64,000 bases of DNA from assembly GCF_028372415.1 (NCBI RefSeq), contig NC_092877.1, positions 388,814,342 to 388,878,341 on the forward strand. The letters run 5' to 3'. The notes under the pieces were generated by a model, which was not told where the DNA came from, made no database searches, and was given only the letters and a program-made list of their open reading frames with translations. The DNA comes from Notamacropus eugenii (lineage: Eukaryota; Chordata; Mammalia; Diprotodontia; Macropodidae). A program made the translations under genes and the position numbers. Positions 1 to 64,000 of this stretch are shown one piece after another (position 1 is the stretch's first letter; each line of letters begins with the position of its first letter).

Positions 1-1509
1 AGGAAGAACCAAAGTACAACACCCTCTCTGCAACTTGGGACCACTTTTCTCCCAGACTATGTCAGGATCTGGGGGGTGGGGAATAGGCACCCAAGTGAAG
101 TGGTCTCAGAGAAGCAAGCCCATCCAGGTTGCTTCTGAATGGGGCCCAGTCACATGACTGAAGGCATTTCCTTGCAAAGATAGGGAGAAGGCAGAAATAG
201 TACAGCCCACCTTTCCCCAGTTACTGCCATAGTCAAACCACAGTTGGTGGAGATTGGGAGATCTAAGAAGACACTGAATGAGGCCCTTCTTCCCTTGCTT
301 GCAGAAACCAAGGTCACTGACCTGTCTCAAGAAGGTCACTCAGATCACTCACCAGGATGACTCCCACAGGCTCTGGGATAGAATGCCAGTGCTGGGATCC
401 CTGGTTCTCTCCTGACCCTCGAAGTTCACAAATTCACAGCCTGATCCTTCCCATGTCCAACACTCTTTCACTTCATCTCACGCCTTCTCTGGGTGGGGAG
501 AGGGGGAAGGATAGGTTGTTACTCTTTTTACTAAGTGGGATGTTCTCCCCACCTAGAGTCTTAGAGAAATGATTGCCTCCTCACTCAAATGAAGTCAGAG
601 AGGAAACAGAACAAGAGTGAGTCACTGAGACCATTTGTGCATGTGCATAGTTTTGGATAAGACACTGCAGGGGGGTGTTGTGTTGAGCTGAGTATGCTGT
701 GTCCCCATGTGGGCTGGGCATCCTTGGGGGCTGATCGTCTCCCTCTAGGGGCTGGGCAAAGGTACTAAGCTGCTGCACAGAAAGCTCCCTAAATAAAGAC
801 CTTGTTTCCTTGATTTGGTTCATGGCCATCCTCCTATACCTGGACAACTAGAATCCCAGACAATTGTGGTGGAGACAGGGATCCCTGGCGTGCTGCTGGG
901 GCAGCAGAGTTATCATCGATAGACGTGGAAAACTACTGATGATTCCTGGGCTCTCTTCCTCTTTCCCCTCTCCCTGAAAATCTGATCCTTTGATGAAAGG
1001 AAGAGGGGGCAGTCATTGCCTTCACATTACTCAAATATCTAAATGGAAGTGAAAAGTTCAGTGAGTCATGTTTGTCATGGTGGCAAGCATTTGCATGTTT
1101 GGGATGTTTGTCATGGTGCCCACAAGGCACAGACTGAATTCATCACCTTTCATGGCCTTTTTTCCTTGAAGTGTAGAAAAAACTTCATTTTTAGCTCCTT
1201 TCTAGGTATATCATGGGAACACAGACAATTAATGCTATTGTCTCTTTAGGTACATAAGAGTGTAGAGGAAGTCTCATTTCTCAGACTCAGGAGAACACAA
1301 TCTCAGGGAGGAATCACTTGAAAAAACAACAAGAACCTCTTGGTTCTCAGGCATCTCAGAATACCTTGTGATATTGCATCTGACCCTGCTCCCAACTTTA
1401 ATGCCTTGTGTTAGTGAGAGGAGTCCCAGAGGCCTCTCTCCTCCACGTCTCTCAGCATCTCTAACACCAACAGAGCCCTTTTCCCTTCACAGTGAGGACC
1501 TCTGACAGA
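1..1509. other. unique sequence, no gene recognised
   Basis: No family repeat or convincing exon is visible. Frames open on either strand are short (under 90 codons) and lack protein-like composition. A 15-base string is repeated exactly at 1068-1082 and 1104-1118, with an octamer-like ATTTGCAT between the copies. Confidence 0.5.
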
Positions 1510-1956
1510 GAGGCAGAGAGAGAGAGACAGACAGATACACACACACAGAGACAGAGAGGGAGGAGACAGAGAGAGGAGACACAGCGAGAGAGGCAGAGAC
1601 AGAGAGACAAATAGATACACAGAGACAGAGAGAAAGACAGAGAGAAGACACAGACAGAGAGAGAGACAGACACACGCACAGAGACAAAGAGAGGAGACAG
1701 AGAGACAAAGACAGAGAGAGAGACAGATAGACACACAGAGACAGAGACAGACACAGAGGAGACACAGAGAGACAGAGAGATAGACAGATACACACACAGA
1801 GACAGACACACCAAGAGACAGAGAGACACAGAAGGACAGACACAGAGAGAGACAGAGACAGACAGAGAGACAGAGAAAAAAAGAGAGACAAAGAGAGATA
1901 CACAGAGAGAGACAGAAAAACAGAGAGACAGAGAGAGACACACAAACACTCACACA

Positions 1957-2025
<69 letters not shown>
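1510..2025. repeat. purine-rich GACAGA-type microsatellite with (CA)n and (GA)n end
   Basis: About 500 bases are almost pure GA/GACA on the + strand, built from irregular GAGACAGA units. The tract ends in a (CA)n run (about 1951-1973) followed by a clean (GA)n run (about 1974-2025). The long minus-strand frames here translate as Ser/Leu/Cys-Val low-complexity sequence and are not genes. Confidence 0.95.
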
Positions 2026-2026
<1 letters not shown>

Positions 2027-3867
2027 ACACCATCACTTCCTGAGAATACTCGGGCCAATCAGGGTTTGAGTTTGTGAACACAGAGCTGCTTGCCTCACTG
2101 GGAGACAAGGCTGGGAATATAGCAAAGGAGCTCATAGTAAGAAGGGCAGGCTTTCCAGAGGGGTTAAAACTCCAGGCAGTGAGTGGTTGAGCAGTGAGGG
2201 AGAGGGCTGCCCACAGAAGCCTCGTGCATACGTAATCAGAGCCCAGCTGAACCCCTAGACCCTTTCTTGCTCTCAGGGACTTTGGCCGGGACTGCTGTTG
2301 GCCTCAGGGGTGAACACTTGGTGGCTGGTACTATTCAATGAATCACTGCAGATCAATGATGATGAAGAAGATAGTATTACCTAGGGCAGTAGCTGAGGTT
2401 TGCTGGTGGAGGAGATTCCTGATCCTTCAAAGTCACAGCCCTCAACTGTTGGTTTTGCTTGAGGTCCTCTCAAGTCTTTCCTTGAGTTGGCTGTGTCCTC
2501 TACTATCATGTTCAGAGCTGGGTTTTCTTACCCAACATTGTTGCCTGATTTTCTCTAGTCTACCTAACTCTGCACCACAAATCTCCTTTTTGGTTCACAG
2601 ATGTTATTCTTTGAATTTTCTGACAATGTCACAAGTGACTCCCTTCAAAAACTTACAAATCACATTTTTCTGCATGGGCACATGTCCTGGCTCCCAGAGG
2701 CAGTTTTACTTTGGGGGGGACAAGTGTCTATTGAACAGATCAGTTCGAGGGAGTTTGGGAATTCCCACTGCCCTTATCCTGGTGACAGCCTTCACTCTGG
2801 GAGTATGACTGCCCTGACTCAGTATGACTCCGAAGCCTTGTTGTAACAAGGTATCCAGTGATGACTCATGTCTCCCAGCTCTTCCAACCTGGGTCACAAA
2901 GTCCCTTTTCAAAGTCAGGCAATTGGATAAACCCCATCCTACCAAGAATGACAATGTGTCTGCTCTTGTTCCCTCCCTCAAGGTTCTGGAATGATTGGTT
3001 GCTCAGGAGAGCCAGTATTCCTTACAGGGATGGAAAGCTCTCTGGGGAGACCTGCTGGAGAAAAGGGAAAGGGCTCTACTGAGGAGGGAAAGGAAGAGGG
3101 GTTCCAAGGGCAAGGCTTCCTGGCCCTGGGCTGCCTGCACTCATGTCCTCCTCAGATTAAAGTTTAAGCTGTTTTAGTTAGGGTCACTATGTTGTTCAAT
3201 AACAAAATCACCAGGTCAATACCTTTCACAGAGACCCAACACCTCTGAGTCCAGCCCAGATCTGAGCAGGGAGATACAGAGCATGAAGGTCTGCCAATGA
3301 CAGAGGGTGTTCTGCCCACTCCATCTCCTGGGTCAGTGTTTCAGGGACAGGAGGAAATTGCACCTTTTATTTGAGAGGATGATTGGGCTAGATGGCCTTG
3401 TGGGGAATCCAGGTCACTGTGAGTGCAAAAAGATAGAAGGTACATGAAAGGGTAGGGTCCCAGCAGTGGAGTAGAAATCAATGGAGACTTGCGAAGAGGA
3501 GGGCTGGAGTGGGTAGGGAAGAGAGGACCGGCAGTTCTTGCAGAAGATGAGTAGACTTGCTTGGACAGTTAGGAACTGAGAGCCCTGGGAAGCCAATGCC
3601 TCAGAGAGAAGAAAATGGAATTTGGTTTACCATTGGATGGCAGGGGTGTATTTTGACCTCCAGAGCCCTGTAATGACAGAGGGTAATGTTGGCATTTTCT
3701 CACATTTTGGGGAAGAATGGAGGTCAGGTTGGACATCCACATCTGCAAACACCCATGATCTGGTGCCCAAGGCCAGACTCATCTCATTTAGCTCCAGGTC
3801 ATTTACCTCCTCCCAAGATGGTGGAGGATGCTACACTGGCAGAAAAGCCCCTTAATGTCCTCTGTGT
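2026..3867. other. unique sequence, no gene recognised
   Basis: Mixed-composition DNA without a recognisable repeat, apart from a CR1/L3-like string near 3386-3402 ('gggctagatggcc'). The longest frame (2338-2808, +, 156 codons) resembles no known protein and has no clear exon signals. Confidence 0.45.
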
Positions 3868-3915
3868 CCTTGTTGCAAAGTCTTTTCCAGCTCTAAGTTT
3901 GTGATTCTGGGGCCA
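3868..3915 (+). repeat. CR1/L3-like LINE 3'-end scrap
   Basis: The string 'ttttccagctctaagtttgt' followed by 'gattct' resembles the conserved 3' terminus of CR1/L3 elements ('cccttccaactctgagattctatgatt'). The match is short and diverged. Confidence 0.35.
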
Positions 3916-4028
3916 CATAAAAGGAGTAGGCCCGCTGACCTTCTATGACAATTCAGGGGCCACTTTCCACTCCACAAAGTCTTTGGGTGGGCTTAGGCAA
4001 AGCCTTGATCAGTGTTTAAGCTGTATGT

Positions 4029-4353
4029 GTGAGAGACAGAGAGACACAGAGAAAGACAGAGACAGAAACACAGAAACAGAAAGAATGAGAGAGACAGAGA
4101 GACACACAGAGAGGAGAGAGAGGAGAGAAGTAGAGACAGAGAGACACACAGAGAGGAGAGAGAGGAGAGAAGTAGAGACAGAGACATAGACAGAGACAGA
4201 CACAGATAGACACACAGAGACAGAAAGAGCGAGAGAGACAGAAAGAATGAGACAGACATTCAGAAAGACAGAGGAGAGACAGAGACACAGAGACAGCAAA
4301 GACATAGAGAGGAGAGACAGACAGAGAGACAGAGAGAGACAGAGACAAAGAGA
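4029..4353. repeat. purine-rich GACAGA microsatellite containing a perfect 42-bp tandem duplication
   Basis: GAGA/GACAGA sequence on the + strand, of the same type as 1510-2025 and 41293-41672. Inside it, 4091-4132 and 4133-4174 are identical 42-base units in tandem. The overlapping Ser/Leu-rich minus-strand frames are artefacts of the repeat. Confidence 0.95.
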
Positions 4354-5769
4354 TAGAGTGTTCCACAAAGATCTGGAGTATGCCAACTTTATGATTCTGC
4401 CTCCAATGAGCCACTGACGCTGACATAAATATCCTAGGGGGAAGGGGTGAAGGTAGAAATCTGTGCATCCTTGGACACTTGACTCTAGATCCCACTGACA
4501 TCCTCTCATGGGAGTTTGTTAGTCCTGTGGCCACCACTGAGGTTGACTTGGCCGCCTAAATGCAAAGGCTGGGAGGCCTTGGTTTTGGCCCCTCTGGCTC
4601 TAGGGGCATGGCATTGGGGGGTGACATTGAAGAGGAGCAGGCATGACTATGCAGAGGACTTCTTCTCCATTCACTTCCTGTCATGACAATGTCCAGCCTC
4701 TGCATTATTCCCAAAGTGTGGAAGGCTAATTATGGCCTTTGCGTTAGCCAGCAACTTAGATAATATGGAAAACTATAGGCCCCAAGAGAAGTAATTCTCA
4801 ATGTGGCATTTTCAGCACCTTGGACAGCTTGTTGGAGAGGAAAATGTGTTTGGGGGATGAAGGTAGAGTCCTAAGGACTTTGAAAAAAAAACACATTAGC
4901 TAGTGCTTTGGACCAGGGTGGGGATGGGGGAAGCTGTCTAATTTGGGGCAGAATCCTTTGGCCTTCTAGTTGACAGCCAAAACCAATGGATAGTAGGAGT
5001 CTTGCCACCAGAGAGAAGAAAGAAGACTGGCAGGCAGAGTCAAGGAAGGTGTTTCAGGGAAGTGTGAGAAACAACCCAGGTCTCAGGTTGCCCTCAAGGA
5101 AGGCTATGGCACCTATGGCTTAGAATCCTATGCCAGAGAGAACTACTGAGGAGTCCTCTGCTGGAGAAGTGTGCAATCTGTCAGTCCCACCTTCTCCCTC
5201 AGCGAGAGCTCCAGGAAAGTGAACAGAGATGATATTAGGGATGGAGGGGTGGAGACACCTTAAGAAGGAAATAGGCTAGAAAATGGCGGCTCAGGTAAAG
5301 ATTGGGGAAACCTCTCATGACTCTCCCTCCAGCTCCTACAAGTAGATAATTACATCTCTCTTGCAAAAAAGTAACTAGACCAGGACCATCTGGGCTCTGG
5401 TTTAGGACACCCAGTGGTAGAGGGGACAGATAACATTTGAAATCCTTCCTTGGAGGAGAAAATCTTGAGTTTAGCATGCAAGAATTTAAAGTAAGAAACA
5501 TAGCCACTCGCTTCCAGGCCACCCCATCTATGGTACATTTGGGCTCTTTGTACCAGGGACAGTCTGTACCATTTGTCTTATCTGCAGTCCATTCACTGAG
5601 ATTCCCAAGGCTGGGTGGAAGGGAAAGCTAGAGAACTTCCTTGAAAGGGAGAGAGAAGGGACCAGAATGATCCTCACTTGTTCTCTCTGGGCTCCTTGTC
5701 CCCCAAATAATGGGGATGGGAAGAGCTTTGGACAACATGTGGAAGGCAGGAGTATGGGCACCAAATAGG
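4354..5769. other. unique sequence, no gene recognised
   Basis: No recognisable repeat, gene or RNA. It contains an A-rich run near 4883 and ordinary mixed composition. Confidence 0.45.
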
Positions 5770-5842
5770 CTATATATTATATATTACATTATGTCATATC
5801 ATATTGTATTGTATTGCATTGTATTGTATTATATTGGACATA
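5770..5842. repeat. AT-rich (TATTG)n-like microsatellite
   Basis: Begins as TATATTA repeats and continues as imperfect pentanucleotide TATTG units. Confidence 0.85.
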
Positions 5843-6017
5843 TATTGTTATTATGGGCTTGTGAAGGAATGTTAGAGTTGGGAGAAACTCCAATGGGCAT
5901 CTATCCCAATGCCCCTCACTCCTTCCCAAGAATCTCCTCTATGCTTTTACTGGCAAATAGCTTCTGGAACAGTAACCATCTCATGAGAGAAGTCCCCTCA
6001 TTCCTGAGCCAGTGTAC

Positions 6018-6269
6018 TAAAACTTAACATTTATATAGCACTTATTATGGACCGCTGTGCAAATAACTTTACAATTATTACTTCATTTGGTCCTCACAAC
6101 AACCCTGAGAGGGAGATGTTCTTTTGATCCCCATTTTGCAGATGAGGAACTGAGGCAGACAGAGGTTAAGTGACTTGCCCAGGGTCACACAGTAAGCATC
6201 TGAGGCTGGATTTGAAGTCAGGTCTTCCTGACTCCAGTCTCAGTGCTCTATGCAATCTGGCGCCCCCTA
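6018..6269 (-). repeat. MIR/CORE-SINE, near full length
   Basis: Reads in reverse as a complete CORE-SINE: the 3' part 'tcctcacaacaaccctgaga', then 'ccattttgcagatgaggaac', the CORE 'cttgcccagggtcacacag', and the tRNA-related head. It ends in 'ggcgccccctag', which resembles 12 of 14 positions of a CTCF core in reverse orientation. Confidence 0.85.
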
Positions 6270-6503
6270 GGAGTCTCACTTCACCTTTGGACAACTCGTA
6301 TTGTGAGAAAGTCTGGGACCAGGGCCTCAGTCTTACTTCTAGCCCCTTCTAACCAGTTCACAAATGTATGCCATTTGTCCTGGGAAGAAGGGTAAGAAAG
6401 CAAGAATAAAACAACACAGACCATTTCTATTGATGGAAATGCACCAATTCAGCTCAATTCAGTTCCATTTAACAAACATCTATTAAGCACCTACTATGTG
6501 CCA

Positions 6504-6763
6504 CATGGGACAGCTAGATGGCTCAGTGGATCAGGCATGGGGCCTGGAGGCAGGAAGACCTGAGTTTAAATATGGTCTCAGACACTTACTAGCTGTGTGA
6601 CCTTTGGCAACTCACTTAACCTCTGTTTGCCTATCACTGGAGAAAAAAATGACCAACCACTCCAGCATCTTTACCAACACGCCCTGGACAGTAGTGGCAA
6701 GCTATATAGTCCATGAGGCACCAAAGAATTGGGCATGACTGAACAACTGAATAACGACAACAA
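6504..6763 (+). repeat. marsupial tRNA-derived SINE nested in L2
   Basis: The head reads 'gacagctagatggctcagtg', the CORE-like middle 'agacacttactagctgtgtg', and the tail 'gggcatgactgaacaactga' followed by AAC repeats. It is flanked by 8-base target duplications 'atgtgcca' (6496-6503 and 6764-6771), so it inserted into the older L2. Confidence 0.9.
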
Positions 6764-6832
6764 ATGTGCCAAGTGCTGTGCTGGGCCCTGGGGATGCCAA
6801 GTCACGAGTGGAACAACCCCTACCCTCAAGAC

Positions 6833-6860
6833 ATATACCCCTCCTTCTGGAGGGGTATAT
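6833..6860. repeat. perfect 12-bp inverted repeat with a 4-base loop
   Basis: Arms 6833-6844 and 6849-6860 are exact reverse complements around TTCT. The sequence lies in the diverged L2 body, with no T run after it that would suggest a terminator. Confidence 0.9.
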
Positions 6861-7110
6861 AATTATACTACATGTGTACGTTCTGTACATACAGAGTTGT
6901 TTCAAGGGGATGGAAAGTCTTTATCCTTGGGAACAAGGGGAGTCAGGAAAACCTTGTGTGGAAGGCAGTACCTGAGCTGTGGTTGGAAGGACACAGGGAT
7001 ACTCTGAAGCAGAGGTAAGAAGGAAGGGGAATTTAGGTGGTGGTGAGAGAAGGAAATGCAGTGCCATGTGCAGGGAACAGCTAGGAAGCCAATGTGACTG
7101 GAATAGAAGG

Positions 7111-7845
7111 ATGGGAATAGGCACCCAGCCTCTTCACTATTTTAGAAAAGCACCCCCAGTACTGGAATTTCCCACCATGAAAGTCATTGATTTCATGAAC
7201 TGAGAGCATCCTCAATGAAATTATTGGAAGATAACCACAAATCTTCAGTAACTGATAACTGGCAATGGACCTCATCTTTACTTTCTCACAATAGACCAAA
7301 AAATGTAGAGAAGACCCCATTGTGCTCATTGATTACAAAAACAAAAGTCAGTCCATTTGACTGCAAGAATTGTCTCCTCAAGCACATGATAAGATGACTT
7401 AAGGTTCTTTAGAAGGTGAAACAACAGAAATATCTCTATTCAACAACACTTTCTCTGGTAATAAACACCAAGCAAAGCACTAAACAGGTCTGCTTGCCCA
7501 AAGTATTTGACACTATGATGCAAAAAAACTAGAGGGTGGCGAGAATCCAGATCAAAGGGGGATTTTCTGAGGTGGGTGACATCCTCTAGAGGCTCCTCTT
7601 GACAGATAAAATTGGGCTGATTGAATCAAGCCCCATAGCACTCCAGAACCTTCTAGAAGAGGTCTGGGATTATTCAAGAGATTGGGTAAGTGGGCCCAAC
7701 CACTCACACAGGAAAGACCAAATGGATGAAGAACATTTATTGCTCAAGCTTCCATCTGCATCTAAATGAATACCCTGTAGATCTTGTCCAATAGTCTGCA
7801 AATCTAAGTCAGCCCGTTCTGATAGACATGGGGCTGCTCCAAATG
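7111..7845. other. unique sequence, no gene recognised
   Basis: Mixed-composition DNA. No repeat family or exon is recognised. Confidence 0.45.
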
Positions 7846-7982
7846 GAAAAGTTGTTTCAGTCATGTCTGACTCTTCGTGACTCCATTTGGGATTTTCTTG
7901 GCAAAGGTACTGGAGTGGTTGGCCATTTCTCTCTCCAGTTCATTTTACAGATGAGAAGACTGGGGCAAACAGAGTGAAGTGA

Positions 7983-8448
7983 TGAACAGAATGAAATTAG
8001 TGAAGACTTCTCAGTGCTTCACAAAAGGCTTTTAGTAGATGGTTAGGTCTAAGTTTTGGTTTCCCAGAAATCATGTGACTTTTGGGAATATGAAGCTTAA
8101 ACCCCTTCCCCTCCCTTGGGTTGCCACATCAACATAATGCCTGCTAAATAGGGTTAACATTATTTTAGCTTTTCACTGCTTCCTTTTCCCCTATTCACAG
8201 GGTAGACTGTTGCATTTAGATTGTGAGCCTGACTCCCAGCCAGTGGGAGTAAAAGGCCAGCAGGGGATGGGATCTGCGTTAGGGCAATATCATCTCTATT
8301 TTTGCCCTATATAATTGCCTCACTCTCCTGACCATCTGTCACAGACGAGATGCCCTTTCTCTCAAGATCGTAATAAAATCTTTCTGCTTTGCTTCTACCT
8401 TGAGAAGTCTCTGATTTTTATTTGAGTTGGTGGTCTTGGACCCACACA
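7983..8448 (+). mobile_element. solo LTR of an endogenous retrovirus, ERV1/gammaretrovirus-like
   Basis: The 466-base insert starts TG (7983) and ends CA (8448). It is flanked by the 4-base duplication GTGA (7979-7982 and 8449-8452). Within it are a TATA box (TATATAA, 8308-8314) and, about 60 bases on, an AATAAA signal (8372-8377) followed by a T-rich U5-like end, the usual U3-R-U5 order. There is no internal retroviral sequence next to it, so it is a solo LTR left by recombination. A 4-base duplication is typical of gammaretrovirus-like (class I) elements. Only LTR logic, not a database match, supports the class. Confidence 0.85.
8308..8314 (+). promoter_or_regulatory. TATA box of the solo LTR
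   Basis: TATATAA lies 58 bases upstream of the LTR's AATAAA, the spacing expected for a short R region. It could still work as a promoter in either a coding or a non-coding transcript. No downstream gene is visible here. Confidence 0.6.
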
Positions 8449-8639
8449 GTGACTTACCAAGAGTCACACAACATGTGTGTGAAGTCAAATTTGAATTCAG
8501 GTCTTCCTGACTCCAGGCTCTGGACTCTATTTACTGTGCCCCTTTGTCCTGCCATGAGGAGTACAAAAGGCAATAAAGCAGAGTACCTGTTTTCAGAGAA
8601 ATTACTTGGAAGCTCAGCCATTACAGCATTGTCCATGTT

Positions 8640-8725
8640 TCAGAAATGTGAAGGTAGGGACCTGGAGGGTGAAATGACTGACCCAGGGTCACACACAGAA
8701 CTGTTGATGAAGTCTCCCAGTCTCT
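8640..8725 (-). repeat. MIR fragment
   Basis: The reversed CORE motif 'actgacccagggtcacacac' is recognisable. The rest is diverged. Confidence 0.55.
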
Positions 8726-9284
8726 CCTAGCTGACTCTGCGCCCAGTCAGGATAGAGGATGCCAGAGTCAGGGGTGGAATCAGAGGAAGGCAGTCTCCAG
8801 TAGATGAATGTGGAGCCATCTGGATTTGTGAGATGGTGCCCAGTGAGGTCTATGAGAGATTCAGAAATGGGGACATGCTACTTCCAGACATGTGAGGCCA
8901 TGGTCTCAGATTAGCTGTTGGGGGCTTAGTTTCATAGGGAACTGTCCATGAGAAGTGAGAGGTAGACTAGCTCTCTCTTGGACATTTGCTCTTATTGATC
9001 CTGAGTAGCCCTGCCTGCCTCCTGGAGAAATGTTCAGGGTGTCAATCAGGGAGACTGGATGTCCTCCCACCAAGCTCCAAAGGATTGCTTTCCTGGGGCC
9101 CGAACCTTCCAGTTCACTTCTGGCCACAGCCTTTGGTCTCCTGGTCCCACTCCATCACTGGGTCTCTGGGGCAACTTCTGCCGTAAGGGACCTTACCCAA
9201 CTCTGTGACCTGTGGCCGCTTTCCTCCCCTTCCCCAATAAACCCTCTGGGAGAATGGTCAGGAAGGCCTGAGGAGGCTGGACTC
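8726..9284. other. unique sequence, no gene recognised
   Basis: GC-moderate unique DNA with short open frames on both strands and no exon-like signal. Confidence 0.4.
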
Positions 9285-9715
9285 TGCAACATCCTGAAGA
9301 TCCTTTTGGACTCTCCATTGCCCACAGAATAAAGTGCAGAGTACTCCACCTGGCATTCAAGGCCCCCCAACCTCCAGGGCCATCACCTCACTCTCCCCCA
9401 CCACCTCCCAATCATTCCCACTTTTATACCTCATTTCCAGTCATTCCTCCACCTGAATCTTTGCTTTTCTCCTGCCATCTGACTGTACAGACTCAAGTTA
9501 CATCCTCTAGGAAGTCTTCCCTAAGTACATGCTCTCTCTGGCTCTCCTGGCTGTTTGAATCTTGAGAAAGTCCATCCTTTGTCAGCCACCATCTTGGGTT
9601 TTCTTGGTGAAGCTGTGATACACTTTGAGGGGAAGCCCATCCCCCACTGCCCTCCTCTCCATGGGGCCAAGCATAGGGCTGGGTACACAGAAGGTGCTCA
9701 GACATGCTCCTTGAT
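9285..9715 (+). repeat. L2 LINE 3' region
   Basis: Contains the L2 strings 'ctggcattcaaggcccccca' and 'ttcctccacctgaatctttg', the 'aagtcttccctaagtac' block, and the terminal 'ggtacacagaaggtgctcag'. Order and strand match L2 3' ends. Confidence 0.75.
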
Positions 9716-9884
9716 GGCCTGGACCCCTTGAAGCGTAGGGGTATTGGCAGCTTGCTCCGTTCAGGGAAGCTGGTGAGGGGGCACTGGCCTAGGATGCCCT
9801 GAGGCAGCAGAAATCACAGAAAACCAGAAAAGTCAGTTTTCATGGGAGTAGGTGTCCCTGGGAGTTCATTCGAAAGGATAGTCT

Positions 9885-9920
9885 TCAACTTTATTAAAAT
9901 CAATAGGAGTTTTTATTACA
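9885..9920 (-). promoter_or_regulatory. possible minus-strand polyadenylation signals
   Basis: Two AATAAA hexamers read on the minus strand at 9912-9917 and 9890-9895 in AT-rich unique DNA. No reading frame leads into them, so at most they mark a non-coding transcript end. Confidence 0.2.
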
Positions 9921-10139
9921 ATATAAATTAAATGAGCTACACAGAACAATATAGTGAAGACTGTCCTGAGCACTGGCGTTGGGCCAAGCTCTGGCTTTCC
10001 TGCATCAGGGCAGGCCTCCTTGCCTTTCTCCCCCTACCCCTCCTTTGTCTGCTGAGCTGGGAGAGGGGATATTGTGTCTATATGGTGACCACTGAGGAAG
10101 CCAAGACAGACAGAGGACTGGTTCAGCTTGGAAGCATCT

Positions 10140-10210
10140 GAACTTAGATTTGAACTCGGGTCTTCTTGGTCCCAGGCTCAGTGTTCTATTGTAGGTTCCA
10201 CCAGCTGCCT
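10140..10210 (-). repeat. SINE 5'-part fragment
   Basis: Reads in reverse as the tRNA-related head: 'tttgaactcgggtcttcttg', 'ccaggctcagtgttctatt', 'ccaccagctgcc'. Confidence 0.65.
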
Positions 10211-10221
10211 TGGAGGCGGAA

Positions 10222-10437
10222 GGAGTTGTGGAGGTCAGTGATTCCAACTTCCTCATGTTGGGTCCAACTCTTCATGACTCCTGGGGTTTGCTTAGCAGAG
10301 ACATTGGAGCATTTGCCATATCCTTCCCCAGCTCATTTTACAGGTGAGGAAACTGAGGCAGGGAGGCCAAGGGTCACACAACTAGGAAGTGTCTGAGACA
10401 GATCTTGAGCCTTCCTGACTCCCACTATGGGCCTCCT
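10222..10437 (-). repeat. marsupial tRNA-derived SINE
   Basis: Reversed order is complete: 'gggtccaactcttcatgact', 'cattttacaggtgaggaaac', 'caagggtcacacaactagga', 'cttcctgactcccac'. Confidence 0.85.
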
Positions 10438-11767
10438 CAAACCTTTCTCACCAGACAGTGGTTCCTTGTTCTGGAGATGGCTATCACTGCAGGCTGTGCC
10501 AACCTGGGAGTCAGACTTCTCAAGCTGGTGTGGGTGTGGGATGTCCTTGCAGCCTGGGGCACAGCCAGAGTTTGCTTAGCAAGGGAGGAGATGCCAGGCT
10601 GGCTGCAGTCTCCATCCCTGTACGCAGGCTTTTTTTCATTTTAGGACCTGTGATGGTGGAAACAGCCCTCTCCAGTCAGAACTATCCTAGACCTCCCATC
10701 TCCTACACTGGAAGGAAGCCTTGTCAAAGCCCCAGAGAGGTTGGGGTCAAGTTTGATGGGGCCTCTTCCTTTCCCCTAGAGGTTTTCAGGACACCTCCTC
10801 AGCCCTGGCTGCCATCTTGGCAAACACAAGTGGGATTTGATGTTTTCTTGAGAGAAATATGACTTTTTGTTGGGGAATTTGTCCTCACCAGCCCATCCCT
10901 CCTAGGGCAATGAGGGATTCTGGCATACCAGGGTCAAGCAAAGCTCCATTGTAGGAGGGGCTTATGGGTCTTCATGTGTCTGCAGACTCCTGGAGGCTCT
11001 CAGGGGCTGGGGTGGGGGGAAGGGAAAGGGAGGAAGGAGACACTAAAGAAGGACAGACCTCCCAGAATCAAGGCTAGAATCCTAAAAACCCAAGAAGAAC
11101 GTTCTGGATTCTGCTCCCTCTCTCCATAGCTATGACATTCCCCTGGCCAACCTGTATCTCCTTTGCCTGCTCCTCCAGAGCTTGTCCTGAACTCCAATCC
11201 CACCCACTCTTTCTCAGCACCTTCTCATGCCCCTGATCTAGCTGTGGTCGCTTCCTAATCTTGACCCTTAGCATGACTCGGGGTTGACCATGGAGTGCTG
11301 AGTTTGGGGCTATACAATTTGTCAATGCTCTGAGGTCTTAGGTTTGTCCCAGTGAAGGAAGGATCCACTCAGAAGGGATCCTCAGGTCCGGAAGGGAATC
11401 TTGGTGCAAATAGTGGTGTTTGCTACTCTAAGGGGGGAGGAACTAAATTTTCCCATCTGATCCAGTTTCAGAGACTCCACACATCTCTTGGTTTCCATGA
11501 CAACAGCAATTCTCCCTCCCTCAAGCTCTTAGAAGCCACCCTCCAGCCCCCAGCCCTGGGGTTCTGCCCTAAGCTCTCCCATGTGACAGAACAGACCAGA
11601 TGGCAGGGCTCCCAGGCACGAAGGGGGCGGTGCATGGATATCACAGAGACCAAGAAGGGCACCGGAGAGTAAGGTGGGAAGGACTAGCCTTATCCGTGGC
11701 TGTCACAGGGGAGCAGACAAAGACTCTCTGGAAGCTGACCCCAGCTGGGAAACCAAATGCTGAGAAA
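10438..11767. other. unique, moderately GC-rich sequence, no gene recognised
   Basis: The longest frames (10458-10862 and 11352-11672, both +, 134 and 106 codons) overlap frames on the other strand and show no family motif. I do not consider them genes. Confidence 0.4.
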
Positions 11768-11822
11768 GTATGAGGAAACTGAGACAAGGAGGCCAAGGGT
11801 CACACAGCTAGGAAGTGTCTGG
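11768..11822 (-). repeat. SINE fragment
   Basis: A short reversed SINE piece, 'atgaggaaactgagacaagg' then 'gggtcacacagctaggaagt', very like 10340-10395. Confidence 0.7.
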
Positions 11823-11879
11823 GAAGGGCACTTGCATGCAGAGAGGCAGAGGCCAGCAATGCTGGGCATAGGAAATTGG

Positions 11880-12240
11880 AGGCTACCTCACCCACTGATT
11901 GGAAGAAAATCACCAACTCTCAGATGAACAGCCTGCTATTTTCTCATGTTGTTTTTTAAAAGACATTTTGAAATAATTTGTTTTGAATTGTCATAAAGGG
12001 TAAGAAAAACATGCCATTTAGGGTTCATAATGGCCCATTATGCTGCGCTGAATAAAATACAAAGACTAAATAGACTTCTGACATACATGCACAGAGCAGT
12101 CACCTCATCGAATACCGCCTGAGACCACGTAGGCTCACCCTTCTCCCCAAAACTCAAGAGTTTGTCAAAAGACCCTTTGGTTTCCAGTTGGCTTGTTAAC
12201 TAAGGACTGTTGTATTAGCACGATCCCAGCTATGGTCCCT
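11880..12240. promoter_or_regulatory. AT-rich unique island, candidate conserved non-coding element
   Basis: Non-repetitive AT-rich sequence with 'gaattgtcataaagggtaag' and 'gctgaataaaatacaaagac'. The absence of any recognised repeat between older SINE and L1 pieces, and the low-GC, motif-dense composition, suggest possible constraint. This is inference only. Confidence 0.3.
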
Positions 12241-12244
12241 TCAT

Positions 12245-13320
12245 CCCTGGACTTAGATTTTTAAAAACCTTCTTATTGATATATTTTGATTTTTCTACCA
12301 CATTTTCCACTGTTTCCTCTTCCCACCAGAGAACCACCAATTCTAACTAAAAAGAAAAGGAAAAATAATCCATCAAAACCAATTGACCCACTGAAAAATT
12401 CTGAAATTACTTACACTATTCCACATGTGTAGTCCCTACCTTCTGCTGAGAAATGGAGGAGGTGCTTTCTGTATCTCTTCTTATGGGCAGAACTGAGCTG
12501 GCTCCTTATACTTTCTCAGCATTTGGTTTCAAGTGTCTCCTAATGGTTGAAAATCCATTTTTAAAACCTTTACAATTTAGACCAGATTTGCACAGTAAGT
12601 CCCATTCTGTTGTATATTGCTCTTTGAAACACACGATTCCGTGACCTCTTGAATTTTCTGATGGGTGTCAACGAGTCTTACTATTTGAATTTGCTTTGCT
12701 TTGAATTTGAAGGCCTTTCTCCCGGACACCTGTAGAATTTGCTGTTTCTCAATGGAATTGTTCATTTTAATCACTCAGTGTCTTGGAATATGCTTTTGTT
12801 TTTCTTTTTCCTGGAGATGATCTATGGACTCTTTTGATTGGCACTTTGTGTCTGTGTTCAGAAATTCTGAGCAGTTTTCTTGTATCATTCCTTGAATTGT
12901 GGTATTCCAGTTTGTTTTGTTATTGCTTTCCACGGTTGCCTAGGAGACCTGTAATTCTTAGGTTGTCTCTAGGTATTCTGTCTTTGAGATCAATAGGTTT
13001 TGCTTGTATGAAGAGCATGTTTTCTTAGAATGTAATTGTTTTTAAAATCTCTTCTTCCAGATTTTCCTTCACTTTGGTGTATTTGCCTTTGCCATCAGAT
13101 GGCCTCTTTCGTTTCTGTGGTGAAACTTTCCACAACAGATTTAAGTTTTCTTTTCTTCTGCCAATTATGTCTATAGTGCAAGCCATAAATTTTGCTCTCA
13201 GAATTCTTATTTCTCTTTAAAAATCACTCAGGAGCAGTATGGTGTGGTTTCGTGAAGGTCTCAAAATCTGCAGGCTCCCCTGATAGTAAATAATTTTAAA
13301 CCAGGTGTTAAATAATGTTC
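12245..13320 (-). repeat. L1-like LINE fragments
   Basis: From about 12245 a reversed marsupial L1-type 3' segment ('cttattgatatattttgatt', 'tgtttcctcttcccaccaga'), followed from about 12650 by a reversed segment like the ORF1/coiled-coil region ('ctcagtgtcttggaatatgc', 'gagacctgtaattcttaggt'). All reading frames are broken. Confidence 0.6.
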
Positions 13321-13354
13321 TTTTGTTTTGCAATATTTATTCAAAGATGAAGTG

Positions 13355-13475
13355 ATGGAGAAACATAGGGAGCAGGGTGGGCAGCACGTCCCCCCGCCCC
13401 CCCCCCCCCACTCCCTGGCCATTACCATAGAAAGCCAAACTCCATGTCAGGTTGCTGCTCCCTATGTTTCTCCAT
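13355..13475. repeat. perfect 21-bp inverted repeat with C-rich loop
   Basis: Arms 13355-13375 and 13455-13475 are exact reverse complements. The 79-base loop contains a nearly pure C run (13390-13409). The arms are not part of a repeat I recognise. Confidence 0.95.
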
Positions 13476-14509
13476 GCTTGTCCCAGAACGCTGCTGTGGA
13501 GATGGCTGTCACAGCCTCAGGGAGTTTTTGCAGTCTGGAGCTTGGATCCCCAGGGTACTGGCAAGGCAGTGGGCAGCCATGGGCTGTATTCTAGACTGAA
13601 CCCTTATGTCTGGGAGACTTTTATAGCCTTGATGCCAGAAGAACAGTGCGTGAGCAGGGGGGAGGAGAAGAGGTGCCAAATGGGCATAAACTTAGTCTCA
13701 GTCCGAGAGAAGCCCTCCCAAGGTCTCCGAGTTCCTGGGATGGGCTTTGGTCTCCCATGATCCTTCAGGCCCTCCTTCCAGTTGGGTGAAGGGCAGCTTT
13801 CCCTGGTCCCCTTCCTGGGAAGGGGCTGCCCTTATGTTTCCTTGGAGTTTGAAGGGCCACCAAGCACATTGCAGAGTGCTTTCGAGGCCTCACCTGTGGC
13901 ACCAGCTGCTCCAGGGGTCTCCTTTGCCTTCCTCTTAATCACTGGGCCCGGAAAGGCCCCCAGGGGCTCCTGGTCAATCTGTGCTCTTGTTTCATTCAAG
14001 TGATCCCTCATCTCGCTGGTGGCCTTTCCGGGATTCCCCCCACCTTTGCTCGTCCTCAAAGCTCCTCATTCTCAACATGGGGCTTGGTCTTTTCTGCCTG
14101 GCGGATTGCTCCAGAGCTTCGAGTGCCAGCCCAGGGAGGTCTTGAAGGACGACTCTTCCAGCTGACTTTCTTTCATTTCCAGCCCTTTCTGTCTTGTGAC
14201 CATGGCAGGGCAGGGCAGGGCTTCTCATTCTCTTTTTGCAGAATTATCTGGACTAATGGTCAATGACAGGAATCTGGCAGGATTCTGGGCATTGCTCCTA
14301 GGTTGTCACCTTGTTTTAGACAGATTTTGGTGACTAGGAGCCGGATGCACTGACCTGCGTCTTGGCTCCCTGGCCCACAAGGGCGGCTGTAGGCCAGGGT
14401 GGGGTGGAGGTGGGAGAGTGCAGGCTGGAGCTGCATTGCCGTGGGGTGCACCAGCTTCCTAGCTCATCAGGGACTCGGTCAAGGAGGCTGAGTGATCCTG
14501 AGGCTTAGC
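13476..14509. other. GC-rich unique sequence, no gene recognised
   Basis: Higher GC than the surroundings, with overlapping frames on both strands (for example 13782-14003 + and 13832-14059 -). Frames open on both strands at once are expected in GC-rich non-coding DNA. No CpG island is obvious. Confidence 0.4.
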
Positions 14510-14573
14510 AGAGTGGCTGGCACACGGAGGGTGCTTAATGAATGCTTATAGATTAATTGATTGGTCATAGCCT
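14510..14573 (+). repeat. L2 or SINE 3'-tail fragment
   Basis: 'gcagagtggctggcacacgg' then 'ggtgcttaatgaatgcttat' matches the shared L2/MIR 3' tail, followed by short GATT repeats. Confidence 0.65.
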
Positions 14574-14599
14574 GGTCAGACTGGAGGCCAAGGAGGCCA

Positions 14600-14790
14600 C
14601 AGGGTACTGAGAGCCAGTCACTGGTTCTAGGATGCTTTGGTCATTAAGTTACACTTGGCACTGTTAATTAATAACATGCATTTGAAGTTATCACATCCCG
14701 GTGACAGCTCATTATCATTTTAATGAATTATGGGTTAAGTGAGGAGTTATGAGTCTAAAGTTTGTGTCCGTGTTGTTAAACACAGAATAG
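14600..14790. promoter_or_regulatory. AT-rich island, candidate enhancer-like conserved element
   Basis: Contains TAATTA (14665-14670), ATGCATTT (14676-14683), TGACAG (14702-14707) and several TTAAT/ATTAT strings in a repeat-free stretch. These are homeodomain-, POU- and TALE-type cores. Function is inferred from composition alone. Confidence 0.35.
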
Positions 14791-14947
14791 GAAGGCCAGG
14801 GCTGGGGCAGCTGGCTCAGCCAAATCTGCGAGGCCTCGCAGACTCACTTTTCTTCTCTTACTGACTTGGGGAAGAGACAAAGAGCTGATCAAGGACTCAA
14901 GAGGCCAGGCCTAGAGCAGGCCCATGCAGATTCCTGACTCTATCCTG

Positions 14948-15045
14948 GCACACACACATGCACACGCACACACATGTGTACATACAGCACACATGTGCAC
15001 ACAAAACACATGCACACACATGTTTGTGCACACATGGGCACACAC
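14948..15045. repeat. imperfect (CA)n / ACACATGC microsatellite
   Basis: Alternating purine-pyrimidine repeats, mainly CACA and ACATGCACAC. The overlapping Cys/Val/His frames are repeat artefacts. Confidence 0.9.
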
Positions 15046-15654
15046 CCCCAGCTTGAAGGCCAGAGGGCCAAGGTGTTTAAAGTGTCTTGGCCCCAGACCA
15101 GGACATGGCACAACATGAAGTGGGGAGGAAGGCTTCAAACAGCCAGAGGAGGCTTATGGGGGAAATGCATGAAGCCTGACTGCCAAGCAATGGGCCTTCC
15201 CAGACCTCCCTGGGGGAGAAGACAGGTACACACAAACACAGGTACCTATGAAGTTGCCTTCCTGTTGACTCACCTCCTTCACCAGTCCCAGGGGAGCCTT
15301 CTTCTCTTGTCTTGGTAGCCCTTGGACCAGAATGGGGCCCGGTCTTTGACTAAAACTTAATCAATAAATACTTGAGGATGGAGCAAGTTACTAAGGACTG
15401 AGTCTGTCTGACTCTCAGTGACCACCACTGCCTTTTGATAAAGGCCTGAAGGACAGACAGCTGGATGGGAGGTGGATTCCAAAGATGTCTGAGAGGCAGA
15501 TCTGAGGTCTTGGAGGTATTTGGGGACCCTGAGTGCTCATGGGAGGTCAGGGGAATCCAGACTCTAAGAGATGATACAGGGGAAGATGGGGATGAGGGGA
15601 GAGGAGAAGTGTGTCATGGCACCAGAGATAGCATCTCATCAGAATTTGAGGTTC
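15046..15654. other. unique sequence, no gene recognised
   Basis: A short reversed L2/SINE-like tip 'taatcaataaatacttgagg' near 15358 is the only repeat-like string. Confidence 0.4.
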
Positions 15655-17140
15655 AGAGAGGGAAGACTATATATTCACACTCAGTTAGGTATAGAAATCA
15701 ATCTTACCCAATAGGGAAATAGAAAGAAAAAGGGATAAGAGATGCAAGGGAAGGTGATGACGAAGGGGAGGGTGGATTAAGGAAGTCAGTGGTGAGAAGC
15801 AAAATGGACTTTTGAGGAGGGACAGGACGAAAAGACACAGAGGGATAAGCAGAAGAAAATAGGATGGAGGGAAGTACATAATTAGTCATCATAACTGAAT
15901 GGGAATGGGATGACCCATAAAACGGAAGGGGATGGCAGAATGTATTAGAAACCAGAATACAAAAATATATTGTGTACAAGAGACACACTTGAAACAGAAA
16001 GACATATGCAGAGTTAAAATGAAGGACTGGAGGAGAATCTAACATGCTTCAGCTGAAGACAAAAAGGAAAGGGTGGCAATCATGATTTCAGACAAAGCAA
16101 AAGCAGAAATAGATCTAATAAAAAGAGATATTCAGGGAAACCACATTTTGCTATAAGGAACCATACACAATGAAGTAATGGCAAAAAATTTAAGGGTAAA
16201 TTTCCCTTATTAAGTTTTCATTTCTCAAATATATGGGGAACTGAGTCAAATTTGTAAAAATTAGAAACAGTCCCTATTGATAAATGATAAAAGATATGAG
16301 CACGCAGTTTTCAGAAGTAGAAACCAAAGCAATCTATAGTAATATAAAAATACTCCAAATCACTGTTGATAAAAAATATAAATTAAAACAACTCTGTGGT
16401 ACCATCTCATACCTAGCAGAAATGACAAAAGCTGGAGAGGATAAGGAAAAAAGAGGGTCATTAACAGACTCTTGGTGGAATTGTGAACTGGTCCAAGCAT
16501 TCCAGAGAACAATTTGGATCTATGTTCACAGGGATATAAACCATGCACAGCCTTTGCCCTGGCAATACCTCTACTAGGTCTGTATCGCAAACATCAAAGA
16601 AAAAGGAAAATTACCTACACCTACCAAAAAACCCTGTTTATAGTGGTTCTTTTTGTGGTGGCAAAGAATTGGAAATTGAGGGGATGTCCATTAATTGGGG
16701 AATGGTTGAATTAGTTGTGGTACATGAATTGTGATAGATATTGTGCTGTAAAAATGACAAGGGAGTGGCTTCAGAAAAAAAAAAACAAACATGGGAAGAT
16801 CTATATGAACTGATGAAAAGTGTATTGAGAAGAACCAGGAGATATTTGTGTACAAGGACAGCCATGGCTACTCTGATCAATGCACTGATCCAAGACAATT
16901 CCAAAGTATTCATGAAGAAAAATGTTATCCACTTGCAGAGAAAGATCTGATGAACTCTGAGTGCAAATTGAAGCATATTTTTTTTTTGCTTTTTTGAGTT
17001 TTTTGGTGATATGGTTAACGTGGAAATATGCTTTGCATGATTTCATAAGGATAATTGATATTATTTTGTTTGCTTTTCCAGTGGATGGAGGAGGAGGAAG
17101 GGAGAGAATTTGAAACTCAACATTTAAAAAAAGAGGGCTA
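15655..17140 (+). repeat. L1 LINE with internal deletion: endonuclease part joined to ORF2 C-terminus and 3' UTR
   Basis: About 15655-16180 matches the start of an L1 ORF2 endonuclease region; in translation the signature 'ETHLKQK', 'VAIMISDKAKAEIDLIKRD' and 'GTIHNEV' is visible. At about 16190 the sequence jumps straight to the ORF2 C-terminal part (translated 'KYKLKQLCGTISYL' and 'WWNCELVQ'), then the marsupial L1 3' end ('aattggaaattgaggggatg', 'gaattttgaaactcaac'-like). The reverse-transcriptase core is missing. There are several stops, so the copy is dead. Confidence 0.85.
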
Positions 17141-17600
17141 AAAATAAAGAATACATTTATTAAGCACCTACTATGTACCAGATAAGGGTAGCTAAGTGGC
17201 ACAGTGGATAGAGTGCCAGGTCTGGATGGAGGAAGACTCATCTTTCTGAGTTCAAATCTAGCCTTAGACACTTACTAGGTGTGTGACTCTGGGCAAGTCA
17301 CTTAATCCTATTTGCCTCAGTTTTCCCTTGTGGTTCTGAGATTATCAGTTGGTAAATAAATATTTATCAAGAATTTCCTATGTGCCACTGTGCTAAGTGC
17401 TGAGTGTGCAAAGAAAGGCAAACACCAATCTCTGTACTCAAAAAGCACACAGTCCCTTGTGGGGGACAACAGACAAATACCTGAGTACAAGTGACAGATG
17501 GGATACAAAACAGGAGATGACCAACGGGGGAAGAAAGTGCCAGATTAAGAGAGAGCAAGTTGTTCACTGGGAGACCCTAGGATTTGAGGATCATTAAAAT
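17141..17600 (-). repeat. L2 LINE 3' fragments flanking a SINE
   Basis: 17141-17185 is the reversed L2 tip 'catttattaagcacctacta'. From about 17353 another reversed L2 tip and body follows ('tatgtgccactgtgctaagt', 'gtactcaaaaagcacacagt'). Confidence 0.75.
17187..17340 (+). repeat. marsupial tRNA-derived SINE, 3'-shortened
   Basis: Head 'gtagctaagtggcacagtgg', middle 'agacacttactaggtgtgtg', then 'ctgggcaagtcacttaatcc' and 'gcctcagttttccc'. It lies between two L2 pieces. Confidence 0.9.
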
Positions 17601-17604
17601 TTGT

Positions 17605-18085
17605 AAATTTACTATTATGTGGTTCTAGAATTCTGAGATTCTGAGATGTCATGATTCTGTCACTCGAGATTCAGTGAGTGAGTGCGCATGGACTTTCCGT
17701 TGGGAAGCCCTTTGCAGGAGTCTTTAATTGAGCTTGCCTTTAATTAGGGTGATTTTTCTTTGCATGTGTGATAGAACTCCTTCCCCTCCCTCTTCCTCTC
17801 TAATGTGGAGTCACAGCCAAGACAGAGGAAAGAACCATTTTCAGTGTTGATTTCCTGTTTAAAAGCCTTTTGGCTCAGTACATTCACACAATTTGGAAGA
17901 ATATTTTCTAATATATCTTAAACGTGACAGTTACATTCCCTAAACTGTGCTGGCAAAGGGATTACAATATTTACTGCAGAGAACAAGATTGATTCTCCCT
18001 CGGAAAACGTGCGAAGTTCTTTGATTTAGAGAGCCAGTGACCAAGGGAGTCTTTAGATTGAGATCAATCACCTTCTCACTCTTTG
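17605..18085. promoter_or_regulatory. repeat-free AT-rich island, candidate conserved element
   Basis: Holds 'cctttaattagggtgatttt' (TAATTA at 17741-17746) and a long run of non-repetitive AT-rich sequence to about 18060, between clearly repetitive blocks. Confidence 0.35.
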
Positions 18086-18204
18086 TATGTGCCTCTCCCA
18101 GCCCCAGGGGGTCCTCATGGCTCCTTCTCTGAGTTGAGACACTCCATCAGGGAGCACATGCTCTGGATGTCCTTCAGCCAGATCTAGCCTTCACTTTCCC
18201 ATCC

Positions 18205-18365
18205 TCCTCCTCCTCACAACCATCTATGAGGTCAGGAGTGCAAGTCTTGTTAGTACTTTCATTTCACAGATTAAGAAACTGAGGCACAGAGAAGCTAAGC
18301 AATTTGTCTGAAGTGCCAGAATCAGAATTCAAGGGTTTTCCTGACCCTGGCTCAGTACCCTTTCA
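18205..18365 (-). repeat. MIR
   Basis: Reversed MIR: 'cacagattaagaaactgagg', 'gcacagagaagctaagcaat', then the tRNA-like head up to about 18365. Confidence 0.75.
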
Positions 18366-18559
18366 TCCGCGATGCATAGTCTACTTATGTGGTTGTGTCT
18401 GCTGATGTTAAAGATACTTCTCTCAGAACAATACAGTTCCATCTCCCATTCTTCCCAGGCCCAGTTCATCTTCTCAGAGATCCCGTGTTTCCTAGCTGTG
18501 GTGGAGGGAGTGGTGGTATTGGATCAGTCTTCTTTGCTTCACCATGGGGGAGATATAAA

Positions 18560-20900
18560 TTTTCGGTTTCATGGTTTTTAAATTAAATTTTATTTTTTCA
18601 GTCAACAAAAAATCACCTTCTTTCTATCCCCAAAAAATGAGAAAGAAAGGGGAGGGGGAACATCACTATCACAAATATGCAAAATCCAATAAAACATCTC
18701 ATTCTGCACTGTAAATCTTTCTGTTCTTTTTCAGGAAGAGGGTAGCATGTTTCATCATTTGTCTTCTGGAATGGTGGTTGGTCATTACACTGCTCAGAGT
18801 TCCTATATTTGCAAAAGAATTGTTATTGTATAAATCGTTTTCCTGGTTCTACTCACTTCATTCTGGATCAGTTTGATACAAGTCTTCCCAGGTTTTTCTG
18901 AAATCCTCCCCTTCATCATTTACTGTCCTGTAGTATTGCAACACATTAATATACCATAATTTGTTCAGTCATTCCCCAGTTGATGGGTGCCCTCAAAGTT
19001 TCCAATTCCTTGTCACTACAAAAAGATCCTTAGAGTTTGTTTTGCTTAGGACTAATTCCTCCCTTAATCTACCCTACTTCTAATTCCCTCCTTTCTCTTC
19101 TCTCCTTCCCTTCTGTGTCCCTGTGTAGTGAAACACATTTCCATATCCAATTGTGTCTATATGTGCATTCTTTTGTCTTTCAACCAATTCAAATGAGAGG
19201 TTCAAGTGTCACCTGTTCCCCTACCCCTTTTTCTCCTTGTTGGTATAGACGTCTACTTGTGCCCCTTGATTATGTGAAATAATTTCCTCAATCTTCCTCT
19301 CCCTTCCCCACCAATGTATTCCTTTTATCCTCCCTTTCCACTTCTCTCTTAAAATCAAGACACAACTGAACCACTTCCAGACCTTCTGTCTAATTAGACT
19401 TCTATGGTCTTTGATGGTGATAGGGTGCTAAGGAGACATATGTATTATCCCATATTATCCCATGTAAATGTTATCCTTGCTTATTTCTTTATGATTGTTT
19501 ATTTGTGTTTACCTTTGTTTATACTTTAGAGTTTCTCTATAGCTTTGGCATTTTCTTCAGGAATGCTTGGAAGTCCTCTATTTAATTTGGGGTCTATTCC
19601 CGCCCCCCCCCCCATGTAGTATAACAAGTCATTTTTAGTCAACTTATATGGTTTTTTTTGTGGAATTTTACATTTTGCATTTTAAGCCATCCACTCTTTT
19701 AGAGTGGTAGCTGCTAAATTATGTGTGATCCCATCAGTTGCTTAGTTTTGTGTGTGTTTCTATTAGATAGCTTACATTTTCTTTTATTTTTCACTATTTT
19801 AATTTTGTTTTAATAATTCTTCTTTCATCCTTTTCTATTTGATTTATTTTAATTCTTAGGGAGCTTTTTGCTTGGAAAAGATTTTGTGCCATTTGTGCCA
19901 AACTGATAATTCCTTTTCCAGTTCTTTCTTCCATCATTCTCATTCTCCCTTTAGTGCTCTCATTTCATTTATAAAAAAACAAGCATCATTTAACTCTTCA
20001 TTTATCTCTTCTGGGAGTTCTAGCTGATTGTGCCCAAGCTACAATTTTCTTTGAAAATGTGCTTGTAGGTATTTTGGGGTCATTCTTCTTCTGGCTTTGT
20101 GTCTCTGACACCCAAACCACAAGCAGAGCTTTTCATGGATTTGTTTGCTCATTGCTCCAGTCTTCTTCCTGACGTCTGACTTTACGTTAAGCCAGTCCCT
20201 GTGTACTCCTGGAGGGAATATCTGGGCTGGTCCTGATGCTGTTTTCTGGAGGTATTAAGTGTTGTGATATTCTAGGATCTCAGCCGCAGCCCAGGCTGGG
20301 CGTTTGAAAGCTTTCAGAATTCCAAAAGTGTTCCAGTACAGGGTGAACATTATCACTACCCCCAGTCTAATTTCTGCAGCTTCTTGAGCTGGGTTCGAGT
20401 CTAAGAAAAGCTTCTGTGGGATTCCCCTCTTTGGCGTCTCAGTAGACTGCTGGGGCTCAGCCACCAAGAGCCCATTGGATAGAGTGACACTAACACTGTG
20501 TTGTAAGTTTTCTTTTGGTTTTGGATTCTTTCCATCATGATTCATCTACAGGCTTCAGACAGAGTGGGAGGGTAGAACTGAGACCCTCATTTAACTCCAG
20601 AGATCTGAGCTTCTGAACATTCTCTTAGTGTATCCAGGCAAGGTCTATGACCTCTCCTCCCCGTGGAATGCCATTGCTATTCACAGATTCCCTCCTCGGT
20701 CTACCCTGACCATGTGAACTGGAGACAGGTAGTGAGCAGCTTAGCTGCTGGTAGGCACCTATTCCAGCACAAGGTCATGTCCCTCTGGGTTGGGTCTCCT
20801 TGGACTGGTGTATGACTTCTCCCTCCATCGGAATGTCCTGTGTAGCACCCTCTTGGAAGACCAAGTCCAGGTGTCCACCAACCTCTCTATCTCTCTCCCT
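18560..20900 (-). repeat. L1-type LINE, reversed: 3' end plus 5'/ORF1-like part
   Basis: 18560-19030 is the reversed marsupial L1 3' end ('ttcctggttctactcacttc', 'tacaagtcttcccaggtttt', 'cattccccagttgatgggtg'). From about 19040 to 20250 the sequence resembles reversed 5'/ORF1-type L1 sequence ('caggaatgcttggaagtcct', 'gtggtagctgctaaattatg'). The part up to about 20900 is probably 5' UTR of the same or a related copy. Most of ORF2 is absent. The far boundary is uncertain. Confidence 0.6.
19599..19614. repeat. C homopolymer run
   Basis: A C-only run interrupted once by G inside the L1-like block. Confidence 0.9.
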
Positions 20901-21354
20901 ATGCAAACCTGGGCTGATCAAATGATTTTCTGTGGGAGTTTTTTTCTTGGATTTCCCAATCAGGATTAAGTCTGGTGAGTTTTCTAGATCTATTTGGAGA
21001 AGAGTTTGTGGAATTATTTTTAACTTGATTTTCCATCCAAAATAAAGTGATCTCAGTATACAAGGATACAATGGCAAGTTTCTTCAAAAACACAAATGAT
21101 GGGGAAAGGTAAGCTTGTTGTATATCTGAAGGAAGAAATAGTGGACTGAGAGAAGCAGCCCTCCTGCATGGTGGCTGGACACCGTGGAGAATCACAGGAA
21201 GGAGGACAAAGGACAAACTTATACAAGTAGAAGCATGGATAGCCTGCTCTCTGTACCACTGAAGGGACCACCCACATGGATAGAGTTCCAGAATTATTCA
21301 AGCAATGATGAGATATGCTTATACATCTTTGTGGTTAAGTGAAATGAGGAAGGG

Positions 21355-21397
21355 TACATGCACACACACATGCTTGCACACGTGCACACACATACAA
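21355..21397. repeat. imperfect (CA)n with CATG interruptions
   Basis: CACACA interspersed with ATGC and ACGTG. Confidence 0.85.
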
Positions 21398-21719
21398 ATT
21401 CCACTGGAATGAGGTCTCCTCTCTGTTATGTGTCCCTTCCTGATCACTGTCTCCTCCCAGATGTCTTTTGGGATCCCTCACATGGCAGCCTGGGCTCTGA
21501 CTGACTCTGAAGGACAATGAGGGAGGGGAGAGAGACCCTGTCCTGGGAGGCAGGGGATGGGAGACACATTTTATAGACTTGAGAGCAGTGAACAGTGAGC
21601 CCCATCTAAGCTTCCAAGCTCAGAGTCTGAAGTCCAGGTTGATTTGGCTGGTAAGTTTGGGAATGCTTTGAAATGCTACCTTCTGATATGGGGCACACTA
21701 AGTCTTTCATACTCGCCCA

Positions 21720-21932
21720 CTCACTCATGCAGTCATACTCACACACACAGTCACATAAATATCCATCCACCCGTCCATCCAGACAGCCATCTCTCCATCT
21801 GTCCATCTATCTACTCATCCATCTGTCCATCCATCTATCCATCTGTCCTTATGTCCATCCATCTATCCATTTGTTCATCCATCCATCCATTTGTCCATCC
21901 ATCCATCCATCCATCATTTCATTTATTCATCT
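21720..21932. repeat. (CCAT)n / (CTGT) microsatellite
   Basis: Tetranucleotide CCAT units, imperfect at the left and cleaner toward 21880-21915. The Ser/His/Pro-rich frames over it are artefacts. Confidence 0.95.
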
Positions 21933-22006
21933 CAAGATGTGTCTACTTGAGTTGGGAGCTGGAAGGAGACCCACCCTGTGAATACTCCTGTAGTGTGAAA
22001 GTCTGA

Positions 22007-22177
22007 AGAAGTCTCAGAAGTCACCTCATTCAACTTCTTCATTTCACAGAGGTTAGGTGACTCATCTAATGTCATATAGCCAGGAAAGAGCAGAGTTGGG
22101 ATTCAAAGTGGGAGGCTCTGGCTCCAGATGCATCATCCTCTCCCTGTGAATTGGGCTTTGAAAATGAAAAGACAAAG
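22007..22177 (+). repeat. direct duplication copy A1 (pairs with 25794-25964)
   Basis: 171 bases align without gaps to 25794-25964 (constant offset 3787) with only two differences: T/C in 'catatagcc' versus 'catacagcc', and A/G in 'gggattc' versus 'ggggttc'. Much of it is a reversed MIR ('tttcacagaggttaggtgac'). Confidence 0.97.
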
Positions 22178-22251
22178 AAAGTAGCCTGGACAAAGACACA
22201 GAGGTGAGGAAACAGAAAGGTCCATGAAGACGGCAAAACTGTGTGTGGCAG

Positions 22252-22252
22252 G

Positions 22253-22341
<89 letters not shown>
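22252..22341. repeat. (GA)n microsatellite
   Basis: Nearly pure GA for about 90 bases. Confidence 0.97.
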
Positions 22342-22455
22342 GAAGAAGAGAGAGCCCCATTCATAAGGCTAAGCACAGTCCTGTAGGCTTTGAGGTGCAC
22401 AGACATGCCCAAGGATCACTGATGACAGTGTGGGGAGTGCTCAGGCCCATGAGAG

Positions 22456-22527
22456 TATGTGTGTGGGTGCTTGAATGTGTGGGAGTGTGTGTGTGTGAGT
22501 TTGTGTGTGTGTGTGTGTGTATGTGTG
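22456..22527. repeat. (GT)n microsatellite
   Basis: Imperfect TG repeats, cleanest at 22501-22520. Confidence 0.95.
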
Positions 22528-22639
22528 AAAGAGACAGAGAGATCTGACTTCCTGTTCCTTCTCTAAAGGATGGCCGCTCAGCACTTTCTGCTCCTACCCT
22601 CCAAAGGCGTAGGTGCTGGGGTGCTTCCAGGTCCATGAT

Positions 22640-23360
22640 CTGGGGCCCTAGCTATATTTATTCAGCTTGAACAAGCCCATTATGAAATCTTATTAAAGCA
22701 ATCAAGATTAATTATCATAAACAACTGATCTGGCCAAGTCAGAGCCTTCATGACAGGTGGACTCCAGCCTGAGAGAAGTCTCTGACTCCCGACAACTTAG
22801 TGCATTAAAAATATTTACGAGGGGGTGGAGGCCTGCAGTGATTAAAACAGTCTAGTTCATATCAGTCTGCATAGAGACAATTACAAAGCAATTCCATTAA
22901 TTAAAAGTAAAACTTAATTAAAGCCAGTGAGAGTTGGTGGTGATGCATCAATGCCTGAGCTCCAGAAGAGATGAGGCAAGAATGAAAAACGCTGGCCAGC
23001 CGGGCCAGCCACTGCACTCCCTGCTCAGGTGCTGGCAGGGCCCGCTCCAATGGATCTGTCAGCCACGATGCTCAACATCAGGCCACAAGCCAGCTCCAAT
23101 CACATCTAATAAAAGGTTGTAAGCTTTAACGCAAATCACATTAGCAAGACTGCGATGACAGCTGAGCAGGCGTGGTAGGTGCCAAGGAGGCGGCCCTCGC
23201 TTCCCAGTGCGCTGGGTCTTCAGAGCAACAGCCAGAATAAATAATAGTCAGCCTGCCTAATTGATAACAAATTGTCTTGGTACTGAATTTCCAGTAACAC
23301 ATTACACCCTCACACTGTCTGCTGTTGCTGAGTCTGTCCTGACACATTCCTGGTAGTGTG
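22640..23360. promoter_or_regulatory. long enhancer-like candidate conserved non-coding element
   Basis: About 720 bases with no recognised repeat and no sustained reading frame. Motifs: TAATTA at 22709-22714; TGACAG (22751-22756) overlapping the E-box CAGGTG (22754-22759); two TTAATTAA palindromes at 22897-22904 and 22914-22921, 17 bases start to start; and a later 'taattgataacaaattg' string. Dense homeodomain, TALE and bHLH cores in a long repeat-free block inside repeat-rich DNA are typical of developmental enhancers. Conservation has not been tested, and the target gene is unknown. Confidence 0.45.
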
Positions 23361-24379
23361 ATGCAAGGTTAATGGTAGCCACAGTCCCCCTCTCACCACA
23401 TCCTTGCAGCTGAACAAATCCCCCATGTGTAATATGGGCAAGCATCCTTGGAGAATGTGGACGAGCCACAGACCTGAAGGCCACCACATGGGATGGGGAA
23501 GGGAGCCAAGCCTTGGGTTTTTGGCTGTATGAAGTTAGGGGCTCCTCTCCCCTCCGTGGGATCCATTCTCCTTGCCCACAAAAATAAAGTGCTTTTGGTC
23601 AAGTTGGGCCTTCCCAGTTCACTTGGGATGTCCTGACTTCATCTCAAAGTGGACTTGGGGCAGGGCATCCAAATGTCCTGCTCACGGCTATTTTATCACC
23701 AGTTGTGTTCTCAGAGACTCCCCTACTACGCTACGAAGCTGCCATGACACATTTACTTCACGTTCACATTGGTTGTACCCTGTCTTGAGCACTCATATCC
23801 AGTTGTCAGCTGCCTCACAGCCTCTCCTTCTGCATGTCCTGGAGTTGGAGAACCAGGCCCTAGGGAGAGTGTGCAGGTGTATTGGATCTTCTCAGTAACT
23901 GGCCCAGGGCGCCTGAGGCCCTATGATGCTCCCAGGGTGGCTGGCACAACAGCCGTGGGGATGCCCTTTTTGTCACAGGTCCCAGATAGTTTTGGCCTTT
24001 GTGGGCTTTGTGACATTGTTTGTCCAAAAGGTCTTCTGCAGGAGAGGGTCTATGCCAGCCCTGTAGACTGGTCCTCCCTGGGCCGTCCCAGCCCCAGAGC
24101 AGGTCTGCAGAGGCAAGCTCCATCTATCAGAAAACATGCCCACAAGCCACACGGAGATGTCTGCTGTGCTCAGAGAGTCTCCACCTGGGTGTCAAGGTGG
24201 GTCATCAAGGAAGTACTGACTTCCTGGATCAACCTCAAGCCCAGCTTGGGATCAAACAAAAGGGAAAACAGTCAATACAGAGAGGCTTTGAGAGAGATAG
24301 TGTAAAGCTTATAAGGAATGAGACTCCCATGAGATGCCAGCATCTCTGTGCTGGAAAGAGAATCCCTTCCACTACCCCT
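23361..24379. other. unique sequence, no gene recognised
   Basis: Includes a 178-codon + frame (23769-24305) that overlaps an 87-codon minus frame and runs into repeat sequence. Its composition is not protein-like and no domain is seen. Confidence 0.4.
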
Positions 24380-24560
24380 GACAGTGGCTGTCTACCTTCT
24401 GCTTGGATACCTCCAGAGATAGGGAGTTCTGCCTTCTGGCCCTAAGCAGAATGAGCTCATCCCTCCTCCACAGGGTAAATAATCCTTCACATATCTGAGG
24501 ATGGCTCCCCCACTCCCTGGGAGTCTCTCCTGGGATTCTCCAGAATCCTGCCAGACCATT
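24380..24560 (-). repeat. CR1/L3-like LINE fragment
   Basis: Reversed CR1/L3 3' region: 'gtctaccttctgcttggata' and 'cctccagagatagggag', then 'cctaagcagaatgagctcat' and 'aataatccttcacatatctg'. Confidence 0.6.
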
Positions 24561-24674
24561 GATGCCCTCTATAAACAGTGATGCCCAGGACCAGGCATGT
24601 GGTGGCAGAGGGAGAAGATTCTGACAGTTTTCCAATGAGCAAGGGCCCAGTGTGCTGCATCAAATAGTGAGCTT

Positions 24675-24740
24675 CCTTTCACTGCAGATGTTCAAGCAGA
24701 GGCAGGACAATGACTGTACAGAAGATGTCTGACTGGGGGA
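24675..24740 (+). repeat. CR1/L3-like scrap
   Basis: 'ttcaagcagaggcaggacaa' followed by 'tgactg' resembles the forward CR1/L3 3' segment ('cttcaagcagaggctggatgaccac'). Confidence 0.45.
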
Positions 24741-24837
24741 GGGGGGAAAGGACCCCGAGGGACCTGGGGGCCCAAGTGAGCGGCAGTCCCCACTCATCAT
24801 TCACTGCAGTTGTGCCGGGGAGAGCTCATGATGGGGT

Positions 24838-24945
24838 GCAGAGAACCTGGGCTCAAACCCTGGCTCTGCTGATCACTGTCTGTGTAACCTTGAGAGAATC
24901 ACCTCACCCCTCTGGGCCTGCATTCATACTCTGTAAAAGGAGCAG
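24838..24945 (+). repeat. MIR
   Basis: Forward MIR: 'cctgggctcaaaccctggct' then 'actgtctgtgtaaccttgag' and 'attcatactctgtaaaagg'. Confidence 0.8.
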
Positions 24946-25793
24946 GTAGAGGCTTCCCTGCTGGTCTGGGATCCGGGGCCTGCTTGGAGCAGGGAATACC
25001 CAGACCTTGGTCTTTGATACACTCCGGGTGCTGCCCCCTCCTCTGCCCCTCTAGTGTAGTCAAGGAAGACCTGACTGGTCTCTGAAACCCCAGAGTCAAA
25101 GAGATAACTCCTAAGATGGGCCCTCAGGTCCCAGTTGCAGCCCCAGGAAGGAGCTGCTTCAACCTCTGGGGTCATGCTTCAACAGGGAAGCAAGGATGAC
25201 TTCTCTAGTCCCTGGGGAAAGTGACAGATGCACCCAGGACTCCTTCACACTCTACCAGGAGCCAGAGAAGGATCAAGAATGGACCTCGATGTCCACTGCA
25301 CAGGGGCCAGGGATGGTGGACACTGGACAGGAGATAGGGCCACTCACCTCTCCTTTTCCTTCTCTGCTGTCAATCAAGGGGAAGGAGCTTTGCACTAGAA
25401 AGGATAGAGTAAAGGTGGCTAACAGGGAACTGAACCTGCAGACAAGGCAGGAAGCAGGTGCCTGGCTGTGTTTGGTGAGCTGGCCCAGGTGACAGCATCC
25501 TTGGTCCTGGAAGAAGCAGCTGGAGGGACATAACTGCCCAGGCCTTGTGGACAACCTTTGAAAAGGGGGGCAGGGTGTGCTTGGGATAGCACTGGTGGCA
25601 ACAGCAGTCAGAAGACAAGTGTTCCTTCTCATCCCCAAATGCTGGACTTCTCTTGTAGAGACACTGCTGGGGCATCCAGAGAAGGAGGTGGAGACCTGCA
25701 CAGTGCCCTGCCGCAATAAGTAGACCCAGCAGCCCAGTGAGCCTCAAAGACAGAGCTCAGGCTTGTATCCCCCTGGCCCCAAGATTTTGGCAG
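24946..25793. other. unique sequence, no gene recognised
   Basis: Short frames on both strands (the longest is 25273-25716, minus, 147 codons, Ser/Pro-rich with no domain). Not considered coding. Confidence 0.4.
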
Positions 25794-25964
25794 AGAAGTC
25801 TCAGAAGTCACCTCATTCAACTTCTTCATTTCACAGAGGTTAGGTGACTCATCTAATGTCATACAGCCAGGAAAGAGCAGAGTTGGGGTTCAAAGTGGGA
25901 GGCTCTGGCTCCAGATGCATCATCCTCTCCCTGTGAATTGGGCTTTGAAAATGAAAAGACAAAG
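25794..25964 (+). repeat. direct duplication copy A2, left half of a 294-bp mosaic
   Basis: 171 bases at 98.8 percent identity to 22007-22177, in the same orientation. It is joined at base 25964 directly to sequence identical to 27601-27724. Confidence 0.97.
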
Positions 25965-26087
25965 CCACTCTTATCTGCCACCTCATTTGATCTTCACAGT
26001 AGCCCTGGTGGTGGGTGTGACCAGAAGTGTGATATCCATTTTACAAATGAGGAAACTGAGGCTTTGATTACATCAGCAGCAACACTG
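25964..26087 (+). repeat. direct duplication copy B1, right half of the mosaic
   Basis: 124 bases identical, without gap or mismatch, to 27601-27724 (constant offset 1637). It includes a reversed MIR part ('ccattttacaaatgaggaaa'). Sequence identity ends sharply on both sides. Confidence 0.97.
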
Positions 26088-26224
26088 TATTGCCCCTCTA
26101 AGATGGGAAGGTACCAGGGCAGCTGACCAGTGCAGATGGGTGAAGGGCTGGTGTCAGTTTGGCAATTAGACTTCGAGGCAGGGCCCCATGGACTCTGGCT
26201 TGGCCTGTGCTTTTGTATAGCTTG

Positions 26225-26420
26225 GAGAAAGGTGTGGATCACCTGTTTACCAGATTGGAGGATGACACAAAGCTGGGGCAGGTTTCTGCACAGAGGTGCC
26301 CAGCCTTGGGTGAGTGGCTTCTCTCCTGTCCCTACCTCAGGTTTCTCCTCTGTAGAATGGGGACAATCATTTCTAGACTTTCCCTTCCACTTTGTAAACC
26401 ACAAAGCACAGCTAAATGCC
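26225..26420 (+). repeat. CR1/L3 scrap followed by MIR 3' part
   Basis: 'gaggatgacacaaagctggg' (about 26261-26280) is a CR1/L3 signature. From about 26330, 'ggtttctcctctgtagaatg' and 'gggacaatcatttct' is a forward MIR. Confidence 0.5.
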
Positions 26421-26934
26421 AACAAGAGGGGCCTTATTCACAATTACAGGACATGCCCCCACAGGCCTTAACAACGACTGTTGGTTGAATCAGAAGGCAT
26501 GAAATGGGGCTCAAGGTAGGCAAAGGGGTGAGGTGTTGAGGAGGTTGGATGACAGGAGAAGGGAAGTCACTGTTTTAGGGAAATTGTGTGCCAGGTGCTG
26601 CCCACCCAGTGGCCCAAGAACCTGGCCCCCCACAGAGTCCCATTTGGTCAGATGCAGACAGCTGGGTAATTTCCCCCAGAACCTGGGGTCTTAGCTGATG
26701 AGTGTCAGCAGACTCGTCCAAGACAACTCACCGAGGGCATGGTGCCAGCCCACCTCTATCCAGCAGTGCATGTGCACACCCAGGGTGGGGGCAGGGCCTT
26801 TGTCTTCCTCTCACCTGGCAAACTTAAAAGGTACCACTCTGACCAGGCTGGAAGTTGCCCTGGGAGAGCTTGCAGGGTCTGAAGACCTGAGCTGGACTAC
26901 ATCGAAGGCAATTTCAGTTTGATGGGAACGCAGG
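26421..26934. other. unique sequence, no gene recognised
   Basis: Mixed composition, with no repeat or exon seen. Confidence 0.4.
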
Positions 26935-27065
26935 TCTCCAGACTTTCACTGCTATTAATAAAACTGATGGCAGGAGGTCAGTGACCTGGCCAGGCGGGTA
27001 CTATGCCCATCCTCTTAAAGTCACTATTTACAGCAGATTTCATTCGTCGTGAACATCCTGGAGTG
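26935..27065. promoter_or_regulatory. short unique island, weak conserved-element candidate
   Basis: 'gctattaataaaactgatgg' and 'taaagtcactatttacagca' are repeat-free and AT-rich compared with the GC-rich neighbours. This is a weak inference. Confidence 0.2.
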
Positions 27066-27600
27066 AACAAGGACTGGAAAGCAGAGGCTTTGGGGTTAGC
27101 TGTGCTGGGGTGGGCCTGGGTGGGCGGTGGAGTTAGAGGTGAAGGGCCTCCCTTTGGCTCTGCTTTGTCAGGGACTCTCAGCTTTCTCCCCTCTAACTTC
27201 CAGGATCCGGTGGGAGCTTCCCCAGGTGTCCCCTCTCCTCCTCACCCCTTTTGTCAGGTTCCCCCCACCCAGGGAGGGCTGGGCAAGAAGGGAAAGGACA
27301 GTCCTGGAGGATGGGAAACCTAGAATCCTGGGCTAGTGTCCCCTCCCTCCCATTCTTCACTTCCCTGATGGGGCTGGGCAAGGTGACCTCTAAGAATTTT
27401 CCTGCTCCGGCCTCCAACAATCAGATGGAGGGATCCAGCTCCATGATCTCAGCTGCAGGGTTGCTCTGGGTCAAGTCTCTTCTGGCCACACAATCAGGCC
27501 CTGGGCCTCATTTGTCTCATGATCACTGACTTCAGTGCCTGTCCCAGGGTTGGGGGAAGCAGGGGTCCTTATATCTGTGTCCTGTCCCATCCTGGAGGCT
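27066..27600. other. GC-rich unique sequence, no gene recognised
   Basis: Frames on both strands (for example 27003-27323 + and 27193-27420 -) overlap each other, which argues against coding. Confidence 0.4.
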
Positions 27601-27724
27601 GCCACTCTTATCTGCCACCTCATTTGATCTTCACAGTAGCCCTGGTGGTGGGTGTGACCAGAAGTGTGATATCCATTTTACAAATGAGGAAACTGAGGCT
27701 TTGATTACATCAGCAGCAACACTG
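27601..27724 (+). repeat. direct duplication copy B2 (pairs with 25964-26087)
   Basis: Identical over 124 bases to 25964-26087. Flanks differ completely ('ggaggct' before, 'aaaccc' after). Confidence 0.97.
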
Positions 27725-27989
27725 AAACCCACTTCTACAGTCCAGCTCTAATGTCCTTGAAAGACTCAAAGTTAGTTCCTCTTCATCACTTCCCACTGAT
27801 GCTGGAAGGGAAAACTTATTATCCCCATGACCCTGGGAGGTGAAGACCCTGGTTAGGCTCCCCAAGAGAAAAAGCCTCAGAGCTGGGATAAGAGCCAACC
27901 AAAATGGGGTAGATAATACAGAAAAGGACAGGAGAGGGGGAAACCATGGGGCACTTGGCCTGAGGACATCTCAACAGATGCAAAATGAA

Positions 27990-28400
27990 GGTGTCCCTCC
28001 CTCCATTCCATTTTTCATTTATCTTTCCTTCTCCCCTTTAATCCCTCTTTTCATACCTCCTTCCCCTTCCATTCCTCCATCCCTCTATCCTTCCCTCCAT
28101 ACCACCTTCTATTTCTCCATCTCTCCCAATATCCCTCCATTCATCCCTTCCCTCCACTCCTCAGTCTTCCATGTTTCCATCCCTGTATTCTTTCCATCCT
28201 TCCTTCCATATCTTCTTCCACTCCTCCATCCCTCTTTCTACCCCTATTTTTTCCATCCATTCCTCTTTCCATTCCTTCCCTCTACTCTTCCATTCCTCTT
28301 TCTATCCTTTCATCCCTCCATTCTTCCATTCTGCATCCCTTCTATCTCTCCACCCCTCCTTCCATTCCTCCTTCCATCTCTCCATCCATCCCTCACCTGG
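27990..28400. repeat. pyrimidine-rich (TCCATCCCT)n-like tract
   Basis: About 400 bases of C/T-rich imperfect CCATCCCTCC and TTCC units. The 197-codon frame across it (27840-28433) is Ser/Pro/Phe/His low complexity and not a gene. Confidence 0.95.
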
Positions 28401-28649
28401 GCTCCCTACCATTTCTACCTTTACCACTTCTAGCTGTGGGATCAGGTCTCTGGCCCCCAGGGATATGACTCAGTTAAGATAAACAATATTCCCTAAGTGT
28501 GGAACACTGCCTCTATCTTCAGATTTTGCTGGTGTTTTGCAGATTTTTTTCCCCTTAAATTTTTTCTTTGCCCTAAAAGGGGGTTGTCTGGGACAGGTAG
28601 AAGGAAAGATACTGTGGACATATAAGCAATATAAGAACAGAATAGATCA

Positions 28650-28662
28650 ACACACACACACA

Positions 28663-28693
<31 letters not shown>

Positions 28694-28694
28694 G
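28650..28694. repeat. (CA)n microsatellite
   Basis: CA repeats with one CATA interruption. Confidence 0.97.
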
Positions 28695-29084
28695 TTTCAT
28701 CAAAAAAGCAAAATGGAGTGCGGGCTTTGGTTCTACAGATCCACTTCAAAGACAGTTCTCTTTTCTCTCTCCTGCCCAGGGCCAGGAGCCACAAAGAGCA
28801 GAAGAGGCTTAGTCAATCCCCACCTGGCCAATCAATGTTGGTGGGTCACTCCTCCTCTGTCCATATTGACTTACCCTTTGATTAGCGCCTAGGGGCTTCG
28901 GGGCTCAGTGGGCACCTGTGGATCAATGCCATTTTATATCACTGGTAGGGGCATGAACAAGGTGGGCAGCAGAATTCACTCTTCCAGACAGAAGGAGTTG
29001 AGAGGCAACTGATTGCTGCTGATGCTCCTGCGTAGAGGCAGACCTGGTCCCTTCAGAATCACAAAAGAAGCTTCTTGCTCCCCC
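28695..29084. other. unique sequence, no gene recognised
   Basis: Nothing recognised. Confidence 0.4.
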
Positions 29085-29165
29085 ATTGGCACTCATGTCT
29101 GCATTGATCAAGCCAGGGCCCTCTCTGAGCCTCAGAATTTCCATCTGTAAAATGGAAAATTTCTC
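29085..29165 (+). repeat. MIR 3' fragment
   Basis: 'cctctctgagcctcagaatt' followed by 'tccatctgtaaaatgg' is the forward MIR 3' part. Confidence 0.7.
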
Positions 29166-29279
29166 CTTGTTGCTGGCTAACATGTCTCAAGCAGTTAGCT
29201 CTGCAAGGACAAGTGCTCCAGACTTGGTGTCCTTCGGAGAAGAGCACTGACAACCACAGCTCAGTCGAGATTGATAATC

Positions 29280-29352
29280 CACTCTCTTTTCATTCATTTA
29301 TTCACTCACTCACTCATTCATTCATCCTACAGTTATCCCTTGAGTTCCCACT
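29280..29352 (-). repeat. L2 3' tip with (CATT)n
   Basis: Reversed L2 terminus: ATTCATTC/ACTC repeats followed by 'cccttgagttcccactgtat'. Confidence 0.55.
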
Positions 29353-29618
29353 GTATATTTATTTACTTAGGGAGAAAGGGAAGGGATAAGACTTTTGAGA
29401 TCCTCCAAGACCTCAAGGCTAGTTGGGGGAAGCCAGAGGAAGACATATCCTAGATGTTAACCCAGACCGAGAGATGTCCGGTAGAGTCAGAGCTAATCCT
29501 GATTCTTCTGGTGGCTTTTCCTAGGACAATCTAATAGCCCCTGGAATTTCTTGCTGAGTCTCATTCTTCTCCAAATCACTGTTCATCTCCCAGAGAAGGT
29601 TCTTCATCAAGGAAGGAA

Positions 29619-29646
29619 GAATGAATGAATGAATGAATGAATGAAT
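29619..29646. repeat. (GAAT)n microsatellite
   Basis: Seven tandem ATGA units. Confidence 0.95.
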
Positions 29647-30004
29647 CCTTCACTTGTCTGGCCTGAAGGGTCACTGAAACACACATTATCAGAGGTGTGA
29701 GACTGCCTAAGGTCAGACTGCTCCCTGCCAAGAATCCTCTCTATAATGCTCCAGATGAGGGGTCAGTCAGCCTTCTCCCACAGACCTCCAGGGATGAGGA
29801 GCTCATGATCCACTTTGGGGCAACACCAAGCTGAAACCGACCTTGCAACACCTGGCCCTCCTGCTTCTAGCTTTGTCTTCTGAAAGGGCCAATCCCTTTT
29901 GTGCATGGCATCATGATCATCACTCCAATTGCACTGCCAGAGGATCAAGTGACTGTCATCCTCCCTATATTGTACCCATACTTCTATGGAACTCATAGTG
30001 GATC

Positions 30005-30105
30005 CAGAGCTGGACCTTGAGAATCAAGGGCCCTGGGTTCAAATCCCACCTTTGAGTCTTCCCAGCTATAGGACCAGGGACTAGCCACTTCTCATGATTC
30101 CATAG
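30005..30105 (+). repeat. MIR
   Basis: 'gccctgggttcaaatcccac' followed by a diverged MIR middle. Confidence 0.65.
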
Positions 30106-31049
30106 TGTGATGAGGAACCACTTTGTGAGTCTTAAAGATTGATAAACAAATATGAGTCATTGTTTAATACAGAATGAAATCTCATTTGGCTGTTGAGCAT
30201 GTAGCCTAGTGACTTTTTCAACTTTTCTTCAGATAAACTAGCCCACACCTGCCTCTGTCCTGCTTCACAGCAGGGATGGTTGCCCCAGTGCCCCTCCTGG
30301 ATGAGAAGGGCTGGATGAGAGAAGCACATGGCATTGCCATCACTCCAACTTCCTGGCACAGAGAGAAGACCATGAGGTTGGGGGCTACAGCCCCAGGGCT
30401 GAAGCCTCACCTCTCACTTATCGCCCATGTGACTCCCCAGCTCCTTTCCTCCTGGGCCAAGGAAGAGGCACAGGTGGTAGTGAGTGGTCTTGGAGATTCC
30501 CTCCACATCTGAGATGGTGACACTTCATTCCCTTCACCTTCATCGTGCTCCTAGGAGGGGGAACTGGTCCAGGGGCTCTGCCTTCCCTCTCCAAAGCTCC
30601 CCATGTCAGTCAGTCTCTGAGCCCCTTGTTTCCAAACACCCACCCTGTGTATAGACACGTTGGGGCTCCTAGCCCCTCCTTATTGGCACGGAGGCCAAGC
30701 TGAACCAGGTTTCCTCCAGCCACCTCAGCCTGGCACTATGTCCAGCTCTCTGCTATCCCTCCAATAATTCTAACTTTTCTCAGCCCAGAATTCCCAAAGA
30801 GCCCAAGACAGTGGTGTGTGTGTGTGGGCACTCTCCCCCTGGGTTTCAATTCCTCTATAACATGGGAGGGGGGAAGTGAATGTCTAAGGATCTCTGATTC
30901 TGGAATAACCTGTGAAGTATGACTGCCTGTGAAAGGAAAAGACCCCTTCTGGTCCTCATCTCAGGGTGGGCCACCTCTGTTAGGGCCCTGGGCCAGCCTG
31001 AGGCTGCTTTCACAAAGGCCATCTGAGTCATAGGGATTAGTGGAAAGTT
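30106..31049. other. unique sequence, no gene recognised
   Basis: Contains a short TG run (30813-30825). Frames are short and overlap on both strands. Confidence 0.4.
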
Positions 31050-31160
31050 TCAGACCTGTAGAAACTTAGAAGTAAAATGAATTTTCCAAGGTCACACAGA
31101 AAGTTAAAGGCAGAGCCTGGATTAGAACCCAACTCTTCTGCCTCCCCCCAGACCAGAGGC
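31050..31160 (-). repeat. MIR
   Basis: 'ccaaggtcacacagaaagtt' then 'gagcctggattagaacccaa' is a reversed MIR. Confidence 0.75.
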
Positions 31161-31649
31161 TGGAGCTATCTTCTCCTTCTACTTTCTGCCAGAAGCCCCT
31201 GGGAATGTTGTGTAGGCTGGGAGCATTTGACATCCACAGTTTCCACAGCTTTAGGATGTAATCTGGCTTGGCTGAACACACCAGGAAAGGGTGGTGCGCC
31301 TGCAGGCTCTGAGGCAGGAAACAGGAGGGGAGATCAAGGCTCCTTGGAGTCAGCAAACATCCTGTTTTTGAATAACTTCAGATGCTGCCCGAGGTCCTGA
31401 GGCATTTACCAAGTCTAGGTAAATCGTCTAAGGCAAAGTGCTCTTCATAAGTTTCCAGGAAGCCTTGTTTGACTGGGATCTCCCACAGGAGCTGGGCATC
31501 TGGTCCTTCCTTGTGTCATCCAAGGATATGCTGGGGGCCCACCCCTGTTTGGGTCCCACTGGCTCTGTTTGTCTGGTGGAGGGCCCTGGGTGAGGACCAG
31601 AGAAGGGTCATTTGACTGCATTGGAGACTCAGAAGTGGGGTCCTGTCAG

Positions 31650-32200
31650 GCTAGAAGAGTACCTCTATCATGAGGACTTTTGGAAGTGAGAATCATTTAA
31701 TATCATTTTTGGACTTTAATAAGGGCCAAAGTCTGAACCAATCAATCAGAGTGCTTTGTTTTCCTCTAAAAATGCCCTTTCCTGTGTCAGCAACTTCAAA
31801 GACCTGTTGATGACAGGACGCTTGCCACCAGCAGTGGGAGTCTCCTTATTTTGGTATCACAGGGATATTTGCTATATGGGGGAAACCTAGATATCCCAGG
31901 ATTGTAAATTCCAACTCACCCTACCGTCAATTGTCTTCTCTCACTGTGTTTACAGTTTATTCAACTAAGAAATGTCTTTCTCATGATACAGTTAAACACA
32001 CATAGAGCCCATAAATCTGAGGGACACAGACATCCTGGCATTGTCCTAAAACAGATTTAAGCCTGGTCATCCTTGTATGGGATGGTCAGAATTTCCTTCT
32101 GGCTCCATGATCATGTATCTCCTAGCTTCATGGGAATAAATGATACAAATTTTGCCTGTTTGCCTCTTTTAATCAAACTTCCAGATCGACAGAAGATAAA
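31650..32200. promoter_or_regulatory. repeat-free AT-rich stretch, candidate conserved element
   Basis: 'atcatttaatatcatttttg', 'aaccaatcaatcagagtgct' and 'cagtttattcaactaagaaa' lie in a 550-base stretch without recognisable repeats. Evidence is compositional only. Confidence 0.3.
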
Positions 32201-32204
32201 CAGA

Positions 32205-32300
32205 TTCGTCTAATCATTTAATATTGTGTATTTATCAAGCATCTATATGGACCAGAAACTGTACTAGAGATTTAAAGAGAGAACCATGGTCCCACCACTG
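32205..32300 (-). repeat. diverged L2 3' tip
   Basis: 'tttatcaagcatctatatgg' and 'accagaaactgtactagaga' resemble the reversed L2 terminus. Confidence 0.5.
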
Positions 32301-32327
32301 CTCACCAAGGGAGCCTACATCATCTAC

Positions 32328-32376
32328 CTGTCTATCTCTCTATCTGTCTATGTGTCTGTCTATCTATCTCTCTCCA
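32328..32376. repeat. (TCTA)/(TCTG) microsatellite
   Basis: Imperfect CTATCTGTCTAT tetranucleotide repeats. Confidence 0.9.
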
Positions 32377-32379
32377 AAA

Positions 32380-32582
32380 GGGCACAAGGTCTCCCTCCCA
32401 GTGCATCCTGGGCCACATCCAGTCATCCTGAGGAATATCAGGTCACTGGATTCAGATGGCTCTGGAGGAAAAGTGAGGCTGGTGATCTGCACAGCCCTCC
32501 TTCACTCAAAAAAAAGTCAAGTGCAAGTCATGTCATCATTTCTCTGATGGCATGGTCTTCTTCGGCAATGAAGGATGAACAT
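32380..32582 (+). repeat. marsupial interspersed repeat, family not named
   Basis: Contains 'ggtcactggattcagatggc', 'tctggaggaaaagtgaggct' and 'gatggcatggtcttcttcgg' plus 'caatgaaggatgaac', a block I recognise as a common marsupial repeat. I cannot give its library name with confidence. Confidence 0.65.
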
Positions 32583-32599
32583 GATCTGATGTAATTCAA

Positions 32600-32940
32600 A
32601 GGCAGCTCAGAGGCAGGGGGCTAAGGGGGTAGGGGAGATTATATTTTATCCTAAAATCCATCAAGAGCCACTTCAGCTGAATTGAATCAGTAGGGGAGTC
32701 ACATGGTCGAATCTGAGTTTAAAGAAAATCCTGTTGGTAGCAGTGGGATGCTAGCCTCAGTCACTGATCCATTCATTGGCTCTTATAGCCATGAGGCAGA
32801 AGTGATGAGGGCCTGAGCTAAGGTAGTTCCTGTGGGAATGGAGGGATGGGTTGAGGAAGATGATGTGGTAACTGATTGGGAATGTGGTGGTGGGGGCTGA
32901 GGAGGAGGGTTTGGGATGTCTCCAGGACTTGGGGCTTAAG
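32600..32940 (-). repeat. L2 LINE internal/3' region
   Basis: 'gtaggggagtcacatggtcg', 'aagtgatgagggcctgagct' and 'gtggtaactgattgggaatg' are the reversed L2 body. Confidence 0.75.
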
Positions 32941-33009
32941 TTTCATGTTAAGCAATAGGTGATCTAGGTCTGGAGCCTTTCCCCTATTCCTCAGCTGCAT
33001 TCCCACTTA

Positions 33010-33155
33010 TACGGATTTCTCTGCCTTGCTCCCTCTTGGGTCCTTCCCCTCTCCACTTTTTAATTGTCTTATTATCATTCCCCCCCATTAGAATGTAAGC
33101 AGGAAGTTGTATCTACAGAGTTTAGCACAGTGCCAGGCACATAGCAAGTGCACAG
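33010..33155 (+). repeat. L2 3' end
   Basis: 'tagaatgtaagcaggaagtt' and 'cacagtgccaggcacatagc' are the forward L2 terminus. Confidence 0.75.
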
Positions 33156-33929
33156 TACATAGGGTTGCCTTGCAGTGGTGAGGGTCCAGCTGATGTTGGA
33201 GAACTCGATAGTTGGCATGTGGCACACAAGTGTCTCACAATAACAGCAGTACAAAAGGTTTGTACAAAAGCAGAAGAAACTGGATCAGCTGGGCACCAGC
33301 ATCTTAGGGAAGCAAAATCCACCCTTCTCACAGCAACCTCAGACCCAACAACTTTTAAAGGATTCAGTGATACAGAAGGTAACAGAACGTAAGTACTGAA
33401 CTATGCAAAAATCATCTCCAAAGGAATTGATCCAACTTTAAAAGGAAACACACTAGAAAAAGCAGCGGTGCAAATACAGCCTAAAACAACAAGAAGAGAA
33501 AATAAAAAAGCCAAGTTTTCCCTAGTGGCTCCTGATAACTAGGGCATCCAACGACAGAAGCCCAAGTGGAGAATCTGGGGACAGGTACTACCCAGGATTG
33601 GGCCCAGAATGAAGCCTCACCTTCAACCTTTGTGTCCTGACCCTAGTTAACATTGATGAGGTAGGACCTCCAAAGCCACTTGGGTCTCTCCCTCGGGACT
33701 GCAGGGGCACTCCTGAGAGCATCTGTGCCTTTCTCTGATGCCACTGACTTCGACTCCTTTAACTTATGCCTGCGGGCACTACCAGACCCAAGCTCACTTT
33801 CAGGGCTGAGCCTTTCTTTGGCATTCTGTACTCCAGTTCTAATGCTAAAATAACTTTTGGTTAGCACTCCACACCCTCTTTTCCTTGCTTACTTAAGGCA
33901 GTTCCTGGCTCCCAGTCCTTAATAAATCA
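33156..33929. other. unique or unclassified sequence
   Basis: A-rich part (33380-33520) followed by a more GC-rich part. The A-rich section could be an old retroposon, but no family is recognised. No reading frame is convincing. Confidence 0.35.
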
Positions 33930-34200
33930 GCCCGTCAGTTAAATACCTACGATGTACCAGACATATTCAAACACAAAAAGTAAACAGTCTCTGCCCCCAG
34001 GTGGCTTACATACTCTCATCTAAAAGTACAGACATAGTGAGTACATAGACAATAGATATGAAACCACAAGGCTGGGATTGGGACAGGAGGACCTGGATTG
34101 GGACAGGAGGACCTGCAGGGTCCAGAAAAGACCTCACAGTGTACGAGGTGTCTCTGAAGTTGAACTTGGAAGAAAACCAGAGACTTTAAGTCTGCCAAGA
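33930..34200 (-). repeat. L2 3' region with a 20-bp tandem duplication
   Basis: Reversed L2: 'ttaaatacctacgatgtacc', 'ggtggcttacatactctcat'. Within it 34075-34094 and 34095-34114 are an exact 20-base tandem duplication. Confidence 0.65.
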
Positions 34201-34234
34201 GCTGCTTTCCACCTCTATAATAATCACTGAAAAG

Positions 34235-34410
34235 ATCTGACCTCTGTAAAGCAATTTATATCCATTCTCTCATTGGTTTCCCACAGAAACTCTGAGGCAG
34301 GGACAACAGGCATCATTAAGCTATTTTACAGATGGGGAAAGTGAAGCTCAGAGCAGTGCAATTACCTGGCCAGGATCATGCAACTGCTAGAATGTATCTG
34401 AGATGACCTT
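34235..34410 (-). repeat. MIR/CORE-SINE
   Basis: 'tctgtaaagcaatttatatc', 'attttacagatggggaaagt' and 'ctggccaggatcatgcaact' in reversed order. Confidence 0.7.
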
Positions 34411-35055
34411 CCAACCTACATCTCTCCTGCATATTCCACCACACAATCAGGGGATGATCCATAAAACCTGGCAAAGGCTGAGCTCTTTGACACTGAACTC
34501 TTGCTGCCTGCACCTTCAGGGCTCTCAAAGGGACTGTGACTTTGGAAAAACAGTTCTAAACCTGGGAACATCTGCATGCCAGGGCTAACAAAGGCTCTCC
34601 AGAGAATAGTCATTTAGATTCTAAAGCAGACCCATGGAGCTCCCTACTCCTAGTACCCCACCCTCCCTGCTCAACTGATCAGGAGCTTCGTGAAGTGGAA
34701 AAACAGGAAAGAAATACTTTTGTCATTCAGCAAGACGTTGGCAGCGGGGCTTTCTCAGCAACTGCCCAAGGGAGGGGGCGGGAGCTGCTTTCACATCAGC
34801 TCAGCTCCTACGTGCTGGAACAAACAGTTGAAAACTGTGGGTACTTCTGGAGCCTTTGCTGATGTTTCCTTGGAAACCATGAATTGAGAGCTGGTTCTAT
34901 GGATGTCTGCACTATCATCCAGAGGGGGCACTTCCTTAAGGGAGAAGGATCTGTGAGTCACCAAATCTCAGCCTCTCCTCCCACGATCAAGTGTCTTGAT
35001 GGAATCAATGGTCAACCCTGACTCATTAGTCCCCTGGAGGTCCCATAGACCTCTC
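34411..35055. other. unique sequence, no gene recognised
   Basis: Nothing recognised. Short frames only. Confidence 0.4.
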
Positions 35056-35422
35056 AGACTCAGCATGCCTGACACTGCACTCTTTCTCCACCACCCCACC
35101 CCCTTCCAAATTTCCTCATTATTGTTCCATCCTCCCAGCCACTCAGGCTCACACCTGAGGTGTCATCCTGGCCTGCTCACTTAAACACATCCAATCTGTG
35201 GCCAAATCTTATTGATTTTCCCTATACAACATCTCTTGTAAAGGGTCCCTTCTCTCCTCTGTCACCACCACCCTGGTGCTAAAGCACAGGTCTGATTATA
35301 TCACTCCCATACTCAATAAACTTCAGCACCTCCCGATCGCCTCCAGGACCAAATATAAAACCCTCTGTCCAGCATTCAAAGTTCTTATGAACCCAACTTC
35401 TCCTACCTTTCCAGTCTTCTGA
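35056..35422 (+). repeat. L2 LINE, ORF2-end and downstream region
   Basis: 'atgcctgacactgcactctt', 'aatctgtggccaaatcttat', 'gcacaggtctgattatatca' and 'cattcaaagttcttatgaac' follow the L2 order. Ends abruptly where L1 sequence starts. Confidence 0.8.
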
Positions 35423-35535
35423 ATCAAAACAAAAGGAGCAATTACAATCATCCTATCAGACAAAGCAAAAGCAAGCACCTAAAATATAAAAAGAGAGGGA
35501 CAAGGTTACACACAGTTTGATTTAGTGTGAATAAT
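35423..35535 (+). repeat. L1 endonuclease-region fragment
   Basis: 'caatcatcctatcagacaaa' followed by 'gcaaaagcaagc' matches the same L1 position as 16078-16107 in this window. Confidence 0.6.
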
Positions 35536-35737
35536 AAAATGGTATGCAGTTACATTTAATAGAAGCAAAATATAATTAATGGGGTGCATGGAGTCAGTTG
35601 AGAGTGTTATCATGTCTTTACATCCTCTGCCTGCATTTGCCTATCACTGTGTATGGATGTGATGCCTTGCTCCCAATCATATCCCCAAAAGATTGCCTTT
35701 AAAAAACCCTTAAAAAAAACCCAGTTTTTTTTTAAGG

Positions 35738-36365
35738 CAAAGAAAGAATGCTTCAGATAGAAGCATCACGAAAAGAAGACTTTTTTGTTGTTAAGCCAAC
35801 ATTTGACATGACTGAAACATGTGAATTTGATTCTAGAGACTCTAAAATAGGATGAGATGTTGAAATGCCTGAATCTCCAATGCAGAATGTTAGAAACAAT
35901 ATAAAAATAAAAGAAAAAGGCAAAGTCCCCTCAGTCTTTTTGTAGTGTGCAAGCAACCACAAGGGATAGAAGTGGTACTATGATAGAAATGGAACATCTT
36001 TTCTCCGCATAGATTCAAGTTGCCATAAAAAAATGCATTACCCTTACTGAGCAGTCATTCAGACAAAAACTTCAAGTTGATTTAAGCCAAGGAAAGAAAA
36101 AGGAAATGAAGGAGAGAGTGACAACTCACACTCACTATAAGTGTTGGTTGGTTTGATGGTGGTTGGATACATAATGCTAAAATGACCAGAGAAGCTGAAG
36201 ATAAATCTGACTCTACTCCAACCCATAATGAGGACAAAGGTAATAGAATATCCTGGTGTTTTGAAGCAAATCATTAAGGACATCAATATATCCACTGACC
36301 CATTGGATGTGAATGGAAAAGGCTTATTCTGGAGCATGCCTTCCATAAGGTACATTTCTAAGAAA
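35738..36365 (+). pseudogene. degenerate protein-like relic, unidentified
   Basis: One + frame is open from about 35738 to 35852 with charged, protein-like composition (it includes RKEDFFVVKPTFDMTE), then hits TGA at 35853-35855. The same frame recurs as open stretches with further stops, including about 36183-36362 (VIEYPGVLKQIIKDINIST). The composition is unlike random AT-rich DNA. It could be a processed pseudogene or part of an unlisted transposon. I do not recognise the parent, and a chance frame is not excluded. Confidence 0.3.
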
Positions 36366-36559
36366 GAAAGAAAAAAACACTTTCCATAGATTTAAAGTGT
36401 CTAAGGATCAATTAATGTTTTTTATTGAGATAATACAGAAGGAGATTTTATATTAAAACCAGTGTTTCTTTTCAATCTCAGAATTCTCACACTCTGAGAG
36501 GCTGCAGCCATTGGCCCCTCCCAGTTCTGGCGGCCGAATCAGAAATCCTGCATGACTGC

Positions 36560-36806
36560 TCTTTGTTCAGTCATTTTAATCTTATCTAAGTATCGGTGAC
36601 TCCATTTGGGGTTTTCTTGGCAAAAATACTGGAATGATTTGCCATTTCCTTCTCCAGAGGAGGAAGCTGAGGCAAACAGGATTGTTACTTGCCCAGGGTC
36701 ACACATTTAGTAAGTGCCTGCGGCCAGATTTATACTCAGGAAGATGAGACTTCCTGACTCCAGACCCAGCACTCTGTACACTATGGTGATCCCTAGCTGC
36801 CTCTAG
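36560..36806 (-). repeat. marsupial tRNA-derived SINE, full length
   Basis: Reversed order complete: 'ggtgactccatttggggttt', 'gccatttccttctccagagg', 'cttgcccagggtcacacatt', 'cttcctgactccagacccag', 'ccctagctgcctc'. Confidence 0.92.
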
Positions 36807-36807
36807 G

Positions 36808-38100
36808 GGATGAAAACTGTTTTCAAAACTGCACTGCACTATGACAGAAACTAGGCATACACCAGCACCTCACATCATCCACCAAGATAAGGTGAGAATG
36901 GGCATATGATTTAGATATAGAGGGCAATGCCATGAGCAAATTAAGGGGAGCATGGAGTAGTTTGCCTGTCATATACATGGAGAAGGGAACATTTAGGATC
37001 AAACAAGAAATAAAGAGCATCACCAAATGTGAGATGAATCATTTTGATTATAATAAATCAAAAAGGGTTTGTACAAACAAAACCCATATGTAACCAAAAT
37101 TAGAAGAAAGAAGAAAGCTAGGATAAATTTTTACAGCAAACATCTTTGATAAAGGTCTCATTTCTCAAATAGATAGAAAATGGAGTCAAATTTATACAGC
37201 TACAAGTCATTTCCCAATTGATAAATGGTCAAAGGATATTAAGAGGCATATTTCAAATGAAGAAATCAAAGCCATCTATAGTCATATGAAAAATGTTCTA
37301 AATCACTATTGATTAGAAAAATGCAAATTAAAACAACTCACAGATCCTACCACCTCATACTTAGCAGATTGGCTGATAGGAAAAGGAAAATGATGAATAT
37401 TGGAGGGGATGTGGGAAAATGGGGACACCAGTGTGCTGTTAGTGGAGTTGTGAACTAACTTCATTCTTTTGACCCAGCAATACCACCAGTAGGTCTATAT
37501 ACCCAAGAGATAAAAAGGGAGGGGGACCTATTTGTACAAAAATATTTATAGTATTTTTGTGGTGGCGAAGAACTGGAAATTGAGGGGATGCCTATCAAAT
37601 AAGGAATGGCTGAACAATATTGTTGTGTTATAAGAAATGACAAGCAGAATGATTTCAGAAAAACCTAGAAAGACTTGCATGAACTGATGCAGAGAAAATT
37701 GAGCAGAGTTAGGAGAACATTGTACACAGTAACAGCAATATCGCATAACGAATTGTAAATAACTTAACAGCTCTCAGCAATGCAATGATCCAAAACAATT
37801 CCAAAAGATTCATGATGGAAAATGATCTCTGTCTCCAGAGAAAGAACTGGTGGAGTCTGAATGCAGACCAAAGCATGCTATTTTTCACTTTTTTCCTTAT
37901 TTTTTTGTTTGAGTTTTCTCCCACAAAAATGACTAATACGGAAATGTTTTACATGATTGTACATGTGTAACCTATATCAGATTGCCTACCATCTCAAGGA
38001 GAGGTAGGGGAAGGGGGAGAAGGAGGAGAGAATTTGGAACTCAAAAAAATGTTTAAAATTGTTTTACATGTAATTGGGAAAAATACTATTAAAAAGAAAA
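36808..38100 (+). repeat. L1 LINE, ORF2 C-terminal part and 3' end
   Basis: Runs from within ORF2 ('gagaatgggcatatgattta', 'tttgtacaaacaaaacccat') through 'tcatttcccaattgataaat', 'ggaaattgaggggatgccta' and 'gaacattgtacacagtaaca' to the A-rich 3' terminus at about 38100. Many stops break the frame. Its 5' break coincides with the end of the SINE at 36806. Confidence 0.9.
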
Positions 38101-38104
38101 AAAT

Positions 38105-38520
38105 GGGTTTCAAGTTATTTTAGTTCAACTGTTGGAAAAATATTACAAGGCCAGCAATATCACAGTTAGAGTGTACTGATTTTAGATACCACTCAAGGTC
38201 ATTCATCTACACTTGATTCATTGTGTGAAATTGTAAGCATGCAAATTTGTAGAAATGTAGATAAAGTTCCCTGCATCTACCAGTGTATGTGTGGAGATTT
38301 AAAGAAAGAGAAGACAGTTTAATCTTTGCTACTAAAATATTTCAAAGAACAATAATGATATTTTCATTATATGTGTAGACTTACATTTAGATATGATATT
38401 CAGGTATTTTTAAATTTTGCTATCTACAACTACTCTACTATTTTGTAATAACTTCAACTGGAAATACATTTTTCCTATCCTATTATGTTAATAAACAGAA
38501 AAACTTATTTAAAAATGTTT
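38105..38520 (+). other. AT-rich sequence ending in AATAAA, possible 3' UTR of a retroposed transcript
   Basis: No repeat is recognised. An AATAAA hexamer (38490-38495) is followed by A-rich DNA. It may be the downstream part of whatever left the relic at 35738-36365, now separated by the SINE and L1. This is inference. Confidence 0.2.
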
Positions 38521-38639
38521 TCATTGCTTATTTTCATTGAGCTGGAACTAATCAATATATTTTACATATGATTATAATTTCAAATATTGAAAATTTGAAT
38601 AATATGAACAATTCAAGGGATTCATTATTCACACTAATT

Positions 38640-39150
38640 GGGACCAAGCTATATGCTGAAGGAAACCATAAACAACAAGCCAGGATTAGTATTAAACCTA
38701 TATGCTCTCAATACCTCACCACTTAAATTCACAAGGGAAAAACTAAGCACTACAAGAAGATACAGAGAGTAAAACATTAATAGGAGACGAACGAAAATGA
38801 GAAATATAGGACTGAACAAATTTCTGGAGGAACCAGAGCAAAAAGACTTAACAGTGTCTTCTAGACAGAACTGCTGAAGAATATATGTATTTCTTAGTAC
38901 CACATGAAACTTTCACAAAAACTGACCATGTGTCAGGGCACAAAGATATTGCAAACAAATGCTAAAAAAAAGTAGGAATAGTAATGTTTGTTCTACAGAC
39001 CACGACACAATAGTAAGCAGATCAAGCAAACAACATAGACCCAATGGAGATTTAACAATAAAATCCTAAATAATGAGTGAATTAAAGGAAAAAGTAATAG
39101 AAACAAATAATAAAGTGAAAAAAAATGATGGTTATGAAACAACATGCCAA
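38640..39150 (+). repeat. L1 endonuclease-region fragment
   Basis: 'atgaaactttcacaaaaact', then 'gaccatgtgtcagggcacaa' and 'gatattgcaaacaaatgcta' match the L1 ORF2 segment encoding a K(T)DH..GHK-type endonuclease motif. The frame is broken. Confidence 0.7.
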
Positions 39151-39169
39151 GATTTCTGATATGTCACTA

Positions 39170-39440
39170 AAAGGGGATAGGGGTTAATGTCCAATGAAGC
39201 TGGAAATATAGGTTGGGGTCAGACTACATAGGGCTTTAAAAGTGTGTTCTAAAAGTAATGGGGAGCCTTGGAGTTGGCTGGGGAGGAGAACCACATAAGC
39301 AGATCTGAGCTAATGGGAAATTAAGTTGTCCATGCTCTGTAGGAAGGACTGGAGAGCTGAGGTTTGAGGTGAGAAAAGATCTAGAACAATGCCTGAGGCA
39401 TGCAACTGAGATAGTGGAGGAAGTTTGAAAGAGAAGAGGA
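39170..39440 (-). repeat. L2 LINE internal region
   Basis: 'ggtcagactacatagggctt', 'taatggggagccttggagtt' and 'caactgagatagtggaggaa' resemble reversed L2. Confidence 0.6.
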
Positions 39441-39879
39441 CGTAGAGGAAAAGACAAGATGTTGTGTCATTTATAGTGAATCAAAACCATGCACAGTCAT
39501 TTCTCCTTAAAAACTGGGGGAGAGACATTTACAGATCTTCTGGAGATCCCCACTTGACCCCAGGAGCCTTCATGTCTGTTCTCTCCTGCTGAAGCTCAAG
39601 CCACCCAAATGCACTGACCAAACCCTGACTTCTGACTAGTGAGAATCCCCCATACTTAACCAGACCCAGACTCACTTTCAGCCACTTTATGCCAAGCTGC
39701 TGTCTATGCATCCTTCCTGTGGTTCCGTCCTCTCACCTTCCACAGCCACTGCTATAGAGGACATGTCCATCAATCACCCTATAGCCCTACTCCTCATCTC
39801 TGTGACTTCCCTGTCCAAAACCAGACTCTTCCCTGGTTAGCACTTCCTCATGTGTGTTATTATGCTCAATTAGCCAAGA
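39441..39879. other. unique sequence, no gene recognised
   Basis: Nothing recognised. Confidence 0.4.
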
Positions 39880-40080
39880 TCTCAGAGAAGCAGATGATAT
39901 GAATATTATGAACTCCACTTGACAGATGAGGGAAATAAGACTCATGAAGATTCAATCACCTAACCAATGTGCCAATAAATGGGAGATACAAGACTGGAAA
40001 CTATGTTCTCTGTGATCCCTATGACACAAGTGTTGTTACCCCCATTTAACAGATAAGTAAAATGAGGCTTGGAATGTTGA
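39880..40080 (-). repeat. two adjacent MIR fragments
   Basis: 'ccacttgacagatgagggaa' (about 39917) and 'catttaacagataagtaaaa' (about 40043) are the same reversed MIR segment occurring twice. Confidence 0.65.
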
Positions 40081-40164
40081 AAGGACTAGGAAGTATCATT
40101 AAAGGGATGCTGTGTAGGCATTTAGAAATGGAAGTAGTGACCAGTAAAAGTCTTCATAATTTCA

Positions 40165-40480
40165 TCAAGATTAGGTCACATGAAATCCATCTCATTTCCT
40201 TTTTTTTGACAGGATACTTGACTAGAAGGTGAAGGAAATGTGCCAATAGAGTATTTAGGAAGGTTTCTAACAGAGTCTGCTACATCCTTCTTATGGATAA
40301 GATGGAGCAACACAAGCCAGACAGGAGGGCATACATAGGCAACTCAACTGTTGAGAGGAGCAGCCTCAAGGACTTGTTACTAATGCCACCTTGGACAGAG
40401 ATCTCACGGAAGGTGACACAAAGGGCTGTGCTTGACCATGTGCTACTTCTATCAATGACCTAGATCCTGGGATAGATCCC
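40165..40480 (+). repeat. CR1/L3 LINE, reverse-transcriptase-end region
   Basis: 'tacatccttcttatggataa', 'acacaaagggctgtgcttga', 'ccatgtgctacttctatcaa' and 'tgacctagatcctggg' follow the CR1/L3 order past the RT motif region. Broken frame. Confidence 0.65.
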
Positions 40481-40674
40481 ATTCTTGCCTGGCTCACATT
40501 GCAGCTGAAGTCTCGTGCTTAGTTAGGGGTGAGCATAGGAAAGAAGCTAATGAAAGGAAGTGTTCACAGTCAGAACAGGGGAAGATCTGGAGATCATGTT
40601 GTAGAAAGCTAGGTTAGATGAATGGATGCACTTAATATTTCATAAGCTAGCCCCTATTATTCTTTGAGTCTGCT

Positions 40675-40988
40675 TACACCTTACACCCTGATCCAGGAAC
40701 ATTGGTCTGCTGGCTATTTCATGAACAAGACATTCCATCTGTTGGCTCTCTCTGGCTATCCTCCATGCCTGGAATGCTCTCCTTCTTGCGCTCCAATTAC
40801 TGGCCTCCCTGGCTTCTTTGAAGCCTAAACTAAAATTTCATCTTCTACAGGAAGCCTTCTCTAAAGCCTCTGAATTCCAGCTCCTCTGTTAATTATTTCG
40901 TATCTATCCCATATATTGTTTTGTATATATTTGCTTGCATGTTGTCTCCCCAATTAGATTGTAGGTTCCTTAGGGGCAGGGACTGTTT
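40675..40988 (+). repeat. L2 3' end
   Basis: 'cctccatgcctggaatgctc', 'tcatcttctacaggaagcct' and 'gcatgttgtctccccaatta' followed by 'gattgtaggttcc' are the forward L2 3' region. Confidence 0.85.
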
Positions 40989-40989
40989 T

Positions 40990-41160
40990 AGGGATCTTGG
41001 AGTCCATCTAGATGAACCTCCTCATTTTACCATTGAGGGAACTGAGACTCAAGGTGGGGATTCACACAGGGAATCATGGGTGGCCCCAGGATTTAAATCT
41101 AGGTCCTTTGCCTCCAAATTCAACTATCTGCCCACTGCACTACACTTTGTTACCCCCTGA
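40990..41160 (-). repeat. MIR-like element
   Basis: 'gatgaacctcctcattttac', 'cattgagggaactgagactc' and 'ggatttaaatctaggtcctt' are a reversed MIR-like copy inserted at the end of L2. Confidence 0.75.
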
Positions 41161-41292
41161 AGTGATGTGATGTAGGTAAAGCCCTTCATATGCTGAGAAT
41201 TCTCTACCAATGAAAATTCTTAACCCTTTTCTCTGGGGAGCAGAAGATCAAAACCATGACTTTCAAGTCCCTGCCATAGGGCTCTCCCTAAA

Positions 41293-41293
41293 G

Positions 41294-41377
<84 letters not shown>

Positions 41378-41378
41378 C

Positions 41379-41411
<33 letters not shown>

Positions 41412-41474
41412 CAGAGAGAGAGAGACAGACACAGACACAGAGACAGACACAGAGACAGACACAGCGAGACACAC

Positions 41475-41507
<33 letters not shown>

Positions 41508-41516
41508 CAGAGAGAC

Positions 41517-41547
<31 letters not shown>

Positions 41548-41672
41548 CAGAGAGACGGAGACAGAGAGATACAGAGAGACAGAGACAGAGAGACAGAGAA
41601 GAGAGAAGAGAGAGACAGAGACAGAGAGAGACAGAGAGAGAGAAGAGAGACAGAGACAGAGAGAGACAGAGA
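41293..41672. repeat. (GA)n and GACAGA purine tract
   Basis: About 80 bases of clean GA followed by 300 bases of GACAGA variants, all purine on +. The long frames across it (Arg/Glu/Thr on +, Ser/Leu on -) are repeat artefacts. Confidence 0.97.
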
Positions 41673-42182
41673 GGCTCTAGTTTGGGCTTAGAAAGCCATA
41701 ATCTGGGAGGTATAAAATAATAAAATCAAGAGTAATTCTGAGTTTCACACATAGCCTAGGAGTCTGAGAGGAAAAGCCATACTGTAGACCTTTATCCTAT
41801 ATTACTATTGAGCCCATTTTCCTTTGTGGGGAGCCTTACGCAACTTCTGGAGGCTGGGCAAGACTGCACAGGGAACCATTCATGGGAAGCTGAAGCTTTT
41901 CATTGGCAGCCGCCTCTGTGTGCAGAATTGAGGATAGGAAAATGTTCACAACTTGCTAGAGACATTCCTTCCAATGAGGACAATCTTAAGCAAACCCACC
42001 AGTATGTGGCAAGTTGAGTTTGGGGATGGGAATGCAGTTTGCAGGGCCAGGGGGAGATAGAATACCTGGTTCAAAGGTTTTTAGGTGATAGAGGCTGAAC
42101 AGGGTTGCACTGGTGGGGACCCCATGATTCTTCATTTTGTCAAGATGGTTCTAACCAGCCCTAGGGAACTATCATCTTTCTC
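41673..42182. other. unique sequence, no gene recognised
   Basis: Nothing recognised. Confidence 0.4.
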
Positions 42183-42430
42183 AGCTAGGTGGTGCAGTGA
42201 ATAGAGTACATGTACCTGGAATCAGGAGACCTTAGTTTAAATTCAGCCTCAGATACTTACTCACTAGCTGTTGACTCAGGACATATCATTTTTACCTCTG
42301 TTTGCCTCAGTTTCCTCATCATCTATTTCACACCTCATAACATCAAAGGAAATCCCGTATTTAAGGCAATTTGCAAGCCTTAAAGCACTATCTAAACTCT
42401 AGCTATCATCCTCACTATCAATCATCATCA
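42183..42430 (+). repeat. marsupial SINE, variant with TATCATC tail
   Basis: 'agctaggtggtgcagtgaat', 'cctctgtttgcctcagtttc', 'gccttaaagcactatctaaa' then an ATC-rich tail. The 3' half differs from the other SINEs here and ends like MIR-type tails. Confidence 0.85.
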
Positions 42431-42594
42431 TCGTCATTTAGTGGGGAGAAAGGGCACAGGAAGACTCAGTCTTCCCATCCAAAGGCCATTTATAGCTGGG
42501 ACCAAAGCTCAGAAACTCAAATGACTTTGAAGGCAATCTGATCCAACCCTGGCTTGACTGGGTTGGAGCCAAATACACAGAGATGCAAAATAAG

Positions 42595-42720
42595 AAAATA
42601 TTAGATTGTGAGTTCCTTGAAGGAAGAGAATTTGCCTTTGTTTGCATCAACAGAACTTAGTATAATGTCTAGAATGTAGGTGCTTAATAATGCTTATTGA
42701 CCTGTTGACTTGAGGAGTGA
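42595..42720 (+). repeat. L2 3' end
   Basis: 'ttagattgtgagttccttga' and 'ggtgcttaataatgcttatt'. Confidence 0.8.
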
Positions 42721-42867
42721 AAACCAAGCACTGTGTGCAGTCTGAGTAGGGAAGGATCGTTACAGGTTGTGATCACCAATGTCGTCAATGATAGATGTAT
42801 ACATTAATAGATACATAGACGGAAGTAGATGATAGGACAGGGAAGATGGAGAGAGAAGAGAGAGAGA

Positions 42868-42995
42868 ACATTTATTAAGCACTGATCATGTGACAGATGC
42901 TGTGGGTAAGCACTATGAATACACATGCCAGCAGAAAGAAAGGTAATCCCTGTCTTCATGAAACTTACATTCTAACAAGGCAAGAAAACATAAAA
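42868..42995 (-). repeat. L2 3' tip
   Basis: 'acatttattaagcactgatc' and 'catgaaacttacattctaac' in reversed L2 order. Confidence 0.75.
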
Positions 42996-43319
42996 AGGAG
43001 CTGCAAAGCGAGGGGCGAGGGGCTAGCCTAGAGAGCCATGAGTGGGGCCAGAAGGGCAGCAAGTCTAGCTTCCCTGGGCAGCTCTTCAAATGGAGCCTTT
43101 GGCCAGGAACTTTACCATTTGGAGGAGGGGGCTCAAGGGTCAGGGACCTGTCTGGTGTGTGAAGGCTACTGGGAGCTAGGTGTAAAAGTCTGAAGAGTCA
43201 GGAGTAGAATTGGGAGCAAGAGTCATGTGATGCGCAGAGGGGCTCAGTAATTTGCCAGAGATCATAGTAGCAGGTCCTTAAATACCAGGTCCTAGGTACC
43301 TTATCTCCTTCCTTCTCAC
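42996..43319. other. possibly diverged L2 body, otherwise unique
   Basis: Continues downstream of a reversed L2 tip, but no diagnostic string is certain. Confidence 0.3.
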
Positions 43320-43321
43320 TT

Positions 43322-43583
43322 CCTTGGTTGTTCAGCCATTTTAGTCATGCCCAACTCTTCATGATCCCCTTTGGGGTCTTCTGGGCAGAGATAGTGGAGT
43401 GTTTTGACATTTCCTTTTCCAAGATCCTCATTTTACATATGAGGAAACTGAGGCAAATAAGGTTAAGTAACTTGCCCAGAGTCTCATAGCTAGTATGTGT
43501 CTGAGGTCAGATTTGAACTCAGTAACTTGTCTTCCTTATTCTAGACCTGACACTCTATACACTGCACCACTTAGCTACCCACT
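43322..43583 (-). repeat. marsupial tRNA-derived SINE, full length
   Basis: 'ttggttgttcagccatttta', 'ctcttcatgatcccctttgg', 'catatgaggaaactgaggca', 'agatttgaactcagtaactt', 'cactgcaccacttagctacc' in reversed order. Confidence 0.93.
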
Positions 43584-43999
43584 AACTCACTAAGATGAGT
43601 CAGCTTCTGCTCTCCTGCCCAAGAAGGGGATTCAAGATAGAGAAGAAATGAGAAAGGAAGAAGGAAATGTGGTGAGGGTGGCATATTGGATGAATGGGGT
43701 CCACCCACTGGGACATCTCACAGAGAATATCAGATCAAAGCAGCTAGACCTAGCAGTCTACTCTGTTTTTGTTACCAATCTAGAAACTGAAACGCATAGT
43801 CATGAAATAGTTTGATAAAATTCCCTGCAGCTCCAGCAGAGACAGGACCCTGCTCTCCTGCTCACAACACAGTGTTGCCTTCCTGTACTATTTCTGTCCA
43901 GCTCATAGCCCATCTTTTCTCAGATAAGGAAATGGACAAGAAACTCACTTGAAATTTATATGAGTACAAGAAACAAGGGCATTGTGCTGAGTGGCTTCT

Positions 44000-44157
44000 G
44001 GAGTCCCCTTCTCCTGCATCAGTCTGTGGTTCTGAGCTCCAAGAGCAGAAATCCCACAGTTGGATTGGGTGGTGGGGTGGAAGCAATGGTAAAAGTACAA
44101 AATGGAGGACATATGGCTAGGCAGCAGTTTATCTGAAAAAGATCTCATATAAGCCCA
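44000..44157 (+). repeat. CR1/L3 LINE, first part
   Basis: 'agtacaaaatggaggacata' followed by 'tggctaggcagcagtttatc' and 'tgaaaaagatct' match the CR1/L3 3' ORF end. The collinear continuation is at 44785. Confidence 0.7.
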
Positions 44158-44606
44158 GGCAAAGTGAGATTTTTTTGTTGTTTTCTTTTTTGGAGTTCAC
44201 TTTCCCAGGCTCAAGATAAATTGTGAGCATCTGAGGAACTGATCTCCTTGGAATCCTGATGATTCACAGCTATGCTAAGGCACATAGGTTTCATACCTTC
44301 TGGCTCTGAACCAATCAGGAGCCAAGTCTTTGTTAAATATACTGAGAGATATTTGCTTTGGGAGTTTCACTCATGATAAGGACCTTTGATTACCTGGATG
44401 AGGCTTTGTTTGTTAACAGCCTCCTGACTACTCAGAGATTTGTGCTCTCCTATCCAGTGGTGTATGTAGGTGGTTGTATTACTTTGTTCAGACAGTTGGA
44501 GTCCTGTTTGTTGAATCTTTGTGCTAATTTCTCTGCTTCTATTTTCTCTCTTTGTATTTTCTCCATGTTCAGGGTGTAAACCTTTTCATTGAACTAGTAA
44601 ATGACA
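44158..44606. mobile_element. insertion in CR1/L3, possibly LTR-like
   Basis: About 620 bases (with the following microsatellite) separate two collinear CR1/L3 pieces, so something was inserted here. CCAATCA (44310-44316) and T-rich sequence after 44480 would suit an LTR, but TG/CA ends and a target duplication could not be found. Confidence 0.25.
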
Positions 44607-44685
44607 TATATACATATATATGTGTGTATATATATATATATGTGTGTGTATATATATATGTGTGTGTATATATATATATATATAA
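44607..44685. repeat. (TA)n / (TG)n microsatellite
   Basis: Alternating TATATA and TGTGTG blocks, strictly alternating purine-pyrimidine. Confidence 0.95.
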
Positions 44686-44784
44686 TTAAGGTTGTCTTTG
44701 AAGGCTGTCTTTCCTTTATAAAGTAGATTAAAGAACCTGTGCTACCTGACCATCCTGGGTGTGCTAGGGTGCTTGCTAATACAG

Positions 44785-45005
44785 TGGACCACAAACTTGA
44801 AATAAGTCAATAATGTGATATTACAATTCCCAAATGTCATGTAGCCTTCTCTTGGAAACAGGATCCAAAGCAAGGAAGATATTGGTCCCCTTGTCCTCTG
44901 TTTTTGTCGGACCACATTTGGAGCATTGTATTCTGATCTGATCTGTCGTCAAGGAAGATGATACTTGTTCCACTTAGCTCCAACAGAAACAGCTATGAGT
45001 AGTGA
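44785..45005 (+). repeat. CR1/L3 LINE, second part
   Basis: 'cagtggaccacaaacttgaa' and 'tcggaccacatttggagcat' followed by 'tgtattctgatctg' match CR1/L3 immediately after the part at 44000-44157. Confidence 0.65.
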
Positions 45006-45336
45006 GTAGGGAGGTGTAACTAGGCAAGTTTGTAAGAAAAAATTGAATATTCAGAGCTTTCAGAACTCTGGATCGTATTCTTTCCAGTCATGTGAGAACT
45101 GTCTAGTTCATCTGCCTTATTGCACTGGGATCCGAGCTCATCATGTTTGTCCACCATACTTTCTGTATTTGTGTGTAGACGTCAGAGACTGTGTGCACAG
45201 CTCCTGTTTCCTGTCCTGGGTTTTTTCTCCTGCAAACCTCTGGGCATCTCAGCCACTAGGCATTGTTATCATTGTCTCCTTGTTCTTGCTCTCTTCCTCC
45301 TCCCCATTCTCCTCCTCCTCCTTGTCCTCCTGCTCT

Positions 45337-45337
45337 T

Positions 45338-45401
<64 letters not shown>
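45337..45401. repeat. (CTA)n trinucleotide microsatellite
   Basis: About 21 uninterrupted CTA units, preceded by a CTC/CTT-rich pyrimidine stretch. Frames translate as poly-Thr or poly-Tyr and are artefacts. Confidence 0.97.
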
Positions 45402-45754
45402 ATTATAGTTATTCTCTATAATTGTCACACTGAGTGAATAGTGATAGAATTTTTCTCCCTTCTCTTCCTTTCAGTTGAGAGCCCCTTGAATTAGGTTAAT
45501 AAAACACTAAGCAAGTCCACATTTAGTATTCAGCCTTTGATCATTGTCCTCTGTCCCTAGTTAGAGATTGTTTTTTCTGCATTTTAGGCTGTAGTCCCAG
45601 AAATCCAGATTCTATTCTCAAACAGCATCTTGTTAACCCCTGTTCACTTCCCAAGTCTACCCTTTCCTTTTAGGAATCCATTGTTCAGTAAAACGCTACT
45701 TTTGTCTCTAAGATTTTCATTTTTAACATGAAACTTTATCATTTTTCCCAAAAT

Positions 45755-45915
45755 GGTAATGAGCTGGATGAGGAAGTGCTTCACCTGAATCCCTGCTCAC
45801 TTGAGGTCTTCAGGAAGGAGCTGGATCATCCTTTGCTAGTTTTCTGGTTCAGGTACTAACTGAAATAGATGTCTGAGGTCCCTGCCCATGCCGAGATTCT
45901 ATGAAGCTAAGTGTC
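45755..45915 (+). repeat. CR1/L3 LINE 3' end
   Basis: 'gaggtcttcaggaaggagct', 'ggatcatcctttgctagttt' and 'cctgcccatgccgagattct' match the CR1/L3 terminus, possibly the end of the same copy as 44000-45005. Confidence 0.7.
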
Positions 45916-46590
45916 TTGCCTTGAGTGGAACTATAGCTACAGGAAGATCCAAGATGAAATTAGTTCTGAAACACCAGGCATGTGGTGCCTTCTTGCTCTG
46001 TGATCATCTGAAGTACACAGTCAGTGACTAAAATGTGTCTGGAAATGACCTGTCACTCAGAGAACTTTTCTTTTTCCAGTCCTAAGATGCTCTTCCCCCC
46101 ATTATGCTTTCCTTTATGGGCACCGAAGTAGCAGGTGTCATTAAATAAGCATTAAGACCCAACAGGGCATGTTTTACAGGACTATTACCACATGCCTGGT
46201 ACTCAGTGACAAATGGAGACCCAGCCAGGCATGATGTATAATGGGCCAGAAGCACCCCCTAGGGTGTGGTAATGCTATTAGGATGTGGGAATCTTATTGT
46301 TAAGAGTCATTTAAAGTATCACAGCAGCCTTGCTTCTGACGCGGGCTTAATGCGTGAACTGCATACTCTCCCTTTGGAAAGAAACTGCACAGGAAGGCAA
46401 AGGAGGAAAGAATGTCTATCCCTACAAGCATGCAGAGTCATCCCAGGAGGACTTGGCGTGGGGTTGGTCTGCTCACTTCTCCTTTCAGGACTATTCTTCC
46501 TCCCTCTACCTTTTGAAGTCCTCTGTACCAGGGGGACTTTTCCCAAGGGATGACTGTCAAATTGTGAATTCACCTTGGAAGAGAATAACA
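45916..46590. other. unique sequence, no gene recognised
   Basis: 46080-46340 is repeat-free and could be a weak conserved-element candidate ('ggtgtcattaaataagcatt'). No coding frame is convincing. Confidence 0.3.
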
Positions 46591-46659
46591 TTAGCTCCCA
46601 TCTCCAGAGGACTCTGCAGTATGCCATTTTCAGACCTCAGTCCCATGCGGATTCTATGT

Positions 46660-46815
46660 GGTTCCCAAAGTAAGTGCTGTCATCTGCATTTACACATCAG
46701 GAGTCTGAGTCCTGGAGAAGGTGAATGACTTTTCTTTGGTCTCATAGACTCTTCGTAAATCTTAAATGCTACATAAACAGTAGCTGTCATAATCATTATC
46801 ATCACCATCATCTTC
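46660..46815. repeat. diverged MIR/SINE pieces
   Basis: 'tttacacatcaggagtctga' resembles reversed MIR, and 'aatgctacataaacagtagc' followed by ATC repeats resembles a forward SINE tail. Weak. Confidence 0.35.
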
Positions 46816-46833
46816 ATTCTTCTCGTCCTATAT

Positions 46834-47526
46834 CTAATGGCAATCAGATGAAAATACTCCTACCCTTGTTCCTTTAAGGTCAATATTTGCTGAATTACAC
46901 TGATGGTGGGGAAGTGACTGATCTTTGGATCCAACAAAGTATTGAGATTTAAGCTTACCTGCTGTAGAGTCACTGAAAACATCTGGAGCAGAAAGGATGA
47001 TGGGACCCTCATTCCAGACTATTTTTATTTCTTCTAAGTGTCTGTATTTTGAAAGTTTTTCATTCCACTTATCTGGAATATTATAAACATTCTGTGTGAA
47101 AAATACTGACCTTAAATCTTCATGGATACCCATTACATCTGAGTGATTGTAGACAAGTCCATCTGAGATCGCTCTCTGGATCCAGGGCAGTTATTTACTG
47201 AATTCTCAAGGATATTTGGGGACCTGTTATTACAGCAGGGGGACTTCTTGTTCTTTAGTTTATGATCACGAGTTCCCAGTGTGTAATTCTGCCCATACAA
47301 TTATGACTTTCTTGGTCCTTAGGAAGTTTTTTGTCACTTGTGACAAAAAATTTTGTATAGTTATTATCATTCCCTTGCACAATCTGCACTGAACAGTGAG
47401 TCTGGGTTCCTTTGGGAGAACCCTTCTGTAATTTCTAGGGACAGTGACGTGGTCTTGTACTGCTCTCCTAAGTTCCTCTATTTCTGCAAACAAATCTACA
47501 TGACTCAATGATTCGTTTAGTCTCAC
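46834..47526 (-). pseudogene. broken protein-like minus-strand region, unidentified
   Basis: Two minus frames in the same phase (47526-47266, 86 codons; 47133-46834, 99 codons) are separated by a stretch with several stops. Composition is protein-like (for example DLFAEIEELRRAVQDHV and LSKYRHLEEIKIVWNEG). A strong 5' splice-site match CAG|GTAAGC lies at 46959/46958, and GAG|GTAAGT at 47648/47647 further upstream. No family is recognised. Another frame also looks open in places, so a decayed transposon or retroviral fragment is as likely as an exon. Confidence 0.3.
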
Positions 47527-47979
47527 ATGGTTGACATGTCAGTTGAATTGTTATGGATCTCACCCATAGAAGGCATTTCTATTATATCTTGGGATGACAG
47601 TTTCTTCCTAGGCTCCATCTAGAGATAAATGCTCTTAGGAGACTTACCTCACCTGCTTTCCACCTCTTCCCTCTGATGGATGAAGCAACAATGCTTGCAA
47701 TAATAGACTTCCCTCCTGGTAGTGTGCTTTACCTTTGGTTTGGAAAAATACACCTAACTGATGCCTTCTGTCACCACAACACAGGCCTTTCAACCCCCTC
47801 CTCCAGATCAAACATTTCTTTGTGACCAAGCAGCTAAATTAAGCAAGAATATCCAGCAGAAGGGCCACATTTGGTGGTGTCTGCCGTATTTTCTCCTCTT
47901 AGTTCCCCATCACTCTTCCAGGACTCATGACCAAACACATCATTGGAATTAGAATTTCTGAGTCTGTTTCCTTTTGGAA

Positions 47980-48110
47980 ACTCCTTATGTACATGGTCAC
48001 CATCAGTGATCAACTTGTTCTCTTGGTTCTGCTTATTTTACTTTGCATCTGTCCATGTAAATGTTCTCCATTCACCTCTTGCACACTGACTCCTCTCTTT
48101 TTTCTTTTCC
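47980..48110 (-). repeat. L1 3'-end fragment
   Basis: Reversed, it contains 'gatgcaaagtaaaataagca' followed by 'gaaccaagagaac', matching the L1 3' region also seen at 37690-37720. Confidence 0.65.
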
Positions 48111-49169
48111 CATTTTATCTTTTATTGTTTATATTATTCATCACACAGATACTGTCTTTGTGTTCTCACTGCCAATCAGACAATGTGGGTATAGTTTTAA
48201 AATAAAACCAAGTGTCAAACAGAAAAAAACTATTCCAGCAACCACAATTAACAAATAGGCTTACTTACCCAGGCTATAAGCCAAAGCTGAAGATGTCAAG
48301 ACAATATTCACGATCCTTTTCTAAGTCTCTTCTTAGGTCCCACATAGGAGTTCTTTCATTCCCCCAATTTCTCCCCCACCAGGTTTCCTTGGGTACCAGT
48401 TTCTTAGGACCCAATTGCCTGTCTTCCTCCTCACTATTTGGTATCCTATGATTATCTGTATCTGTCAGTCAATGAGAGTTGACTCCTTCCAGCTCTATCT
48501 ACAAGACCTTGTTATAATATTTTTTGGTCTGACTTAATTAACTTCTTTACCTATCACCAGTCAAAAGATGTTTCTTGACTTCTAATACTTTCTATTTTAT
48601 CCCATTTCCCCCTTTACTTAGGAAAAGTGATTGGGAGATGCACCAGAGATTGAATTTTGGGAGGCAAAAGTTGGGAGGACTTGAGATGTTGAAGGAAGGA
48701 AGAAAGGACAAGCAGGAGGAAGACTAAAGCAAGATGACCCAAAAAGAAAGCGATAGAAGGAGGAGTATTAAGGGTAAGAGGAGTCAAGAAGGAAAGAGAA
48801 AAGTGACTGCAGAAAGGAAAGAAAAGTAAGTGAGATGGGCAAATAAGACAAGTCAGCAAGACAAAGGACAAGAAGGTGCTCAATGTTTTAAAGAGCTGAT
48901 GAAGTATTGATGAGGTAAGAGAAAAAAGAAAGAAGGCAGGAAGCAATGGTGACAGAGGAGAAGGACAGAGAGTGCCAGGCATACTAAAGCTCTGGATGGA
49001 CTCCATGGAACCACATGCCACCACCTTCTCCTCCCTCCCCCTGCCCAAGAATGACTGAGATCTCTACATTTTCTAGCTCATACTCGGCTGCCTCTCAGCT
49101 TTTACTCCTCCCTCCCAAAGCCTTCCTCTGTAGAGGGCTCACAGCCTTCCTGGAAACTCCATTTTCCAT
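48111..49169. other. unique sequence with a purine-rich block
   Basis: 48640-48990 is A/G-rich (GAAGGAAG, GAGAAAAG) without a regular unit. The 144-codon minus frame over it is Leu/Ser/Phe-rich low complexity. No gene. Confidence 0.4.
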
Positions 49170-49378
49170 CAGCTACTCCTCTTGGCTTCCACTCCACTGA
49201 GTACCCCTTGTACTCTACTCATTTTTAAAGCCTATTTTGTCTGTTATCTTTCCTTATTAGATTGTAAGGTCCTTGAGGGCAGGGACTGTCTCTTTTCTTT
49301 ATTTGGATTCCCAGCATTTAGCACAGTTTCTGGCATGTAGTAGGCACTTAATAAATGCTTATTGAATGGAATCAAATG
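49170..49378 (+). repeat. L2 3' end
   Basis: 'tagattgtaaggtccttgag', 'ggcagggactgtctcttttc' and 'ggcacttaataaatgcttat' are a clear forward L2 terminus. Confidence 0.92.
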
Positions 49379-49939
49379 AGCTGGGCTTGGCCAGGAAACA
49401 AAAGGAGGGTAACAAACTCAGGAAGGAGGACAGAATTGTCTCCTTTCAGGGTTTATGTGCTATTCCATTCAGAGTCAGCATGATTCCCTGGGTGGTCTCA
49501 AGGGATAGGAAGCTGCCTCCTGCCCAGGCTCCGTGAAACCTAGTCCCACTTATCTGGAGAGACTTACGGCCCCTCTGGGATGGCCCAGCAAGTGAAGAAC
49601 CTCTGACCAGGTGTCATCAGCAAGGTGAGTTTCCGGGATAAGTAGCTCCCTCCTCTTCCCTCTTGTTCCTCCCCACCCCCACCTCATTTCCTATCCTTAT
49701 GGCTTCGCTACTTTGCCATTCCTGTGCTTCCTGTTCTCAGAGTTCTGGAAAAGACTCAGCTTTCACCATGGTCTCACGTCTCTGGGGGCATGTTCTGGGT
49801 CTTAATGTCAGGAGAAGGGGCTCACAGGTTGAGCGGACATCAGAAATATCTCTGCAACTCCATTAAAAGGATCCCAACACACCCAGTCTGCTCAATCAAC
49901 TTCAAGGACTGGTCCAGGTCATTATTTGGAAGTTTTGCC
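49379..49939. other. unique sequence, no gene recognised
   Basis: Nothing recognised. Confidence 0.4.
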
Positions 49940-50135
49940 CGTGTAACAACAGGGTAGAAGCCACTCCACCTCCATTTTATCTCTGAGACCTTAATAGAGG
50001 AAAACACATATCAATCAATTAAAGGGTCTTAGACTAAGTTCAAAAACTTGCTTACACCCTGGCAATGGTTTATAAAATTACCAATTAAATTGAGAAGTGA
50101 GTAAATTCCAGAAATCAGAGGGAGTGTGGAGTTCT
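49940..50135. promoter_or_regulatory. AT-rich island, candidate conserved element
   Basis: 'atatcaatcaattaaagggt' (TCAATCAATT at 50011-50020, a PBX/HOX-like composite) and the near-palindrome CAATTAAATTG (50082-50092) lie in repeat-free DNA. Confidence 0.35.
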
Positions 50136-51094
50136 AACTGAAATGCCCCCCCCCCCCACAAAGGAACACTCTGGAGGGAAAAGAGAGGTCCCTGATTCCT
50201 CCTCCTTCATCTTCAGCCAGAGGAGAATTTTCAGTTTTGAAAGGTCCAGAGGATGTTGGACTTTACATCTTCCAATGTGTTTTAAATGGTATCGCTTGGC
50301 ATCATTTGGTGGTATGGTCAGCATCATCAGGAGCCAAGGACAGACTGGGCTCATAGCTTTACAAGGGGCCAAGCAAATCCAACCTCTTGCATCTAAATGG
50401 ACAACTCTTGAGCAACCCATGAAAAGGAGAAAAGATCTTCTAGCAGCCAAGAACTGTGAGAACCACCTTAGCCACATGTGCTCGCTAAGCTTAGGTCCAC
50501 ATTTCCAAGGACACTATGTACTGGTGAGAGAATGTCACAGATCATTTTGGAGACATCTTTGCTCCCAGCTTAGCAAACACTGTTTTCTAAACTGATAGTT
50601 TGGAAGCAGCAGTGTACCAGTGGGGGGCTCAAGGCAATGAAATTAGAGAAAGCCACCCTATTGAGGTGCCCCTAGAAGCATGAGGAGGTGTAGCCATTGT
50701 ACCCAACATTCATGAAAGTGGGAGCTGAGATTAGGATGACTTGGAGGAGACATGGACTACATCTGTCCAAAGCATAAATTCTCCTGGCTTCCCACCATAT
50801 GCCAATATAAGTAGGTTTTATATAACCTCCAACTTTGACGCTATCACCAACCCTAGGTTCACCTAGGGAACAAGAAAAAGTTTGCTTCTCTTAGGTCTCC
50901 AAGAAAGGGAGAGGGAGAGCTCAGGAGTGTGAGAACCAAGAGTCCAGACTTTGGACTGCACTGAGGATGGGCTTCCCCATCTCTAAACCAGGGTCCATCT
51001 GAATGGGTTAGGTCAACATCTCCAACTCAATTGCCTCCCACAAATTACACTGTAAATTTACCTTTGATCCTGGGGGAAGGAAGTACTAAGTATC
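50136..51094. other. unique sequence, no gene recognised
   Basis: Starts with a C homopolymer (50146-50157). A 150-codon + frame (50143-50595) overlaps a 120-codon minus frame and has no recognisable domain. Confidence 0.4.
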
Positions 51095-51215
51095 CACCCT
51101 GACACTAGGCAAGTTAGACCCTTGAAAGTTTAACTTTGTTCTCTGTATCTCCATTACCTAGCAGAGTGCCTGGCATCTGGTGTGTACTTATGAAGGACTT
51201 ATTGGTAGCTGAACT
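51095..51215 (+). repeat. L2 3'-end fragment
   Basis: 'ccattacctagcagagtgcc' followed by 'tggcatctggtgtgtac' is the forward L2 terminus, diverged. Confidence 0.65.
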
Positions 51216-51654
51216 GATTAAAAGATCAATTACTAAGGCTAGATAGTTGGCTGGCTATCTCCAGTGGCCCAGATGAAAGGGTGATCTAGAACAGAGGAGT
51301 GGGAGATGACTCCCAACCTCTCGTTCCCAGGCTCTACATAGAAACTGAAGGAAAGAGAAGAGCTTTCCCAGTTCTTTGATCTTGACCAGACCCTCTCCTC
51401 CTCTGTATAACAGGAGTCAAAGATTGGAGCCCATCTGAAGTCTTCCAGCTGTATATCCTATAATAACCCTCTTTCTGTTGCTCCCCTCCCCAGCAAGGGC
51501 TCTCTCCTTTCCTTGATCTTGCATTTGCCTCTCCCCACAATGTCCCAAAATAACTGAGCTTCCTTTATATCTCCCTCACAGACCTGTGCCACTTTTAAAC
51601 AAAGTCACACTCTAGTTTCTGCCCTAATAAACATCTCTTCTCAAAGGACCCTCC
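51216..51654. other. unique sequence, no gene recognised
   Basis: Nothing recognised. Confidence 0.4.
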
Positions 51655-51790
51655 ATTCAGAGCTAAAAGGACATGGAGGCCATTAAATCTAACCCCCTAA
51701 TTTAACAGAGGAGAAATATGGAGCTCATAGAAATGAGGTGACTTGCCCATGGTCAGTCAGGTAGCTAGGTGCAGAGCAGGGACTTTTGTG
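51655..51790 (-). repeat. MIR-like element
   Basis: 'taatttaacagaggagaaat' and 'ggtgacttgcccatggtcag', related to the copy at 40990-41160. Confidence 0.7.
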
Positions 51791-52699
51791 TATGCCTGTC
51801 CACAAGTGTATGAGATCTGGCTGCTAGGGTGACTTTTCAAAGGGTCAAAGGCAATGGCTGCACAGGAGTTATACAGACAGGACAGACTAGGGTTCCAGGA
51901 TATGACAATCAATTCTTCTGTAACTTCCTCTGCTTCCAGCAGTTAGACAAAGCAGAATGGAAGATCATTTCTTAGTTACTTACTCTGTCAAGCACTACAA
52001 AAGGTCACAAAGCCAGTGTTCTTGCAGAGAGACCTTACATTATTCTAAGAAGGGCAACACTGTATTCAGGAGGGTTCAGCTTCTGGGCAGATGGAAAGAC
52101 GTTATGACCTATAGAACTCACCAAGCAATGAAATGGTGATGATGGTAAGACTTTGTGATCCATAGGGTGTAGTATGCAAAGCAACAAGGCAGATAGTGAG
52201 GTCCCAGTGTCCTTGGAGATCAATGACAAGGCAGATGGTCCATGGACAATGGCTACTGGGAAAAGGCCAATGGATACATGGTATAAGTGGACTAGAACTC
52301 CGGATTATCTCAAGCAGAGATGCCAACTGGGCTGTGGAGTTTGGGGCAGGTCCCCAAGTCTTGCTCCTGCAGGTCTATAGGTCCCTGGCAGGCTGGGACA
52401 AGAAAGAGGAAGATCTTTGCCTCTCTCCCTTGGTGGTGACAACCATCTTAAGGGTAACCCCCAACAGTGAAAGCCATCCCTCATTGGGTGCCAAGGGGTA
52501 CACTCACCTGTAGGGGAGGCCAAGTCTGGAACTAGCTGACCTCCTGGAAAGTTCAACTGACTGATCAGAGAGAACAAGGCCAATCTGGAGTGTTTTTATA
52601 ATTCCCTGAAATCCTAGTCCTGAAGGAGGAAGAACCTGAGTAAGCAAGCACAGTCACCCACTTTCCCGGCCTCCATCCCAGTCTGCTTGGAGACACTGT
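51791..52699. other. unique sequence, no gene recognised
   Basis: Frames of up to about 105 codons on both strands overlap each other. Nothing recognised. Confidence 0.4.
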
Positions 52700-52910
52700 T
52701 CCCAGCTTCATTAAACCCCTAATAATTACACTAATTACCTCATCTCTACAGCGAGAAGCAAAGCAAAATACCAAACTCAGCTTGCAGCTTACAATAGGAG
52801 ACAATGCAGCTCTGTGGCATACATGGCCATTAAGTCATGAAATATTTAAGCCAAACAGAGTTAGTGCTGGCTGAACGACATTGGCTCAGAGCTGCAGTTG
52901 CAAGCAGGTT
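52700..52910. promoter_or_regulatory. AT-rich island, candidate enhancer-like conserved element
   Basis: Two TAATTA cores 9 bases apart (52723-52728 and 52732-52737), then a repeat-free run through 'gccattaagtcatgaaatat' and 'ttggctcagagctgcagttg'. Paired TAATTA sites suit homeodomain dimers. Confidence 0.4.
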
Positions 52911-53314
52911 TCCTCTTCTGGGTGGTGGGCTTCTTTAGCTCAGGAGAAAAGTTGGGAACATTTTCTCCCTAAAGTTCAGCCCACCATATGTATTGAACTT
53001 CTGGGCCTCTTTGGGAGGGCAGAGCAGAGTGAATGGGAGAGGTCCAATCCTCAAAAGAGGCTAACGACATACTTAGGGAGACATAGGCAGAGGGAGCTTT
53101 GAGGATGAGTACATCAACTCCAGAGGCAGAACAGAAGGCAGAGTGTGTAGAAAAGAGCTAGTGACACTCCCCTGCTCTGCCCTGAGAACGAAAGCATGAC
53201 AAGCCTTTAGGTTCCAGGAGAGGCAGCTGGACCCTCCCATTCACCTCAAGCCATCCTTGACCATCCTGATCATGACCTCTGCAGCACTGATTACCTCGAC
53301 CCTGGTCAAACTAC

Positions 53315-54040
53315 ATTGGAGAGTTTTAGAAAGGACATAGAGAAACTAGGAAGCATGCAGAGAAAAGCATCCAGGAGTCCATGTAAAAATAAATGGGGGT
53401 AAAAGAGGGAGTGTTTAGCTTGGGGAGCAGAAAACTCTGGGGGACACAACAGTGGCCTTTGAATGCCAGAAGAACTGTTATGTGGAAGAAGGATGACCCT
53501 TGTTCTCCTTGGCCCCAGAGGAGAAATAAAGGAAAATAGCGTCAAATTTAGGAGATATGTCAGGAAAACCTCCTACCAAGGAACCTACTCCAAAGGGGAA
53601 CAGGCTACCTTGGGAGGGGGGAAGTGCCCCATTCTCAGAGGTTTTCAAGTAGGAACTGGGTGATCACTTGTCAAGTGCAATGTAAAGAAGATGCTTGGTC
53701 AGGTAGGGATTAGATTTTAGGCCTGTCAAGTGCCTCCTGGTAAGCTGGGTGGTGAAATGGATAGAGCACAGGGCCTGGAGTCAGGAAGACTCATTTCATG
53801 ACTTCAAATCTGGTCTCAGACACTTACTAGCTGTGTGACACTGGGCAAGGCACTTGACCCTGTTTGCCTCAGTTTCCTCATCTGTAAGATGAGCTGGAGA
53901 AGGAAATGGCCAACCATTCCAGTATCTCTGCCAAGGAAACCCCAAATGGGGCCACAAAGAGTAAGATACAACTGAAATTGACTGAACAGCAGCAAAGTCC
54001 CTTCTAGATCAGAGGTTCTGTAATTCTTTGATGCTTGTCA
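53315..54040 (+). repeat. CR1/L3 LINE 3' end, split by a SINE
   Basis: 'gggagtgtttagcttgggga', 'ctccttggccccagaggaga', 'ggaacaggctaccttgggag' and 'ggttttcaagtaggaactgg' follow CR1/L3 closely. After the SINE it resumes as 'aagtcccttctagatcagag' and 'gttctgtaattctttg'. Confidence 0.85.
53743..53997 (+). repeat. marsupial tRNA-derived SINE nested in CR1/L3
   Basis: Complete forward copy: 'gaaatggatagagcacaggg', 'cagacacttactagctgtgt', 'gcctcagtttcctcatctgt', 'gctggagaaggaaatggcca', 'gccaaggaaaccccaaatgg', then 'ctgaacagcagcaaa'. Diverged flanks 'caagtgcct' and 'caaagtccct' may be the target duplication. Confidence 0.95.
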
Positions 54041-54494
54041 AGTAATGGCTAGAAAAAGAGATGAAGTTAGCCTGGCATAGCTCTTCTTGCTGAAGCCATG
54101 ATGACCCTCTGTGATCAATATTTCCCTTTCTTGGTGTTCGGAAGCATCCTTTCAATGATGCCTTTGAAGATGTGGTACATCAGAGTGGGCCCCACTAAGA
54201 GAGAACTCCCCTTTGCTGCCCAAGGCAACACTAAGAAACTTCCAAGTTCGGATACTTTTGATTGGTTATGGAAACTGACCTTTGAACTCTGGCAAAAAAC
54301 TGTGTTGTGGAGAGGAGTTAGTTCTGTGTGATTCTAATGGTCCCCATGCATACTTCTGTTACTGGATTGGTCTGAACATAAGCCGAGCTTTTCCCAAATG
54401 GGCTCTGAGCAGTACAATGAGGCTCGCCGTGGTGCTTTCAGGACCATAGACAGCATCAGGCTTGAGAGTGTGAGGTTGAAGACAACCAAGGGCT
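54041..54494. other. unique sequence, no gene recognised
   Basis: Nothing recognised. Confidence 0.4.
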
Positions 54495-54635
54495 CTCTCA
54501 CTGTCTCTCTGTCTCTGTCTCTTTGTATGCCTCTCTGTCTTTCTCTCTGCCTCTTTCTCTCTCTCTTCTTTTCTTCTCTCCTTCCCCATCTTCCCTTCTC
54601 TGTCTCTCCCTCTCTCTCTCTTTCTTCACAGATCC
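54495..54635. repeat. pyrimidine-rich (TCTG/TC)n microsatellite
   Basis: CTCTCTGTCTCT-type repeats, the complement of the GACAGA tracts elsewhere in the window. Confidence 0.93.
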
Positions 54636-54689
54636 AGTCACTTGATCAACTTTGTCATTTTTACCTCCATATCATCTCTTGAATCCAGA

Positions 54690-55385
54690 CCTTCCTCCCC
54701 TCCTACATAGACTCCACGTTAACTCACACCTTCATCTGTCTTTGCCTAGATCACTGCAAGAACCTCCTCATGGTTCTCCCTGACTCATTTCTCCCCTTTC
54801 CAATCCATTGAACTCATAGCTACTGAAATGATTTCTCCTTAAACCAATATTTGATCCTGTGCCTCCCCCACACAACCAGCTCCCATGGTTCCCTTTAACC
54901 TTTCCAATGAAGTACAAACCCTTGTTCAGCTGTTAAAGTTCTTCAAACTTGACCATAACTTATATTTCCAGTTTCCATCAAATATTACTAGTCTTCCTGC
55001 ACTCTAGAATCTGACCAAATTGGCCTCCCTTTTATTCCATTTCCCTCCACCCTGCTTTTGCCCGAGCTGTCCCATCTCTCTGGGAGCTTTGGAATGTATT
55101 TCCTCCTCACATCTGCCCCATCAATCCTTCTCTTCCTCCAACACTTAAGCCTTCCCTGATCCCCCCAGATCCACATGCCCTCCCTCACTCCCCTGTGTTT
55201 GATCACTTTGGGCATTTATTCTCCCCTTGTTTATTCTGTATACACATTTCCTTATTGTCTCCTCTGTTAGAATTGCAGCTCCTTGTGAATAGGGATTGCT
55301 TCATTCTTTGCATCCCTGGAGTCCTATCCCAATACTGGCCATATAGTAGGTGCTTAATTATTACTCATTGACTGATGAATTGAGT
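54690..55385 (+). repeat. L2 LINE, long 3' copy
   Basis: About 700 bases in correct L2 order: 'gatcactgcaagaacctcct', 'cctccctttaacct'-type body, 'ttgttcagctgttaaagttc', 'taagccttccctgatccccc', then 'cctctgttagaattgcagct' and 'atatagtaggtgcttaatta'. Confidence 0.88.
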
Positions 55386-55454
55386 GCTTTTTATTTATTA
55401 TCTCTTCATTCTCTTTTACGTTTCTAGGATAGAGGAAAGGGCATAACCAGCTCT

Positions 55455-55480
55455 GTGTATGTGTGTGTGTGTGTGTGCTT
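55455..55480. repeat. (GT)n microsatellite
   Basis: About 12 GT units. Confidence 0.95.
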
Positions 55481-55494
55481 GTAGCAAAACCCAG

Positions 55495-55860
55495 TGTTTC
55501 AGAAGTCAACAAGGTTTTATTAAGTACTTACTATATGCATTAGAGGCAGCTAAACTGGCTCAGTGGATAGAATGGAATCAAGAAGACATGAGTTCAAATC
55601 TGGCCTCAGACAATTACCAGCTGTGTGACCCTGGGCAAATCACTTAACCTCTGTTTGCATGAATCTGCTGGAAATGGAAATGACAAACCACTCCAATATT
55701 TGTGCCAAGAAAACCCCATGAACAGCATTAGTCCATGGAGTCATGAAGGGTCAGACATTACTGAATGACTGAACAACAACAATGGGCTAAGCTCTAAGAA
55801 TACAAATACAAGCAGAAAAAAGTTAGCCCCTCCCTTCAAGTAGTTTATATTTCAATAGGG
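55495..55860 (-). repeat. L2 3' tip, split by a SINE
   Basis: 'ttttattaagtacttactat' on the left; 'gggctaagctctaagaatac' and 'cccttcaagtagtttatatt' on the right. Confidence 0.75.
55545..55782 (+). repeat. marsupial tRNA-derived SINE nested in L2
   Basis: 'ggcagctaaactggctcagt', 'atgagttcaaatctggcctc', 'ctgtgtgaccctgggcaaat', 'gccaagaaaaccccatgaac', ending in 'ctgaacaacaac'. The 'gctggagaag' part is shortened. Confidence 0.92.
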
Positions 55861-56264
55861 AAATGCAATATATAAAATGTAGGGGTGTGGAGAGAGGGAT
55901 GCGAGGACCTTACATGGGTCATGGTAGAGAAAGTCGAGTGAGTAAGAAGTGTAGCCTGGAGAGGAATAAAGACATGGTTGGACTGGGCATCCTCCTTCCA
56001 ATGGAGGTTCTGGGAGGAACCAGCTAGTCCAAGAAGGCCATGGGGCAGAGGGTACTTCCAAGTGTGAGAAGTCTGAGAGAAGAGTGAATTTCAAGCGGGA
56101 AGAGGTTTCTAGGGCATACATGGTACAGAAAATCCAGAACATCAGGAATATTAGAAAAGATAATTTCCTGTGGCTCCCAAAGATAACCTCACAGACAGCA
56201 GAAACAAGGACTCCCAGGTGCCTTGGCCCTTGAGTTGCTAAAGAGACTGGCTACAATGAATAGG
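55861..56264. other. unique sequence, no gene recognised
   Basis: Possibly diverged L2 body; nothing diagnostic. Confidence 0.35.
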
Positions 56265-56395
56265 ATGCATTAAGCTTTTCATGTTATTTAGGTACAAGGA
56301 CAAATACATCATCTCCATTTGACAGATGTGGGACACTGTGTCTCTGAAGGAAAGAACAGCATTAATATATAAAACCAGAGTTTGACCACTAAATG
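56265..56395 (-). repeat. MIR fragment, diverged
   Basis: 'tctccatttgacagatgtgg' is the reversed MIR 3' part. Confidence 0.5.
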
Positions 56396-56460
56396 CATTC
56401 ATAAAAACACACAAGGATAGGGAGAGCTGATCCAGCCAAAGGTAGCCCTTTCTCCTGTCA

Positions 56461-56686
56461 CTCTTCTTTCTTTCCTTCCTTCCTTCCTTCTTCCCTCTCT
56501 ATCTCCCGCCCCTTACCTTCCCCTTCTTTCCTTCTTTCCTTCCTTCCTTCCTTCCTCCCTTCCTTCTTCCCTCCCTATCCCCCTTTCTCTTCTTCCTTCC
56601 CTCCCCATCCCCCCTCCTTCCTTCCCTTCCTCCCTTCCTTTCTCTCTTGCTTCTCCCTCCCTCCACTCCATCCCTTCCTTCCTTCA
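56461..56686. repeat. (TTCC)n microsatellite
   Basis: TTCC tetranucleotides with CCC interruptions. The Lys/Glu/Gly/Arg minus frame is an artefact. Confidence 0.97.
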
Positions 56687-56939
56687 GGGTTAGGTGAATC
56701 ATCAGCAGCCCACAGATGCTGCAGTGGAGACCCAGATGGTGTCCAAGTAGGCAGCCAACCTCAGAAACTAGCATCCTGAAAGACCTTAGGAGACCTGGGG
56801 TGGACAATAGAGCAGGAGCTCGTTTCCTGCTGTGGTGGAGGAAGGGGGATCCAGTCCCCAGCTTGATGAATAAGGTTTCAAGAAAAATGAATGTGCAGAA
56901 GAGTTTCCTCTGGAGGACAGCGATGACAAAACAGTAATG

Positions 56940-57205
56940 AATTAGAATGTTTCTTGGTTATGTGTTAGAAAATTAGCAACAAGCTCATGTTAATTGAAAT
57001 TCAGTTCCTTGTGTATATCAATTCCCTCTGATCCTTCTGGGCCTCACAGCAGTGAGAGAGACACAGAACCACAGATTAATCCAAACATTGGCAGCAACAA
57101 AGATAAATTAAGGTTGGAGAGCCCACACAGAGATGAATTACTATTAAAATCTGTCTCGTTCACCCACGCTTACTGTATAGGCAGGAATTAAGGAGAAAGC
57201 ATGTT
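56940..57205. promoter_or_regulatory. AT-rich island, candidate conserved element
   Basis: Repeat-free. Contains 'catgttaattgaaattcagt' and a TAATCC core (57077-57082, OTX/PITX-type), plus 'gatgaattactattaaaatc'. Confidence 0.4.
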
Positions 57206-58340
57206 GTTACCCACAGGGATGAAGTTGGACCCTGTGGGTGGGGGATCCCACCAGTCTGCATCTGGAAAGAGCCAGGCTGTCCAGGGCCATCCAACTCATG
57301 ACTCTGCACCTCTGATGTACTCATGGGTGGAGACATCAGACTCCAGGTATCACTTACTGAGCTTCCACAGGATATCCTAATGCTGGACTGACCATCCAGT
57401 CCCTCCTAGAAACCAGTAACAAAGAAGACTAGAAAAGCGCAAGGGCCCAAGGACTGAATCCTGGATTCTGTACAGGTAAGAGAACAGAAGATGGCATCAG
57501 GTGGCACCCTGAGGCTTGTGTTCAACGATATCGATAGGCTGCCATCACCTTAACATTGGTACCCATGATGCCCACTCCATTTACATCTCTTTCTTGAACT
57601 TCCCATATCTCATGCTCTGGATTCTCCTTCCCCTTCTGCTCTTGGCCTCCTTAGAGGTGTGGAATTAGAATCTCATCCCTGCAGAAAGTGGCCCAGCAAG
57701 GTCTTCATAAACCCCACAAGAACCTCTGATGGAGTCAGGGCCACTCTCATTGGGTCCTGCTCCTTGGCCTTCAGAATGAAGGGAAGCCCCTAGGCAAGGC
57801 TGAGGACAAGAAAGACATCCAGAGTCTATCCACTCCTAGACCAAGGCATCCAAGGAGAGAGACAGTTAATGTGAACACCACAGGGATCTGGGCATCCAAA
57901 TGTTCAGCCTCTGATCTCCAGCCCATCCTCCCACTTCCATCCTCAGCTTCTCCTCACATTGGTTTCTTGCTGAGTCTTGGTGGAGAGATGACACAGATAG
58001 GTCTTTTTCCAATCCCCATTTTTGAGAATGGGGAGAGGCAGCACATGCGGCCAGGGAAGAGGTTGATGTGATTTTTTGATTGTTAGGACCAAAGATGTCA
58101 CTGGGGTTAGGAACTTCCAGTGGGAAAACTCCATTCTTCTACCAAAGGATACCAAGATGAACACAGACTTTCAATAACTGCCCTCCCCACCACCAGCAGC
58201 ACCAACCCCTACCCCTGCCCTAGAGGGACTGTAGTCAGAAAAAAATGGTGTAGGTCTTTACCACTTCTTAATTTTTTCTAATAACTATGTCTCTTTAAAA
58301 ATAGGACCCTTTGAAATGTTAACAATAAATGGGGAAACAT
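57206..58340. other. unique sequence, no gene recognised
   Basis: Nothing recognised. Frames are short. Confidence 0.4.
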
Positions 58341-58355
58341 ATCAAACCAGGAATA

Positions 58356-58361
58356 TTTATT
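58356..58361 (-). promoter_or_regulatory. possible minus-strand polyadenylation signal
   Basis: AATAAA on the minus strand, followed on that strand by a TG-rich stretch ('tggtttgatatgttt'). Upstream is GC-rich DNA with a 119-codon minus frame (58719-58360) that has no domain. It could be the 3' end of a non-coding transcript. Confidence 0.2.
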
Positions 58362-58399
58362 AAAATAGCACTTTTGATACAAAGCTGTTCAAAAAGGAA

Positions 58400-59534
58400 G
58401 GCTCCATGGGAAATGCCATTGCTCCCAAAACATGGACGTTGGCCCTGGTCAGCCCCCTGAGCAAAGTCCCTGGGCTGGGCCCAGTCTTCTTTGCTGGCTG
58501 CACAGTCTGGCCATTGCAGGAGTGGCGGTGTCCTTGCCATCCTCCAAATAGCTGTAGGTCGGGAGAGGCTGCCACAAAGGGCACCTGTGGACATCCTCCC
58601 AGCCCTACCCTGCTGGCTCTACCAGGCTGGGCACTTGGCAGGAAGGAGCCTGAACAAAGGGTGCAAGTGCAAAGTGAGGCACCCAGAGAATGTGTCAAAT
58701 TAGTAAAGAAACAGGACAACGTGACTGAAGAAGAAAGAAATGCTGGGAGAGAGAGGACGGCTCTAACAGCTCCAGTCAGAGTCAGGGGTCACTGCTCCTG
58801 GAGCTGGAATGCTAATAGCTCCTGAAGAGAACACACTTTCTGGTGTGGCTCTTCATCATCAGAGGCCTTCCTGGCCTCATCAGGAGCAAAATACCATCAC
58901 GCCAGGCCTGGCCACTTCTGCAGGGGGAGGATGATGTGGCCCAAGCTGGCAGCCAATAGGAATGGCCCTGCAGGTCCAGACCCAGAACCTCCCACATGAC
59001 CAACGTAGACATCTCAAGCATGCCCCAAACCTGGCTCTGATGGCTCCCTTCTGGGTAGAGATCAAAGATGAGGGGCTCATGGACTGTTATCACAGATGTC
59101 CTGCTTAGGGAAATACTAAGTGTCCTCTGACAGCACTGGCATTTAGTGTGTCCAAGAGGTCTCAGTGGGGAGTGTGGTCTCCTCCAGTCCTCAGGCTTCT
59201 CAGTGACCTGCAGTCCAGGGCTTGGATGCTGTCTGGGGATCCGTGTCTAAGCTTCCCCAGTCCCAGCATCAATGTACACTCTCTGGTCCCATGTTCTCTT
59301 CCTCTCCCTAATTCCTCACATGCACAGGTACACCCAAACACCCCTCCCATTCTTTTCAGAGCTGCCACACACAGCACAGCCATGTCAGGAAGCCACAGCC
59401 TGCTTCCTATGGCTAGGGACAGTCAGTCACTGAAATACAAGAGCTAGTTTTGAGTTGTTCTGGTCAGTCTGGCTGAAACCTTGTGAACTTCCTCCCACCT
59501 TTGAGCCATGCCAAAGATCTGACATACAGTCTCA
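58400..59534. other. GC-rich unique sequence, no gene recognised
   Basis: A 139-codon + frame (58406-58825) and a 119-codon minus frame overlap. Neither shows a family motif. Confidence 0.4.
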
Positions 59535-59650
59535 GCTGATCCTCACCACATGCCTGTGAGGTGGGCACTCTTAATTCCATTATAAATCCAGATAAACTAA
59601 GCTTTAAAAGTGAAGTGATTTCCCCAAGGTCACCCAGCTAGTCAGTGAGA
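59535..59650 (-). repeat. MIR
   Basis: 'gatcctcaccacatgcctgt' and 'ccccaaggtcacccagctag' in reversed MIR order. Confidence 0.8.
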
Positions 59651-60646
59651 AGTCATCCTCTCTGAGGAAGTGGCTCTTTTCACTTCACCTTGCCCACTCA
59701 ACCCCACATAATGCCTCCCCAACCCTCCCCACACCTGGAAGCCTTTCATGAGAGAGAAGCCAGTTTGGGGATCTAAAGTTTCATGGACTGGGAATATGAG
59801 GGATACTGGGGTCCAAGGAGAAATGGAATCACTTGCTTGATAGAATTTGTGCATCTGACAACACCTTCATTTACCTAAATTAAATGCTAATAAAAGAAGT
59901 GAAGCTAACCAGGGAATTTCTTATAGGAGACTTCATGATCTCAAGGTCAAATGATAAGTAAAGAAATCATACTGACTCCAAGCATTGTGCCTGAACATCT
60001 CATCCTGTCCATCCCATTCCTCTGAAAGACATAGACAATTCCAGAGAGGAGAATCAAAAATCAGCCTTCCCCAGGAAAGCCAGCCCCGAAGGGTAAAGTG
60101 GCTTAGAGGAGAAGAGAGTGGACATTAATGGAGACAGTGAATCTCATTGGGTACTAGCAACTGAATCAAGCACTTAGGAGGGAAAAGCATTATCATGGAA
60201 GGTGGCTGGAGGAGCCAATGGGAATGAAGGAATCTCAAGGTTTGATTTCCAAGGTCAATGTAATGTGAAATCATTGCCTGCAAAGTTTTAAATATATTGA
60301 CTGTGTCAGCCTGCCCCCAGGACAAGAGAAGCATCCCAGTGGATTGTCCTGCATCTGTGAAGGGATGTGGAAACAGGAAGCCCCCTCCTCCCTGTCCTTC
60401 CCCGGAGATAGTCCCCTTCTTGTCTCCCTTTTCTCAATTTTGGCAAAATTGAACTGAACACAGTGTGAACTATCAGGGAAGACACCAGTGAAAAACAGGA
60501 GGTGCTCTGGCAAAAGTGATAGCTGAGAGTTGATGGGGTAGCATCTCTCCAGCCTGGATTAGGTCATCAGGACTGAGCAGGGAATGGGAAGGAGCCCAGG
60601 AGGACAAGAGTGGCAGCTGCCTTTCATCTGAAGAGGGAACAAAAGT

Positions 60647-60648
<2 letters not shown>
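59651..60648. other. unique sequence, no gene recognised
   Basis: Nothing recognised. Confidence 0.4.

Positions 60649-60704
<56 letters not shown>
60649..60704. repeat. (TC)n microsatellite
   Basis: 28 uninterrupted TC units. Confidence 0.98.
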
Positions 60705-60709
<5 letters not shown>

Positions 60710-60869
60710 TCCTAAATTTCTAGGAAAATCCCAATTTCCCTTCTTTCCTTCAGCAGTGGTGGTGCCACACACAGATTCAGTTGGACATGGGTGAGGATGT
60801 GAAGGGCTGAGCACATCCACTATCAAAACCAGACAACATAGCGGCTAAGGCAGGAGAAAGGAACAAGTG

Positions 60870-61145
60870 GATGTCTCGAGTTGTCTTGGTTATTACGCGC
60901 CAGATGCCTCTAGTGACCTAGATAGAGCCTTAGTTAGTGTGACCCTGGCCCAGGGCAGATTAATGCCCTCTATCTGGCTTGGGAGATGGCAGAACCATAG
61001 TCATATTTAGTCCCCAGATCTGCCCTCTAAAAATATGCAAGAGGGAATTCAATCAGTTATTTTCCTATCAGATTCTGTGTTGACATGATCCATAGGGAAG
61101 GTGGAAGGTTTGGGACTCATACTTCCTAGTCCTTTAAAAACCAAA
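60870..61145. promoter_or_regulatory. unique island, weak conserved-element candidate
   Basis: 'gggcagattaatgccctcta' and 'caatcagttattttcctatc' in repeat-free DNA. Confidence 0.25.
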
Positions 61146-61187
61146 TGTGAATGAACAAGGTTTTTCATTCATGTGCCCCCACCTGAC

Positions 61188-61262
61188 ACTCATTCACTCA
61201 TTCATAAAACATTTGTTGAGTGTCTCGTTTGCTTAAGATTCTAGGCTTGGTGCTATTTCCTG
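61188..61262 (-). repeat. L2 3' tip
   Basis: 'cattcactcattcataaaac' followed by 'atttgttgagtgtctcg' is the reversed L2 terminus. Confidence 0.75.
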
Positions 61263-62205
61263 TAAATATATATGTCCTTGTTTTCTGGGATTGTCAAAAC
61301 CTGAGACTCTGAGCCCTAAAAGGAGTAAAGAGGGTGGCTTTGGGAAAGAAAAATATGTTATGAATTCTACATGAATGCACCTCACTGGTCACACCAGTCA
61401 ACATTTTATCAAGAGAAGGACTGTTTTGTGGAGGTTTCATTCTAATCACAGTGGAGAAAGTTTGGGGGGGAGAGACAGCTTTCCTCATGGCCTGGTTCAA
61501 TGGACCAGAAGAAGTCCATTTAAGCTACAGTATAGGGATCCAGGCATGGCTTAAGGGCATGGCATCATGGGTGGGTCCAGTCCAAATCCCACCATGCCCT
61601 CTTTGCCTATAGGCTCTGAAGAAAAGGGCCCAGACATGGCACCTATGCTTCCTGGTACTACTACTGAGAGAGAGGCCTGAGCCCAGTCACTATAGGGAGT
61701 CCCATAGGCCTATGTTGCTTTATTAATGTCAGCAGGAGAGGGAGAAAATAGAGAGGAGGACACAGAAATCTAGAATAAGCAAGCTGTAAATGATACAAAA
61801 GATACAAAGAAGGAAATTGAGATTGAAAGTGGGGACATCCAGAGAGCTTCTGACTGGAGGAAATGGTAACCTGGGTCCCCACCTCTTTGGCCTTAGCTCT
61901 GACCTCACTGATTTAGTAATGTGGTCCCAGGCTGCTCGTTGTGACAAAATGATGGATAAGCCACCGAATAACTTGAGAGTCTGGGGTTAGTTAGAGATGT
62001 CATAATAGACTTGGTTACACAAAGTCAAAGACCTTCCCTTCCACTTGTTCTCTAGACTATTGGTATTGTACCTAATACCCAAAATATCATGACCAAAGAC
62101 TGATCCAGAATGAATGTTCATAAGGGTAGGACAACCTCATTCTTTTCCCAGGATATTTTCTATGTCTGTTTATCTTTCTGTCTTCCTGTCTCTGTTTCTT
62201 TCTCT
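61263..62205. other. unique sequence, no gene recognised
   Basis: Nothing recognised. Confidence 0.4.
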
Positions 62206-62210
62206 CTCTC

Positions 62211-62214
62211 CACA

Positions 62215-62247
<33 letters not shown>
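62211..62247. repeat. (CA)n microsatellite
   Basis: CA repeats. Confidence 0.97.
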
Positions 62248-62248
<1 letters not shown>

Positions 62249-62628
62249 CTGCAAAAGCAAAGAATTGTTCATGTTAATTTGCTATCACAGAGTCCAGCAT
62301 AGATAGCCACCTGAATGAATAGTCCATATGGATGGCCCCAAGCCCCTCTTCTTCTGGAAAATAGACTAGGACTAGGGATATGGTGGACACACTGCATTCT
62401 TGACTAGCCTTCTTGGATAGTGGCAAAGGACAGTTGTCCTGTATCTGGGTTGGGGGCCTGCCTGTGCATGAGGCAGCAGCAAACAGCTGAGTGAAGTGGA
62501 GACACATTTGTTCAATATGATTTGCAGGGACTATAGGCTCCAATGACTCTGGGATCAAAATACCCTGAATTTCGATGATGCCAGGTGGAGAGCACATACA
62601 CAGGTGCACTCAGAGGTGCATTCACAGG

Positions 62629-62629
<1 letters not shown>
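62248..62629. other. unique sequence, no gene recognised
   Basis: Nothing recognised. Confidence 0.4.

Positions 62630-62666
<37 letters not shown>
62630..62666. repeat. (CA)n microsatellite
   Basis: About 18 CA units. Confidence 0.97.
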
Positions 62667-62667
<1 letters not shown>

Positions 62668-62894
62668 CCAACACATATACAGAATTGCCCTGCTTATGGA
62701 AGAGGGCAGATCTGGGAGAACCAAAGACTGTGAATTTCCTACTATTGCTTTGGGTCAGTACTGGAACCCTATGCCTCTCCCCTCTACCAGTTGGACTCCA
62801 CTTTCCATATTCCCTTCTTCTGATGATGCAGAGAAAAGATGTTCCCAAACATGCCAGGTGGGCATCTGAAAGGAGGCCAGGCACAGTAAGCAAG

Positions 62895-63150
62895 GCGCCT
62901 GTATAGAAGAGGACTAGGTTAATCCAATGGGTCTCATCGGTCAATTGTAAATGGTCTTGAGTAATTAACACAGAAGCAGCAAAAGACATTTTGGCAGCAA
63001 ATACAAATAAAACTTATGATGCATCCTCAAAATGAATTGAATCCCATACTTGGGAAGCTTCCATCACTGCCAGAAGAGGCCACTCAGATGAAATATTGGC
63101 TGGGTTAAGTTCCACCATCACTCTTCCTTCCCATTCCTCTGCCTGCATCA
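62895..63150. promoter_or_regulatory. AT-rich island, candidate conserved element
   Basis: Repeat-free, with 'cttgagtaattaacacagaa' (TAATTA at 62962-62967) and 'aaaacttatgatgcatcctc'. Confidence 0.35.
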
Positions 63151-63189
63151 GCTTTGTGGTCAATACTTAATCATAGGCAGGTACTGGCC

Positions 63190-63320
63190 GAGGCAACCCT
63201 GGTGAAGTGGCTAGAGAATAGTCCTCAATGGTGGGAAGACCCGGGTTCAAATCCTATCTCTGACACATCTTGGTCATGTAATTCTGTCATTTACCCTCTT
63301 ACTTTCCCAGCCTGTAAGAG
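63190..63320 (+). repeat. MIR/SINE, diverged
   Basis: 'gaagacccgggttcaaatcc' and 'tcttggtcatgtaattctgt' follow the forward MIR order. Confidence 0.65.
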
Positions 63321-63924
63321 TGCCAGAGATTTAATCTCCAGGCCTTTCCTGCACTAATTCAATTACAGATCCAGATTGTCGCCATCAACCACCACCAAAA
63401 GTCACGAGACTAAATACTGACCCAGAACTCATGTTCATAAATAGGGGAAGACATTTAGAGTATCTTTTCCACAAGATGCAGGGAAAGATCTGAAGAATCA
63501 CAATTTTATGGAAGAAATAAGCACAGGATAGATGGCAAACTCTTGAGAATGAAATTCTGAAGGCCTCAAGAAAAACCCTTCCAGTGAGTAGGGGAGAGCA
63601 TGGTCCCTGGAAGAGACCAGTGGGAATGCTCAGGGAACTCATCATCTGGGTGGATTTGGAAAAAGCTTGCACAGTGGCAAGGACGAGTAGCAAAGGATGA
63701 ATACCCAAATCAGCATGGTCTGATAAGAACAGTCCTAGATGCTAAAGGCCAGAGGAGTTGAGGCTGATGGTACTGTTTTGTTGTGTGTTTTAAAGCTATC
63801 TTGGGCGGAAAGCATCGTAAAAGAGACAAGATGCCAGCGTGGGGTCGATGGGATGACAATAAGTGAAAATGGAAAGTGGAATGATTCATATCCTCTTGCT
63901 TCTGTCCTCTCTGCCATGGACGAT
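63321..63924. other. unique sequence, no gene recognised
   Basis: Nothing recognised. Confidence 0.4.
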
Positions 63925-64000
63925 GACAGCTGAATTAGCTGACATTTATGTAGTATTCGAAGGCTGGCAATGAGCTTCATGTAAGAAATAAAGAGGCAGT
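63925..64000 (-). repeat. possible start of a MIR, cut by the window end
   Basis: 'gctgacatttatgtagtatt' resembles the reversed MIR 3' terminus ('acatttatatagcactt'). Confidence 0.4.

What the first reader, a model, noticed from the sequence alone, without database searches (positions are those of the whole stretch)
25794..26087. A 294-bp segment is an exact fusion of two pieces found 3.8 kb upstream and 1.6 kb downstream
25794-25964 matches 22007-22177 without gaps, with two mismatches in 171 bases. From the same base, 25964-26087 is 100 percent identical to 27601-27724. The junction has a one-base overlap (G 25964). Both parts contain old MIR sequence, but old MIRs would differ by 20 percent or more, so the copying is recent. 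All three sites are in the same orientation and their flanks are unrelated. The pattern fits replication template switching (one strand copying A, then B, then returning), or insertion of a deletion-circle product. A misassembly must also be considered.
Basis: seen in the sequence. Interest (0 to 1): 0.75.

Follow-up and report, generated by a model that had tools for sequence, protein, structure and literature searches.

The report
Two-donor copied insertion in marsupial DNA
A 294-base stretch of what looks like noncoding marsupial DNA appears to be a recent patch stitched together from copies of two nearby sequences, a kind of DNA-repair scar already known from human genomes, so it is real but ordinary.

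Summary
25794-25964 copies 22007-22177 (171 bp, 2 mismatches) and 25964-26087 copies 27601-27724 (124 bp, none), sharing one G. In the own 3.445-Gb assembly these three sites are the only near-identical copies found, and searches with the two flanks of the insertion site find no other near-identical place.

Best reading: one complex templated insertion, in which a break or stalled fork at 25793/26088 was repaired with sequence from donor A, then donor B. The copies are direct and in genomic order; joint overlaps are 0, 1 and 1 bp. No target-site duplication of 4 bp or more, poly-A or splice signal was found. Sequence evidence that donor A is the older copy is suggestive only; for donor B there is none. 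The deletion-circle idea fails on joint polarity.

The kind is known: two people examined carried 103 and 99 germline templated insertions of 25 bp or more, 33 and 26 of them complex (PMC8421209, passages). Template switching and fragment capture cannot be separated here. Misassembly is unlikely but was not tested with reads; no outgroup was available.

The parts
22007..22177 (+). donor A (source copy). It holds an antisense MIR-like SINE piece plus about 50 bp not matched by the SINE profile, and lies between a (ATCC)n-type array (21766-21915) and a (GA)n array (22253-22354).
   Evidence: identity; SINE profile; SINE relatives beyond 22007 (suggestive); arrays; distances
25794..25964 (+). first part of the insertion, copy of donor A with 2 mismatches
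   Evidence: the only near-identical partner found in the assembly is donor A
25964..26087 (+). second part of the insertion, exact copy of donor B; shares G 25964 with the first part
27601..27724 (+). donor B (source copy), holding an antisense MIR-like core
25793..25794 (.). left joint (site to A): 0 bp overlap
26087..26088 (.). right joint (B back to site): 1 bp overlap (G) if the empty site was 25793 joined to 26088; no target-site duplication of 4 bp or more found

Best explanation
A complex templated insertion made in one germline event. SHOWN: 294 bases between 25793 and 26088 equal two sequences 3.8 kb upstream and 1.6 kb downstream, both direct and in genomic order, joined with 0-1 bp overlap, with the donors still in place. 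INFERRED: a double-strand break or collapsed fork at 25793/26088 was healed with sequence from donor A and then donor B. Most likely this was by DNA synthesis that switched templates on a sister chromatid, homologue or the same fork (MMBIR/FoSTeS-type or polymerase-theta/alternative end joining; about 0.55), otherwise by capture of two small fragments (about 0.25, first rival). The insert is a passive scar; no function and no coding context was found. The confidence of 0.8 is for the one-event, two-donor reading by either route.
For: Exact two-part identity and abutting boundary. The donors are the closest copies found in 3.445 Gb, and flank searches find no other near-identical place. Joint overlaps are 0, 1 and 1 bp; the only flank matches in the target-site-duplication search were two 3-bp strings at offset positions. 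Longest A or T run in the insert is 4, and there is no GT/AG at the A-B joint on either strand. Polarity, A side: with seven SINE relatives the bases beyond 22007 at donor A match better than random flanks do (share of random flanks as good: 0.004, 0.024, 0.025 for 20, 30, 45 bp), those beyond 25794 in the fusion do not (0.90, 0.90, 0.64). With L035 alone, the only one of the seven that the fusion query also found, the shares are 0.006, 0.001, 0.004 vs 1.0. Substitution polarity: at one of the two differences 18 of 18 SINE copies (11 of 11 from the window itself) carry the donor base. In SINE sense the fusion reads B core then A, not the order of the SINE. Same kind in print: PMC8421209 (passages).
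Against: Joint overlap is no more than chance gives, so a microhomology-driven mechanism is not shown. The seven A relatives were found with a donor-A query that included its flank, which favours the donor; L029's match itself crosses the boundary by 7 bases. Without L029 the donor shares weaken to 0.07, 0.14, 0.15 (fusion 0.82, 0.86, 0.44). The second A difference is undecided: 11 copies like the fusion, 5 like the donor, 2 gaps. For B there is no signal on either side. Right side with orientation corrected: donor 0.30, 0.31, 0.17 vs fusion 0.33, 0.49, 0.64. Left side: donor 1.0, 1.0, 0.91 vs fusion 0.37, 0.47, 0.39. An earlier run with one of five relatives wrongly oriented and one with 23 relatives (right side only) agree. 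No outgroup, reads or second haplotype was examined.
Confidence: 0.8

Rival explanations
1. Fragment capture (a route within the one-event reading, not outside its 0.8): short DNA pieces released from A and B, for example meiotic SPO11 double-cut fragments or displaced flaps, were ligated head to tail into a break at 25793 with little or no synthesis.
For: Blunt-like joints fit end joining. Ectopic inserts of double-cut fragments in Atm-/- mouse spermatocytes are 15-967 bp, median 95 bp (PMC12918824, passages), a range that holds 171 and 124 bp. The window ends 0.73 Mb from the contig end, and indels at human hotspots are raised near telomeres (PMC7615360, passages).
Against: Donors are intact on this chromosome, so the pieces must have come from another chromatid. 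Two fragments from within 5.7 kb, both direct and in genomic order, have a chance of about 1 in 8 under random capture (inference). No hotspot map was available.
Confidence: 0.25
2. RNA-templated patch (class 2 templated sequence insertion or template-jumping reverse transcriptase) from a transcript of this locus.
For: Class 2 insertions lack target-site duplication and poly-A (PMC5110952, abstract and passages), as here.
Against: Donors are 1.6 and 3.8 kb away, while the experimental ones mapped to 18 of 24 human chromosomes. The A-B joint has no GT/AG signals on either strand. No transcript was tested.
Confidence: 0.08
3. The fusion is the ancestral copy, and A and B are two later copies of its halves.
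For: One of the two A differences is undecided. The B flank tests give no polarity, and the A flank test weakens to 0.07-0.15 when L029 is left out.
Against: It needs two independent copyings whose borders meet at the same base. At the clearer difference 18 of 18 SINE copies carry the donor base, and the SINE-like flank match is on the donor A side only.
Confidence: 0.06
4. Stepwise ordinary events: tandem duplications of 22007-25793 and of 26088-27724, followed by one deletion joining 22177 to 27601.
For: Gives exactly the same final order (reasoned from the coordinates).
Against: Needs three events and two duplications that share one breakpoint; self-BLAST shows no further near-identical duplicated sequence in the window.
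Confidence: 0.04
5. Assembly artefact.
For: No reads could be examined.
Against: Two base differences between the A copies; flank searches find no other near-identical place; three precise false joints would be needed.
Confidence: 0.05

Closest known systems
Complex MMB-TI (templated insertions linked to microhomology-mediated break-induced replication) in human germlines, PMC8421209 (passages)
   Same: Insert >=25 bp, more than one template possible, germline, generally without larger rearrangement
   Different: Seen here only as assembled sequence of what looks like a marsupial, without an empty allele to compare; joint overlaps only 0-1 bp
FoSTeS/MMBIR complex insertions with iterative template switches in patients, PMC5120786 (passages)
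   Same: Serial copying from several donors; some blunt joints
   Different: Those accompany copy-number changes and insertions into other chromosomes or non-adjacent loci; here 294 bp, all within 5.7 kb
Complex insertions at human meiotic hotspots, PMC7615360 (passages)
   Same: Inserted sequence with homology to more than one locus; template switching invoked; indels raised near telomeres
   Different: No hotspot evidence here
Class 2 templated sequence insertion polymorphism, PMC5110952 (abstract and passages)
   Same: No target-site duplication, no poly-A, end-joining-like joints
   Different: Donors there are distant; here two local donors
Complex templated insertions at yeast breaks, PMC11724301 (abstract and passages)
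   Same: Two sequences from one locus joined in one insert
   Different: The common yeast event has the two in inverted orientation; here both are direct

Membership tests
Complex templated insertion (MMB-TI, >1 template) | Insert >=25 bp identical or nearly so to another place | tested here: met
   171 bp (99%) and 124 bp (100%)
Complex templated insertion (MMB-TI, >1 template) | More than one template in one insert, donors retained | tested here: met
Complex templated insertion (MMB-TI, >1 template) | Microhomology at joints above chance | tested here: not met
   0, 1 and 1 bp; this lowers the claim 'MMBIR', not 'templated insertion'
Complex templated insertion (MMB-TI, >1 template) | Insert absent from the ancestral or reference allele | not testable with these tools
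   no relative genome or second haplotype; indirect SINE test suggestive on the A side, none on the B side
Class 1 templated insertion / LINE-1 retrotransposition | Target-site duplication >=5 bp, poly-A, TTTT/A site | tested here: not met
   only two 3-bp matches near the ends, and the printed 40 bases either side of the joint hold no TTTTA; longest A or T run 4
Class 2 templated sequence insertion | No target-site duplication or poly-A, end-joining-type joints | tested here: met
Class 2 templated sequence insertion | Donor from a distant region | tested here: not met
   donors 1.6 and 3.8 kb away
Class 2 templated sequence insertion | RNA-derived patch | not testable with these tools
   no transcript data
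Processed (spliced) retrocopy | Joint at GT-AG splice sites | tested here: not met
   both strands
Insertion of an excised circle | Joint from the far end back to the near end of one segment | tested here: not met
   coordinates: 22177 joins forward to 27601
SPO11 double-cut fragment insertion | Donors and site are meiotic break hotspots | not testable with these tools
   no break map; fragment sizes fit
Tandem duplication | Copies adjacent | tested here: not met
   start-to-start spacing 3787 and 1637

The most novel reading that the evidence does not exclude
Donors are chosen because they sit beside fork-stalling repeats: donor A lies in a 337-bp corridor with an (ATCC)n-type array 92 bp to its left and a (GA)n array 76 bp to its right. 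The serial, direct-orientation, genomic-order copying would then reflect one fork that stalled at repeats and re-engaged same-polarity templates, a recognisable process shaping this chromosome end. The chance that a random 171-bp segment outside the arrays is so bracketed in this window is 0.0017, but the test was made after seeing the data and donor B does not follow it (0.24).
Probability: 0.1. Interest if true: 0.4.

Novelty: new member of a known kind. Interest (0 to 1): 0.22.

Why it matters
It is a clean example of how germline repair can write a two-source patch into DNA. Both donors are within 4 kb and few later mutations blur the record, so it would be a useful entry in a genome-wide census of such scars outside humans. 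On its own it changes nothing that is known.

Tried and rejected
Circle insertion was rejected on joint polarity. Retrotransposition or spliced cDNA was rejected: no target-site duplication of 4 bp or more, no poly-A, no splice sites. Ancestral intact SINE was rejected because the order of SINE parts is wrong. An early SINE profile ran across the 25794 boundary after the fusion itself had entered the model; rebuilt with the three loci masked, it no longer did. I first took a CTTCCAGCTC-like string at 21956-21967 for the SINE end at donor A; relatives suggest that the SINE runs directly past 22007 instead, so I dropped that. Scanning 264 kb for recalled SINE-tail motifs gave too few clear copies to use (3 and 11 matches, against 2 and 2 in a shuffle). 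A shorter MIR-core model did not reach the boundaries and was not used. The B polarity test failed three times. In checking this report I found that the A polarity test used relatives found with a donor query, and reran it without L029; it weakened, and I raised the 'fusion is ancestral' rival from 0.04 to 0.06. Additional short donors in the joint flanks: only 13-bp exact matches elsewhere, not pursued. Rfam at gathering threshold: 0 matches. Pfam on 20 of the 67 listed open frames of >=110 aa: 0 matches at E<=0.01; short exons would be missed. Dating against the LTR-like pair is not significant (2 of 295 vs 10 of 611, Fisher p 0.36).

Full report
Observation. The finding is exact. 25794-25964 equals 22007-22177 except at two bases, and 25964-26087 equals 27601-27724 with no difference; G 25964 belongs to both. 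The repeat finder gives the same pairs, with B extended a further 13 poorly matching bases. Beyond the stated ends the sequences are unrelated: 0, 4, 4, 6, 7 and 8 of 20 identical in 20-bp comparisons, and in the flanks scanned no exact match longer than 13 bp other than the copies themselves.

How unusual. The window holds 33 self-matching pairs at E<=1e-6. The other 31 are 64.1-92.6% identical (not classified one by one), so the two pairs at 98.8% and 100% stand apart. In 264 kb (20 fetched stretches upstream plus the window) 4 of 168 pairs (E<=1e-8) are >=94% identical and >=40 bp. Two are ours. One is a 611-bp pair 4.07 kb apart with several marks of LTRs: TG start, purine tract before the second copy, 5-bp flanking repeat GCTGT, 10 differences; the matched stretch does not end in CA. 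One is a 69-bp pair 76 kb apart. A run with other scoring, of which I listed only pairs within 15 kb, at least 22 bp and of adequate complexity, adds a tandem array (one pair 104 bp, 99%, 202 bp apart) and shorter or less similar pairs. So among non-tandem, non-LTR pairs within 15 kb these two are the only ones of >=40 bp and >=94% identity that I found in 264 kb, apart from a 70-bp pair at 95.7% that lies 13.2 kb apart and was not classified.

Whole genome. The window is C23:388814342-388878341 of an unnamed 3.445-Gb, 254-contig assembly; it ends about 0.73 Mb from the end of a 389.6-Mb contig. Of 55 candidates for the 481-bp fusion query 40 were scored: three are the fusion, donor A and donor B; the other 37 fall in the SINE-like parts. 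The left-flank query (294 bp) finds only itself. The right-flank query (313 bp) finds itself and two pieces at 83-84%. The tool warns that very common words are skipped. No second copy of the site and no empty copy was found.

Which copy is derived. A SINE profile from 22 window copies, with the three loci masked, matches A over consensus 19-109 and B over about 110-201, antisense. In SINE sense the fusion reads B then A, so it is not an intact old SINE. For A, seven SINE relatives match the bases beyond 22007 better than random flanks do (0.004, 0.024, 0.025 for 20, 30, 45 bp), while the bases beyond 25794 do not (0.90, 0.90, 0.64). This test is biased towards the donor, because the relatives were found with a donor-A query that included its flank. 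Without L029, whose match crosses the boundary, the donor values weaken to 0.07, 0.14, 0.15 against 0.82, 0.86, 0.44. With L035 alone, the one relative that the fusion query also found, they are 0.006, 0.001, 0.004 against 1.0. I call this suggestive. For B there is no signal. Right side, orientation corrected: donor 0.30, 0.31, 0.17, fusion 0.33, 0.49, 0.64. Left side: donor 1.0, 1.0, 0.91, fusion 0.37, 0.47, 0.39. The earlier run with one of five relatives wrongly oriented gave right side 0.27, 0.30, 0.08 vs 0.30, 0.47, 0.60 and left side 0.92, 0.95, 0.96 vs 0.51, 0.62, 0.42. The run with 23 relatives gave right side 0.51, 0.57, 0.32 vs 0.59, 0.63, 0.58. Of the two A differences, at one 18 of 18 SINE copies (11 from the window, 7 fetched) carry the donor base. 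The other is undecided, 11 like the fusion, 5 like the donor, 2 gaps. The stronger argument is parsimony: one insertion against two independent copyings that meet at one base.

Age. Two differences in 295 bp is 0.68% (95% interval 0.08-2.4%). The nearby LTR-like pair differs by 1.6% (0.8-3.0%); the two are not significantly different. 'Recent' is fair. No calendar date is given, because no rate was tested.

Mechanism. The path is 25793 back to 22007, copy 171, forward to 27601, copy 124, back to 26088, all in one orientation. Overlaps are 0, 1 and 1 bp, which is unremarkable: by the formula quoted in PMC12918824 about 44% of random joints show at least 1 bp. No target-site duplication of 4 bp or more was found, A/T runs are at most 4, and there is no GT or AG at the A-B joint on either strand. 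This speaks against standard retrotransposition and spliced cDNA and leaves break repair with copied or captured DNA. Iterative template switching explains the two donors, the direct orientation and the genomic order in one event. Capture of two small fragments explains the blunt-like joints equally well but predicts this orientation and order about one time in eight (inference). Both have parallels in germ cells: MMB-TIs in two people, up to five templates (PMC8421209, passages), complex inserts at meiotic hotspots (PMC7615360, passages), ectopic double-cut fragments of 15-967 bp in Atm-/- mice (PMC12918824, passages). In patients, blunt joints are also reported among iterative template switches (PMC5120786, passages). 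In yeast, distant templated insertions come from fragile regions; the common complex ones are two pieces from one locus in inverted orientation, unlike the direct pair here (PMC11724301, abstract and passages). PMC7954356 was seen as outline and abstract only and is not relied on.

Context. Donor A lies between two simple-repeat arrays, 92 bp to the left and 76 bp to the right. A random 171-bp segment is so bracketed with frequency 0.0017 in this window, a post hoc figure. Donor B's nearest array is 441 bp away (0.24) and the insertion site's more than 2 kb. It is a lead only. Of 67 listed open frames of >=110 aa the 20 that I gave to Pfam had no match, so no coding context was found; short exons are not excluded.

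Verdict. Real, apparently recent, single-locus, two-donor templated insertion; a new member of a known kind; low to moderate interest.

Noticed in passing
L028 (C23:388805322-388810003), about 4-9 kb upstream of the window: 611-bp direct pair, 98.4% identical, 4.07 kb apart, TG start, purine tract before the second copy and a GCTGT 5-bp flanking repeat (no CA end in the matched stretch): an endogenous-retrovirus-like insertion with a short (3.46 kb) interior. Observed only.
   Followed up: partly
window 11749-11776 and 12503-12530: 28-bp inverted copies, 96% identical, about 0.75 kb apart; could be a short inverted template switch or a repeat-family piece.
   Followed up: no
window 22474-22520 and 28650-28696: (GT)n and (CA)n tracts, 89% complementary over 47 bp, that lie on either side of the insertion site.
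   Followed up: no
window 34075-34115: Two perfect tandem copies of a 20-bp unit.
   Followed up: no
upstream 264-kb string 48242-48591 (L013, C23 about 388662583-388662932): Minisatellite-like array with CTCTGGGCTAGT-type units; one pair of 104 bp at 99% identity.
   Followed up: no
window 16209-16995 and 37149-37894: 828-column alignment at 64% identity between two places, perhaps an old repeat-family pair; not classified.
   Followed up: no
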